From the NCBI RefSeq assembly GCF_032854445.1, contig NC_088298.1, positions 2,164,160 to 2,228,159 of the forward strand: 64,000 nt of DNA, given 5' to 3'. This document shows, piece after piece, positions 1 to 64,000 of the stretch; position 1 is the stretch's first letter; each line of letters starts with the position of its first letter. The stretch is from Liolophura sinensis (taxonomy: Eukaryota > Mollusca > Polyplacophora > Chitonida > Chitonidae). Position numbers and translations under genes: made by a program. The notes below the pieces were generated by a model. It was not told where the DNA came from, searched no databases, and was given only the letters and a program-made list of their open reading frames with translations.

Positions 1-132
1 ACGCCGTACTCAAGAATATTTCACTTACACGACGGCAGCCAGCATTATAGTGGGGGGGGGGGGGGAAACCAACGACCATCAGCAGGTTGCTGACAGACCT
101 TCCCACTTACGGCTCGAGAGGAAGCCAGCTAG
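1..132 (-). mobile_element. SINE type A, cut by window start
   Basis: ACGCCGTACTCAAGAATATT through CGAGAGGAAGCCAGC with a G-run (51-65) replacing part of the body. Confidence 0.88.
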
Positions 133-1765
133 GTAGATGTAAGATTCTTGTGTACGGCTTTAATTACAAATTAAATGTGTATAAATACATGATATAGTTG
201 ACGTTGTCCTGAGTCACAAACGTTTGGCAAGTTTCGGCATTACATATAGCTGACAGTTCCTGAATAACGTAATAACATTCCGTAATGAATAAAAAATCAG
301 ACAAAAGTGGGGTAAACATTTTTTCCAATGTTCGTCAGAGTTTCCTTCAGCATTAAGTTTTTTTTTTACTGCACTGGTCTTTTTTCTCTTTGCCTATAAA
401 GACGTTGTAATGATATAACAGCGGTTGATTGTGATGCGTTTATGTGTTATCAGTACATCGATCTTTCACCCGTGTAAATAAACGAATGAAAAGATTATCT
501 GTTGTTATATTTGGTACAATAGTGGCCTTCTTTAAGATTAGGGAGATGATGGAAAGGAGGGGAGGAGAAGGCGTCCTTTTCTAAACAGAGGGTCAAAACA
601 TATTTTGTCGTCAGATTTTAATACAGGATCGCATTCTTAACAACATAACAGAGATTTGATTTGATCCTTTCCAGTCATAATGAAAAAGACCAGAAACAAA
701 TATGCGCTTCAATGTATAATATCAAAGTGTGATTCCTCCGTAATTAGCATGCTTTCTACAGCAAAATATTCCAGCTGTAGCTATGTCTGAATTTTTGACT
801 TAAGTCTTGGGACCTTTGATAAATACGATGCCAAGAGTGTATCGTCTGACAATATGGATATGATCGGAGGTCTTTTTTTTGTGATGACAATTTTGCATTT
901 GTACCGATGCTTAACATGCACCATACTGTATATATCGCTCGAAGTGTAAGGCATAAATCTTATGTAGTGCAACGACGTACTGTGTTGTAACAAACCACGT
1001 CACCATGCCTTACACGAAATAATGGGGTCTACTTGAGCTCGAATGTTCATACAGTACCGCGTAAATGATAACGGATTTGACGGTTTGTCAGAGGTACTGG
1101 TTCGTAATGGCTTTCGTTACAGAAACTCAGCACACTACTCTGCTTGGTTAGACTAAAGGCCTGTTAAACAGAAGTACAGGGGGCTGTTCACACGTACACG
1201 AGACGGTGGGATCGTCTGCGCATCTGCTAAACATTACCTATATAGCTTATGTAATGTACAGACTACGCCTAGGTCCCATTCACTAAGGCGATTCATTCAC
1301 CCAAAACTATTTACACGCCCAAATATCTCTCAGAAGGGAGGTTTGAAACGCTCTACGTTTTCTGACCTCGCGTCGCTTCTCGATTATCACTCTGCGTATG
1401 CCAGTAGCCATCTTGATGAACAAAGGGGACACCACTCTCGAAGCATTCGCTGCACCCATTAAGTAGCTACAAGGCGAGCGACATTTCGCGGCTAATCAGA
1501 ATTTTAATGGGCACCGTTTGTGACAGAGTCAGTTTCCGTGGTTAAGCAGTTGTCGCGAGACTCGAAAAGCAGACTGTATGGAAATTTGCGAATCGTAACC
1601 AGATTACGTACAGAATCAGACTCTTGAGATGGCGATGAAAGAAACGGCATAAAGAGGCCATAGTGATATTCAACAGAAAGGTTCATGCCCTCCCACGGTG
1701 GAGCCGCTGCGGCTTTATGTCAGAACGTTTGTCAGGTATGTGACAATATCACAAAAATAAAGAAT
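133..1765. other. Nothing recognised
   Basis: AT-rich sequence; short open frames (781-993, 1504-1686, minus) have no support. Confidence 0.4.
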
Positions 1766-1769
1766 CTGT

Positions 1770-1858
1770 ACTTCAATACAAACACAGCATGTTTCAGATG
1801 AAGCAGATTTCAATACAAACACAGCACATAAAAATGTTTCAGATGAAGCAGATTTTAG
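1770..1858. repeat. ~45-bp x2 direct repeat
   Basis: TTTCAATACAAACACAGCA and GTTTCAGATGAAGCAGATTT occur twice, with AAAAAT inserted in the second. Confidence 0.9.
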
Positions 1859-2219
1859 TACTGACAGCTAGTCACCGATTTAGAGGCACACATTCGTATA
1901 TTTTTAATTGCAGTATATTCTGATATCAACAGCAACATAATGGACGCCGAAAGGCTTTGGTGTGAAATAAACAATTCCAGGCTGATCGATCCTCTATATC
2001 AACCTTCCACTCAGAAATGACAGCGGTCGTGTATCTTATGACAGCATTATAATCGCATACAGTGCTATAAATTCCCACGCTGAAATCAATGCAATAAACG
2101 TGTCAATCTACCAGTACATGCATCAGACATGTAGGATAATCACTGTGAACGTAAATCAATTATGGTTATACGACAGCACATATCTTTTACTACGAAGTCG
2201 GGGAGATCCATTAAAAAAA

Positions 2220-2330
2220 ATGGTACTTGTTGCTGCCTCACTTGGCGCTCAGAACTGCGAGGTTAGAGTAAGAAACAGGATCCGGTTGTCCCGTTGTCCA
2301 GGTGTCTGTAAAATTTGGCTGGATAGGGTA
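2220..2330 (+). mobile_element. SINE type C internal fragment
   Basis: TGGTACTTGTTGCTGCCTCA and GCGAGGTTAGAGTAAGAAAC then GTGTCTGTAAAATTTGGCTG match the middle of type C. Confidence 0.6.
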
Positions 2331-2452
2331 TACATTACGAAATATCTCAGAGTTTGCAGTGTATCGTCAATTAAGCAATTCATAATACACAAGTAGAGTA
2401 ATTCTGTGGTACACGTGCAATTTGTTAAAGATTTGATGAACAACAATCAAGA

Positions 2453-2676
2453 ACAGCACATATTCATATCAAAAAGTCAATGATAATAGTGACGAACTGA
2501 CCGATCCGCTCGTGCGTGAATCACGAACAGCCCATATTCATATCAAAGGGTCTAAGATAATAGTGATGAACTGACTGTTTCGCGGGTGTGTGAATCACGA
2601 ACAGAACGTATTCATATCAAAGGGTCTAAGATAATAGTAATGAACTGACTGATTCGCGGATGTGTCAGTCATGAAC
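2453..2676. repeat. ~73-bp x3 tandem repeat
   Basis: Three copies of a 72-73-bp unit: CATATTCATATCAAAGGGTC, AAGATAATAGTGATGAACTG, then a GCGGGTGTGTGAATCACGAA-like end. Confidence 0.93.
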
Positions 2677-3594
2677 GGGGCTATGCAACGTCTGTAAGTA
2701 ACCGTGAAATTGTCTCGAAAGTAAGCGAAAGTAAGAAATAAAATCGCGTCCGACGTCGAGAATGCGCGAGAAAAAGGTGATCGGCTACAGTCTTGAGTTT
2801 TTTTGAAAACTAAGTTCTTTGTTATGATATATAGGTTATGTTCGACAAAAGGTACGGAAAATTCGTTCACAAAAGTTAGTGACAATGAACCACTCAGCAC
2901 CGTGTTTTTCACACGGCACGTTAATTAGACAAAGCTTACCATTCACAAAGTCACGTTTAAATCGTGTTACTGTAAAGAATCATCCATTAGCTCGCTAATT
3001 AAGTAGGACATTAAGCACACAAGGGTTATGTTGCTAGAGATATGGATAAGACGTGTTTGCAAGCGATATGAAATATGACACAGTCCGGCCAAGAGTATCT
3101 GATGAGGGAGGGGGACTATAAAGGCGGAGGGGGGACTATAAGTGCGAGGGGAGGGGGTGTCTTGAGGGCAAGGGTCATGTTTGTTACTGCCATATGGTCA
3201 CTAAGACATTAACCTGATGTCCCACTATAATACGTTTGACGTCACACTTAAACGGTTAAACTGATAAAGAGCGCGGTTCCAAGTAGTTGACTCTACTGCC
3301 ATATCATACTCCTCACAGCGCAAGCCTGGCCTTTACAATCCGTGCGATGTTTGTTTTAGGCTCAGCCGCTGTCCTCTTGCGAAACAATTTTAATCAGTAT
3401 TCAGCTAGTTATCGATTAAACACTATAGCGTCAATGATGGCTCACCAAGCCATTTCACTGCGGTTTTTGGTTTTAAATATTTTAAATATTTTTTTCAATT
3501 CAGATGCGATAAAAGCGGTACTGAGATGTCTTGTACGAATCCAGCTCTCGTTCTTCCGGCTGCGGTTTTAAGTCCAGAAATTTGTCAGGTATAC
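2677..3594. other. Nothing firm
   Basis: A 20-25-bp duplication GAGGGGGGACTATAA at 3107-3142. A 94-codon plus-strand frame at 3287 has no support. Confidence 0.4.
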
Positions 3595-3692
3595 CTCGCG
3601 GAGGTCGATGGTTTCCTCCACCGGTAAACCCGACCGTCGTAATATGAGTAAAAACATCATGAGTGCTCCAATCAATAAACGACAATCAATAA
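3595..3692 (+). mobile_element. Degenerate SINE type A 3' part
   Basis: GGTCGATGGTTTCCTCCACC and CGACCGTCGTAATATGAGTA with a final CAATCAATAAA resemble the 3' half of the SINE, heavily mutated. Confidence 0.5.
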
Positions 3693-3849
3693 ATCAATCT
3701 TTCATTATAGGAATAATCGGCTTTACACATCGCGTAATCCAAATCTTGGGAAAAGGCGTTTAAAGTCTTGTGTTTATCCTTCGATCTACTGAACATCGCA
3801 AAATTCAAAATGAGATAATTACGTAACGAATATTTCCTACGATATATAG

Positions 3850-4088
3850 TTATTTATTTATTTGATTGATGTTTTACGCCACATTCAAGAATGTTTCACT
3901 TATACAACGGCGGCGGGCATTATGGTGGGAGGAAACCGGGCAGAGCCCAGGGGAAATCCATGATCATCCACACGTCTGTAGCAGACCCTCCCACGTGCCA
4001 CCGGAGAGGAAGCCAGCATGAGCTGGAGTTGAACTCACAGCAACCACGTTTGTGAGAGGCTCTGTCATTGAACCGCGCAGAACCTGCG
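3850..4088 (-). mobile_element. SINE type A, head partly missing
   Basis: TTGATTGATGTTTTACGCCA through GAGGCTCTGTCATTGAACCG. Confidence 0.9.
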
Positions 4089-4089
4089 A

Positions 4090-6520
4090 CATATATATAC
4101 CATTCAATCAAATATACAGAATATTAGAACCAGTTGTCTGTAGATGATAGAAAAGTGAAGGACCTTATACAGACGGTTACAAGCTGTTATACCTGTGACC
4201 TTTCAACTCCAAATCCAAAGTTCATTACTATAGAAGTCTAGCATTCTCAGCTATGGAAGCCAAACAGCAATGTATGGGACCGGAACAACTGTAGACCTTT
4301 AGTTTGCAATTTTCTTACCCATACGAGAAGAATGAGTGACGTCACTTGTTTCTCGTATCCACAGTGCTGTACTGCTAAAGAGTTTAGATTTGCACACTTG
4401 CACTACACCAAATTTACTTCTCAGGCCAGCCAATGTAAAACGTTCTCATGTGGCGCGTTACGTTTTCCACAAACTTTAAAAAAACTCGACGAAAGAAACG
4501 AATGATCTTTCTTGTGCATGATGTAGCAACTACATAACTTGATATGGGTCTGTTCTCAGTGGATATAGTTTCGGTTTCGGTTTCCTTCCTCTGCAAGAAT
4601 ACCCCCCTCTTCGGCATGTATAAGGTCCGGGTTCCGGCAGCAGTAGGGTAATGCCTAGCTGTTGGACGGTAACATTAGCAATTTTGATACTTCCTTGGTC
4701 GGTGTTCAGAATACGAAGTCAGGTCAACCACAGGTATCAAAGTTAAGATTTATGGGTTGGGGAAACGGAAGGGGGAAACACCAAGGTTATACGAAAACAA
4801 CAGTAGACGAATAAACAAATTCCGTGTCCATGGTTGGGTTTGAAGCCACACCTCATGTATCAGCATGTATTAAATATGTCTGGCAATATTCTGATATACT
4901 ACACTGAATTAACGCCGTAAGGATTATTTTTAAAAGTATTGAACGCTTTCAACCCAAGCAAACGTTAATCTCCAAACAAACAAACAAACAAATCCTATCA
5001 TCACGATACATGTACACTTGTTTAACAAATCCTAACGGGACCTTAATGACGCAGGTTTGTGAACAACGACACTGTTCAACCTGTAAAGCGATTAACTGCG
5101 TTCAACATCAATCCTATAACCCGATTTAACCAATGCTGTGTTTTTGTTGTTTTTTTTGGTTTTGGTTTGTTTGTTGTTGTTTTTTTTGTTGTGGCGTAAA
5201 CATATTATCTGCAAAATACAGTTTTTCACCTGTATATAATTGCAAGACATATGGGGAACTAACCGTCAGTTTGTTGTTGCCCAAACCTTATCTGCATGTC
5301 ATGTAAACGTGATCTGCAGTTATCGACACGGCTTAAGCCCCAATCCTACCCACGTCCACCCCAACTATGACTTCACTGGGTTATCTATTTACATGTTAAT
5401 TTACTGAATAAACATGCATTTTGATTTGTCTTTTACGTCGTACACATCAGACACGAGACAATGAAAGCTGTTTGATTATAATAAAAAATAGGTCCTTGTA
5501 AAAATCATTCTCAATCAGAAAAAGGAAAACATGCAGACGATGCACGATGTCATTGACCTACTGACTTTTTTACACTGGAATTCTTTCCCTAAAATAGAAT
5601 GTCCCACATTAAAATAAATGTAAGGATTACATGGCGTCAGGGGATGTGTCTAAGTGGTTTGGCCTCAAGTACATCGGGGATGGATTCAGAAATAGTTTAA
5701 TACTGGTAATTCACCCAGACTAATTAACAATTATAGGGAAAAGCACTGGGCCTAATACATACCTTTGTAGCACGCCCATTTACATTGCCAACTATCACAC
5801 TGTCGTCGATGTTCTGGTTTTACTCCGTATGCTTTCGTCTTTATATCTGGTTGTATTTCGGCCTAAACCAGAATTTTAGTTGATGATGGGTTAAGCATCC
5901 ACAACATATGAATGTGTGCAAATTGTCATCACTGCATGTTCTCTTTACCTAATTCTGCTTAAACCCTGGAGTTACGGGACGCGTAAATCGCCATTTTTAA
6001 GCATATACATGAACAGTTAGAATAAAACCCCAACTCAAATAACTAACGTAAGTAAAACAACGTGTCGTCGTGTATTCCCAACAGGATGTGCCTTAATTCA
6101 GTAAAATATACCAAAAGTGAGATCACGATTATTTTCTAACGGTATGACCGTTAAGAGCACGTATAGACCTTAATCTCAAATACACGTAGAATTGGACATA
6201 GATTCAATATTGATGGATACAAAGTGATACCACGAATATAGCATTTTTCTTCATGGCTGTGACAAAGTTCGAACTTAATACTCCGGAAAACCATTTGTTA
6301 AACACAAATAATGATTTTCATGGTCAATATACCTTTCTATTTGTCAATAAACACGTAACTCAAATCCCTCGTTATAAACGGCGCTATTTGGAGAAACAGT
6401 TTGGTGATGTGATTCTAGGAATTGACAAATCTGGATCCTACCTGCTTCGCTGCGGTAAATTCCAGCTCGAGAGCGGCTGACTATCCCTACTTCCTGGTTT
6501 GCTATACACCACTGTTTTAG
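4090..6520. other. No gene; one dispersed repeat
   Basis: (CAAA)n at 4972-4992, T/G-rich run at 5142-5195, and a copy of the dispersed family at about 5925-6045 (ACATGAACAGTTAGAATAAA). No supported coding sequence. Confidence 0.4.
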
Positions 6521-6527
6521 CGATATC

Positions 6528-6585
6528 AATGCCCCCCCCCCCCCCCCCCCACCACACACACACACAGACACACCCACCCCCGGCT
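6528..6585. repeat. C-run and CA repeat
   Basis: About 20 C followed by (CA)n and C-rich sequence. A G-run of about 10 is at 6751. Confidence 0.9.
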
Positions 6586-6822
6586 GGCCTAGATGGGATC
6601 GACTCATAGAACATGAATCATTACGGATTCTTATGTTTTAAGCATCCGAAGGTGGTAACACATATAATGGCTAATGATGACTAAGGCAAACTGAACAGCA
6701 AGAGAAAAGACACAGAGTTAACTGATATCGAGGAACCTGGTGTCAAAGTAGGGGGGGGGGGGAAGGGGTAAGGTGTTGAGGTATCTGGAATAACCATAAA
6801 AGTCATTTGGACACGAGTACAG

Positions 6823-7572
6823 GTCAACTGACCCAATGGTCAACTGACTCAATGGTCAACTGACCCAATGGCCAACTGGTCCACGCACTGGTGTAGAGTC
6901 AACTGGTCCAATTGCTCAAATCATCTATAGGTTTACACCAACAGTCAGACTAAAACATCTGTTCATGATAACATGTATCTGACGCAATGATAGGACGAAT
7001 GATTTTGAAAGATTCACACAACTTTCTGTATTTTATCTCAAGATATCTTCGAGTTGTGACGCGATGGTTGACTAGCGGAAATTACCGGTAGGTAGGTTTA
7101 CATGACGTCAAAATGGATGGTCTAAAACTTTATATAACGTCTTTATATCTTGTTGATCTTATTTGAAAGATTCAAAGTCGTTCAAAATCGATGAATATAT
7201 TTTCTCGGTGCAAACGCAAGGAGATTTTAAAACAATATGGCTCAGACATCAACGATTAAAAACGTTCTAGGGGCGAAATCATAACATACAGAGCCGTCTA
7301 ATTTCGACATGAAGTGCACGAATATGTTCGCAGGTCAACATTCATGACAGAGCTTTCCGATTCATGACAGAGCTTTCCGATTCATGACAGAGCTTTCCGA
7401 TATCTTATAGAGCAGAGAAAATTGTGCGAATCGTAAAAAAATACCCATGAATAGTTAGCTTAGGTACAAGTTATTCTGAAAAGACAATTCACCTTATAAA
7501 ACCAGAAGACTTGAACAACTGGACCAGTTGACTCTACACCATTGAACCAGTTGTCTTGGGTCAAATGGCCAG
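6823..7572. mobile_element. Element bounded by an inverted minisatellite
   Basis: Left end: three 16-bp units GTCAACTGACCCAATG (6823-6870), then CCAACTGGTCC and TGTAGAGTCAACTGGTCC (to 6910). The exact reverse complement GGACCAGTTGACTCTACACC is at 7521-7540, followed by GAACCAGTTGTCTTGGGTCA. The 21-bp core (6890-6910 versus 7520-7540) is a perfect inverted repeat. The interior is AT-rich and non-coding and includes a 20-bp x3 repeat. Transposon class not recognised. Confidence 0.7.
7341..7400. repeat. 20-bp x3 perfect tandem repeat
   Basis: Three identical copies of TTCATGACAGAGCTTTCCGA. Confidence 0.97.
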
Positions 7573-7575
7573 ATA

Positions 7576-8905
7576 TCATATAGCACACATCCTGTTCCAA
7601 TACTCGCGTTCCTCTCTAAATTTCTCTACCTCTAAGATGCGGCTTTTGAACCCCACATTTAATGGGACATGTAGGTAAACACAAAAATGAAGTATAAAAA
7701 TCTGCAGAAAACAGTCATTCACACGGCCTTTTCTACACCTATACGGCCATGCTGGTTCCTGGTCGGGATAAACGTTCTTATGCACTTTAACTATGAAAGG
7801 CGAATTTGACATCAATTATCTGTTTCAGTCGGGCCACTTTCAGTATAGGCGTATCTCGTCAATATTAACATGGTCCATAAAATCTACTATTCCTAGTTTC
7901 GCAGTGATGTCATAGCTTCTCTGAGCCAATCATCAGAACACTCTTTGGTCACATGACTAGAGTACTAGATGTGAAAACAAAGCGAATTTAACCGATGTGA
8001 GATAGGCAATTTCACTTCGTCATAAGCCGTGTGATGAGGATGGCGCTCATTTGACCTCATTCGAGGTTTTCATTTTTACTATATTCAGGGCAAAGTCTAA
8101 ATCACAGCGCATCTTTGACAAGCCACATAATTATGAGTACTTACGTAAAATCCGGTAAAATGGGGCACGTTAATACGCTAGACAAGATGATGACATATTG
8201 TGTTACAAGGCCTCTGTAGGCAGAATAGTTGGCAGCGCATGGGTATGTCGTACACACAGATCGCTAGCATCTGACAACGACACATCCACAGCTGTCACCA
8301 TCGGAATACTCATCTTTTTAAGTGACACAAAACAACATACTGTTACAAACCCACAGAATAAGCATGTCACGAATAGCAGTCCAGTGTCCATCATTTCCCC
8401 CGCCCCCTATCACCTTAAAATTTCTCTACCTCAACACACACCTGATAATACATCTATATGCAGTGTATCTAAGGATTCTCGAGGTATTATTCGGGTGTTG
8501 CGTTTGGTGTTTACAGATGTTTATTTTAGGGCTTGATACGCTGAGTCTGATGTAAAACGCATTTGACACTTATTTCAAAAATCTTATCACCATTCTTACT
8601 ACTATATGACCCCCCCTCTCACCCCCTCCCCCGCCCCCAAATAACCTGCTAACTGTCGCATCTGATACATCCGCGTATAGAACTCATTGTGCAAAATCTT
8701 GCACATGCCTAGTAATATGTGCTCCATGCAATATATCTGTGTCAGACAAAACATATCAGGGGAGTGGGAATTAACTGCAAAATGCTAATGTCCAGTAAGA
8801 CCGGTGACATTTAATATCCTCTAGTCCCCCTTTGCATTACCCGGTCCTTCAGTTAAATAACTGAAATCATCATCTAACGGTTTTAAGATCTACTTTCATC
8901 AAAAC
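7576..8905. other. Nothing recognised
   Basis: Short antiparallel open frames at 8198-8555 have no support. C-rich run at 8609-8638. Confidence 0.4.
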
Positions 8906-8910
8906 ATATA

Positions 8911-9147
8911 TTTATTTTATTTTATTGGTGTTTTATGCCGTAATCAAGAATATTTCAATTATACGACGGCGGCCAGTATTATGTGGGGGAAACCAGGCAG
9001 AGCCCGGTGGGAAACCCATGACCATCCGTAGATCTGGAAAGGAAGCTAGCATCAACTGGCCTTGAACTCACAACGACAGCATTGGTGAGAGGCTCCTGGG
9101 TCATTGTTCCGCGCTGGCACGCTAATAATCTCCGTCACGGAGGCCCC
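8911..9147 (-). mobile_element. SINE type A, near full length
   Basis: Tail to head (TCCGTCACGGAGGCCCC), with a deletion after ATCCGTAG. Confidence 0.9.
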
Positions 9148-9709
9148 GTAGAGTGCAAATTTTTAGATGACTGCTTTACTTTTATAAGTGTACGTGCGGT
9201 CACTGGTTTAGCTATAGTAAATGTCGATAAATCACCGGTCAGTCGGGCCAGTGGAATTTGGGTCGGAAAGTAGGAGTTGATATAAGCCCTGGTCTGACTG
9301 ACCGTTGATTTATCAACATAAATCGGATTAGCGAACCTGTCTTATTGTACCACTGCTACATGCATGTACGCCAAAAAAAAATCCACCTCTTGATTTTAAC
9401 AGTGATCCTAAAAGGTATTTTGTTATCATAACATAACAGTGCATCATTTTTAATATAGTATCCTGTTAGCGTCAAGATATCTTTAAGCTGAATTAATAGA
9501 ATGTGTTCAATATTAAACAGAATAATGTGCTGCTGTAACAGAATTAAATGTTAAATCTGACAGATTATTTTTCGCAGAGTACTCTAGTCAGGACCAAGAT
9601 CTGATATGATCACACGCAGAGGACTTTGCTTTGCTTAAAAAAAATTGTCAAGAACTTTGTAAGGTTCGTCACCTTAATCATAATTAACGGTGAATATAAT
9701 TGTCACACA
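9148..9709. other. No gene; possible MITE remnant
   Basis: 9480-9570 has TGAATTAATAGAATGTGTTC and GTGCTGCTGTAACAGAATTA, resembling the middle of the TA-flanked MITE. Nothing else. Confidence 0.4.
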
Positions 9710-9948
9710 AAGCCAGCACCGCGCAACGACCCATAGCCTCTCATCAACGCGGTCGCCGCGAGTTCAAGTCCAGCATATTCTGGCTTCTTCTCTCGCCGTA
9801 CATGGGAAGCTCTGTCAACAACCTGCGGATGGTCGTGAGTTTTCCCCGGGTTATGCCCGGTTTCCTCCTACTTTAATGCTGGTCTCCATCGTATAAGTGA
9901 ACTATTCTTCAGTACGACGTAAATCACCAACGAAATAAATAAATAAAC
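9710..9948 (+). mobile_element. SINE type A, near full length
   Basis: AGCACCGCGCAACGACCCAT through TACGACGTAAATCACCAACG and (AAAT)n. Confidence 0.88.
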
Positions 9949-10261
9949 TGTTAAAGAAATGAAAAGGCTTCCTCTATGCCACGCAATCCAAATCAGGGCA
10001 CAAAAATTTCAACCATTTCTACAAATGAATTTAACTGTTTTTATCATCCATCTCGGTTTGGACACACATGTGAGGGAGGTACGCGGTTGGTTATTGCGCT
10101 GCACCGGTAGCGGTATACACGTGTGAATATATTATATATTAAATGCTCTCCTTGTATAGTCCATATCATTATCTTTGATGCATGTGCTCAAATGCATCCA
10201 TTTTATCTTCTTCATTCAGCCACAGTTTCCAGGTATTCCCAAGATGCTCTATATATTAAGT

Positions 10262-10415
10262 TATATATTTATTCATCTGATTGGTGTTTTACGCCGTACT
10301 CACGAATATTTCACTTATACGACGGTGGCCAGCATTATGGTGGGAGGAAACTGGAAAGAGCCCGGTGGAAACCCAAGATCATCCGCAGGTTTCTGGTAGA
10401 CCTTCCCACTTACGT
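10262..10415 (-). mobile_element. SINE type A, truncated
   Basis: CTGATTGGTGTTTTACGCCG through GGTAGACCTTCCCACTTACG. Open frames here are SINE-derived. Confidence 0.9.
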
Positions 10416-11065
10416 GCTCTATATACCAGCACTGTGTGTAATCACGTATGTCATATTGGGCATACACTACAACGGCTGCACCTCAAAGGGGCACAAAAGT
10501 TAAGTATTTGATAAAACAAGTACCGGATACTCAGGGTAGTGTGGTAAAGGTTCAGACCCGGGGGGTGGGGACGGGCAAAGTACAGTTTGTTTATCTCACT
10601 TCACTCTCCGAGAAAAAGGCAGCAATGGGTTCATTGAAGAACCCCTTTCAAAGAGATCTGTACTGAGCCCCTTGACCTTTTAGGAACCGTATATGGAACC
10701 TTATCAGTTGTCATTGATAACATCAGTTAGTTTTTAATGAACCTTAGTTTTTTTTTTCTTAACGACACACCATTCAGGTTGATCTAATGCCAATCAGTCT
10801 TCCTTATTTAATCGTCTCCAGTCTAACCCTTAAACCTTTTTATGTAGCTGGAAGCCTGTAACTCAGCTTGTACAGGTCTTCATCATGCTTTGTGCCTCCA
10901 TGAAAAATACCCTTTGAGTTTCGCAAAGAACTTTTTGTTTTATACTCGTCAGACATATGGTTTTCGTAAAGAACTTTCCTTTTCTTTGATATCCAGGTTT
11001 CTCATTTGCACTTTTTTCCGCCCTCATATTTCTGCCCGATTAATTTCATCAGAATAATTATGTAT
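10416..11065. other. Nothing recognised
   Basis: No element, array or supported coding sequence. Confidence 0.4.
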
Positions 11066-11067
11066 GT

Positions 11068-11290
11068 TTTGGGGATTTACGGCGTTCCTAACAATTTTTC
11101 AGTGATATGACGACGAGGAGTCATTAGATATGTATATATATACTATGTCTCCTTGTGGCATAGGTAGACCAAGCCGCCATCACCACTGAAGTATCATGGC
11201 GAAGACACCAAACATGACACCCTACCCAGTCCTGTTTTCCTTGCTCTAACCTCTCAGAGTAATCAGAAGGCGGTTTCTCACAGACAATTA
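11068..11290 (-). mobile_element. SINE type C, truncated
   Basis: GGGGATTTACGGCGTTCCTA, ATATGACGACGAGGAGTCAT, GCGAAGACACCAAACATGAC, CCTTGCTCTAACCTCTCAGA. Confidence 0.82.
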
Positions 11291-11299
11291 GACACCCCA

Positions 11300-12230
11300 T
11301 CGTTAAATCCACACGTATGTTCGTGGTGTCAGTAAAAGGTTGGGCTGATGTAAATGATAAATAAATAATCGTTTCAGTTATTCAATGGAAATATTCGATA
11401 CTAAAGACTACAGAACAGAGGGTAAAGTCAGAGAAACGCCGAACTAGTGTGATAGTTCGAAATAATCACACGTAACGTGTGAAATACGGTCTCATGTCAA
11501 TTCACCTCAGTTAGGGTCTTATTCTAACTGTTCATGTACATGCTTAAATAGTACCGTAGCAAATTAAACAAAATACATATATGCGGTGATGTTCATTGCA
11601 ATATATTCGAGGTCAATATTTTGAGAATTGCTCAAAATACGGTATTGTCATAACATTTAATATACAAACACATTAAACCGATGCAAAGGCCCCAACCAGG
11701 GAACATGTTTGCCGTGAAAGACCATATTGGCAGTGTTTTAGCCATATCGTGAGGAACCGTCAGAAAGACTAATCTATTCACTTATGCTGTGTTCATGCGG
11801 CTAGGGGTTATGTTACGTAACAGTAGACATATACCCGATATGTGACTTCCCTAACCTTTAACATTAACCCCGGGCTCAAATATAGACAACATCAAGTGAA
11901 AGGTCACGCCCACAATTAACTGCGCAAAGCATTTGTTTGACGAACATTGCGCATAACACTGTGTGTAAGTGAACCATTTTTCTGGTAAATAAACACTACT
12001 TAATGGTTTCGCGTGATATTCACATGGGATTTAAAAGATTTTTTTTTCAATTTTGGGCCGTGAACACAAGTCAAGTTCTTAACATTAAAATCCCATCAAA
12101 ATGCTCCACTGTTAGCATTTTAACGCATCGACATCTAAACATGCTTTGTTAAAAAGTGTTTTAAGCAGTAAGTGATTTGCTTCGTTTCCGTGCATTTGAA
12201 AGGTTTCCATGTGCTGAACGCTTTGTTAAC
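11300..12230. other. No gene; one dispersed repeat
   Basis: A minus-strand copy of the ACATGAACAGTTAGAATAA family at about 11495-11560. Nothing else recognised. Confidence 0.4.
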
Positions 12231-13142
12231 ATATTCATCACCTTCTGCAAGTTTCAAGAAAGGAACGATCCAGCACGGAACTATCCAGTATACAAGGAAC
12301 GATCCAGTGTACAAGGAACGATCCAGTGCGCAAGGAAGGATCCGGTGCACAAGGAACGATCCAGTGCGTAAAGAACGATCCCGTATACAAGTTACAGCAT
12401 CGTCAGCAATATTTTGTCACATAGGAAAAAAAGGCCCAGTCCCTTTTTAACCCTATTCATCACCTTCTGCAAGTTTCAAGCAAGGAACGATCCAGTGCGC
12501 AAGGAACTATCCAGTATACAAGGAACGATCCAGTGTACAAGGAACGATACAGTGTACAAGGAACGATCCGGTGCACAAGGAACGATCCGGTGCACAAGGA
12601 ACGATCCAGTGCGTAAAGAACGATCCCGTATACAAGTTACAGCATCGTCAGCAATATTTTGTCACATAGGAAAAAAAGGCCCAGTCCCTTTTTAACCCTA
12701 TTCATCACCTTCTGCAAGTTTCAAGCAAGGAACGATCCAGTGCGCAAGGAACTATCCAGTATACAAGGAACGATCCAGTGTACAAGGAACGATACAGTGT
12801 ACAAGGAACGATCCAGTGCGTAAAGAACGATCCCGTATACAAGTTACAGCATCGTCAGCAATATTTTGTCACACAGGGAAAAAAGGCCCAGTCCCTTTTT
12901 AACCCTATTCATCACCTTCTGCAAGTTTCAAGCAAGGAACGATCCAGTGCGCAAGGAACTATCCAGTATACATGGAACGATCCAGTGTACAAGGAACGAT
13001 ACAGTGTACAAGGAACGATCCAGTGTACAAGGAAGGGTCCAGTGCACAAGGAACGATCCGGTGCACAAGGAACAATCCAGTGCGCAAAGAACGATCCCGT
13101 ATACAAGTTACAGCATCGTCAGCAATATTTTGTCCCACAAGA
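12231..13142. repeat. Nested minisatellite: 19-bp units inside ~205-245-bp blocks
   Basis: Four blocks starting ATTCATCACCTTCTGCAAGT (12232, 12455, 12700 and 12907 or so). Each contains 6-9 units of a 19-bp repeat (AAGGAACGATCCAGTGTAC and variants) and ends with a unique spacer (GTTACAGCATCGTCAGCAAT, TTTTTGTCACATAGG-like, GGCCCAGTCCCTTTTTAAC). Blocks differ in length through the number of 19-mers. Confidence 0.93.
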
Positions 13143-13144
13143 AA

Positions 13145-14062
13145 AAGTACGGTCACATAAGCAACTTTAAATATACGGTCCCACTAAATGGATATAATTC
13201 TATTAAAAATGTCCAGTCCCTCTAGCATCTATGGTACATGCTGTACTATTTGATGTGGGCATGGTCCCATATAGAAAGCGTACACTTGTATGAGGCCATA
13301 GAAAGGTTACGGTTCCATAGAAAGTGTACGGTCCCAGGTAGAAAGACTACTATCCAATCGAATGGGTATAGCCCCATAGTAAAGGTGCTGACCAATAAAA
13401 GGGTGTGGAATCAATGAAAAGATAAGGAATTACCATCCTAAAACATGGTACTGTCCCTTAGATGCTGGGTGCATATTCCTGTTAGTGGTAAGCTGTGTGT
13501 CATATGGTAGCAAGTTCTGCAGGGAGCACACCAAAAATCTCCCTTGAAGCACTTAGTCACAGCTAACTCATTTTTCAAACTTTGTCGCATCATATTCAAA
13601 ACTTTTAGTTACAACACAAGTCTATCAAAACATGTCTGCAACGGTAAACTCCCCAAGGATGTCACCCATATTTTGTTGCAGAATATATATAACTTCATGG
13701 AATTTAACCAATATACGTATATACCCAAATCTCTTTGCAAACGTAAAACTCTCGTGAGATTAAACACAAAAAGTGCAGTTCAATGAACAGTTAGATACAT
13801 ATGTCATGGGAGAGACAAATAGGCTTAATAATTGAAGATACAATCAGAATGGACATACGCAATATGCATTTCACCTTTTAAAAAGTTTCCAAAAACAACA
13901 ACAACGAAACATAGAATATAAGAAAGGGTACGATCTCACCCAAGTAAATCCAAATCAAAATGACACGACGCCATAGAAACATTACGTCGATGACTCATAG
14001 AATGTCTACGGCATGTACATCAATGTCAACGGGTCTTATGTATGTTTGCTTGGGGGGGTTTC
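13145..14062. other. Decayed repeat, then unrecognised sequence
   Basis: From 13145 to about 13430 recurring CGGTCCCATAGAAAG-like words (13290-13340 especially) suggest an old minisatellite of about 20 bp. Beyond that nothing. Confidence 0.45.
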
Positions 14063-14179
14063 ATTTATTTATAGATTTGATTGGTGTTTAACGCCGTACT
14101 CAAGAGGATTTCACTTATACGACGGCGGTCAGCACTAATTTATGGTGGGAGGAAACTGTACAGAGCACGGGGGAATCCG
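14063..14179 (-). mobile_element. SINE type A fragment
   Basis: Tail to GTACAGAGCACGGGGGAATC; joined to a type C fragment. Confidence 0.85.
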
Positions 14180-14250
14180 CTTGGGGTTTTACGTCGCACT
14201 TTTAATTAACCATGTTTCAGTCGTATGACGACGAGGAGTCATTAGGAAAG
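14180..14250 (-). mobile_element. SINE type C 3' fragment
   Basis: CTTGGGGTTTTACGTCGCAC then CGTATGACGACGAGGAGTCA; directly follows a type A fragment. Confidence 0.8.
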
Positions 14251-14537
14251 GGTTGGTGGAGTTTCACGTTTAGTCATCATACATGAACACCAAAATTGTT
14301 TCAATCGGCAAAACTGTCATTATTTTTAAATTTTAAGAAGAAAGAACAACAGAAGCTAAAGTTTATATTGCAAACATAAAACTTGTTGGTCACATTGTTG
14401 CTATAGACGTCCACATGTTTTCTTTGTGTCACATACCCTCTCACGTGCTGTCATGCTGGGACACTTGTCAGCTGTTGTGACAATCTTCTAAACTATGTGT
14501 TTATGTATCAAAATATAGCTGAAATGACCACAGAAAC

Positions 14538-14744
14538 GTGTACCCCTCTAGCAATTTCCCCGACTACCCATGGCTAGCTGTCACAGATTTAACAACTTCA
14601 GCCAGAGCGTGTAGGGAGCTTGACCCCAAGAGACAAAAGCTTGAACAGCTGGCGCGGGACGCAGGGCCGGCGAGGTACCATGCTCTCTGCGAGGTCCGCA
14701 ATGGATATTTTAACTACGTACACAAGGGCTATGTACAACGTTGA
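14538..14744 (+). CDS. Short coding-like frame, unidentified
   Basis: Plus-strand 68-codon frame whose second half (CRELDPKRQKLEQLARDAGP, ARYHALCEVRNGYFNYV) looks protein-like. AACAACTTCAG just before CCAGAGCG could be an acceptor. No donor or homologue recognised. Confidence 0.22.
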   Translation: MYPSSNFPDYPWLAVTDLTTSARACRELDPKRQKLEQLARDAGPARYHALCEVRNGYFNYVHKGYVQR

Positions 14745-15213
14745 CTGTATGCAACCAGTTGCCAGTAAATACGCCTCGAACAACACGCCGGTATCATGTG
14801 TAGACAGCATGTGAACTTGCTGAGAGAATGAAGTCAAACTTAAGATACGTAAAGTCTGTGTTATACTTGGATAGAAAGCAAGATGCGGCACAAACATTAT
14901 ACATGCGTCTTATAGATCGACTATTAGAAGATATATATGTGGTCACACGTTTTTGAGTATGAGTCTATGCTATAGTCACATGTCACTGAGTGCAACTGCG
15001 TCAATACTCTAGATATAGTAGATATAGCTAGAGACTCTGTGAAAACAGGAAGTCTGATGCTTTAGCTAGTACTATCCGCGTACATATATTTGCCCCTATC
15101 CACGTGTTCAGCACTGTACGTTGAAATAAATACTACAGATCATTTACTGCTTCAAGCCTGTAAGCCGACCTATTATACAGCTGGCTAATTATATCGATGT
15201 GCCTGGCTCCGTA

Positions 15214-15216
<3 letters not shown>

Positions 15217-15260
<44 letters not shown>
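15217..15260. repeat. (TA)n microsatellite
   Basis: About 22 uninterrupted TA units. Confidence 0.97.
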
Positions 15261-15263
<3 letters not shown>

Positions 15264-15455
15264 GACACATTTCTTTACTATGGAAGGCTATTATACATAT
15301 GGCCGTTTTTAACAAGAGCCAGTGCAGAAGAAATACCGAGTTGACTTGCCTGTAAATGTTTTACTGTCGTAGTCGCCGTCCACGTGGTCTCATGACTGTA
15401 GTCCGCCACCGGTAAAGTCCCTAAAGTCCCGCAGTCCGCCGTGAAGAAGTACGGT

Positions 15456-15608
15456 ATGTCAACAGAAATGTCCGCCCGCTATCTGCGACCATCCTCGGAG
15501 GGGGATGACCGGGAAGTGTAGGGCATATGACCGTACAACCGAGAGCTGGAGCAGCTGCGACAAGCTAAACGTAAGCTAAATGCGAGGCGTCTGAGCCAGT
15601 CAACCTAG
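15456..15608 (+). pseudogene. Coding-like fragment with stops, unidentified
   Basis: One plus-strand frame reads MSTEMSARYLRPSSEGDDRE, then V-stop-GI-stop, then PYNRELEQLRQAKRKLNARR. It is GC-rich against an AT-rich background, and the second part looks like a basic coiled coil. Two stops three codons apart suggest a broken exon or a chance resemblance. Not recognised. Confidence 0.25.
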
Positions 15609-15869
15609 TTCACGCCACGATATATGATGACGACTCGGCGCGCTTCCGTGGGGGATTTATTTGAATATCCCGCTGTATTGTGATGTGGGGCCAGATGCGG
15701 CATGGAGGGGTAAGGCAGGCCATGGGGAGAAAGGGGAGAGGGGAGGTTCAGGGGTCACTGGGTGACGAGGGCAAACATGAGGACACTCCCCCTTTGGGCG
15801 GAAGTGGTCTGTAGCCTAATGAACGTCTTAGGGATTTCAAATGTATATAACCGACACTTAACCAGTTCA

Positions 15870-15956
15870 TTACTTATTTATTTCTTTATTTCTTTGACTA
15901 TTTGGAAACCCACGATCATCCCACATGTTGCCGACAGACCTTCTCACGTACGGCCA
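15870..15956 (-). mobile_element. SINE type A fragment with internal deletion
   Basis: TTATTTATTTCTTTATTTCT tail joined directly to GGAAACCCACGATCATCCCA; the segment between is deleted. Confidence 0.7.
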
Positions 15957-16106
15957 ATTCACCATTTAAGAATTATATAAATAATTTTAATAGTATGACA
16001 TCGATACGGTAGTGTCGTTGAAGAATAGTAACCCAATATTGTGATGTAAATAAGTGTACTTGACGAATGTACTGTGTGAACCAATTAATGTCATGGTATG
16101 AATACC

Positions 16107-16353
16107 TGTGCTTGTGGTTACCATGCTAGCGCAGCGTAATGACCCAGGAGCCTCTCACCAGTGCGGTCGCTGTTGATTCTAGTCCAGCTCATGCTGGCTT
16201 ACTGTACACGTGGGAAAGTCTGACAGCAACCTGCGGATGGTCGTGGGTTTCCCCTGGACCCGGCCCGATTTCTTCCCACCACAATGCTGGCTGTCATCCC
16301 ATAATTGAAATATTCCTGAGCACGGCGTAGAACACCAAGTAAATAAATAAATA
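16107..16353 (+). mobile_element. SINE type A, near full length
   Basis: GCTAGCGCAGCGTAATGACC through GGCGTAGAACACCAAGTAAA; B-box mutated (GTTGATTCTAGTCC). Confidence 0.9.
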
Positions 16354-16607
16354 CATGTGGTTAAGAAATAGGGTATACATGTAACCTATTCTATATGAAT
16401 ATTTGTACTCGGCCACGGATGTACAGGGACAATATTTGACGCAGTGCACGTGTGAGTCTGAGATTGCCATCAATCGAATAATGACTGTTATCAAAAGACA
16501 TAACCTTTTTGTTCTTTTCCTCTTCAAAAAAGACAGCGCTGTACAATATATTAATGCATACAGTAACTAGATGATATTGAACCTGTAGGTGAGGAACTGA
16601 ACGATCG

Positions 16608-16856
16608 GGAGCCTCCGTGGCCGAGGAGGTTAGCACGTCAGCGCGGAGCAATGACTCAAGGGCCACTCACCAATGTGGTCGCTGTGAGTTCGAGTCCTGC
16701 TCATCCTTGTTTCCTCCCCGATCGTACGTGGGAAGGTCTTTCAGCAACCCGCGGATGGTCGTGGGTTTTCCCCGGGCTCTGTCCAGTTTCTTCTCACCAT
16801 AATGCTGACCGCCGTCGTATAAGTGAAATATTCTGAAGTACCAATAAGTAAATAAC
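16608..16856 (+). mobile_element. SINE type A, full length, diverged
   Basis: GGAGCCTCCGTGGCCGAGGA head, GTGAGTTCGAGTCCTGC B-box, full body; short tail. Confidence 0.92.
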
Positions 16857-17695
16857 TGAAAAATGTTGTCGTGGTGTGTGAACAAAATTTCAGGAGCGAT
16901 AACATCGGATTTAAAAATGTAAGAAAATAATATGATTACATTTAACGGACGAGTTAACCGATGAGTCAACAGAGACGTGCACACATAGGCCAATAGCTGC
17001 CGAACGAGGAAAAATTAAATAGAGAACTAGTCGAGTCATCCAGGGAGATGGATTCGAACCCGGGACCTCAGGGTCAAAGGCTCTTCGCCTTCATGGGTGA
17101 ACGGAATGTATTTCTAGGCTAAGAGTGACTTTAGTACTGTGCTGTGAGACAAATCAGGCATGGCGCTGTGGTGGAGGGAGAGTAAGATGTTTTATAAGAA
17201 TTCAGACTTTTCGGCTTAACTGGTGAAATTATCATACCTCATACAAGCCTATTACAAAACAAGCATGTTTTATTTGCACTGACTAAATGCATGGTATTCT
17301 ACTTACAACTGGCTTACAGGCCACATTCTTTTGTAACATTAACTTTTCAGTCTGGCGCGCCCGAGGGAAAAGCTAGCAGATGGCTTATGAGCATGCGCAT
17401 ACCTCGTCTGCATACCGGAAGTAGCTCATTGCCGCAGTCTGAGGAATCAAGATGAATACAGGCCGAGCAAACAAAGAAATTCCAACAATAGCTTGAAAAT
17501 TCCAGTGGTCGGTAAAAATGCATGGTGATTAATCTCACCAAAACTGAACAGGATGTAGAGCTACCTAGAAGTTCTACTTATACAATTGTATGTTTAGATT
17601 TACCTTTGGAATTGTCATTGAGGACAGGGGTGGCGGTGTTTAGACTGTGGGCGAGGAGTGGAGGCAGCTGCTGGGATTTTAAGAGTGTATCATGT
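16857..17695. other. Mostly unrecognised; one tRNA-like remnant
   Basis: GAGATGGATTCGAACCCGGG at 17047 is a reversed B-box-type motif similar to 22510; it is too isolated for a tRNA gene. Nothing else. Confidence 0.4.
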
Positions 17696-17697
17696 AT

Positions 17698-18028
17698 GCT
17701 CGGGGTTTAACGTCGTACGTAACAATTTTTCAGTCACGTGACAACAAGGAGTCATTAGGTGTTTGTACATATATACTGTGAACGTCTTCTTGTGGCAAGG
17801 CGAATCCATATAGACAGAGTTCTAGCTGTAGTTGCTTAAGCATCAGGCCGAAGACACCTTACATGACACCCCATCCAGTCACATTATACTGAAACAGGAC
17901 AAGTCGTGTCTCCTTGTTCTGGCGCTCTTGTTGAGCATCAGGCGAAGCAGCAAACAAGTAGCATTTTTAAAGTCTTTGGTATGATTCAAACCGGTTTTGA
18001 TCCCAGGTCTCCTGAATTCAACAGTAAG
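17698..18028 (-). mobile_element. SINE type C, full length
   Basis: Plus strand: GCTCGGGGTTTAACGTCGTA (3' end), GACAACAAGGAGTCATTAGG, GAAGACACCTTACATGACAC, and the head with TTTTGATCCCAGGTCTCC. Confidence 0.88.
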
Positions 18029-18453
18029 TCATTGTAATGTCTCTGAATAGATCAGTCGAATTTTCTCAGCAAACCTATGTAACACTTATAACGAAACGAA
18101 AGAAAGGATCCGTTTTCTGAAGCAACATACTCGTCACAAAACTAAGGGTATACCTCAAGTTTATACTAGACATGGCAAATTTGTCTACTTGGCCCCGGAA
18201 TCACCAAGCAATCTTAGACTTAAGTCAAAGTTTCAAATCGCTGGAAAAGTGTTATTTCCCATCTAACAAGGTCAAAATATTGCTTGAAAATGTAAATTCT
18301 GGGTAAGTTAATGTAGAATAATGGAAAGGGAACATACCAAATACAATGATTAACATTTTGACTTAAGTCTAAAATCGATTCTTGACCCCCGTGCCCGAGT
18401 ACATGTAGTTTTGGCTGCGTATAAATTACATGCTCCAGTGCTCGATGGGGGTA

Positions 18454-18698
18454 CACTGAAAAAAAGCTGAACAGACAATCTGTCGTCTTTGTGACGACAG
18501 AGTGTATTCTCTTACTGCACCAGATTGTTCTGTTAAATATAACACGCATATTCTGTGAAGCCTACATAAAGATTCTATTAGACTAACAGGATATTGTGTT
18601 GAATGTGACAGAATACTGTGCTATAATAACAGAATGCATTCTAACATCACTTAGACAACAGACTTTCTGTTCAGATTAACACATTGATATTTTGAGTG
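18454..18698. mobile_element. TA-flanked MITE, diverged copy
   Basis: Flanked by TA (18452-18453 and 18699-18700). Left CACTGAAAAAAAGCTGAACA, right CAACAGACTTTCTGTTCAGA and ATATTTTGAGTG, matching the ends of 31814-32111. Confidence 0.65.
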
Positions 18699-19136
18699 TA
18701 GAGTTACCTAAGTTATGGCAAGTTATCCACGAAAAAGCGACACGTGGAAGACAGGTGTATTCGTGGAAGACAGGTGACATTCAACGGGCACTGGGTGCGC
18801 TGACGGTCCTACAAATGCCGCCAACCGGTCACGCCCCCAAGGATAATGAGAGCCGGGAAATTTACAAATTTCCTGTCCGAGGTCGGGATTGAACTCGTGC
18901 TTGTGTGTCATGTTTATATGAGTCCTACACATCACTCACGAAGCCATGTACGTCCCGCTACCTTGTTAAGTGAAATGTTTTCCTTGTCAACAAATGACCA
19001 TGTAATTTGTGTTTGATGAGTGTTTACGGGTAAATGTACGAAAATCGGACGAAATGAACGATCGTACGAGCTATCGTACTGAGAACCAATCAAAAGTTAT
19101 CAATCATCACCGCCATACGCTGTTCACGTGAACCAG

Positions 19137-20245
19137 CCCCCCCCCCCCCCCTCCCAATGTTGTTATCACTCTCAGTCAGTGACAGTTATTACTTATACGA
19201 TAGGTAACGGTTTGCATGTTTGTGTGTTTACACAGATGTTTAACTGTCAGCCGTGTCGATATGGAGATTATCCCACGTGACAAATTTCAAAATGGCGCCG
19301 ACCATTGCACGTGCAGTGTCCAAGGAAACTTGGCACTGATCACGTGACCTCCATCCTCCAAGCGCTCTTCCATGTCATTTGACTCAATCACGGAGAAGTC
19401 ACGCGATCCGTAATCGTTGGTATGTTCGCCGTTAATATTCATATATGACTGACAGATAGGACAGCGTGTAAAATGTAAGCATGTGAAATGTGGGTCAAAT
19501 GCAGGGAGCAATAACCGTTTATGGCTCTGCTTTTAATTTCTACGAGTTTGGGAATGGGGGCGATTGGTGTGTGTGTGTGAGAGGGGGGAGGGGAGGTGGA
19601 GCGGGGGGGGGGGGGGGTAGAACGACCAGTGAGTCCTGTGACGATAAAACTACACAGGATCAATATTTCGAATTAATGATATATGAGAGAAGAGGGAGGG
19701 GGTCATGATAGTTTTTATTTGTTTATGATCTAGCCGACGAGACTTGTCAAGAAGTGACAGCAACTAAAAACTTATAAATTTATTGTTTGTGTAACATATA
19801 TATTAAGTTCTAAAAAATTTAGGGCCTTTACAGCCTGACTTGTGGCGCATAAGTATGTTGTCGAGTAAACAGAGGCATGGTAATTGCACATGCGCGTTTT
19901 GGTTCCGGTAATGTTTGAATTTATAGGCAAAAAACACGAAATAAATTCAGCGTCACAGACTTTTCTTTTTTTTTTTTGCTCTGAACCATTCTGTTACGAT
20001 ACGACTATTTGTTTACATACAGTTCTGAACAAAGATTATACAATTTCACACAAATAAAATTTAAAACTTTTTATGACGTCAACGACGCCCAATAATTTAA
20101 ATATGGTCCATAAAAACTCCACTTAGATCTCCCATGTCTTTAAATAAAAGTTTTATTCACAAATGACGGTATTTTGGGACACAACGTGTTCTGATAATAA
20201 CGATGTATCTCTGCTGTCCTTTATACTTTAATAAGTATATCCTCT
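19137..20245. other. Homopolymer runs, no gene
   Basis: C-run at 19137-19152, G-rich run at 19577-19617 and T-run at 19968-19978. No supported coding sequence. Confidence 0.45.
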
Positions 20246-20248
20246 TAG

Positions 20249-20609
20249 ACCGGCCGGGATAGCACAGTTGATAGAGCGTCCGCTTCGGGAACAGGATCAA
20301 TCCTTGATCGAGTCACACCTCTTTTAAGACTTTAAAAGAGGAAGTTGTAACCTCCTCGCGTGGCCTTCAGCATGAAGGGGATAGTGCAACGACTGGTGGA
20401 CCCATATCAGTATAATGGCCCGGGTGGAGCGGCTTACTTGCCTTCGGTAAGTCGTCTCAGTGAAGCAGCACTAAAATAAAAGAGCGGTGGAAATCCATCC
20501 TGCAACAAGGAGGCACATACACGTACATGCACCCTAAGGATTCCTTCGTCGTCATATGACTGAAAAATTGTTGAGTACGACGTTAAACCCCAAGCACTCA
20601 CTCACTCAC
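20249..20609 (+). mobile_element. SINE type B, full length, CACTCA tail
   Basis: tRNA-like head (CCGGCCGGGATAGCACAGTT with A-box, CCTTGATCGAGTCACAC at the B-box position), body (CTTCGGTAAGTCGTCTCAGT), 3' end (GTCGTCATATGACTGAAAAA, GACGTTAAACCCCAAGCACT) and (CACT)n. A second copy is at 53650-53976. Confidence 0.9.
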
Positions 20610-20611
20610 GC

Positions 20612-21145
20612 TTAGAATTTTGCTCAGAGTGGGATCTTACGATCAATGTGTGTGTAAGATCTACCTCTTGTGTAACAGAGATATATAAACTCTACTCAAG
20701 ATATTAATGGGAAGATTGTAAATGGATGCCATGCAGAGGGCACCTAAAGCAAGTCGCTCTATGCCACGTATACTTTTGTTCTTGATGTCTTCAACACTTC
20801 ATTCTTACTGTTTATAGTCGTGCTCGTAGAGCAAAGCGGTAGTTCACAGTATTAACATTAGATTACAGTAACAGTAGAAACTGGTGTATAATTACACATC
20901 TCAGAGGCGACTAATAATGTTACCTATCGCGTACCATTTCCCGTCATGAAGATTCGGGTCCAAGCCGGATAACCGTTGTTGTTTTGTAGTACATAAACAC
21001 TACGTCACCAGTTCGCTCACAAATCGTCACAGCAAAGACAATAATGAAGAAATTTACTACACCGTCTAGGTCCAAATTACTTTAGGTGGGAAATGTGCCT
21101 CATTACAAATATAAGATATGGTATGTATGTGTAATTGTTTGGAGC
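20612..21145. other. Nothing recognised
   Basis: No coding signal or element identified. Confidence 0.4.
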
Positions 21146-21147
21146 TA

Positions 21148-21475
21148 AACATCGTACTTAGTTGTTCAGTCATATGGCGACGAGGAGTCATTAGGAGTTT
21201 GTACATATATCGTGTCTTCTTTTGGCAAGGTGAGTCCATGTTGCCAAAGTGTTGCCGCCACTGAAGTAACGCGCCAAAGACACCGCCAAGTCACATTATA
21301 CCGACACCGAGCCAATCAGTCATGTTTCCTTGCTCTAACCTCTAAAGAGGCTGAGCGCCGAGCGAGGTCGCAGTAAGTATCGTTTTAAAGTCTTTGGTAA
21401 CGCCCGACCCGTGTTTGATCCCAGGTCTTCCGACTTCGGGGCGGACGCCTTGACATTAGGCCACCGAAGTGGGCT
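21148..21475 (-). mobile_element. SINE type C
   Basis: Plus strand shows GGAGCTAAACATCGTACTTA, CATATGGCGACGAGGAGTCA, CTTGCTCTAACCTCTAAAGA and, at the head, GTTTGATCCCAGGTCTTC. Full-length, minus strand. Confidence 0.85.
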
Positions 21476-23355
21476 CTCTTTAGCATGGTAAAACTTGCGA
21501 CTGGGCCTGTGTCTTTCCCTTGCACGTATGCTATAGGTCTGCACTATATGCTAACAACCGTTATATCTAGACACAGCCCAAAGTGTTAACTTCGTTATTT
21601 TAAATCTGATCAATAAAATGTGTGAAATCTTGCACACATCCAGTAGTAGAATGAATAAATGTGCTGAGTTGAGGCACGCGCATGCTTTTACCTACAGTAT
21701 CTTGAACAACCATATAATAATACACGTAGAACAATCTTCACATCTATCCATAAAAAAAAAACATGTAAGCTATTCAGCTACCGTATCGATCACCAATATG
21801 AATGCGAACAGAACGTGAGACACGGGACTTCATATCAGTCATTGATCAGGTAATGTTCGTGATTAGACAAAGTACAGCCTTTGGTGGCGTTGATAATAGC
21901 CCTAGTGCCGTCTGAGACTGATAACGAATAATCTCTTTGATCAAACAAGGGTTCGAGGCAGTGCACCGTCGGTTCAAGAACGAATTAGAATGTTTTAGTG
22001 TGATAAGCAGCTGTCTGTTTACATTAGTGTGTTTACTTATTTATGCTTGGTAGTATGCGTTAAGTTATTTCGCTGCGAGATCAATTTTTCTTTGGAATTA
22101 TTGTGTAAGGTCAGACTCAGGAGTGTTTTATTTATAAATGCCAATGCGGCCAATGAATACTATGGTTGGAGAAAACCATCGGCTATTGGCATGTTGTACG
22201 GCGAACTTTTCCACGTGTGACACATGGCATATTATTGCAAGGCAATTGGTCTCCAGCGAACTTCATGCAAGACTTCACACAAGGGAATTTTAAAATTTTC
22301 ACTCTCCGAAACTGGTGTCGAACACACGTTTCTCGTTACCAGGCGATTAAAAGATAAGCACCTGAAACACTCGACCACCAGCCGCACCACTGCAAAACTA
22401 ATGGATATAGCAAAACGTAACGGAAAGAGTCCATGGAAAAACTTCGTGCCTCGCTAATATGTCAACCATGTCAACAATCAACCATAACATTAACGCTGGG
22501 TTAAGCAGCGGGAGATGGATTCGAACCCTCCATGGTCTGGGGGCTTATTGACCCGACCCCGAGATAAAGGTAGCTCTTTAAGTTACAGAACCAGGAAACT
22601 TAATAATTTCATAGAATAATTTGTTTAACTTACTTCAACGTGTCATATACATTTTTGTTTTGTTTTTTCTAGCTCTCTATTTAAAATATTCATTTATACG
22701 TGTGGCATAACTTACCAAAACACAGCTATTTTTTGGTCAGATAGTGACACAGTTACAGCTTCTATAGATGTACATAGTACCGTGAGCATGATCCACTGCC
22801 GTAACAACCAATCAGAATTCGAAGCACGAACTGTCGTCTGCTTTTAATCAGTCTCGCTGTTTATCTCGAGATTTCCTTGTTCCCGAACGTGATCCCGCAA
22901 GCACGCGGATCGTCCTGGGGACCCATTGTCATCGTTTATTTGTATGAAATCTCTTTGGATTATAGCGAAACTGTTATAAGCTAAACGGGCGATCTCGTTA
23001 CGACACAGGAACAAACAACTGTTCAAAAACTCAATTTAAAATGCTTTCCGAATCTCCTCTCAGTAGGCAGACTGTATGTGCCATGATGTGCAGACAACGT
23101 CTTGTGCAACTCCTGCTTAAGGTAGGTCGCTTGTCTGTTTGATTTTGGAGGCAGACGGGTTTAGAATTACAACAGCCACTTACAGTTATGTTTGCACGAA
23201 GACGGCACTACAGAATAGCATTAGAGTGAATTAATGAATGATTGACTGATTGGTGTCTAACGCCACAGAGACAGTATTTTAGACATATCCTAGGGAGACA
23301 TTTTGGAACCATGAAATAGTTCATCGTGGGAATGATACGATCAAAAATAAACAAA
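21476..23355. other. No confident feature
   Basis: A tRNA-like GAGATGGATTCGAACCCTCC at 22510 (SINE remnant, compare 17052) and two short open frames (22224-22457 plus, 22844-23026 minus). The second (minus; NEIARLAYNSFAIIQRDF) is coding-like, but neither has splice support. Confidence 0.35.
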
Positions 23356-23360
23356 TAGGA

Positions 23361-23505
23361 AACATGGCCCAGTCTCACAAAGCGGCGTACAACATTTTCT
23401 GATCGTACATTTGTCGTACGATGTTTGGAACATACGTCACTATTACCGTACCATTTTATCTATATGTGCGATAATCGTACATGTACGACATCTTTGAGAA
23501 AATGG
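23361..23505. other. Possible short inverted-repeat element
   Basis: CCCAGTCTCACAAAG at one end and CATCTTTGAGAAAATGG at the other are imperfect inverted repeats. In between lie several GTACGA/TCGTAC palindromes (TGATCGTACATTTGTCGTAC). Could be a small MITE; ends not proven. Confidence 0.35.
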
Positions 23506-23749
23506 ATCCAGAACCTTTAAAACCAGTTAAGTACAAATAAATCTGAGATAAAATTCTAAAGCACAAAAGGCACGGATTGTATATAATACTCCAGTATGTT
23601 CCAAAATATGTTTTTAAATTTTTAACTACAGCGTCGCCATGCAGCAAGACTGTCAAATAATTGTCCTGTGTGCAAAACTCCCGCCAAACAGCGGCAAATA
23701 AGGCTAAGAGCCCATCAAGGGCAAAAAAACTACGTCTCCTGGACAAGCA

Positions 23750-24884
23750 GGATCTATTCTGTTCACTGGGTCCACACGAATGAGACTGAAGAAGGATCTA
23801 ATCTGTTCACTGCGCTCACAAGGCAGAGATTGAAGAAGGATCTAATCTGTTCACTGGGCTCACAAGGCAGAGACTGAAGAAGGATCTAATCTGTTCACTG
23901 CGCTCACAAGGCAGAGATTGAAGAAGGATCTAATCTGTTCACTGGGCCCACACGAATGAGACTGAAGAAGGATCTAATCTGTTCACTGGGCTCACAAGGC
24001 AGAGATTGAAGAAGGATCTAATCTGTTCACTGGGCTCACAAGGCAGAGACTGAAGAAGGATCTAATCTGTTCACTGGGCTCACAAGGCAGAGACTGAAGA
24101 AGGATCTAATCTGTTCACTGCGCTCACAAGGCAGAGATTGAAGAAGGATCTAATCTGTTCACTGGGCTCACAAGGCAGAGACTGAAGAAGGATCTAATCT
24201 GTTCACTGGGCCCACAAGGCAGAGATTGAAGAAGGATCTAATCTGTTCACTGGGCTCACAAGGCAGAGATTGAAGAAGGATCTAATCTGTTCACTGCGCT
24301 CACAAGGCAGAGATTGAAGAAGGATCTATTCTGTTCACTGGGTCCACACGAATGAGACTGAAGAAGGATCTAATCTGTTCACTGGGCCCACAAGGCAGAG
24401 ATTGAAGAAGGATCTAATCTGTTCACTGGGCCCACAAGGCAGAGATTGAAGAAGGATCTAATCTGTTCACTGGGCTCACAAGGCAGAGATTGAAGAAGGA
24501 TCTAATCTGTTCACTGGGCTCACAAGGCAGAGACTGAAGAAGGATCTAATCTGTTCACTGGGCTCACAAGGCAGAGATTGAAGAAGGACCTAATCTGTTC
24601 ACTGGGCCCACACGAATGAGGCTGAAGAAGGATCTAATCTGTTCACTGGGCTCACAAGGCAGAGATTGAAGAGGGATCTATTCTGTTCACTGGGCTCACA
24701 AGGCAGAGATTGAAGAAGAATTCTATTCACGGGACCCATACAGGAGGAATTAAAGAAGAATCTATTGTCATCATCGGGCCCAGACGGGAGAGATTAAAGA
24801 CGGATCTGTTCTGTTCACTGGGACAACACGGGAGAAATTAAAGAAGTACCTATTCTGTTCACTGGGCCCACTCGTCAGAGTTTA
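23750..24884. repeat. 44-bp tandem array
   Basis: About 25 units of 44 bp, GGATCTAATCTGTTCACTGG + GCTCACAAGGCAGAGATTGA + AGAA. The second part has two types: CTCACAAGGCAGAGA (most units) and CCCACACGAATGAGA (units 1, 5, 14 and 20 or so). The last four units are diverged. Forty-four is not a multiple of three, so no long frames result. Confidence 0.95.
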
Positions 24885-26460
24885 CATCCAAGTACTGCTC
24901 ACCTGGCGATGGAGTGTGCTTTTGCACTGTTATACAAGCTCCTTAAATCAACATTTTGTCATTGTATTTCTTAGAACCTATTAGCTATGTTGTCATTTTT
25001 CAAAGGGGGTACTCTGTAAAGTAAGTTTCATTGTCATGTTTGTTAGCTTTTTATCCCCGTTCATCAAGTGTAGCGTTGCTGTTGTGGTTGTTGTTAAACT
25101 TATTTTTTGAACGTTGCTGGTAACTAGTCTCCGCAGGCCCCTCGACTAGAACTTAAATTACTTAATGTTTCTTACCTTCTAAACATCATAGATGTATGAA
25201 ACAACCCATTTAGTGGTTAAGGAGTTTACCGACTTCAAACTTGTAGCAGTTTGGGATTTTGTTTGTTGTAAGTCATACGTTGACAGAACCTTTCCATTAA
25301 GCAAGTTTCAGCTACATTAGTTAAGGGTGCTTTTATACTATTTCTTACTGAACAAGTGCAAAAATTTGAGGGCCTGGAACTTGTGCGAAAATGCCCCTTA
25401 AGCCCGTTTGAAGCTCCGTGGGCTTCCTTTTATTTATTTTAAACTTAATTATCAGTTTAATAAGAGCGATTTTGGTAGGTCAATTGCCGGATATGTAAGA
25501 TGACAAGATTTGGGACAACGTGTCTGTGTTGGACCTTTTCGCATAACGCTTCATTCCAGGATGTCTTACAAGTTGACAGAGGTAGAATAAAAATATACAC
25601 CAAACACTGACGACTCCGAGCCGGCGAATGTACATGATCGCCCATAGGCAACAGACATAGCAGAGTTACCAAAGCTTGGAGAATGTGTTTTTTTTTTTTT
25701 TTTTTTGGTTTTGTTTGTTTTTTTAATACATGTATGAAGACGATGTGCAAAAAGAATAAAGTTAAAAGGTCTGGTAGTTTTGTCATCTCGTCATGTGCAT
25801 GTTTTACTGGTTAGAGATTTCTTCGTTGCTAAGGAGAAAGGTTTGTAGTCTATCAGAAATGTCTGGCTTTTCGTAATCGTTAAACAATAACGATTTCGTA
25901 TAAATTTGTTACTGGTTAAACACGAAGTTTTAAGCACAACTCTGACACAATCATAATCATGGGTACATTGTGTAACGGGTTATACCAGCTGGAAAGATTT
26001 TGCAAGAGCAATGGTAGGGAAAAGTGAGACGTTTAGCGCTTTGTTACATTGATTTTGTAGATTTTCGCCAAAGCATCTGATAGGTACAGGTGGATTCGAA
26101 CTCGTCCCTTTTCACTGGCCATCGGTTTGAGAATGTGGTGACACCTCATTCCAGAGTGCTAAAGTGGACCACATCATGAAAAATGTTAGATAATTACACT
26201 TAGGCATCTTGACACACCCTGACAGGTAAAAACTACAGTCATGCCGCAAAATCTTACGAAGGGTGGAACAAAAATGCTCTCTAAACATAACACTGTTATG
26301 AGATTATTACAAACACGGTTTACGGAAGTGAAGAAATCACATTTGTGTCATATGCATGTACCAAACCCACGAAATTGTCTTCGAAATTATTCTTAATTCT
26401 AAGCATATGCACAGGGAACAAGAGAAAAACGTTTCTACTCTCTTTCTAGAAAGCTGTATA
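24885..26460. other. No gene recognised
   Basis: T-run of about 20 at 25687-25706. A tRNA-like GTGGATTCGAACTCGTCCC at 26090 is probably a SINE remnant. No coding evidence. Confidence 0.4.
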
Positions 26461-26465
26461 CTTCT

Positions 26466-26565
26466 GTCAAGTCCTCTCCGGCCGTACGTGAAAAGGTCTT
26501 TCAGCAACCTTTGGATGATCGTGAGTTTCTGCCGGCTTCTGTCCGGTTTCTATCCACCATAATAA
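26466..26565 (+). mobile_element. SINE type A fragment
   Basis: CAAGTCCTCTCCGGCCGTAC through TTTCTATCCACCATAAT; middle part only. Confidence 0.75.
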
Positions 26566-27495
26566 AGCAAACAAACATCTGTTAATATGAAAAGTGTTGA
26601 GTGACATTGGGCATAATAATTTTCAATATTGTGATTCAATAATTTGCCCTTATGATGAAACCGTGATTTTATTTTCGCCTTCGCAGATGAGCACTTATTA
26701 TTTGAGACTCTGCTGGCCTAACACGAGATCACGATATTTAATGGCGTTTCTATAATGATGCTTCCATCAACCAACAGTCGACAATGTCATTCTAATGAGG
26801 CAACATAAGCGTTAGCATACGTTGAAAACACTACTATAGAAATAAAACTTATACTTTTTCTTAGACTTTATCAACTTATACGTTCTCGTACCTTTCTCTT
26901 GAGAATAACTTATGATAAAATCTTATCAGATTCTCTCAACATACAACACGGGAGAAATTTAGAAGAAAACCAATACAGAAAACAGGAAAGGTATTTTTGA
27001 TGAAAAGATTACGATGCTCTTTGATGTGTAAATATTGTTTGTCTCCTTTTACGTATTCTGGTAATTCAATGTTAGAAAAGAAATAATATAACTAAACAAA
27101 ATTCTTACAAGGGCTGTGCAACTAGAATAAAGTGCTCTGACCACTAAATCAGTCGTGTAAGACAAAGGAGCACCGAAAATATCCAGAGTGATGTAAGGCA
27201 ATTCTGGTGGCGTGCTACAGGGAGCTATTCTAGTGCCTCTTCTCTTCTTGATTTATTTAAATGTCTCACCTGTGGCGGGTCATAAAAAATGATCATATGG
27301 CTGCATGGATGCACTTTCCAGTGGCGCTACTAAACCCCTTTATATGGGTCACATCCAGAAATACATGCTGACATTTGTTGATGTTACGCGGGAGCAGGCA
27401 ATACTTGTGCACTATTATAAAAGAATAACCTTTTAAATTTAACAGAAAGCCTGTTGTTATTATGCTGTTAAATTTAGTATCAATATTCAATATTA
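26566..27495. other. Nothing firm
   Basis: AT-rich. MITE-like TTAAATTTAACAGAAAGCCT at 27436 is a fragment of the TA-flanked family. Confidence 0.4.
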
Positions 27496-27500
27496 TGTTG

Positions 27501-27668
27501 AATATTTATTTATTTATTTAATTGGTGTTTTACGCCGTACTCAAGAATATTTCACTTATACGACGGCGGCCAGCATTATGGTGGGAGGAAACCGGACAGA
27601 GCCCGGGGGAAACCCACGACCTTCCGCAGGTTGCTGACAGACCTTCCCACGTACGGCCGGAGAGGAAA
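27501..27668 (-). mobile_element. SINE type A, truncated
   Basis: Near-consensus from (TTTA)n to GTACGGCCGGAGAGGAA. Head absent. Confidence 0.92.
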
Positions 27669-27720
27669 TGTTGAATAGGACACAATATTATTATTAATAA
27701 TTACAATAACAGAAAACTCT

Positions 27721-27833
27721 TCGGCCGTACGGGAATAGGTCTACGAGCAACCTGCGGAAGGCCGCCGTCGTATAAGTGAAATATTCTTGAGTGTGGCGTA
27801 ATACACCAATCAAATAAATAAATAAATAAATAA
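27721..27833 (+). mobile_element. SINE type A fragment, inverted to its neighbour
   Basis: TCGGCCGTACGGGAATAGGT, an internal deletion, then the 3' end and (AAAT)n. About 50 bp from 27501-27668 in opposite orientation. Confidence 0.88.
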
Positions 27834-28355
27834 CTTTCCGTTAAACTTATCTTTTGTTTGAGTATATTAATCGTCCTTTAACTCAGGCCGATGCAGATTT
27901 TGAATGCATTAACACATTAACACGCATATGATATTATTGCCCGAGTTAGTTAATCTTTCAAGATGATTCGATGAAAAATTATGATCCTTAACACATCTCT
28001 TCTCAAGTTTGTATGTGTCCACCGTGTATAATTAATGGTTAATACAATAAAAAATTTCCTTCAAGCATTCAGACAATCATCCATAGTAAGGTGACAGCGT
28101 GAACATTTTTCAGTGTTTATACTGATTGCGGATTCCTATTACAAACCATTTTGCACAACAACTGCAGAAGAGACAAGGGGAATAACTCTATTCGCACTTG
28201 TACAGGAATCCGACTTAACTACCAACGACTATTATCTTCGATCACCGGTTGATTGGTGTCATATAAATAACAGGAAAACTCTTTAAAATCGAACCATTTA
28301 AGGTGCAGGCAACAATACAACATTCGACAATAAATAGCAATACACACAATAGACA
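27834..28355. other. Nothing recognised
   Basis: AT-rich, no coding signal. Confidence 0.4.
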
Positions 28356-28357
28356 CA

Positions 28358-28596
28358 CGGCAAGGCAACGTTTGGTCACAAAGAGCAATACAACGTTTGA
28401 TCACAAAGAGCAATACAGCGCTGGTCGACATATAGCAAGGCAACGTTTGGTCACAAATAGCAATACAACGCTGGACGACATATAGCAAGGCAAAGTTTGG
28501 TCACAAACAGCAATACAACGTTTGCCACAAACAAAGTACAGTGTAACGTTTAACCACAAATAATAGTATCATGCTTGGCAAAAAACAACTTACAGT
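28358..28596. repeat. Degenerate precursor of the 60-bp array
   Basis: Shorter, diverged units (AGCAATACAACGTTTGGTCA, GGCAACGTTTGGTCACAAA) related to half of the 60-bp unit. Confidence 0.8.
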
Positions 28597-29080
28597 ACAA
28601 CGTTTATCCACAAGCAACAGCACCATGTTTGAACACAAACGACGTACATGTACAGTATAACGTTTATCCACAAGCAACAGCAGCATGTTTGAACACAAAC
28701 GACGTACATGTACAGTATAACGTTTATCCACAAGCAACAGTACCATGTTTGAACACAAACGACGTACATGTACAGTACAACGTTTATCCACAAGCAACAG
28801 CACCATGTTTGAACACAAACGACGTACATGTACAGTACAACGTTTAACCACAAGAAACAGTACCACGTTTGAACACAAACGACGTACATGTACAGTACAA
28901 CGTTTAACCACAAGAAACAGTACCACGTTTGAACACAAACGACGTACATGTACAGTACAACGTTTAACCACAAGAAACAGTACCACGTTTGAACGCAAAC
29001 GACGTACATGTACAGTACAACGTTTAACCACAAGAAACTGTAACAAGTTTGGCCACAAACACCGTTCAGTACAACGACCA
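28597..29080. repeat. 60-bp tandem array
   Basis: Eight copies of an exactly 60-bp unit (GTACAGTACAACGTTTATCC, ACAAGCAACAGCACCATG, TTTGAACACAAACGAC) with substitutions but no indels. Frames of 215 and 169 codons (minus) and 173 (plus) are open because of the period. Units fall into two groups: TTATCCACAAGCAACAG in the first half, TTAACCACAAGAAACAG in the second. Confidence 0.95.
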
Positions 29081-29422
29081 ACACAAGCAACAGCACCACG
29101 TTTGGTACAACGTTCGACCCTTTTATTCACATGCACCTTAGATCTCATAATCTTGTTCCCATATCTTATATCATGTGGTTGTAGCCTCGCTATTTTTAAG
29201 AAATTTGAAGAGCGTAAGCTGTTTTTTTATGCTTGCAGTGAAGCTTTATACAAAGGAATGTCGTAAACTCGCTTAGCTATATTTCACTTAGCAACAGAGT
29301 TATCTTCACTTTTTCTTTGATTGTTGATTAAAAACGCAGTTCTCTAGCCCGATAAACTTTAGGCCACTTGGTTAGGGAGCAAAATTATTGGAAGATAACT
29401 TTTTAATATAAATTTTTGAGCA

Positions 29423-29791
29423 GAAGACCGCTCCAGTGGCCTAATGACTAGAGCATCTGCTTCGAAATCCGGAAACGTGACATCGAACCCGGGTCGAATT
29501 ATACCAAAGACTAAACATGATGCCTGGTTGCTGCCTTGCTTGGCCCTCAGCTTTGAGAGGTTAGAGCAAGAAAACAGGACTGGTTGGCCTTGTGTCAGCA
29601 TAATGTGACTGGATGTGGTGTCATGTTTGGTGTCTTGGGCATGTTACATGCACCTGAGTGGTGGAAGTACACTGCATGGCGGCATGGAATCTCCCTGCCC
29701 AGTGAAGAGACAGTATGTACATTCACCTAATGACTCTTCGCCGTAATATGACTGGAAAGTTGTTATGTACAACTTAACATACATACATACA

Positions 29792-29821
<30 letters not shown>
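29423..29821 (+). mobile_element. SINE type C, full length, CATA tail
   Basis: tRNA-like head (CAGTGGCCTAATGACTAGAG, B-box CATCGAACCCGGGTCGAA), body (GAGAGGTTAGAGCAAG, GTGTCATGTTTGGTGTCTTG), 3' end GTAATATGACTGGAAAGTTG, then (CATA)n. Confidence 0.88.
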
Positions 29822-29822
<1 letters not shown>

Positions 29823-29852
29823 TTTGAGTACATTGTATTTCTAGAAAAAGGG

Positions 29853-30104
29853 GACCTCCGTGGCTCAGTTGGTTAGCTCGCTAGCGCAGCGTAATGACCC
29901 AGCAGTCTCTCACAATGCGGTCGTTGTGAGTTCAAGTCTAGCTAGTGCTGGCTTCCTCTCCGGCCGTACGTGGGAAGGTCTGTCAGCCACCTGCGGATGG
30001 TCGTGAGCTCTACCCGGTTTCCTCCCACAACAATGCTGGCCGCCGTCGTATAAGTGAAATATTCTTGAGTGCGGCGTAAAACACCAAACAAATAAATAAA
30101 TAAA
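29853..30104 (+). mobile_element. SINE type A with perfect target-site duplication
   Basis: Near-consensus copy with intact A-box (TGGCTCAGTTGG) and B-box (GAGTTCAAGTC) regions and (AAAT)n tail. TTCTAGAAAAAGGG occurs at 29839-29852 and again at 30105-30118, a perfect 14-bp duplication. Confidence 0.95.
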
Positions 30105-30118
30105 TTCTAGAAAAAGGG

Positions 30119-31370
30119 CGTCTGATAACAAACAATTATCATCGCCGAACTTTTTTCTTAGTCCTGCTCAAGTCATGGTGCACGCTAGAGGACGTATAAG
30201 TTTCTACTTATTAAACATTTACATGAACATTTAGAACAAAACCTTAACTTACAAGAGTTCGGGACTTTCACCGGCTACTTGTGACCAACTGCCAACTATG
30301 TCACGCTATAATATCCTATTTGTTCGTAAAATTCAACCGTTGGAATACACATAACCTGGAATATTAAGTACAGTTATTTGCCACATTTAAATAATAAATT
30401 TTAAATAAATTTTAAATAATAAAATTAGCCAGTCTAATGATGTAATTTACATTGTTTACTTAGATTCCTATCCTGACAATTCGAGTTGATATTTTGACCT
30501 AAAACTCTTGTGTCGGCCAAATCTGAAGTTATCTCGACGGGTTATCTCAGTTCCTAAGGTTAATCCGGGATATTATCACCTGATGAGATTTGTACATATG
30601 TGTATATATGTATATATAGCTGGTTAGGTCGAGCTATATACAAAGTATGTTCTGAGGCAAAACTGTCTTCACCCCTATTAATCTGAGCATGAAAACGTCC
30701 AAAACTCAAATTAATCGAAATATAAACTTTAGGTCATTTTCACTTCGCAATAACATGTGAAGCGATGTTACAATCGAGACTTTAAAGCGTAACAAACACA
30801 GGTATATACTCACATATTGTTTTTAAATTGTAGAAACACCAAAATACCTTTAGATGGATTGCATGAACTAGTCATGACCAAACATTCACATCTTAACGCC
30901 TTCATTACACTAAACGATATGTCTATCACGTTCAAGATTGCGCCATTCCATTGATAGGCATCACCGTTTCTGTAACACGTCTTATTTTGAAAGAAAGTTG
31001 AATTCTGAGCCTCATCCGAATAAAATTTTTATTATTTATTTAGATTTTAGACTAAGAGAAAGTACAGATAAACCTTTAACAAGTATATGCGCAGATCTAT
31101 TCATTCACATATGATTTTTTGTAACAAATATTCCCTAAAAGCTATTGTGTACGACTGGTACACAGGGTTGTGGCACAAATGTGCATCCATATCATTCTGT
31201 GTACCAACAGTACACAAATTCTGTAATTCGGGTAGCACATCCACATCGATTTGAGTATGTGTGTGTGTATCGTTGATACATGTGTCATTGTTGGCGTACA
31301 AATATGTGCACAATCGTGGTTAGAGAGTATTAATGGTAGTGAAAAATACACACATGCTGCAATATGATTT
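30119..31370. other. No gene recognised
   Basis: A copy of the dispersed family at 30210-30260 (TTACATGAACATTTAGAACA) and an AT-rich inverted repeat at 30603-30646 (TATATATAGCT/AGCTATATA). No coding signal. Confidence 0.4.
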
Positions 31371-31385
31371 TCAAGACCTCTTTTA

Positions 31386-31595
31386 TTTATTTATTTATTT
31401 ATTTGATTGGTGTTTTACGCCGTACTCAAGAATATTTCACTTATACGACGGCGGCCAGCATTATGGTGGGTGGAAACCGGGCAGAGCCCGGGAGAAACCC
31501 ACGACCATCCGCAGGTTGCTGGCAGACCTTCCCACTTACAGCCGGAGAGGAAGCCAGCATGAGCTGGACTTGAACTCACAGCGACCGCATTGGTG
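31386..31595 (-). mobile_element. SINE type A, 5'-truncated, with target-site duplication
   Basis: Tail to GCGACCGCATTGGTG. AAGACCTCTTTTA (31373-31385) and AAGACTTCTTTTA (31596-31608) flank it. Head absent, so it was truncated on insertion. Confidence 0.93.
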
Positions 31596-31813
31596 AAGAC
31601 TTCTTTTACATAAAATGAGAACTGCAATTCCTTAAACTTGAAGGCAATGCATGCGATGTACCATTTTTATTTTGCAGGTGTATACTGCAATATTGGTCTC
31701 AGAAGATTTACATGTTATATCAGATGATCTGGTACAATATTGATGTACATCAGCTTTTTAGATAAAATGTATAAAATCAGATAAAGAGGGAACGATACTC
31801 GGACATGCAGTTA

Positions 31814-32111
31814 CACTCAAAAAATGATTCTGTTAAATTTAACAGGAAGTCTGTTGTCTGAGTGATACTAGAATGTATTCTGTTATTATAACACAATATT
31901 TTGTCATATTCACCATAATATCTCGTATGTCTAATGCAATGGTTATGTTGAATTAATACAGAATATGTGCTGCGTTTAACAGAACAATCTGCTGCAATAA
32001 CAGAATAATCTGCTGCAATAACAGAATAATCTGCTGCAATAAGATAATACATTCTAGCATCAATCAGATAACAGACTTTCTGCTAAATTTAACAGAATCA
32101 TTTTTTGAGTG
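31814..32111. mobile_element. TA-flanked MITE, complete copy
   Basis: 298 bp with inverted ends of about 70 bp: left CACTCAAAAAATGATTCTGT and GAAGTCTGTTGTCTGAGTGA; right ACTTTCTGCTAAATTTAACA and GAATCATTTTTTGAGTG. TA lies on both sides (31812-31813 and 32112-32113). The middle has three AATAATCTGCTGCAATAACA-like units. No coding capacity. Related copies: 18454-18698 and 63869 onwards; fragments near 9480-9570 and 27425-27485. Confidence 0.85.
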
Positions 32112-32348
32112 TATAATACTTATACACTATAGCTGAGTTAGACAATAACGAATTGAACTACAAAGATTTAGTTAATATGGTCAGTTTTATTTTAACAATT
32201 TTAATAATTCAGTTAAGGATAGATATGGCATAATATATGTCGTATAGTGTGCATTTCGTGCATGAGAGAAGTCATATGAGAGAAGAATATAAGTTATTCC
32301 ACCAAGATTTCGAAAGTATTTTTGCATGTATCATTGATCGATATATGA

Positions 32349-32633
32349 TTTATTTATTTATTTATTTGATTGGAATTTTACGCCGCTTTCAACAATATTT
32401 CATTTCTACGTCGGCGGCCAACATTATGGTGGGAGAAAACCGGGCAGAACCCAGGGAAAACCCACGACCATCCGCGGGTTGCTGCCAGACCGTTCCACTT
32501 ACGGCCGGAGAGGAGGCCAACATGAGCTGCACCTGAACTCACAGCGACGGCATTAGTGAGAGGCTCGTGGGTCATTATGCTGTGCTAGCGGGCTGACCAA
32601 CTCAGCCACGGAGCCCCCCCCCCCCCCCCCCCC
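32349..32633 (-). mobile_element. SINE type A, full length, ending in a C-run
   Basis: Complete minus-strand copy; the head end (CTCAGCCACGGAGCCCC) runs into about 20 C (32614-32633). Confidence 0.9.
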
Positions 32634-32639
32634 TACCCT

Positions 32640-33800
32640 TCAGATCGATATATGACGTCCGGTAAAAGATTCTGGTTCTGGTTGTTCAAAACTTGTTAAA
32701 GACTTAATACCAGATTTTAACTTTAAACCAAGTCTTTCAGTTTTTTATTTAGCCTAAAGCAATGTGTAACGTTATATTAAATATGAATTAAATCTGCTGC
32801 TGTTATACTTTGAATCTGGTGAACGACTTTGGCTGCTGAGTTCGGCTAAAATTTAAATATGAATTAAAATAAAATTTCAATGAAATGCAACCGCAGATCA
32901 GTTCGTTTTATTTCGTTCAATTTTCGTAGAGAAAGAGAACTGGATTATCCTTTCACAAAAAGATGCATACGTCATAAACTAGAATGAATTAATTACACCT
33001 CTATGCCGGCATGAAACATTAACTACATTGTTGATGCTATTGTCGAACTATAGTTAAACTTGACCGTACGGTAACAATTTTATGTACGCAAGCTCTTATA
33101 TAATACACAGTATACGACCCTAGGATAGGGTACAGCTTTAAAATCGTCTTCCGCCGAATGACAACTCAGCCGAATGGCTATTTTGTCCACGAAGCCGTGT
33201 CACGTGATAGTCCTACTGAAGGTACTTGGGCTGATGCAAAATCGGTGAACCGTAGCGAAGAACTAAGTCCCACAGCTCATGTTACCACCTGGTGACCCAG
33301 TGAAGTTCTGCGTAAATTCACTGACGTCATTCGTGGATAATTTTAGCCATGAAATCGCCGTGTCAAAAAGATGTCGGCTAACGACAAAAGACACCATTAT
33401 GCCGAAAAAGAACGGCGACCTTTGACCTTGGAAGGTCACCTAGAAAAGTCAGTACAGAAATAGCCAAGCTGGAACACCATGCCACACATCGTCCTTGACC
33501 TGTAAGTTTAGACCTTCTAAGTATGTGCTCTATAAAACCAACCCTTAAGGTTTAAATACACGAAAAGCTCTTCTAACTATTGGCGTGTGGTAAACATTTC
33601 AAGGAGTTCTTTTTCGTTCCATCTTCGGTTTTTTAATTTTATTATGATTATCCTTTTTTGTTTCAGTTTTGGAGAACAACCTGTGACCAAAATGACAGCC
33701 GATCATATGCCTTTATTTGTCTATTTGTGATCCTGCCCCACTGATACACGGTTTTATGGTTGTTTTGGGAATTGGCCTTGCGATTATTGACCCAGAATGT
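32640..33800. other. Nothing recognised
   Basis: AT-rich; no open frame, array or element identified. Confidence 0.4.
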
Positions 33801-33802
33801 CC

Positions 33803-34045
33803 TTTTTGGTTGACGGGTGGTAAACGAATGTCTTAGGAGACAAGAGATCAAATCCAAGTGGTGTCATACCAAAGACAAATTCTACTTGTTACTGCCTCGC
33901 TTAGTGCTTATCACTGAGAAGTTAGAGCAAGGAGACAGGGCTGGTTGACCAGGTGTCAGTATAATGTGATTTGGTGTCACGGCACACAGGCGTCGTCATA
34001 TGACTGAAAAATTGATAAGTACGATATAAAAAAACCCCAGGCATA
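33803..34045 (+). mobile_element. SINE type C
   Basis: CATACCAAAGACAAATTCTA, TGAGAAGTTAGAGCAAGGAG and GTCGTCATATGACTGAAAAA match the type C body and end; internal deletion before the 3' end. Confidence 0.75.
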
Positions 34046-34049
34046 GACA

Positions 34050-35540
34050 CATGTACATACCAGTTATCGCCCTTCCCAATGGCACAAGTGCATTTTACAC
34101 CTTTACACATTAAAGACTGGAAACATGCCTGACACAGACGAAAAAAAGCCTATAATGATAATTTTTGCAAAATTTCAGTTCTTGTAAACTTATTTGTTTG
34201 TTGAACTATAGATCAAAGGGGTAGTATATTATGCACCCTGGCAAAAAGTTCAGTAATATTGGAAAACGTGACTTACAAATGAATAAAAAAAATATAAAAA
34301 GCAAACAAACACCTGTCCGTGCTCATGGACGAGTCAGAGCTATAATCGAGTGTGCGATCTATGGTTTATCATAAATCAAGTAGGAACGTTGATCGTTCTG
34401 TAAATGTATTCACGATACACGATCGTCTACCATTTGAATTCGACTACAGCTCAATGAAAATAAGATATGCGCTATTTCGTACGATTGCACCATCCGGAAA
34501 CTCGTAGGGTCTGAACGGGTCGTATTAAATGAACTCCTGTTATCAAAGCACTTTTCCAGTTAGATGAGTTGACGCGACATATCGCATTTTAAAGCACCCA
34601 GCCTGTGGCTCGGTCCGTTGTTTTCAGGCTGTTGCGTGAAACTACTCTTTCGTTCAAAAGACGACGGAAATAAAAATTTCTAGAGACAAAAGAGCGTCTT
34701 TCTTCTTCAATCAGATCAGTTATCAGCCAATCAAATTTCTGGCTGCCTCAGTTTTAATTAGAAACTTGGTAATAAAGCGAGATGGGGTTGATGGTTTTCA
34801 TATACGGCCCTCCCGCTATACGGCGCATGCGCTCTGGAGTTTGCTGCCTCCTTAATGCTTTCAAATCTTTCAGGCTGTAATTCTAGTCCAAGATTATGTG
34901 TTGAAACAAACGGGGTGATACTCGGTTTATACAGTTCCATGCAGTCTGACAGAAAGCTCCCACAGTGAGCACCTCCTGACAAGTCGGCGTGTTTTGGAAA
35001 TGTGCTGTATAGCACGATGTGACGTAACCTTGTTATCCGATACCTGAGATAAAATCTCCAAATATAAAGAAAACATATTTTTCTTACTCTTCAATGGCCT
35101 TATGCAGGGCCACATCTGGGTATTGCAGTGACCAGGTTCGTTGAAATTTCGCAATATAGGCAGAGATTTTGTCTGATATTGTAATTTACTTGGCGTCAGC
35201 TGGGACATGCAGCTGAGTGCTTGAGTGAGAAATACATGTAAGGGCCCTTATCCTGTAGCCCCAGAAGATCTCGACATTGTCAGAACGTATAATCACATTT
35301 TCGGCAGGGATAGTAGGACGCCCCCCACCCCCAACCTTTCCTTTTAGCATTTGCCTTGATGCGCCCCCTGCCATTTGACCTCATCACCACACCTTCGACC
35401 ATCCATCAGATTTTTATTGGGTGTATATCGCGATTCATTTATTCTGGCAAATTTTCGAAACTTTTGGCGACTTTGGCGTACACATATGTACAGAGAGTGA
35501 AGATCAGAAAGTTATGATGAAGTCCGAACTCGTGCAGAGG
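34050..35540. other. No confident feature
   Basis: Holds the low-confidence minus-strand frame at 34758-35015. Otherwise unrecognised. Confidence 0.4.
34758..35015 (-). CDS. Short coding-like frame, unidentified
   Basis: Minus-strand 85-codon frame with GGAHCGSFLSDCMELYKP, HNLGLELQPERFESIKEAA and SRAHAPYSGRAVYENHQPH. The composition is protein-like and GC content is raised. An upstream TTTTATCTCAG could be an acceptor; no matching donor was found. Not recognised. Confidence 0.22.
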   Translation of the reverse strand: MLYSTFPKHADLSGGAHCGSFLSDCMELYKPSITPFVSTHNLGLELQPERFESIKEAANSRAHAPYSGRAVYENHQPHLALLPSF

Positions 35541-35544
35541 AGAT

Positions 35545-35668
35545 TATTTATTTCATTTGAATGGTGTTCTACGCTGTACTCAGGAATATTTTCATCACAT
35601 ATAGGACGGCGGACGGTATTATTTTGGGAGGAGCCCAGGGGAAACCCATCTGAAAAGCCCATGCGTAA
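35545..35668 (-). mobile_element. SINE type A fragment
   Basis: TTATTTCATTTGAATGGTGT through GGGAGGAGCCCAGGGGAAAC; a 10-bp deletion removes AAACCGGGCA. It lies just before the 18-bp array. Confidence 0.8.
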
Positions 35669-35726
35669 ATCTGAAGTCTGAATGTGTCATAAAGCGAAAA
35701 ATTAAAATGAGTAAAATACAACGCCC

Positions 35727-36849
35727 ATGGTGTATAATGTACCCATGATGTATAATGTACTCATCGTGTATAATGTATTCATGGCGTATAATGTACTCAT
35801 GGTGTATAATGTACTCATGATGTATAATGTACTCATGATGTATAATGTACTCATCGTGTATAATGTATTCATGGCGTATAATGTACTCATGGTGTATAAT
35901 GTACCCATGATGTATAATGTACTCATGGTGTATAATGTACCCATGATGTATAATGTATTCATGGCGTATAATGTACTCATGATGTATAATGTACTCATGG
36001 TGTATAATGTACCCATGGTGTATAATGTACTCATGGTGTATAATGTACTCATGGTGTATAATGTACCCATGATGTATAATGTACTCATGGTGTATAATGT
36101 ACTCATGGTGTATAATGTACTCATGATGTATAATGTACTCATGGTGTATAATATACCCATGATGTATAATGTACTCATGATGTATAATGTACTCATGGTG
36201 TATAATGTACCCATGATGTAGAATGTACCCATGATGTATAATGTACTCATGATGTATAATGTACTCATGATGTATAATGTACTCATGGTGTATAATGTAC
36301 TCATGGTGTATAATGTACCCATGATGTATAATGTACTCATCGTGTATAATGTACCCATGATGTAGAATGTACCCATGATGTATAATGTACCCATGATGTA
36401 TAATGTACTCATGGTGTATAATGTACCCATGATGTATAATGTACTCATGGTGTATAATGTACCCATGATGTAGAATGTACCCATGATGTATAATGTACTC
36501 ATGGTGTATAATGTACTCATGGTGTATAATGTATTCATGGCGTATAATGTACTCATGGTGTATAATGTACCCATGATGTATAATGTACTCATCGTGTATA
36601 ATGTACCCATGATGTAGAATGTACTCATGATGTATAATGTACTCATGGTGTATAATGTACTCATGGTGTATAATGTACCCATGATGTATAATGTACTCAT
36701 GGTGTATAATGTACCCATGATGTATAATGTACTCATGGTGTATAATGTACCCATGGTGTATAATGTACTCATGGTGTATAATGTACCCATGATGTATAAT
36801 GTACTCAAGATGTATAATGTACTCATGGTGTATAATGTACCCATGATGT
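35727..36849. repeat. 18-bp tandem array, about 62 copies
   Basis: Perfectly phased 18-bp units of the form ATGRTGTATAATGTACYC, varying at a few positions (A/G, T/C, TCATCG, TTCATGGC, TAGAATG for TATAATG). As 18 is a multiple of three and most units lack stops, frames of 416 and 385 codons on the minus strand and 164 on the plus strand are open. They encode hexapeptide repeats only (YIIHHE, MSTLYT, MVYNVL). Treated as a satellite. Confidence 0.97.
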
Positions 36850-39800
36850 CTACTGGCAATAATGTACATATGAGGCTACTGTAGGCCTACATATGGTCCT
36901 GCTAGCCGTTTTGAAATTGAATATTGTTTGTTAATACATATTGTTTGTTAATGTGCAAACCGCACAGCTAAAATTTGAAGTTGATCGTTCTTATCTTACA
37001 TTCTAGCTTCTACCTGAAATGTTTCACATGAAGTTCCAGATAGGTGGTGAATGCATCCAGACAGGTCTGCCCACTACATATTCACCCACGTGTTAAAATG
37101 CACGTTGGTTAGCAAAATAGGGTAGACCTTGCATGCATAATTTAAACAATGTAAGATACGATTTTGTTTGTTAGTAAGTTGAAAAATGAAAAGGTCAGGA
37201 CACAGGATCTTTAACAATAACTGCTTTTAGTCAGTTCTCATTTGACTTTTTGTGGAAAATTATACATTAAGTGTTTAAAATAAGAATGAATTCTTACCTT
37301 ACAACGGCTTATGGTGTGTTGCGCCGGGAACATATTTTTGTTGCTTTTGAATGATCTTTGCAGTTAGCCTATATTCGCACAAGGAAATTCCGTCGAGAGT
37401 TCAAAACCAGTAAGAGATAATTTTTCTGTGTACCTCGTTACGTCCCGTTGGAGAGGCGACAGGCAAGTGAGGCGTGTTTGCTTTTATAACAAATGATGCT
37501 CTCTAAACTGCTCTTAGTCGCTGAAAGTATACAAAAATGACAAACTGCGAGAAAAGGGCAAAAGTCGTTGTCGCCACATTGTGTTCAAATAAACTCCGAT
37601 CTATATATAGAGGAACAGATATCGGAGAAAGCGCATCAATGACGTGAGTGTTTGCCTAACTGTGGTACAGATTTCTAGAGGTCAAGACGTTAGATTCACG
37701 ATACACTGTAAATCTATATCAAGGTACGCCAAGTGCGATGCAGGGCGTTTTGTATACAATGTTGAGAAAAGGCAACTATAGTAGTTGTAAACAAGAATTC
37801 ATATATGCATAGCGTGGATACAGAGAAAAGGAAAGAAAAGAAAAAGAACATATACCAATGATCTGAAGTTAAAAAGCCCAGATTGCAATATTGGATTTCA
37901 CCCTTAATTACCTGGTCGGTGTTCGCTTACCTGAGACTGCCCGTGTATGTCTGCCCGTCCAAACTACTGCAAATAAACAGGGTTTAGGTTTTCGTGAAAC
38001 ACGATGAGGTTCTTTTCACTCCGTGTCGCTCCAGTAACTACCGGTGTTGTAGGCCTACGTCAGAACTTCGGCGAGGGCCCGGGTGCCGAATGGGTTCCAA
38101 AAACATCACTTGTATGTAAATCGGACATCGTAGTCCTTTTATGAAAAAAAAGGTAATGAACGAAGGACTCTCCTAGTTGCAGAATCCTTGGAACGGGAAC
38201 TTTAAACAGCTCTGGGTGAGACCTCATTAACGTTCTAAACTCCTCCTCTTGTGTGATCATAGCAGGTTGAAGCACGGTGCTAAAACGTATGCGAGACATT
38301 CATCCGTTACTTAGTGATAATTGTTCAAATAATTGCTTTTTTCCTTTTTCTGTTAAGCCTTTTCATCTTGTTTATTTTTATTTTTCTTATAGTTAACACT
38401 GACACAGTTAAGAGTTATTCGCATTTCAACAGTTTTTTTTATATATAGTACTTTAGTAGGTCTACATCTTTAGTTCATGGAGATTTACCACTAATTCACA
38501 ATTTTTCGTTAGCTACAAATTTAGGCACAATTTAAAAAAAAAAAAAAAAAAAAAAAAACCCTATACATCATGAATACCGTTGTCTCGTTGTCTCTCAGCA
38601 GAGAGAATGTGTGTGTGTTTTGCAGCTTATTTTCGTCCTCTAAATTAACTCTTTTTTTTTCTTAAAATAACTAGGACGGATTTATTGTGCAAACATCTAA
38701 AGAGAACGCGGGATTAGGTACAGAGTCGGGACACGTGCCTAAACAACCTGCTAATTCGCTTATAGAAGTTAAACAAACGTCTGTACGGCCTCTCACAAAA
38801 ATTGAAGCAGACTCTTGACCTTTGACATCGCCAGTAACAAAGGTCATTAAAGGTGGTCACTTGTGATGTATGTATGCCGTAGATCAACCACTGCCAGGAG
38901 TTGTTAATTTAAACCAATAGGACAACAAGCTGATTCGCAAGACGGTGCTGTCGGCTGAGACGACTTTATTTAACTTCAGGCACATAAGACTTCTCACTTC
39001 GTCCAAGAATGTAACGACAGGTCCGGAATGCCTGGGTCAGTGGTTTATGCACTCCGTGTAAGCTTTTCTCAGCTCTTTGCTAAGTACACGGTGAATGACG
39101 AGATTTTCTGAATGAAAACTTCAGTCGCTAAATGGCCTAGACTGTTGACACTTTTCAAAGAACGGAAAAGATCACGTGACATGAAATCCTCGTTTCACTC
39201 AAAGTACATGACAACCAATCTCATCCGCCACCATGCAACCATTTGCATTTCATACTACTATATAATATGAAATTTAGACAGTTTTTGCGGATATTTACCT
39301 CACCGATATCAGACAGTTTTTGATATCAGTAACTAATAACGATAATACCCTTACTGAGAATCCACTTTCTAAATGACATCTATACCAGTCTGGTATATTC
39401 AGCTGAGGGAGTGGTGTCATTTGTGATCATCAGAGGGGTAATGCTTGTTCGCTGTAAAGTCTACCGGTCAGTTCGTGGGAGGTGTGTTGGTCGAATGGTC
39501 TTCACTGTTGGTAATTTTTGCTGGCGATTTGATGCAAAACTCTGAGGTCGCTGGTTCGAAACCCGCAGTTGTCTCAGTCAATTTTCAGCACTAGAATTAT
39601 GTTCTTTTTTCAGAAAGCGTAAATCCGAATAACAATAACACTGTTTCCTCACTGATATGGAGCACTGTTTGCTTTAAAGCTGAAAAATGTTGGCACTAAC
39701 TATGTACCACTACTGTTGCAACCTAGATAATTTCTGTTCTATATATCCGCTTGCGATTAGACTGATCAAGATCCCAAATAATTAGAAAAGGCATGACTTC

Positions 39801-40230
39801 GTATCGCAGTAGCATGGTTGTGTGCATAGACTGTGTACAAGTGTAAAATATGAAGTAAATCTTAATAATACTAAAAATTAACCTTGATGCACAACCTCCC
39901 AATCAGAAATAAGTAAATACTCTCTAAACTGTATGAAAAAATACACAAGATGCTTACCAATTATTTGTAATAAATTTGCACAGGAACATTAATGTGTACC
40001 TTGCTTACATGATCTCATGTAACTACGCTTTTAATGTGTACCAAATTGTGTACACAAACAATATGTGTACTCAGAATGTTACTCATTTGCTTTTTGGGAC
40101 TATTTTGTTTTTCAGTGTACCCCACTGTTTTGTTTTGGTAAGTTAGTCGTCCCAGGCATAAAACCGAACAGCGAGCATTGTTTAATCTCCCAAAAGCTGT
40201 TTTATACTTTTTACGAGCACAAATGAATTC
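36850..40230. other. 3.4 kb with no confident feature
   Basis: A-run of about 26 at 38533-38558, a small duplication at 36936 (ATTGTTTGTTAAT x2), a B-box-like GGTTCGAAACC near 39555, and the low-confidence frame at 38060-38299. The remainder is unrecognised AT-rich sequence. Confidence 0.4.
38060..38299 (-). CDS. Short coding-like frame, unidentified
   Basis: Minus-strand 79-codon frame starting MSRIRFSTVLQPAMITQEEE, with EFRTLMRSHPELFKVPVPR. The composition is protein-like, unlike the repeats around it, but I do not recognise it and found no convincing donor. It could be an exon of an unseen gene, a remnant or chance. Confidence 0.2.
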   Translation of the reverse strand: MSRIRFSTVLQPAMITQEEEFRTLMRSHPELFKVPVPRILQLGESFVHYLFFHKRTTMSDLHTSDVFGTHSAPGPSPKF

Positions 40231-40234
40231 CCAA

Positions 40235-40542
40235 GGAAGAAAGTTCACATGAAGAAAGTTCACATGAAGGAAGTTCACATGAAGAAAGTTCACATGAAGG
40301 AAGTTCACAATGAAGGAAGTTCACACGAACGAAGTTTACATGAAGGAAGTTCACATGAAGAAAGTTCACATGAAGACAGTTCACACGAAGGAAGTTCACA
40401 CGAAGGAAGTTCACATGAAGAAAGTTCACATGAAGGAAGTTCACACGAACGAAGTTCACAAGAGTGAAGAAAGTTCACATGAAGGAAGTTCACATGAAGG
40501 ACGTTCACATGAAGAAAGTTCACATGAAGGAAGTTCACATGA
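40235..40542. repeat. 15-bp tandem array
   Basis: About 20 copies of GAAGAAAGTTCACAT with A/G and T/C variants (GAAGGAAGTTCACAC). Two small insertions shift the register near 40308 and 40462. Open frames on both strands (SSHEG- and NFLHV-type peptides) are artefacts of the period. Confidence 0.95.
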
Positions 40543-40879
40543 ATATAAGGTTTACTTATACGCCAACGTGTAAACGGCATATAAACGGATAAAGTTCGTA
40601 TAAATACGTGTAAAGTTACATGAATAAAGTATATGCGTGGATAAAGTGTAATGAATTTAATGAATGAAATTTAATGGTGGTCATAAATTAGGCCGTTCTG
40701 GTCGAACAGACTCCTTTCTATTAGGAGAAACAGTTTGGTGTGTTGATTGGTGTCCTTTTTTATTCATCTGATCGCTTGTGCTCGGTTTTAGAGAATAACA
40801 CTACATGACCCAGTCCGTTGAACTCTACCAATGATAGCCTACGTCATGCATCAAATCCCCACATAACCAGCCTATTGAC

Positions 40880-41038
40880 TTTATTTATTTATTTATTTAT
40901 TCGATTGGTGTTTTTACGCCGTACTCAAGAATATTTCACGTATACGACGGCCGTCAACATTATGGTGGGAGGAAACCGGGCAGAGCACGGCGGAAACTCA
41001 CGACCATCTGCATGTTGGTGATAGACCTTCCAACGTAC
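40880..41038 (-). mobile_element. SINE type A, truncated
   Basis: (TTTA)n tail, full tail-proximal body, ending at CTTCCAACGTACCG. Head absent. Confidence 0.9.
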
Positions 41039-41084
41039 CGAGTCCATTAAATTAAGAGTCGTGTGTTTTTGGCATGCCGTACAC

Positions 41085-41176
41085 ATATTTATTTCATGGG
41101 TGTTTTACGCCGTATTCAAAAAATATTTCATTTATACATCAGGGAACACCATTATAGTTTGAGAAAACCGGGATTT
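41085..41176 (-). mobile_element. SINE type A fragment
   Basis: ATTTATTTCATGGGTGTTTT through CACCATTATAGTTTGAG; tail-proximal third only, diverged. Confidence 0.75.
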
Positions 41177-41554
41177 CACCTACCATCATGCATTCCTGTG
41201 GGATACATGTATGTATCAAATGTCGGCGTGCAGAAACTGAGATGGCATGAGCGAAATTATTGATAAAAGCATCGTTACACATTAAGAAAAACAAAGGAAA
41301 CAATAATATCTAGTTTCCAATCAATATTTGGTATCATCGTTATTACTTACTCATAAAACTAATGTGTACAATTCCCAGCCATGAGACAGGACACATTCGA
41401 GATTCAATTTCACTTCTAGAAAGTTTTTCCCGGGTTGTCGGCAGCATTCGGATAAAGCCGTGCGGATGATCTTAAACAGGCAGTTCTCTTGGTTTGTTTG
41501 CGCAGACTAGAATTGGTTAAAAACCACCTTTTTTATGGCGCCCAAATATGGACG

Positions 41555-41640
41555 TCACGCGTAGAAGAGTTCGTCAGTAACTTGCTAGGAGTCAGCGCTT
41601 TTCGCCGGTTTTCTCTTCTCATAAAATGACCTCCTTCGTA
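41555..41640 (+). mobile_element. SINE type D fragment
   Basis: GAGTTCGTCAGTAACTTGCT and GCCGGTTTTCTCTTCTCAT match the body of 44502-44865. Confidence 0.4.
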
Positions 41641-41747
41641 TATCAAAAAAAATAATTCACGCATCTGGTCCAAAACAGCAATCAAAGGAGTGAAATGTTT
41701 TATCCCGATTGGTATATATTTATACAGGCCCTATATATTCACACTCC

Positions 41748-41886
41748 AGCCTACGGATGGTCATGGGTTTCCCCCGGGATCAGCCCAATTTCTTCACACC
41801 ATAATGCTTTCCTTCGTCGTATAAGTGAAATATCCTGGAGCACGACGTAAAACACCAATCAAACAAACAAATAAATAAATAAATAA
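41748..41886 (+). mobile_element. SINE type A, 5'-truncated, with target-site duplication
   Basis: Starts mid-body at AGCCTACGGATGGTCATGGG and ends (AAAT)n. ATATTCACACTCC before (41735-41747) and ATATTCACACCCC after (41887-41899) form a 13-bp duplication, so the truncation happened at insertion. Confidence 0.9.
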
Positions 41887-41899
41887 ATATTCACACCCC

Positions 41900-42335
41900 A
41901 AATCACTCAAGCGAATTTTCCGTCACACCAAATAACCTTGTATCTTGACCTTGTTCAGAGAGCTTCGGAAAGTAATTTAGGAATCAATTAGAAAGCACGT
42001 GTCGGTACTTTGATCTCCATTACACACTTACCTTACACACTATGTAACAGGCTATCTTCAAAGGATTCAACACGCACGGTATATGTATGCCTTTTAGCAT
42101 AGACATACTGATCCTGTCGACAAAAATGTGCGGATTGATTCGAAAATAAGCCCTGAATTACGAATCTCATGATTTGCGGTATGGTCTAAATATGGCAGCT
42201 GACAAATCTCTCAATGTAAATACATATCTGCGCTTCAACAGGAATTTCCAGAATATCCATTTGTTTGTCAAAGCCGGCATATGATTGACACATTTTGCGT
42301 AACTCATGGAACTGCAGAAATCAGTGTCACAATTG
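41900..42335. other. Nothing recognised
   Basis: AT-rich, no open frame of interest. Confidence 0.4.
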
Positions 42336-42339
42336 CCCT

Positions 42340-42551
42340 GCTTGACTCATTCGCCTAATCCTCTGTCTGCCCGCCTGACCATTGAGGTTCGAACCCAGCT
42401 CTGGCTGGGTTAGTCTGTCGGCTTTAAATCAGGGATTTCGTCAGGAGTCTGATGAAGAGCGGTGGTGTACTTAGGCACCCTCAAATCATAACGCTGACAT
42501 CTGTCGAATATTAAGACACAAATACTTGTGGACTGCGTTAAACCAAAAAAA

Positions 42552-42582
<31 letters not shown>

Positions 42583-42584
42583 GG
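42340..42584 (+). mobile_element. SINE type E (tRNA-related), (AAAT)n tail
   Basis: B-box-like TTGAGGTTCGAACCCAGC near the start, body with AGCGGTGGTGTACTTAGGCA, and tail (AAAT)n from 42548. Only one clear copy in the window. Confidence 0.55.
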
Positions 42585-42902
42585 GATGGTTAACAGAGAT
42601 AAGATAATGACTGAATGACTGAATTGAGAGTACCAGAGTTTTATACACGTCAAGTTTGACTACCGTTTATACTGTAGGTAGGAAGAGTTTGTGAAAAACT
42701 GCATATGCAACAAAATAAACTCAGTATTGCGTGTACTTTCAAGATCCAAATACTGAATATCTTAGAAACCAGCTAATTGTAGTACTGTGATCCTATACAC
42801 TGGTGCACTGATTTATTCGCCCTGCATTCAGTAACTGTAGGCTATATATCATTCAATATATATCGTTTAGATGAGCAATCCAAGTTCCTTGACACAGTTT
42901 TG

Positions 42903-43063
42903 CTTATTTATTTATTTATTTGATTGGTGTTTTACGCCATACCGGTACTCAAGAATATTTCACTAATACGACAGTGGCCAGCATTCTGGTGGTAGGAAAC
43001 CGGGCAGACCCCAAAGGAAACCAACCACCATTTGCAGGTTACTGGCAGACCTTCCCGCGTACC
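42903..43063 (-). mobile_element. SINE type A, truncated
   Basis: Tail to CTTCCCGCGTACC; carries a 5-bp insertion (CGGTA) in the GCCGTACTC motif. Head absent. Confidence 0.88.
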
Positions 43064-43306
43064 ACAGACTTCGTTTGAACCGAAAGTAAAAGGTGAAACT
43101 GAATATATTTGTTACAAGGTAGTACTTAAAGTTCCAAAAATGGAATATTTCTGAAGGACAAATTGGGATCCATGAATACGTATGAGGCCTTATAGCCCTG
43201 TAACATTCCCCTCCAGCATTGAATCGCCATTTACTTGGATTAATACGGTGTGGCAGATGTCATAATACCATACACGATTCTACCTATCATTGCTATTTCA
43301 CATACT

Positions 43307-43580
43307 GGGGCCTTCGTGGCCGCGGTGGTTAGGTGGTTAGCGTGCCAGTCGACACAGTGACCCAGAAGTCTCTCACCAATGCCGTCGCTGCCAGTTCAAG
43401 TGCATCACGTTCTGGCTTCTTCTCCGGTTGTCCGTGGAAAGGTCTGATCAGCAACCTGCTAGTGGCTGTGGGTTTCCCCTGGTTTTCTCCCACCATAATG
43501 CTGACCGCCGTCGTATAAGTGAAATATTCTTGAACATGGCGTAAAACACTAATCAAATAAATAAATAAATAAAATAAATA
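43307..43580 (+). mobile_element. SINE type A, full length, diverged
   Basis: Head GGGGCCTTCGTGGCCGCGGT with a short duplication (TTAGGTGGTTAG), full body, and a long AAATAAAT tail. Confidence 0.9.
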
Positions 43581-44500
43581 TTCCAAAATACTTGATAGAA
43601 ATTTAATTTGGCCTTGAGCGGATGTTTAACGCTTTGTTACAAATAGTAGTTAAACTCTTTATCACAATACAGCATTTTGATGTTATGAGAATAACAAATT
43701 TATGTGCTGTTTGGTTCTCTATATTTTTTGTCAAACATTAACCTCGTGGCGGAACACGCTTATGTAAAAACGCCAAAATGCTTCTCTCTCACATTTAAAT
43801 GACACGAACAGATTACACACCCTCATGTGTCGATCGCCGTATGCCACGAATTCCTCGTGAGTCAAGTTTCAATACTACTTCATCTTCTAATACTCGGTGG
43901 TCGTTAATTCCGGTGAATGGAAAATTGTACGTGAAGTGCACGTGTTTAATTGCAACTCTACCTCCTTGCTCAACACCTAGAGGCCAAGAAGCTATACAAG
44001 AATGGGTGTAAACTACAGACCACACGACCTGGATCCCTCACTGAAAGCTCGAGATGATGAGCCGGTAGTCGACACAAAGTCAACAGTCTAGAGAGGAGTC
44101 TGGCGTTATTACTTCATTAAGTGACTAGTCCTGGAAGTCACGCGTCCTTCAGACTGGCGAAGGGTCCATTCGAGTAGACGGCCCCGCCTAGATTAGGGGG
44201 AATAACTCTGGCCTTCACATATCACGAACTGGGAGGTGTGCGCACGCCACCAGTATGTCAAGCACCAGTTGAACCTTACGGATCTCCTCACCAGCATTAG
44301 ATGACCTCTCAAATTTCCTCTGCACTCAGTGACCTCTTAAATCCCTCCCTCTGCACATAATCCACACTAGGTCACACTGTAATTACGAATCTTCTTTAAA
44401 TGTGCTGATACTCAAAACGTAGGCTTGTCACAAGTGTTTGTTTTTTTTTTTTAAGTGTGTGCTACTTGTTGGCTTATGTTGATATTATCTTCAGATAGAG
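43581..44500. other. No gene recognised
   Basis: At 43799-44025 both strands are open for about 70 codons (plus-strand MTRTDYTPSCVDRR...). I do not recognise either and see no splice context. T-run at 44443-44454. Confidence 0.35.
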
Positions 44501-44501
44501 A

Positions 44502-44865
44502 CTGAGGAGTGTCACGGCCGAGCGTTTAAGATAAGGCGTGGGTTCAATCCCGCCCTTAGACAGGGAATTTGTTCTCCCACCCTAGCACTGGTTGTGGGGT
44601 CTTGATAATGGTGTCGACGTGTGGCCGTTTGCGAAATCTATTGTTCGTTAACTTATCTTACACTGGTACGGCGTGCGATTGTGCGCGACATGTGAGAAAG
44701 TTCGTCAATAACTTACCAAACGTCTCTGGTTTACCCTCGAGCACTTGGGTTTCCTCCACGCAGCCAAAAAAGTAACCAACAACGCATATAAAGTGTAAGG
44801 AAAACAATTTTGAGTACATATGTCGTCAGACAACAATCAACTAAAAAAAATCAATAAATCAGAGA
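44502..44865 (+). mobile_element. SINE type D (tRNA-related)
   Basis: The head has a B-box-like GTGGGTTCAATCCCGCCC, then a unique body (AAAGTTCGTCAATAACTTAC) and a middle resembling other SINEs here (TGGGTTTCCTCCACG), ending AAAAAATCAATAAATCAG. A fragment of the same body is at 41555-41640. Confidence 0.65.
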
Positions 44866-45014
44866 GGGATGAGGCTTGCTGACCAGGGAAACTTATATTT
44901 TAGAACATAAAAAGTAGCATTATAAGCCCGTTTCTCCACAGAATATATTTTGTGAAAGATAATTATTTGTTCCAAAATCTGTTCCAAAATCTGTTCCAAA
45001 ATCAATATCTTTAA

Positions 45015-45494
45015 AGGCAAAGGAAAGTCCAAAGTCAAGTATACTGTAGATGAAAGACCATTGAACATTGTCCAGCAAATGAACAGTTCGATTACTTTTT
45101 TTTTAGAATTTTTCTGAACGAGTAAAATGGTTTTAAAACATCAGGCTCTGAGGTGGTTTTGTTGAGGTCAGAGGGTAAAGCCTATCAGTGATGTTCTATT
45201 CACATTTCTGCTTCAGATAGTTCGCTGTAAGGTCAATTCGGAATGGCTTCATACATCTCTATGCATATACACGTTGAACAGTGAAATCCGGCAGTCTCTA
45301 TGTGTTAAGTGGCAAAAACCCGACGTGACGTCACTGGTTCCAACATCGTTAGGAAAGGCCAGCCGAGAATCCAAAGTTTCAAGTGCAATCTACAAGGCTA
45401 AAATAATTCCAGAATGATAAATGAGCAATTCCTATGGGCAGTGTTTAATGGTCTCTCACTTGGCATACACTTCATGGTGGTGACTTATTTGCCT
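45015..45494. mobile_element. piggyBac-like MITE, copy A
   Basis: TTAA at 45011-45014 and 45495-45498. Left AGGCAAAGGAAAGTCCAAAG and GATGAAAGACCATTGAACAT; right AGTGTTTAATGGTCTCTCAC and GGTGACTTATTTGCCT, inverted. One intact TGACGTCA (45326-45333); the other arm has a mutated site near 45187. Confidence 0.8.
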
Positions 45495-45504
45495 TTAATC
45501 AGTA

Positions 45505-45597
45505 AAGTTACGGTCAACCCCAGATTCCACAAAGCCTGACCGCCGTTAAATAAGCGACAAATGCTTCAGTATAGCACGTAACACCATAATCAAATGG
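45505..45597 (+). mobile_element. Degenerate SINE type A 3' fragment
   Basis: GCCTGACCGCCGTTAAATAA then AGTATAGCACGTAACACCAT align to the 3' third of the SINE. Heavily mutated. Confidence 0.5.
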
Positions 45598-45768
45598 AAT
45601 ACATGACAGAAATACAACTGCGCCTCTATCAAGCGCTTCTTGTCTACAGATGTACTGATAATACTGTTACCCAACCCAACCTAACCTTCGTGAAACAACA
45701 CACTTTGCCACTGCATGGGTAATATGACGGAACTCTGCAATGAGGAACAATTCTAGCCTAAAGCCATG

Positions 45769-45930
45769 TATTTATTTATTTATTTAATTATTTTATTGGT
45801 GTGTTATGCCAAATACTTTTATACTTAAGAATATTTCACTTACACAACGGCGGTCAGCGTTATCTGCTGAGAATAAATCAGACAGAGCCCGGAGGGAACC
45901 CACGACTATCCGCAGGCTACTGGCAGACAT
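45769..45930 (-). mobile_element. SINE type A, truncated
   Basis: Tail (TTTA)n to CAGGCTACTGGCAGAC with a 15-bp expansion (AATACTTTTATACTTAAG) near the tail. Head absent. Confidence 0.82.
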
Positions 45931-46274
45931 AAAATACGTAATCTTATGTTCATTTCTGCCACTGTGATGACGTCTTGTCTTCAGATTGGTGACGTATTCC
46001 GCGTGCGTTGCAACAATGGCAATCACAAATTCAGCATGGACCCGAGTCGCCATTGAGCAGGGTGATGAACCCGCCATTCTAAATTATAATCAAAATGGAC
46101 CAAAAGAGGACAGGAGCACAAAAGTTTTTTTTTTTTTTTTATGGAATGAGCGTAATAACCCTGAAATATGAGATTAGCTCGAATAGAATGATTTCCAGAC
46201 TGATCTCTCCTATTTACAGGACAATTTTATTGTATAAAGAATGAATGTGAATACTCTTTGCATAATATTTATCT
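45931..46274. other. No gene recognised
   Basis: A 60-codon plus-strand frame at 45986 and a T-run at 46123-46140. Nothing supports coding. Confidence 0.4.
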
Positions 46275-46705
46275 TTGAAGGAAAAGACCTCTAAAATAGA
46301 CATTACTAAATAGACCACTCAGAACTATGCACATATATACTTTCATTTAGTTTTTTTTTTAGATTTTTGTGAAAAGGGTTAAAGACGTTCCAACATTTGA
46401 ATCCTAAGGTGGGCTTTCCAGACAATACTATCACTGCTTACGAAATGTGACGTCACAGCAAGTTTTTCCAACTCTAATCACGAATAACACTTTTTACCCA
46501 TAAGTAAAAGATTACTGAAGTAATGTCCCCAAAAATTCCTTCCTACTTGTGAACATCAGAAAGAAAAAAAAAAGGTGTTGTGACGTCAGAGTTCCAAGAT
46601 ACCGTCAGCATGACTCATAAAGCCCATAGTCTTCAAATACTTGAATGCCTTTCAACACTCTTAAAACAAATCTGAAAAACTAAATGAAAGTATTTTTACG
46701 CACAG
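46275..46705. mobile_element. Probable diverged MITE of the same family, copy D
   Basis: Inverted segments TACTTTCATTTAGTTTTT (46339) and GAAAAACTAAATGAAAGTA (46675), with a TGACGTCA in each half (46448-46455 and 46581-46588). Ends are not clear. Confidence 0.5.
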
Positions 46706-46755
46706 TTTTCAGTTGTACGTATGCTGAACCTTACTTCATATTCTGGCTACCTTAA

Positions 46756-47159
46756 AGGCAAAGAAAGCAGTAAATGAAGTACAAGAAGGTATATATCAGA
46801 TTAAAGACCATTAAACACTGTTCGAGGATAATAGGTTCGAGTTATTTTTTTTCAGAATTGTTTGTAAAAGAAGTAAAATGGTTATACAACAAAAGATTCT
46901 ACGCTGGGGCTGTATCAGTGACGTCACATTCATCAGTGACGTCACATTCATAGTTTTTGCTTGCATTGTTCGTTTCAAGGTTCCTTCGTTAGCAGTCTCT
47001 AAAATACTATAGGTATATGCGTTTTGAATGATGGAATCTAGGAGTCTGTGTGAGTTTAGTGACAGAAACTGGATGTGACGTCACTGATTCCAGGTAAAGT
47101 CAGTATTCGGTACATGATCTTTCATCTGACATATACTTTACATTACTGTTTTCGGTGCC
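46756..47159. mobile_element. piggyBac-like MITE, copy B
   Basis: TTAA flanks at 46752-46755 and 47160-47163. Left arm AGGCAAAGAAAGCAGTAAAT and GATTAAAGACCATTAAACAC; right arm inverted (TACATGATCTTTCATCTGAC, ATTACTGTTTTCGGTGCC). Three TGACGTCA palindromes at 46919-46926, 46937-46944 and 47076-47083. Confidence 0.8.
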
Positions 47160-47163
47160 TTAA

Positions 47164-47547
47164 AACAAAAACAACCAACTTTTGTGCGTGGTGTACAGTC
47201 GATATTGTTTGCGTGTGGCTGTATTCAATCAGATGGACTTTGACGATGAACTTTGGAGCACACAAGGCCCGAAACGACAGTTAACTTAACTTAACTTAAC
47301 TAAACACTTTGTGTGCATAGTTCCGGTAGACAAAAATATGTATACTCGTTAGTGAGTTTTTGGAATTTTCATACACAATAAAATCTTACCGCATACTCCA
47401 TGTAGAAAGCATGCCTATATGCAAACTATCAGTTCAATGCATCAGGGAATGAGAGGAGATAATTCAGCGCAGTGCATATGCACCATCAGTCATACGATTT
47501 ATCTCCCCTGGTAAAGCAGATGTGCAGTTGACTAAGTGTATTCGTGA
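47164..47547. other. Region 3' of the CABIT-SAM gene
   Basis: Short (TTAAC)n run at 47281-47302. Nothing else recognised; no clear polyadenylation signal on the minus strand. Confidence 0.4.
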
Positions 47548-48188
47548 TTATTTTTTTATGGGCAATTTCCCCGTCTCTACGAACATTTTCAGTTTCAGCA
47601 TCTCTACTAAGTTCAGGGAGAAAGGTTCAGCTTTTAAAATGTCGCCTTTGTCGCGGAACAGAGCTTGTAAGTATCCCCCATCTATCTCCATCTCCACAAA
47701 CGGCTCTACTTTTTTCCGCAGTCCTAGCGTCCCAAGCGCCGCTCTCACCTGCTCCACGGAAAGCGTCTTTAACTTTTCACCCCAATCACTGCCAGTCGGA
47801 TTAGAGTAGCCACATGCCCCTACCAATGGGCTGTCTTGTCTCTCCGACACTTGCCCTTTGGTGTCTGTGATTTTTGATTTCTGAGGTTTGGCATTATCTG
47901 AGACTAGTTCTAAATAAGTAGGCTTTCGAGCCTTTCTGTCGATAGTGGCCAGCGGTGTACCTGCAGTAGTTTGGGCTCCTGACCCCAGGGGGCGCACTGC
48001 CTGCGAGGGTTTGGGTTGTGTTTTGATGGGTTTCTGATGGACTCTGGGTTGTGGTAAGCCTTTTGAATATGTAAGCTTGCCTGAATATGAAGCCTTTCCT
48101 GAAGGTGAAACCTTGCCTAAAGGTGAAACCTTGCTCGTGGGTGAAACCATGCCTGAAGGTGAAACCTTGCCCGTGGGTGAAACATTAC
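47548..48188 (-). CDS. Terminal exon: Ser/Pro linker and SAM domain
   Basis: The minus-strand acceptor is CCTTTTCTGATCGCAG at 48189, and the exon opens in phase 1. The first residues are imperfect repeats of VSP-x-GK type (GNVSPTGKVSPSG and so on), followed by a basic, proline-rich linker with a tyrosine in KPTYLELVSD. The last 75 or so residues form a SAM domain: KTLSVEQVRAALGTLGL, then FVEMEIDGGYLQALF with the IDG-x-x-L signature, then EPFSLNLVEMLKLKMFV. The stop TAA is at 47550-47548. GAREM proteins end in a SAM domain. The VSP repeats are encoded by a run of related 18-bp units around 48070-48185, which suggests local tandem slippage inside coding sequence. Confidence 0.8.
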
Positions 48189-51100
48189 CTGCGATCAGAA
48201 AAGGTCATGCACAATCGTCTAATATAATTCAAGATTTGCCGCGATATATGTGTTTGTGGGTAATCAGTCTTAAATACACTGTGCCTCAGCAATTTCTTGT
48301 TGCTTTAGATTCATTTATTTGTTTGTTTGGCGTTTTGCGCAGTACTTAAAGGTGGAGAAAATATAAAAATGACATAAAGTTAGAAAGAGTGCGAAAAATT
48401 ATTCCCAAATGTGGTCTTCAATATTTTTTTCCGATTTTTCCTTAAGGAAAAAAAGACACTTTAAAATAATCTTTCTATAGTGGTTATTTGGGACAACCTT
48501 TTGGTATTTATAGTCTTTGTTTAATAATGTCATAAATGAGGATGAAACACAGGTTTAATAAATATAGAACAAATGTATTAAACCTCAATCGGGATCATAT
48601 TTATATTCATAAATATTATCATAAATTACGTTAAATGCATATGTTTCGATATAAACAACAAATTTACATTCAAATGAATTTATTTGAACATTATTATACA
48701 ACAAGGATAAATATCAAAAGTTGGTCCCAAATACCCACTATACAATAATATTGTAAAATACCCTTTTCTCTTAAAAAAAAAATCCAAAAAAATATTAAAG
48801 ACCATATTTGCAAATAAGGTTTGAGGTTCTTTTATCTGATTTTTGCATCAATTTTATGTTTTCTTCTCCTTTAAGAATATTTCACCTACACAATAGCAGC
48901 CAGCATTATCGTGGGAGAAAAAAACCTACGTTCGATGAAAATACAAAAAATGTATCGGCTTACATTTCACTCTTATTTTATTCCTCCAGAAAATGTATCG
49001 GTTAACTTCCATGCCTATTGTTTTCTCGGTTCACTTTCCGGACTTACTGTTTTCCCCAGGAAATGTATCGGCTTACTTTATACACTTCTGTACTTTCTTA
49101 AGAAAAAAATATCGGTCAACTTTCGTGCTTACCGTTGTCTCCAGGCAATGTATCGGCTTACTTTATACACTTCTTTTCTTTCTCCAGCAAATATATCGAT
49201 CAACTTTCATGCTTACCGTTTTCTCCAGGCAAAATATCGGATTACTTTTTATATTTATTTTCTTTCTCCAAAAAATATATCGATTAACTTTCATGCTTAC
49301 TGTTTTTTCCAGGCAATGTATCGGCTTACTTTATACACTTATTTTCTTTCTCCAGAAAATATATCGATCAACTTTCATGCTTACTGTTTTTTCCAGGCAA
49401 TGTATCGGCTTATTTTGTACACTTATTTTCTTTCTCCAGAAAATATATCGATCAACTTTCATGCTTACTGTTTTTTCCAGGCAATGTATCGGCTTATTTT
49501 ATACACTTATTTTCTTTCTCCAGAGAATATATCGATCAACTTTCATGCTTACCGTTTTCTCCAGGTAAAATATCGGCTTACTTTTTACACTTATTTTCTT
49601 TCTCCAAAAAATATATCGATCAACTTTCATGCTTACTGTTTTTTCCAGGCAATGTATCGGCTTACTTTATACACTTATTTTCTTTCTCCAGAAAATATAT
49701 CGATCAACTTTCATGCTTACTGTTTTTTCCAGGCAATGTATCGGCTTATTTTATACACTTATTTTCTTTCTCCAGAGAATATATCGATCAACTTTCATGC
49801 TTACCGTTTTCTCCAGGTAAAATATCGGCTTACTTTTTACACTTATTTTCTTTCTCCAAAAAATATATCGATCAACTTTCATGCTTACTGTTTTTTCCAG
49901 GCAATGTATCGGCTTACTTTATACACTTATTTTCTTTCTCCAGAAAATATATCGATCAACTTTCATGCTTACCGTTTTGTCCAGGCAAAATATCGGCTTA
50001 CTTTTTACACTTATTTTCTTTCTCCAAAAAATATATCGATCAACTTTCATGCTTACTGTCTTCTCCAGGCAATGTATCGGCTTACTCTGTCCACCTCTTT
50101 TATTTCTATAGAAAATATATCGATCAACTTTGATGCTTACTGTTTTCTCCAGGCAATGTATCGGCTTACTTTATACACTTATTTTCTTTCTCCAGAGAAT
50201 ATATCGATCAACTTTCGTGCCTACTGTTTTCTCCAGGCAATGTATCGGCTTACTTTATACACCTTTTTTCTCTCTCCACAAAAAATATCGATCAACTTTC
50301 ATGCTTACTGTTCTTCTCCAGGCAATTTATCGGCTTACTGTATACTATTATTTTCTTTCTCCAGAAAATATATCGATCAACTTTGATGCTTACTCTTTTC
50401 TCCAGGCAATATATCGATCAACTTTCATGCTTACTGTCCTCCCCAGGAAATATATCGGCTTACTTTGTACACCTCTTTTTTTCTACAGAAAATATATCGA
50501 TTAACTTTTATGCTTACTGTTTTCCCAGGCAATGTATCGGCTTATTTTATACACCTCTTTTTTTTTCTCCAGAAAATATATCGATCAACTTTCATGCTTA
50601 CTGTCCTCCCCAGGCAATGTATCGGCGTACTTTATACACTTATTTTCTTCCTTCAGAAAATATATCGATTAACTTTTATGCTTACTGTTTTCCCAGGCAA
50701 TGCATCGGCTTATTTTATACACCTCTTTTTTTTTCTCCAGAAAATATATCGATCAACTTTCATGCTTACTGTTTTCCCAGGCAATATATCGGCTTACATG
50801 ATACACTTATTTTCTTTCTACAGAAAATATATCGATCAACTTTCAAGCTTACTGTTTTCTCCAGGCAATGTATCGGCTTAGTTTCCACAGTTATTGTTTA
50901 TTGAAAATTTATGGGGTTACTTTTCACACTTACCGTTTTGTCCGGGGGTACAAGGAAGAGGCCGTAGGTAATTCCCCTGTCTTTTTGGCCTGTTGGATCT
51001 CGAAGGAACCGATGGCGGCGAAATAGGTGTAACGTTTACGTGATCTGACAAATAAACACGACTGGTTGATTAACTGGCGGTATATTTGATAAATGATTGA

Positions 51101-54100
51101 TCCATGGACTATTTTCTTTATTCTTTCATTCATTCTTTTAACTTGTTCAATTTTGCTCGTTCTTTATTTCGTTAATTCATTCGTTCGTTCAATCATTTAT
51201 TTATTAAATCACTCATTACGTCATTAATTTGTTCACTAATTCATCAATTCATTGATCAGTTTGTTTATCACTGCATTCAAGCATGTATTCATCGGTGCGT
51301 ATAACCACTCTTCCATTCACTAATTCATCAATTCATTGATCAGTTTGTTCATCACTGCATTCAAGCATTCATTCATCAGTGCGTATATCCACTCATCCAT
51401 TCATTAATTCATCAATTCATTCATTCATTCATTCATCCCTTCAATCTTGATTTCTGAGTATGACATAAAATGCATACATACATACGTACATAAAATCACA
51501 TGCATACTTATTCAGTTCAACAGAGGCGACAGCTTTATTTAGATGATTTAAAAGGTCCTTAAACATGGTGGTAAAATTTTACCAATCCATAAAAGGCAAA
51601 GAAAACACTGATGTGAAGTATATGTCAGATCAAAAACCACTAAACACTGTCCACAAAAATAGTTTAATTCATTCTTTTAGAATATTTTCAGCTCAATCAA
51701 ATGCAATTGAAAAAAATTCTACGGTGGCCTTTCAGACAATGGGACCATTGACGTCACATCAGGTTTTTGCTACTTAACACACTTTGACTGCCACATTTCT
51801 TCATTAAAACTGCATATACATACAGATTTATGAATAGATTCGCCGAATGGACCTGGAAACAAGCTATTTCAAGCAAAAAGATGTGACGTCACTGATACCT
51901 TCTGATTCGCAACAAAACCCCGAAGAATCGGTTTGACGTTTTCAAAACATTTTACTCCGTTCCTATAAATATAAATCGGACAATTTTCTTGGACCGATTT
52001 TTAATGGTCTTTCATCTGGCGTACGTTTCATTTCAGTGTTTTCTTTGCCTTTCATTAAAATTAATTTTATTTATTTATTTATTTATTTGATTGGTGCTTT
52101 ACGCCGTACTCATGAATATTTCACTTATACGACGGCGGTCAGCATTATGGTGGGTGCAGACCGGCAGAACCCGGGGGAAACCCACGACCATTCGCAGGCT
52201 GCTGCCAGACCTTCCCACTTACGGCCGGAGAGGAAGCCAACATGAGCTGGACTTGAACTCACAGCGACCGCATTGGTGAGAGACTCCTGAGTCATTACGC
52301 TGCGCTAGCGCGCTAACCAACTGAGCCACGGAGGCCCCAAAAATCAATTTGACGAATTAATGTCGAATTTCGTCACACATGAGACTCGTTCTGACATTTT
52401 GCCAATCTTCTACCCCTCCTGTTTTTGAGACAGCCGCGTGGTAAAAGACTTCTATGCTTCGCTTGTCTTACCACAGAATGCTTTGAAATTTGCTTGCAAG
52501 CAGCTAAACACCTACACCAAATAAAAAATAAACGCTATCAGTGAAGGAATATCAAAGCACCCAGTCGGTTAGCGCGCTAGCGCAGCGTAATGACCCAGGA
52601 GCCTCTCACCAATGCGGTCGCTGTGAGTTCAAGTCCAACTCATGCTGGCTTCCTCTCCGGCCGTAAGTGGGAAGGTCCGTCAGCAACCTGCGGATGGTCG
52701 TGGGTTTCCCCCGGGCTGTGCCCGGTTTCCACCCACCATAATGCTGGCCGCCGTCGTATAAGTGAAATATTCTTGAGTACGGCGTAAAACACCAATCAAA
52801 TAAATAAATAAATCAAAGCATCCAAACCTTATGGAACTTTTGAAGATTTGACTTGAAATCATCGGAAAAAACTAAGAGTAACATCAAAAACGGATGATTT
52901 TTAGTTAATAAACAATGCACGCGCATTCAAGTTATAAAACTTGAACAATGCTAGTAAGCTAGCACTGTTACTCTTTTGTCACTAGTATAAAAGTCGGATG
53001 AATTTCGACAATACTTTCTGGAATCGGAAGTCTTCTAGCTCTCAGAATACATACGTATATACGACTATTCAATAATTTTCTGTTAGAAAACAAAACCCTA
53101 ACTGAGGTCAACTACCACCCGGCACATAAACTCGGTATAAAAGGCCCAAATTAGGTCATACAAGCTCTCTATAGAAGACAAAATTAGGTCCTGCAAACTC
53201 TCTACAAAAGACAAACCTAGGTCATACAAATTATCTGTAAAATTCAAAATTAAGTCAAGCAAACACTCTATAAAAGCCAAAATTAGGTCGACAAACTCTC
53301 TATAAAAGCCCAAATTAGGTCATGCAAACTCTCTCTGAAAGCCATAATTAGGTCACGCAAACTCTCAATAAAAGCCAAAATTAGGTCATGCAAACTCTCT
53401 ATATAATCCAAAATTAGGTCATACAAATTCTCTATAAAAGCCAAAATTAGGTCATACAAATTCTCTTTAAAATCCCAAATCGCATAAATTCTCAAAATGC
53501 CAAAAGTATTTTATTTTCAGGAATTTTTTTCCATGTGGTAGTGGATCAGGCAGAATTTACCTTTATGCCTCAATAAAGTAGTTATTTGATTCACGCCATA
53601 GTCAAGTCACGCCATTTACTTATACAAATTCGTCAACCTTTATTCGAGACTGGTAGATCCAGGGTCAAACCTTGATCGAGTCACACCTAAGACTTTAAAA
53701 GAGGAAGTTGTAACTTCCTCGCTTGGCATTCAGAATGAAGGGGATAGTGCAACTATTGTTTGACCCGTATCAGTATAATGGCTCGGGCGGGGCGTCTTAC
53801 TTGCCTTCGGTAAGTTGTCTCAGTGAAGCAGCACTAAATAAAAGAGCGGTGGAAATCCGTCCTGCAACAAGGAGGCACATTCCACGTACATGCACCCTAA
53901 GGATTCCTTCGTCGTCATATGATTGAAAAAATTGTTGATTACGACGTTAAACCCCAAGCACTCACTTACTCACTCAACCACCACTACGATCTATATTTTG
54001 AAACATTCTGAGAAAATTATATAGTGTAATGAAATCATTTGCACAGATATTTAAACTTTACAGCTTTAGTGACAAAAATAATATCATTTTAGGGTATAAT

Positions 54101-54846
54101 TATCATAAAAATTATATGCATAAATTCCCCTGAAAAATGCTTTAGTGGTTGAAAATGACCTCAGATGTCGTCAAGTTGTACAGTTTACCCGCTCCTCGGG
54201 GTTCTATTGATCTTAGAAAGGTGTTTTGAGTTTTGTTTGACAGGTACGATCATATCCGCCTGGAACAATGGAAGTTTTAGCACCAAGAGTAATATGCTCT
54301 TCTTTGCACGAAATTTTAGATCAAATACCGTAATTCAGTTTTATTTCCAAGACGACATGCAGCTGAGCTGAGTTGGTGAAACTCATAACTTGTCATTTGC
54401 CAAACCCCATGTATGGGAAGATGCATAGACGCAATGACTTGTGAGTTGTATTTTCAGTTACACATTATATTAGGAACTGGACAGCCACACCCTCTTCCTC
54501 TTCCTATACAAATAAAAAATATTCTTGAATTTGCAAACTTATCGAACTTAACTTCAGTGCTGATTAAAGACAGATATACGTCTCCCAAAATCTCGCATGC
54601 GCAGGAAGTCCCTTCCGCAATACATGTATGTATGCCGCTTATTGATCCGCTAGAGAATATTAGCAATTTTTCGCTCATCACTTACCACTGCGTTGTTCAG
54701 GGTGATCACTGCTGGTACGCCGAGAAGGCCTTGGAGGGGGACGTGGTGGACTTGGGATCCCGCCTGAGTGTTGTCTTGGGGTCAGTAGTGGAGGCGAATT
54801 GCCCGAAGCCTCATAGAAATCTAAAGACAGAAAAAGATATGTGTGA

Positions 54847-54902
<56 letters not shown>

Positions 54903-54937
54903 ACACACACGTGTGTGTGTGTGTGTGTGTGTGTGTC

Positions 54938-54970
<33 letters not shown>

Positions 54971-57900
54971 CAGTGAGAACGGGGGAATGCACAAATCAAT
55001 TGTCAGTGAGAACGGGGAATGCACAAATCAACTGTCAGTGAGAACGGGGGAATGCACAAATCAACTGTCCAAGGCAGGAGTTGAACCCCTATATTTGGTC
55101 CTATACCGATTAAAAGAGTTGCGCTTTTAACATCTCGGATCTCAAACTCGCTCTAAAAAACGAGCGAACGGACAGACGGATGGACGGACGGAAGACGAAC
55201 GGACGAACGGACGGAGAGACGGACGGACGGACAGACGGAGAGACGGACAGACGGAGGGACAAAACAACGACAGCATATCATTCGGCTAAAGTAAAACGGT
55301 TTAATATGTGTAAAAAGAAGATATCGGCTCGATGAGGCTGTCTAAATCTGTATTCAGTGCAGCATATCTTTCGATCAGACTTTCAGCAAACCTCTCAGAA
55401 AAGCTTAGTATGTAACATTCCTCTTAAAATGACCTATTTTATTTACTGCAACCCGCTACTAACTCCCCCACCTCACTTTAGCTCTACATAGTTGTCAAAC
55501 AAGAATATTCAGTACATGGGGTAATTCTATGATTATTCCATTTATATTATATGCAAACTTCCTGGATGCGCTTGGCACGGAGCTCAGTCCGCTAGTAATT
55601 GTCACATGTGTGCCATCCACATTTATCATTCTATTTTAGTAGAGTCATGGACAATGCCGCGCGCGCGAGGGCACAACTGCTACTTTATTGGCCAGAAATT
55701 GAATGTCAGCAAAAGAGTAGGGCGTATAGAAATTTGGTATCGTTCCATGTAACAAGCATCATGCACGACTGCTTTCGAAAATCCATGTAACGCCACCCTG
55801 CGATCGTTCATCATATATTAAAACTATAATAAGACAAACAAAAATCGTCTATCAAATTTCTGACATTCTGTCGATTAACATAGGCCTTTCACTTAACACG
55901 GAATCTTAGTACAAGACGAATTCGATTGCAGCGAACTCAAATTTGCGCTTTCCTTGGATGATTCTGAATTTGACTAATAAGCAGCTAATGCATATCAGCA
56001 TACTTAGTATATGTCACACTTAACACAGATCGACCACAAAAACTAGTCCATACTTATGACAAGACAATTTAAAATTTTATAAAATTATATTTTCATATAA
56101 TTAGTGTATTATACAAGTTCCCGAGATATTTCGCTGACACGAAGACCGCCGGGTTAGTAGCGGAAGGAAACCGGATAAATACTCTAATGTTTTGAATTTA
56201 CGCCCTAATATGGCAAATAAATATACACTCCAACATGCTGCATTCTTTTACACTTCACGACATAATATTTGAAACCCAAGCAAAGTAAAAAGGCCACAAG
56301 TAAATGCAATATTTAGTTTGGCAGCAATGTTGAAAACAGATATCATACATAGTTTCCATGTGTGCGTTCAAAAGATCATGCAACAATACTTGTTACGAAT
56401 TTGTCTAATATGTAAATTGTAATTAGCATCACTGCATGTTTTTTTTTTACCTCATTCTGTTTAAGCAATGGTACTAATTTGCTACTATTTATGCATTTAC
56501 ATGAACAGTCAGAATAAAACCCTGACTGAGGTGAATTGACGAGTGGCCCTGTTTCGCCTGTTAGTCACCATTTTACCAGTTGTCGCACCGTCGTCGTTGC
56601 TGTAGCTTTGCTCCCTGTGCGGTACGTCTTTAATTATATCATAAAGATGAAACAGCAAGCCTTACAAATATAAATAATTCTCTTACAAGCATGAGAATAT
56701 TGTATGAGATAAACTCACCTGGAATGTCTAGAGTTTCCCAAGTCAGGGTAACAATAGTCTGAAATAGAGAAGCGGGAAAAAATCATTGGATCTGCTGTGA
56801 TTTGTGCTAAGATCAAAACAAGAGTTGGTAAGGTACATTATAAGGTTATCCGAAAGGACGATAAAAGGGGCCTCCGTGGCTAAGTTGGTTAGCGCGCTAG
56901 CGCAGCGTAATGACCCAGGAGCCTCTCATCAATGTGGTCGCTGTGAGTTCAAGTCCAGTTCATGCTGGCTCAATCTCCGGCAATATGTGGGAAGGTCTGC
57001 CAGCAACCTGCAGCGGGCTCTGCCCGGTTTCTTCCCACCAATCGGAAGCGCAAGCTGGATTTAGAGTTGGTTATAGTACGGTGGACAATATATTCACGTT
57101 GTGAGCTTGTATTCAAAAACATTTTTCCAAGCGCAAAGGTAAATTGTATTTAGCATTTGTTGACTTCAATAAAGCCTTTCATTCGGTTAATATTAAACAA
57201 CTTGCTTTTTGTTATATCCAGTTACGATCTTTGCGGTAAAACGTTATATTGTCTCAAAGGTATATACAAAGAGTTAAAAAACAACATTTGTTGTTTTCGC
57301 TTTTCATAAATCAAGATGTCTCTTTAGAATGCAAAGATGGTGTACAGCTTTTCCCAGATATACCAGAATTTGTGTCTCCTGATATTTGGAGACGACGTTG
57401 CGCTATTTACTTTTACGACATTAGGTGTGCAAAAACAACTGGATACTCTTCACGAATATTGTTATACAATGGGATCTTCATGTAAATGTTTCGAAAACAA
57501 AGGTAGTTGTATTTAGGAAGGTGGCAGGTTGTGTAACTCTGAGAAATGGACAATCGGCTCGAAGACTCTGGATGTGGTATCTTGCTGTTAATATTTAGGT
57601 ACAGATTTCACTCTAAAGCTTAGTCTTCAAAATGCGACATCTCGACTTACATCACAGAGAAAGAGAGCAATTTTGTAAATCTTACGCACAATGTGGCACT
57701 TGGGTGACATGCAAATTAAAACTTACTTTAAACTGTTTGATGTCAAAGTTATGCCCATTTTAACGTATTCACCACAACTGTGGGGCTTTCAAAGGTTTGA
57801 AATACTGGAACGATTTCAATTTTTGGCTTGTAAAAGATGGTTAAAATTGGAAATAGTATTCCAAATGTTATATCACTGGGCGGGCGACTGTGGTGGATAC

Positions 57901-60900
57901 CCAATATTCCGTTTAACAGCGATTCAATGTTTCAAATATTGGTTCAAGCTATTGCACATGCCCAACAGCAGATATCCCTCAAAAATATACACAATGTTGA
58001 GGCATCTTGGTAGCGAAGGCAGACATACATGAGCTACAGAAGTAAGACGGTTGCTTAACACCCTGGAACTTGCTTATCTTTGGGTCAACCAAGGAATAGG
58101 TAACCAAACAAAAATTCTATGATTAATTAAGCAACGTTTATTTGGCAGCTTTCAACAACAACAGAGAAATACTCTATCTTCCAGTACATGGTACAAACTG
58201 TGTAGCATGCATAGAGCTGATTTCAATATAGAATGCTATATAAAGGTAATTAGAGAAGGTAATTATTGACGTGTTTTGACAAGATTACGTGTTGGTCAGC
58301 TGACCTAAATGTGGACACCGGCAAATTTTCAGGAGTCGCACGAGACAAAGGAAGTGTAACCTTTGTAGTTTAGTCTGTACTGAAGACTAGTACCATGTAG
58401 TTATGATATGTCCGCTGTACTGAAGACTAGTACCATGTAGTTATGATATGTCCGCTGTACTGAAGACTAGTACCATGTAGTTATGATATGTCCGCTGTAC
58501 TGAAGACTAGTACCATGTAGTTATGATATGTCCGCTGTACTGAAGACTAGTACCATGTAGTTATGATATGTCCGCTGTACTGAAGACTAGTACCATGTAG
58601 TTATGATATGTCCGCTGTACGAAGATATACACCAGGAATATTTACTATCTAAATTTATTCTAAACAGAACAGTACATCGTTTTATACGTTGATGGCAAGT
58701 AACTCTCTGAATGTATTACTAGGTCTGGCTAAATTTTGCCACATAGCACAGGAAAGACTTGAACAATGTGTTGTCATAAGACCGCTGGGCAAGGGAGCTC
58801 AATTCAGTAATTCTAGATGGCAGTTATGCCATATACCTGTATGTCTTTCATATGTGTATGGTCCTGGTTGTTGTATGTACAGATATGCACGAATGCGGGC
58901 CTATGGCCTATTATAGTGTCAATAAAGTCTGCTACTACAATAATATAGCACTTCTTATATAAATGTCAAAGTCTACTCTCCTAACACCACATTATACGAA
59001 CAGCAAGAAGCCACTGCTGTCGCATTTTGCATCATAACTGTCTAATTCCGCTCAACCCAAGGCAATGGGTTTTATATGCATCCTTCTGAATTAGATCGTC
59101 ACTTTGGGTATGTGAACACTTGCAATCACATCTCAACTGAGACACATATTTAGATGAATGACAACTGATAAACTAGCATGGTACACGATCTGAGTACCGT
59201 TTTCAGTCATTCGCCTAGAACATTCATTCCTTCATCAATTTTCTTTTTGCATGATTCCGTCCTAATTTTGCTCTTTATATATTTTCTCACGTGATTTGTG
59301 CTGAACGTTCTTTTGGAAATTGGCCTTGTGAGCGTCCATTTTGGAATGGCTGGCATACTACACGAATGTCTGTTTTGACGCCTATATTTCAAAGTTTCCA
59401 AACATATGGGGTTAAAGTATCACATACATGGCAACAGCGTCATAAAAGTAACAATACTTACAAGTATTAAAGCTTTGTCCCAAAAACGTTTTGGTATTCG
59501 AATTCCTGATCAGTTAACTTGTCAACATATCAAACACCAAAAACTGATTACCTATCAAAAGATTTTCCTTCGAGATTATTAGACTGATAAGGATCTTCTT
59601 TATGATCTGCACGAAAGCTTAAGAGTTTGTCTTCTTTCTACGGAAATACTTGAAGCTACAGTCTCGCAGCACGTTTTTCTCAACAAACATCTGACAACAT
59701 TTATTTATTTGATTTATTTATTTATCTGATTGGTGTTTTACGCCGTACTCAAGAATATTTCACTTATACGACGGCGGCCAGATTATGGTGGGTGGAAACC
59801 GGGCACAGCCCAAGACCATCCGCAGGTTGCTGCCAGACCTTCCCACTTACGGCCGGAGAGGAAGCCAGCATGAGCTGGACTTGAGCTCACAGCGACCGCA
59901 TTGGTGAGAGACTCCTGGGTCATTACGCTGCGCTAGCGCGCTAACCAACTGAGCCACGGAGGCCCCTATCTATTTGATTGGTGTACTCAAGAATATGTCA
60001 TTTATACGACGGCGGCCAGCGTTATGGTGGGAGGAAATAGGGCAGAGCCCGGGGGAAACCCGCGACGATCCGCAGGTTCATCTGACGATATAATCAGGGA
60101 ATATATATACATATGTATTATATAGATACTTTATTGCACAAGAATACACACAACAGACAAAAGATCATGCATTACTTTTTCGGGCATTTCATGGACATTT
60201 ATGGGCATGGCGTTGCATTAAGTTTCTTCTAAATGGACATTTACAAAAATGACACTGCATTACGTTTCCTTAAATGGACATTTACCAAAATGGCATTATA
60301 TTACGTTTCCTTAAATTCGTTTCCGTAAATGGACATTAAGAGCATGGGGTTACATCACGTGTTTATAAATGAACATTACAAAATATTCCCTTGTATTACA
60401 TTTCTTAAATCGACAATCAAAAGTATGACCTTGCGTTACGTTTTTGTAAATGGACGTTAGAGAACATGTCCTCGCTTTAAGTTTCCCTAAATAGGCATTT
60501 AACATCACGGCCTTGTATTGCATTGCGTATTCCTAATTTGACATTTAAGAACATAGCGCTGCATTACGTTTTCCTAACTGGATATTTAAGAACACGACAT
60601 TGGTTTATGTAGACATATTTATATTTCAATACTGCTTAGCCTTTGCCACTCTGTTTATTTGCACCTGACACTGTTTACAGTGTGGGACACAAAAGACTGT
60701 CTGTCAGTGTTATAGCTAGTTTGCTTACATATTGTGTTACCAACATATCCGTCGTACCACAGGTATGGCACGACATTGTGACGAATTTTTTATGGTGCTA
60801 CCTAACCACAAACGCTGAAGACTGGTGAACTGATTGCTTCACTACACCAAGATGCGAACTATCGTTTTCAGGGTGATTCAATACGATTGCTGGGAATTCA

Positions 60901-62502
60901 AGTCCAGCTCATGCTGGCTTTCTCTCCGGTTGTACTTGGCAAGGACAGCCAACAAGCTGGCCATGGGTTTCCTTTGGCCTTTGCCCAGTTTCCTCTCATC
61001 ATAATGTTTGTGCCATCGTATAAGTGAAATATAAAAGAAATTTTAATCAAATAAATAAATAAATAAATAAATAAATCTTTTGGTGACACGCTAACACCAC
61101 AGCCTTACTTAACTGAGGAAGCTCTCCGCCAAAAGAAATTCGAGGTTAAGCTTTGTAGCCTGTTTCTCATTCCTGCCTTGGGTGGTGACGTTTTGTGAGC
61201 AAACTGGTGACTTACTACCCATGAAGTTAACATGCAACTGTTACATAACTGTTGTGTTCTGATCATATAATGTTCTTGGTAATTAGAAATTTACACAAAC
61301 TATTTTTATGTTAGACATCTCCTTATGAATTTTTAGTGTTTTTTAAATTTTGTTGCTCATTGTTATATTGCATTATGTATAAACCAAGAAGAGAATAACG
61401 AAACCCAATGCCAGTCTACTTACCTGACTCAACCGTCTGGCTGAGCTTACTACCCTGTACCTCCATGTACAGCCCGCCCAGACTGACCGTGTCCAAGTTG
61501 GCTCGGAAGTTCAGGGAGATAAAGGACTGGTAGATAGATGTCTCTCTGTTTGTAGCCACCTGAAACAGGGCGTCCGACGTATGGGGGATGATGACTACCG
61601 CCTGATGGGACTTGTACGTTTCCATCTCTTCCTGGCTGCTGCTGGGTTCTTTCACCGCCTGCTGACTTTCGGACACGTCCACCGCCGGCTGTCGTTTGCC
61701 CGTGTCCTCTAGATCCAGGCGGTGAGTTCCGAACGCCTTGTATTCGGATTCTATTCTATCCAGAACAAAGTGACCCTGGAACTGATCCATGTTGGCCAAG
61801 GCCACATGCACCTCCTTGGTCACGAACTTTTCGTCCTGCACGAAGTCTTTCCTCAGCTCGATGAGCTGTGGGAGACAGAATCTGTTGATGATTTCCCGGA
61901 AGGTGTAGGAGGTCGGGTCTCTAACTGCAACGAAGTTTCCTCGGCAATCTGGCTCCAGTTCCAGTTCGTGACGATCGTACCTACACAGCAAGCTCACAGA
62001 CTTCGTCGTCAAGTTCTTAGTAGTGCGGACCAACTCCAGCGGACTTCTCGCTGGCACAATCACTATCTCCCGGGTGTGAAGGTGTCTGCCGTAAATCGGC
62101 TTGTTGCCCACCGCTACATACCTCGGCATGTCTGCGAACAAACTCTGGACGGTCGGGGTACCGTGTGTCACCACCGATGGTCAGGACTCTAGCCTTCTTC
62201 CGGTAGTCAAGCGGTATTAAGATGGGAGAGGAAATGTTCTTGTAATTTTTCAAAGCCCACTTCTTGGTGTGTCCGGATTCGATTGGATAGGCGACTACTT
62301 TCTCCAGCCTTTCACATCGATGAAGTTTCAGCAAATCGCCGTTGGAGAAGGATTCTGTGTCCTCGGTGGAGTAGACCCCCTCCGCTACCTTCACCAGGCA
62401 CGGTAGATCGTGCACATCTACCAGCTCGGATATCGTGTACAAATTCTCACTCCATGTCAAGCCCTCGTCACACCCCGGCACATCCTCAGGCAGATTCGCC
62501 AT
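47548..62502 (-). CDS. CABIT-SAM adaptor gene (GAREM/THEMIS-like), multi-exon model
   Basis: Spliced gene model on the minus strand: exons 62502-61424, 54820-54686, 51044-50934 and 48188-47548. Every intron interrupts a codon after its first base, so the four exons join in one frame of about 654 codons after ignoring one extra base in exon 1. The order CABIT domain, proline-rich linker, SAM domain is that of GAREM adaptors, which bind GRB2 and regulate receptor-tyrosine-kinase/MAPK signalling in vertebrates; THEMIS proteins share the CABIT and proline-rich parts but lack SAM. Vertebrate GAREMs are somewhat longer (about 870 residues), so exons may be missing here; 56758-56719 is one candidate. 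A cytoplasmic signalling adaptor is inferred from the family. The introns hold the LINE, SINEs, MITEs and arrays listed separately. No promoter was recognised, and no AATAAA was seen just downstream of the stop. Confidence 0.72.
48309..48930 (-). mobile_element. SINE type A split by a MITE
   Basis: Tail half at 48309-48346 (TTTGTTTGGCGTTTTGCGCA) and body at 48875-48930 (GAATATTTCACCTACACAAT, CAGCATTATCGTGGGAG), in register on either side of the 520-bp insertion. Confidence 0.8.
48351..48870. mobile_element. piggyBac-like MITE inserted in a SINE
   Basis: Long inverted arms of roughly 170 bp: left AGGTGGAGAAAATATAAAAA and TATAGTGGTTATTTGGGACA; right GGTCCCAAATACCCACTATA and TTTATGTTTTCTTCTCCT. 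TTAA at both ends (48347-48350 and 48871-48874) is the piggyBac-type target duplication. It splits a SINE exactly where TCAA in other copies would have become TTAA. About 520 bp and non-autonomous. Confidence 0.85.
48949..50900. repeat. 84-bp (2 x 42) minisatellite filling an intron
   Basis: About 23 copies of an 84-bp unit. Each unit is two related 42-bp halves: AATGTATCGGCTTACTTTAT...TTTCTTTCTCCAG and AAATATATCGATCAACTTTC...GTTTTTTCCAGG. On the plus strand every half ends in a pyrimidine tract plus CAG. Because 84 is a multiple of three and the unit has no stop in one frame, the plus strand is open for 491 codons (48911-50386). This looks like a by-product: the peptide is a hydrophobic repeat with no domain, and the array lies within an intron of the minus-strand gene. 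Confidence 0.95.
50934..51044 (-). CDS. Second proline/arginine-rich exon of the CABIT-SAM gene
   Basis: Minus-strand exon of 111 bases (37 codons). The acceptor is TTTATTTGTCAG at 51045 and the donor AAAACG followed by GTAAGTGTG at 50933. In phase 1 it is open and reads VTPISPPSVPSRSNRPKR then QGNYLRPLPCTPGQN. The first part resembles a proline/arginine SH3 ligand; the tyrosine of NYLRP could be a phosphosite. A second frame is also open (YTYFAAIGSFEIQQAKK) but would run into TAA at the start of the last exon, so phase 1 is preferred. The donor lies only a few tens of bases from the last unit of the 84-bp array that fills the next intron. Confidence 0.65.
51172..51470. repeat. ATTC-rich degenerate repeat
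   Basis: Imperfect ATTC/TTCA tetranucleotide sequence containing a tandemly duplicated segment of about 95 bp (CATTGATCAGTTTGTTCATC and CACTGCATTCAAGCA recur at 51240 and 51335). It lies in the intron upstream of the 37-codon exon. Confidence 0.85.
51592..52051. mobile_element. piggyBac-like MITE, copy C
   Basis: Inverted arms: left AAAAGGCAAAGAAAACACTG with GAAGTATATGTCAGATCAAA; right TTTAATGGTCTTTCATCTGG and TTCAGTGTTTTCTTTGCCTT. Each arm carries TGACGTCA (51749-51756 and 51894-51901). The TTAA termini are mutated in this copy. No transposase. Confidence 0.75.
52066..52338 (-). mobile_element. SINE type A, full length
   Basis: Complete minus-strand copy from (TTTA)n tail to head (ACTGAGCCACGGAGGCCCC on the plus strand). 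AAAATTAATTT before and AAAAATCAATTT after look like a diverged target-site duplication. It sits just past the right end of a MITE at 51592-52051. Confidence 0.93.
52561..52811 (+). mobile_element. SINE type A with target-site duplication
   Basis: Nearly complete copy from GTCGGTTAGCGCGCTAGCGC to the (AAAT)n tail. ATCAAAGCACCCA (52551-52563) before it and ATCAAAGCATCCA (52812-52824) after it form a 13-bp duplication with one mismatch. Confidence 0.93.
53127..53487. repeat. 33-bp tandem array
   Basis: About 11 copies of a 33-bp unit containing AAAATTAGGTCATACAAACT then CTCTATAAAAGCC. As 33 is a multiple of three, the minus strand stays open and reads an 11-residue repeat (FIESLYDLILA-like). 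No start, splice or flanking coding evidence, so it is treated as a minisatellite. Confidence 0.9.
53650..53976 (+). mobile_element. SINE type B, 5'-truncated
   Basis: Same body as 20249-20609 (AAGACTTTAAAAGAGGAAGT, GTCGTCATATGATTGAAAAA, GACGTTAAACCCCAAGCACT) ending in CACTTACTCACTCA. The A-box half of the tRNA-like head is missing. Confidence 0.9.
53977..54680. other. Intronic stretch, nothing recognised
   Basis: AT-rich. The plus-strand open frame from 54413 runs antisense through the proline-rich exon and into the CA repeat; it is treated as a shadow. Confidence 0.5.
54686..54820 (-). CDS. Proline-rich SH3-ligand exon of the CABIT-SAM gene
   Basis: Minus-strand exon of 135 bases (45 codons). 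The acceptor is CTTTTTCTGTCTTTAG and the donor is CAGTG followed by GTAAGTGATG. Both borders are phase 1, so the exon can be included or skipped without changing frame. It encodes FYEASGNSPPLLTPRQ followed by GGIPSPPRPPPRPSRRTSS. The PPRPPPRPSRR core is a classical polyproline SH3 ligand of the kind by which THEMIS and GAREM bind GRB2. The GC-rich exon stands out from its AT-rich surroundings. A long TG repeat lies immediately upstream of its 3' splice site. Confidence 0.75.
54849..54970. repeat. CA/TG microsatellite palindrome beside a splice acceptor
   Basis: About 58 bases of (CA)n on the plus strand, then ACGTGTG and (TG)n, then (TA)n, then more (TG)n. The CA and TG blocks are mutually complementary, so the tract can fold back. 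On the gene's (minus) strand it reads (TG)n ending about 27 bases before the acceptor AG of the proline-rich exon. Confidence 0.95.
54971..55068. repeat. 33-34-bp x3 tandem repeat
   Basis: Three copies of CAGTGAGAACGGGGGAATGC followed by ACAAATCAACTGT, differing by one G. It begins directly after the TG run. Confidence 0.9.
55162..55262. repeat. GGAC/GGAG tetranucleotide repeat
   Basis: Imperfect run of (GGAC)n with GGAG, AGAC and GAAC variants. Confidence 0.9.
55265..56110. other. Intronic stretch, nothing firm
   Basis: AT-rich. A short plus-strand frame at 55647-55790 (MDNAARARAQLLLYWPEIE...) has no supporting context and is not called. Confidence 0.4.
56112..56180 (-). mobile_element. 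Very degenerate SINE type A fragment
   Basis: TCCCGAGATATTTCGCTGAC and GGAAGGAAACCGGATAAAT align to the middle of the SINE on the minus strand. Heavily mutated. Confidence 0.4.
56181..56715. other. Intronic stretch with a dispersed repeat
   Basis: Holds one copy (56425-56545) of the unclassified family with TTACATGAACAGTCAGAATA. The rest is unrecognised. Confidence 0.4.
56719..56758 (-). CDS. Candidate 40-bp cassette exon (phase-incompatible)
   Basis: On the minus strand a pyrimidine-rich stretch ending CTTCTCTATTTCAG precedes 40 bases that end CCAG followed by GTGAGTTT. Both splice sites are near-consensus. The length is not a multiple of three. Entered in phase 1 after exon 1 it reads on into the next exon and meets TGA within three codons. 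Entered in phase 0 it leaves in phase 1 and fits the next exon, but that needs an upstream exon I could not find, or a weaker in-phase donor inside exon 1 (ATGGAG followed by GTACAG). It is a poison exon, part of an unfound exon pair, or a chance match. Confidence 0.4.
56867..57042 (+). mobile_element. SINE type A joined to the LINE remnant
   Basis: Full tRNA-like head (GGGGCCTCCGTGGCTAAGTT) and body, with an internal deletion after CAACCTGC. It stops at TTCTTCCCACCAAT and continues directly into LINE reverse-transcriptase sequence. Confidence 0.88.
57045..58935 (+). mobile_element. Degenerate non-LTR retrotransposon (LINE), 5'-truncated
   Basis: The plus strand holds a broken reverse transcriptase: QAGFRVGYSTVDNIF, then FVDFNKAFHSVN, then WDLHVNVSKTKVVVF, separated by stops and frameshifts. 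After it comes the longest intact piece (57691-58032), starting MWHLGDMQIKTYFKLF and containing PILTYSPQLWGF. Then a cysteine/histidine end (CNLCS..., EDEYHVVMICP) and a final basic region. This order (RT, thumb/connection, C-terminal zinc knuckle) is typical of non-LTR elements; I cannot fix the clade. The endonuclease and start of RT are missing. AATAAA at 58921 lies at the probable 3' end. It is antisense to the host gene, in an intron. Confidence 0.8.
58376..58620 (+). repeat. 40-bp x6 tandem expansion inside the LINE
   Basis: Six essentially identical 40-bp units starting TGTACTGAAGACTAGTACCA, at 58376, 58416, 58456, 58496, 58536 and 58576. One unit encodes the knuckle segment TEDxYHVVMICPLY, so the array grew from the zinc-knuckle coding region. 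Forty is not a multiple of three, so the frame is destroyed. Confidence 0.95.
58936..59690. other. Intronic stretch, unclassified
   Basis: No convincing gene. At 59460-59650 the plus strand reads fragments such as SIKALSQKRFGIRIPDQ with stops; it may be an old mobile-element remnant, not identified. Confidence 0.35.
59701..59966 (-). mobile_element. SINE type A, near full length
   Basis: Minus-strand copy running from the (TTTA)n tail to the tRNA-like head (CTGAGCCACGGAGGCCCC on the plus strand). Slightly shortened in the middle. A second, truncated copy follows directly. The octamer CATCTGAC occurs on both sides of the pair (59688-59695 and 60079-60086), as expected for a target-site duplication. 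Confidence 0.9.
59967..60078 (-). mobile_element. SINE type A fragment abutting a full copy
   Basis: Tail-proximal part of the SINE in the same orientation as its neighbour, ending at CGATCCGCAGGTT. A small deletion removes TTTACGCC. Confidence 0.85.
60180..60612. repeat. Degenerate ~50-60-bp tandem repeat
   Basis: About eight diverged copies of a unit built around AAATGGACATTTA followed by GCATTACGTTTCCT. Copy length varies. No coding potential. Confidence 0.75.
60890..61076 (+). mobile_element. SINE type A, 5'-truncated
   Basis: Starts at the B-box-like GAATTCAAGTCCAGC, then the conserved body, and ends AATCAAATAAATAAATAAAT. The head is missing and the body carries small deletions. Confidence 0.8.
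61080..61418. other. Intronic stretch, nothing recognised
   Basis: AT-rich intron sequence just downstream of the CABIT exon donor. A possible short exon near 61115-61175 was considered and rejected. Confidence 0.5.
61424..62502 (-). CDS. First coding exon: CABIT domain, with a +1 frameshift
   Basis: The start ATG at 62502-62500 has G at -3 and G at +4, and an in-frame TAG lies 12 codons upstream. The first 110 or so residues (motifs LTWSENLYTISELV, HDLPCLVKVAEGVYS, FSNGDLLKLH) and the following roughly 249 residues (TVQSLFADMPRYVAV, ARSPLEL, EPDCRGNF, FREIINRFCLPQLIEL) together read as one CABIT domain. They include the C-x-G-x-F core (CRGNF, near 61930-61945) typical of THEMIS/GAREM proteins. 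The two halves lie in different frames; the shift falls between an in-frame TGA near 62183 and about 62150, and corresponds to one extra base. The exon ends at a consensus donor, TCAG then GTAAGTAG, with the intron starting at 61423 and the codon split in phase 1. The frameshift may be an assembly error or a real lesion. Confidence 0.8.
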
Positions 62503-62569
62503 ACCTTCTTCGATCCTCCTAAACTTCGCCAGGGTTCTCTATCACGCAGGCTCTATGACACTAGAGTCT

Positions 62570-63565
62570 TGCTGGAACCCGAATTTAGAATAACTGAAGT
62601 TAGGCTCAGTTCGCAGATTACTCCGTAGAGCCCCCAAGGAACCTGAAATAAGAATGATTCAATTCAGGCTCAGTTCACACAATACTCAGTAGAGCCCCCA
62701 AGGAACCTGAAATAAGAATGATTCAATTCAGGCTCAGTTCACACACTACTCAGTAGAGCCCCCAAGGAACCTGAAATAAGAATGATTCAATTCAGGCTCA
62801 GTTCACACACTACTCAGTAGAGCCCCCAAGGAACCTGAAATAAGAATGATTCAATTCAGGCTCAGTTCACACACTACTCAGTAGAGCCCCCAAGGAACCT
62901 GAAATAAGAATGATTCAATTCAGGCTCAGTTCACACAATACTCAGTAGAGCCCCCAAGGAACCTGAAATAAGAATGATTCAATTCAGGCTCAGTTCACAC
63001 ACTACTCAGTACAGCCCCCAAGGAACCTGAAATAAGAATGATTCAATTCAGGCTCAGTTCACACACTACTCAGTAGAGCCCCCAAGGAACCTGAAATAAG
63101 AATGATTCAATTCAGGCTCAGTTCACACACTACTCAGTAGAGCCCCCAAGGAACCTGAAATAAGAATGATTCAATTCAGGCTCAGTTCACACACTACTCA
63201 GTAGAGCCCCCAAGGAACCTGAAATAAGAATGATTCAATTCAGGCTCAGTTCACACACTACTCAGTAGAGCCCCCAAGGAACCTGAAATAAGAATGATTC
63301 AAGCCAGGCTCAGTTCGCAGATTACTCCGTAGGACCTCCAAGGAACCTGAAATAAGAATGATTCAATTCAGGCTCATTTCACACACTACTCCGTAGAGCC
63401 CCCAAGGAACCTGAAATAAGAATGATTCAATTCAGCCTCATTTCACACACTACTCCGTAGAGCCCCCAAGGGACCTGAAATAAGAATGATTCAATTCAGG
63501 CTCAGTTCACACACTACTCAGTAGAGCCTCCAAGGAACCTGAAATAAGAATGATTGATGTTAGTC
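62570..63565. repeat. 64-bp tandem array beside the CABIT exon
   Basis: About 15 head-to-tail copies of a 64-bp unit; its landmark GAGCCCCCAAGG recurs at 62628, 62692, 62756 and so on. Copies are nearly identical in the middle and diverge at both ends (for example CCGTAG for CAGTAG, GACCTCC for GCCCCC). The edge nearest the gene lies within 100 bases of the start codon on its upstream side, in the 5' untranslated region, promoter or first intron. Confidence 0.93.
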
Positions 63566-63866
63566 TCAGTTCACAGTCTTCTCTGTAGAACCTCTCAAGA
63601 TCTTCTCCGTATAGGTTCTCAGGAAACTGAGTTTAGAATGGTTGAAGTCTCAGTTCGTATAGTCTTCAGACGGAGTCTTACAGGGGCCTGGATTTAGAAT
63701 GATTTAGGGTAGTGTGAGTTCACAGTGTTCTGCTTGGGTTAAACAGTAGCTTGACAGTAGAGCCTTACAGCCATAGGAGCCTGAATTAAGAACGATCGAC
63801 GTTAGTACTTCGTAGTCTTCTAGCACTGACAACTAGTTTGGCTGTAGACCCACGCAAGGATTTAAG
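63566..63866. repeat. Decayed continuation of the 64-bp array
   Basis: Diverged copies of the 64-bp unit, still carrying TTTAGAATG-like and CTCAGTTC-like pieces at roughly the right spacing. No gene seen. Confidence 0.5.
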
Positions 63867-63868
63867 TT

Positions 63869-64000
63869 ATACTCAAAAAATTAATCTGTTAAATTTTGCA
63901 GAAATGTATTATGTTTTTTTTAACACGATATTGTGTCATATTTAAGATGATACTTTGTTTGTTAAATAGAATGGTTATGTTGAATTAATAGAATATGTGT
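63869..64000. mobile_element. TA-flanked MITE, cut by the window end
   Basis: Begins TACTCAAAAAATTAATCTG and goes on with AATGGTTATGTTGAATTAAT, matching the left arm and middle of the complete copy at 31814-32111. Confidence 0.6.

Follow-up and report, generated by a model that had tools for sequence, protein, structure and literature searches.

The closest described systems are the Garem/Gareml adaptors, whose architecture is given as one CABIT domain, a proline-rich region and a SAM domain (PMC4082722). GAREM is described as associating with Grb2 via a proline-rich region, and Y453 of GAREM1 (LPpYEEL) as fitting a SHP site (PMC8086153). Oyster and mussel genes have already been called GAREM-like in print. 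In the open literature we found no paper on the splicing of an invertebrate GAREM, and nothing relevant on CABIT in molluscs.

How does the locus studied here compare? Within a stretch of 64,000 nucleotides of Liolophura sinensis DNA (the window), we find what is very probably a divergent GAREM-like adaptor gene, predicted to consist of a CABIT exon, two symmetric proline-rich exons and a Ser-Pro-rich last exon that ends in a SAM domain. Below, we describe its exons and domains together with its relatives in the same genome, weigh what a break in its first exon might mean, and turn to the linker, whose small exons set the gene apart from GAREM1.

Exons, domains and relatives in the same genome

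The gene model runs along the minus strand in four exons:

Exon 1, 62502-61424 (-), 1079 nt: ATG at 62502, CABIT, phase-1 donor CAG/GTAAGT; frame break inside.
Exon 2, 54820-54686 (-), 135 nt, phase 1-1: overlapping class II SH3 motifs PRPPPR and PPRPSR.
Exon 3, 51044-50934 (-), 111 nt, phase 1-1: class II motif PSVPSR and class I motif RPLPCTP.
Exon 4, 48188-47548 (-), 641 nt: Ser-Pro repeat, linker with PTYLEL and GYSNP, SAM at 47551-47793, stop at 47550-47548.

All three exon junctions split after codon base 1, and the joined chain, from the CABIT part of exon 1 onwards, stays open until its stop codon at 47550-47548. An earlier, sequence-only reading of this DNA had proposed four minus-strand exons with good splice sites and phase-1 junctions, joined in a single frame. 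Exons, sites and phases are indeed present, as judged by a scan for in-phase exons (see below) and by splice-site ranks: the donors of exons 1, 2 and 3 stand 2nd, 18th and 12th among the 8080 GT sites on both strands of the window, and the acceptors of exons 2, 3 and 4 stand 141st, 371st and 111th among its 7000 AG sites, exon 3 having the weakest acceptor of the model (the site matrices are approximate). The single frame does not hold, owing to one break in exon 1, at 62157-62154. Across the window, Rfam at its gathering threshold gave no match and ARAGORN found nothing.

Directly upstream of the ATG exon lies a repeat array:

64-bp tandem array, 62574-63589 (-): about 16 copies.

It carries the 3′-splice-site-like sequence TTCTTATTTCAG/G at 15 places, so that a series of near-identical acceptors would close a 5′ intron.

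When the two pieces of exon 1 are joined across the break (X X at the join), Pfam recognizes CABIT at 59.2 bits against a cut-off of 24 bits, the profile match that the earlier reading had led us to expect. The frame-0 piece scores 35.9 bits by itself and the second-frame piece nothing; with one X at the join, the first 220 residues reach 66.8 bits. Exon 1 also contains CRGNF, an instance of CxGxF, which we take to be the core of the CABIT family. Pfam breaks the match into two stretches, and the last 144 residues of exon 1 alone yield no Pfam CABIT; no second CABIT domain was therefore found. A PDB search with the CABIT exon returned no relative at E<=10.

Within the assembly to which the window belongs (632 contigs, 609 Mb), a CABIT family search scored seven candidates and revealed at least five CABIT loci above the Pfam cut-off, the window included; such counts are lower bounds. 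The other four are:

L001, C7:31.49M: CABIT locus, open frame 671 aa.
L002, C12:22.23M: CABIT locus, open frame 400 aa; the C12 paralogue.
L003, C7:12.75M: CABIT locus, open frame 702 aa.
L004, C7:29.17M: CABIT locus, open frame 648 aa.

The nearest relative of the window gene is the C12 paralogue, whose frame is unbroken; over the CABIT exon the two are 44% identical by MAFFT and 41% by blastp (220 bits). L001 and L003 pair at 77 bits; blastp finds weak matches of the window gene with L001 (28 bits) and with L004 (27 bits), and a weak one between L002 and L004 (36 bits). Like the window gene, L003 combines CABIT, a proline-rich linker and SAM, but the C-terminal part of its CABIT, the linker and the SAM share one open frame; the N-terminal half of CABIT is weakly matched (E 0.004) about 10 kb upstream. 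L004 has its CABIT in the first half. Pfam's two stretches had suggested that L004 might be Themis-like, an idea dropped because its second half alone gives no CABIT.

The C12 paralogue (L002, L006-L009) was modelled as follows:

C12 exon 1, 22233307-22234453: phase-1 end; donor ranked 52 of 5047.
C12 internal exon (best pair), 22238660-22238791: 132 nt, phase 1-1; donor 5 of 5047, acceptor 8 of 4379.
C12 last exon, starting at 22248115: phase 1; acceptor 67 of 4379; Ser-Pro repeat, PTYRNL, SAM.

Joined, these exons encode 737 aa with zero stops, and the frame is kept without the middle exon. Although it, too, is a prediction from sequence, this model is independent evidence in favour of a phase-1 plan in the window gene. 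The two share a single-exon CABIT, phase-1 introns, a symmetric internal exon, a Ser-Pro repeat, the motif PTYxxL (PTYLEL in the window, PTYRNL in C12) and a last exon with SAM. They differ in the unbroken frame of C12, in its internal exon, which is acidic with DYEPV whereas those of the window are polyproline, and in the proline-rich tail that closes its exon 1. A second phase-1 donor in C12 (22234351-22234453, L007) would drop this 102-nt tail with the frame unchanged. The 18-bp coding minisatellite that opens exon 4 of the window gene (48076-48191) encodes a Val-Ser-Pro-x-Gly-Lys repeat, and a similar Asn-Ser-Pro repeat is present in C12. The genome thus holds at least five CABIT loci, two of which form a GAREM-like pair with the whole CABIT in one exon and a linker built from phase-1 modules.

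Profile comparison supports a SAM domain at the end of exon 4. The Pfam hit that the earlier reading had anticipated did not materialize, as Pfam called no SAM in this exon; what did emerge was similarity to a known structure. Searched alone against the PDB at E<=10, exon 4 gave one match, 2dkz ('hypothetical protein LOC64762'; E 0.068, 16.2 bits), which we take to be GAREM1, also called FAM59A. A profile of the window and C12 SAM sequences found 2dkz at E 1.6e-4, followed by the unrelated chain 2iee (E 0.001) and by weaker matches with SAM domains among them; with L003 added, 2dkz reached E 1.2e-9, 2iee again came second (E 3.7e-4) and several SAM domains followed. With an unrelated chain in second place both times, these E thresholds are not clean. 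The SAM of L003 alone already matches 2dkz at E 1.3e-8 (38.2 bits), while that of C12 alone has tir-1 as its best PDB match (E 0.024), ahead of 2dkz (E 0.035), and Pfam places SAM_2 in it only below cut-off (12.2 vs 20.5 bits). Pfam misses the SAM of L003 as well, so its silence on the window SAM weighs little. A single-sequence structure model of the domain was mediocre (pLDDT 70.6); it matched nothing in the PDB better than E 0.73, and the 50 entries listed of 327 matches were mainly chromodomains, with no SAM among them. The SAM ends in GKLPIKK in the window and in GKLPKMS in C12.

The frame break in exon 1

The frame that begins with the ATG at 62502 is open to 62017 only and, as written, ends after 161 codons, holding just the first quarter of CABIT (profile positions 1-60 of 255). 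CABIT goes on one frame over from 62153, and the phase-1 donor lies in that second frame too. Comparison with the unbroken C12 paralogue confines the break to four bases:

Frame break, 62157-62154 (-): a short C run plus G, where the C12 paralogue has one codon.

With this break in exon 1, the window copy as assembled could not yield the complete protein.

What caused the break? An assembly error and a recent mutation appear about equally likely, each falling slightly short of an even chance. In the first case, the assembly would contain a one-base length mistake in the short C run and the gene would be intact. Short runs of C are a usual place for one-base assembly length errors, the break is located in such a run and the remainder of the gene is open; then again, the run is short, and no such break interrupts the open frame of any of the other four CABIT loci. 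In the second case, the window would hold a null allele or a pseudogene of recent origin, and C12 would do the work. The matching open frames of 400-702 aa at the four other loci, by which such breaks are not seen throughout the family, argue in this direction, as does the break being the only lesion seen, yet enough to end the ATG frame early. Likewise, a DNA search of the genome, queried with the 501 bp that surround the break, hit the window itself and no other place, and at that sensitivity no intact twin was found. A mutation fits less well with the state of all that follows the break, which is open, exons 2-4 included, and has good splice sites. Nor does it sit easily with the differences from C12, which peak at codon base 3 on either side: upstream, base 3 differs in 57% of 108 codons (bases 1 and 2, 43 and 34%), and downstream in 66% of 215 (51 and 36%). 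Such an excess would be expected if constraint had acted for most of the period after the duplication, and it leaves the break itself undated.

A programmed +1 ribosomal frameshift at 62157-62154 is highly improbable, its sole attraction being that both frames are open around the site and a shift would yield the full protein, whereas the old frame meets no stop there, the fold predicted for the 131 nt of RNA that span and follow the site is no better than that of shuffles (z -0.89; 34 of 200 fold as well) and the C12 paralogue manages without frameshifting. A mini-intron across the break was also considered and rejected, because the C12 paralogue retains the residues that it would remove. Whichever its cause, the break is a caution for automatic annotation of the locus.

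Linker exons and splicing signals

Two features in the intron between exons 1 and 2 bear on how the linker might be spliced:

Candidate 40-nt exon, 56758-56719 (-): strongest acceptor-donor pair found, 24.1 bits; length not a multiple of 3.
Inverted repeat, 54970-54848 (-): (AC)n then (GT)n, intronic, ending 27 nt before exon 2.

The 40-nt stretch is not listed in the sequence-only reading; we had considered it for the second exon of that reading, but the phase 1-1 scan identifies 51044-50934 as the other small exon. It may nevertheless be a true poison exon, leading to nonsense-mediated decay, or be joined to an inner acceptor that keeps the frame (54729 in exon 2, 50989 in exon 3), a proposal that we regard as tentative and somewhat doubtful. 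Its donor is the best of the 8080 and its acceptor 22nd of the 7000, and a pair score of 24 or more was reached in none of 60 shuffles and none of nine control stretches. Joined to the main start of exon 2, 3 or 4, it brings a premature stop each time, and the inner acceptors restore the frame by arithmetic, in variants of 44 and 56 nt. On the other hand, the 25 exon-like pairs that score best in the C12 intron include no obvious counterpart, and splice scores by themselves are no proof of use.

Are exons 2 and 3 real? When the 13.2 kb that separate exon 1 from exon 4 were scanned for open phase 1-1 exons, six candidates came up, with exons 2 and 3 as the two best (18.0 and 16.4) and the third at 11.2. 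Sixty dinucleotide shuffles contained a mean of 0.08 such candidates with a score of at least 16, and two together in none; at the same threshold, at most one candidate each was found in eight other control stretches, six of them 13,234 bases long and two 7,698. The alternative, that both are chance open stretches and the true gene joins exon 1 straight to exon 4 or to other exons, is unlikely. It can draw on the 40 kb of C12 examined, where neither exon has a clear homologue, on the modest rank of the exon 3 acceptor (371 of 7000) and on the opposite strand of the same 13.2 kb, which scores seven candidates in the same test; these seven may stem from an 84-bp repeat in that stretch. It would leave unexplained, besides the two in-phase candidates against a shuffle mean of 0.08, a GC content of 0.58 in exon 2 and 0.51 in exon 3 vs 0.33-0.41 in the 2-kb bins of 48001-56000, and an excess of SH3 motifs. 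Exons 2 and 3 together encode four class I/II motifs (PRPPPR, PPRPSR, PSVPSR and RPLPCTP), compared with a mean of 1.0 after residue shuffling (92 of 5000 shuffles reach four); the same motif scan found none in the other parts of the gene.

The 84-bp repeat is a tandem satellite that occupies 49043-50884 inside the last intron, and the long open frames on its plus strand look like a by-product of the repeat. A tRNA-like (SINE-like) repeat, which presumably resembles the SINEs of molluscs, is present at 14 places in the window, including 52104, 52751 and 59743; its tail, CCGTCGTATAAGTGAAATATTCTTGAGTACGG, occurs 14 times (<=3 mismatches) vs 0 expected from shuffles, and three stretches of the repeat had no match in the open papers searched. 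An 18-bp tandem array of about 62 copies lies farther off, at 35726-36849.

Taking exons 2 and 3 as genuine, their symmetry makes frame-neutral skipping possible: the reading frame is kept when exon 2, exon 3 or both are left out. Of the earlier suggestion that the SH3-ligand exons can be skipped without frame change, the symmetry and the neutrality for the frame are thus borne out, and skipping itself may occur. Since these exons carry all four SH3 motifs found, their omission would produce a variant with little capacity for SH3 binding, and a modular phase-1 linker would be a natural design for switching SH3 binding by splicing.

The inverted repeat before exon 2 is predicted to fold into a hairpin of -104 kcal/mol (z -8.9). 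On the transcript strand, its (GT)n part (54910-54848) is read as a run of UG that stops 27 nt short of exon 2, close to the 3′ splice site. A UG run in a comparable position in CFTR is reported to let TDP-43 cause exon skipping (PMC12171016). Like the (TG)m(T)n tract of CFTR intron 8, the UG repeat of the window lies shortly ahead of an acceptor whose exon could be skipped; the likeness is one of anatomy only, and the UG run of the window can pair with an AC run in the hairpin. One could imagine a switch, set by splicing, for the recruitment of Grb2, in which optional SH3-ligand exons would be combined with a 40-nt poison exon silencing the transcript and with an AC/UG hairpin by the exon 2 acceptor that lets a UG-repeat binder such as TDP-43 set the level of Grb2-competent adaptor. 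We consider this scheme, taken as a whole, quite improbable.

Comparison with Themis and GAREM

Themis1/2/3 resemble the window gene in having CABIT and a proline-rich region. They are described, however, with two consecutive CABIT domains and no SAM (PMC4082722), whereas the window gene has one CABIT and none in the remainder of exon 1.

The sequence-only reading had taken the gene for a GAREM-like adaptor, and all three components, namely one CABIT, a proline-rich SH3-ligand region and a C-terminal SAM, are present. The identity needs qualifying, though, as the SAM of L003 is much nearer to that of LOC64762 than is the SAM of the window gene (38.2 vs 16.2 bits), which makes the latter a divergent GAREM-like paralogue, paired with C12. 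Compared to GAREM1 by SAM score, it is probably not the direct GAREM orthologue of the animal.

By analogy with GAREM, the CABIT and SAM ends would place the protein near activated receptors, while SH3 ligands in the linker would hold a Grb2-type SH3 protein. Phosphorylated linker tyrosines might in turn recruit SH2 proteins, the candidates in exon 4 including PTYLEL and GYSNP, and the outcome would feed into Ras/ERK, the protein working as GAREM does. Set beside the ITIM-like phosphotyrosine site of GAREM1 (LPpYEEL), PTYLEL contains YxxL but has P at -2; an ITIM pattern scan misses it because the hydrophobic residue at that position is absent.

In sum, the window gene adds one more adaptor to the CABIT-SAM (GAREM-like) family, ordinary yet well formed; it belongs to a pair of paralogues whose linker is modular and built in phase 1. 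With GAREM1 it shares one CABIT, a proline-rich linker with SH3 motifs, linker tyrosine sites and a C-terminal SAM; unlike GAREM1, it has a Ser-Pro repeat and carries its SH3 motifs on separate small symmetric exons.
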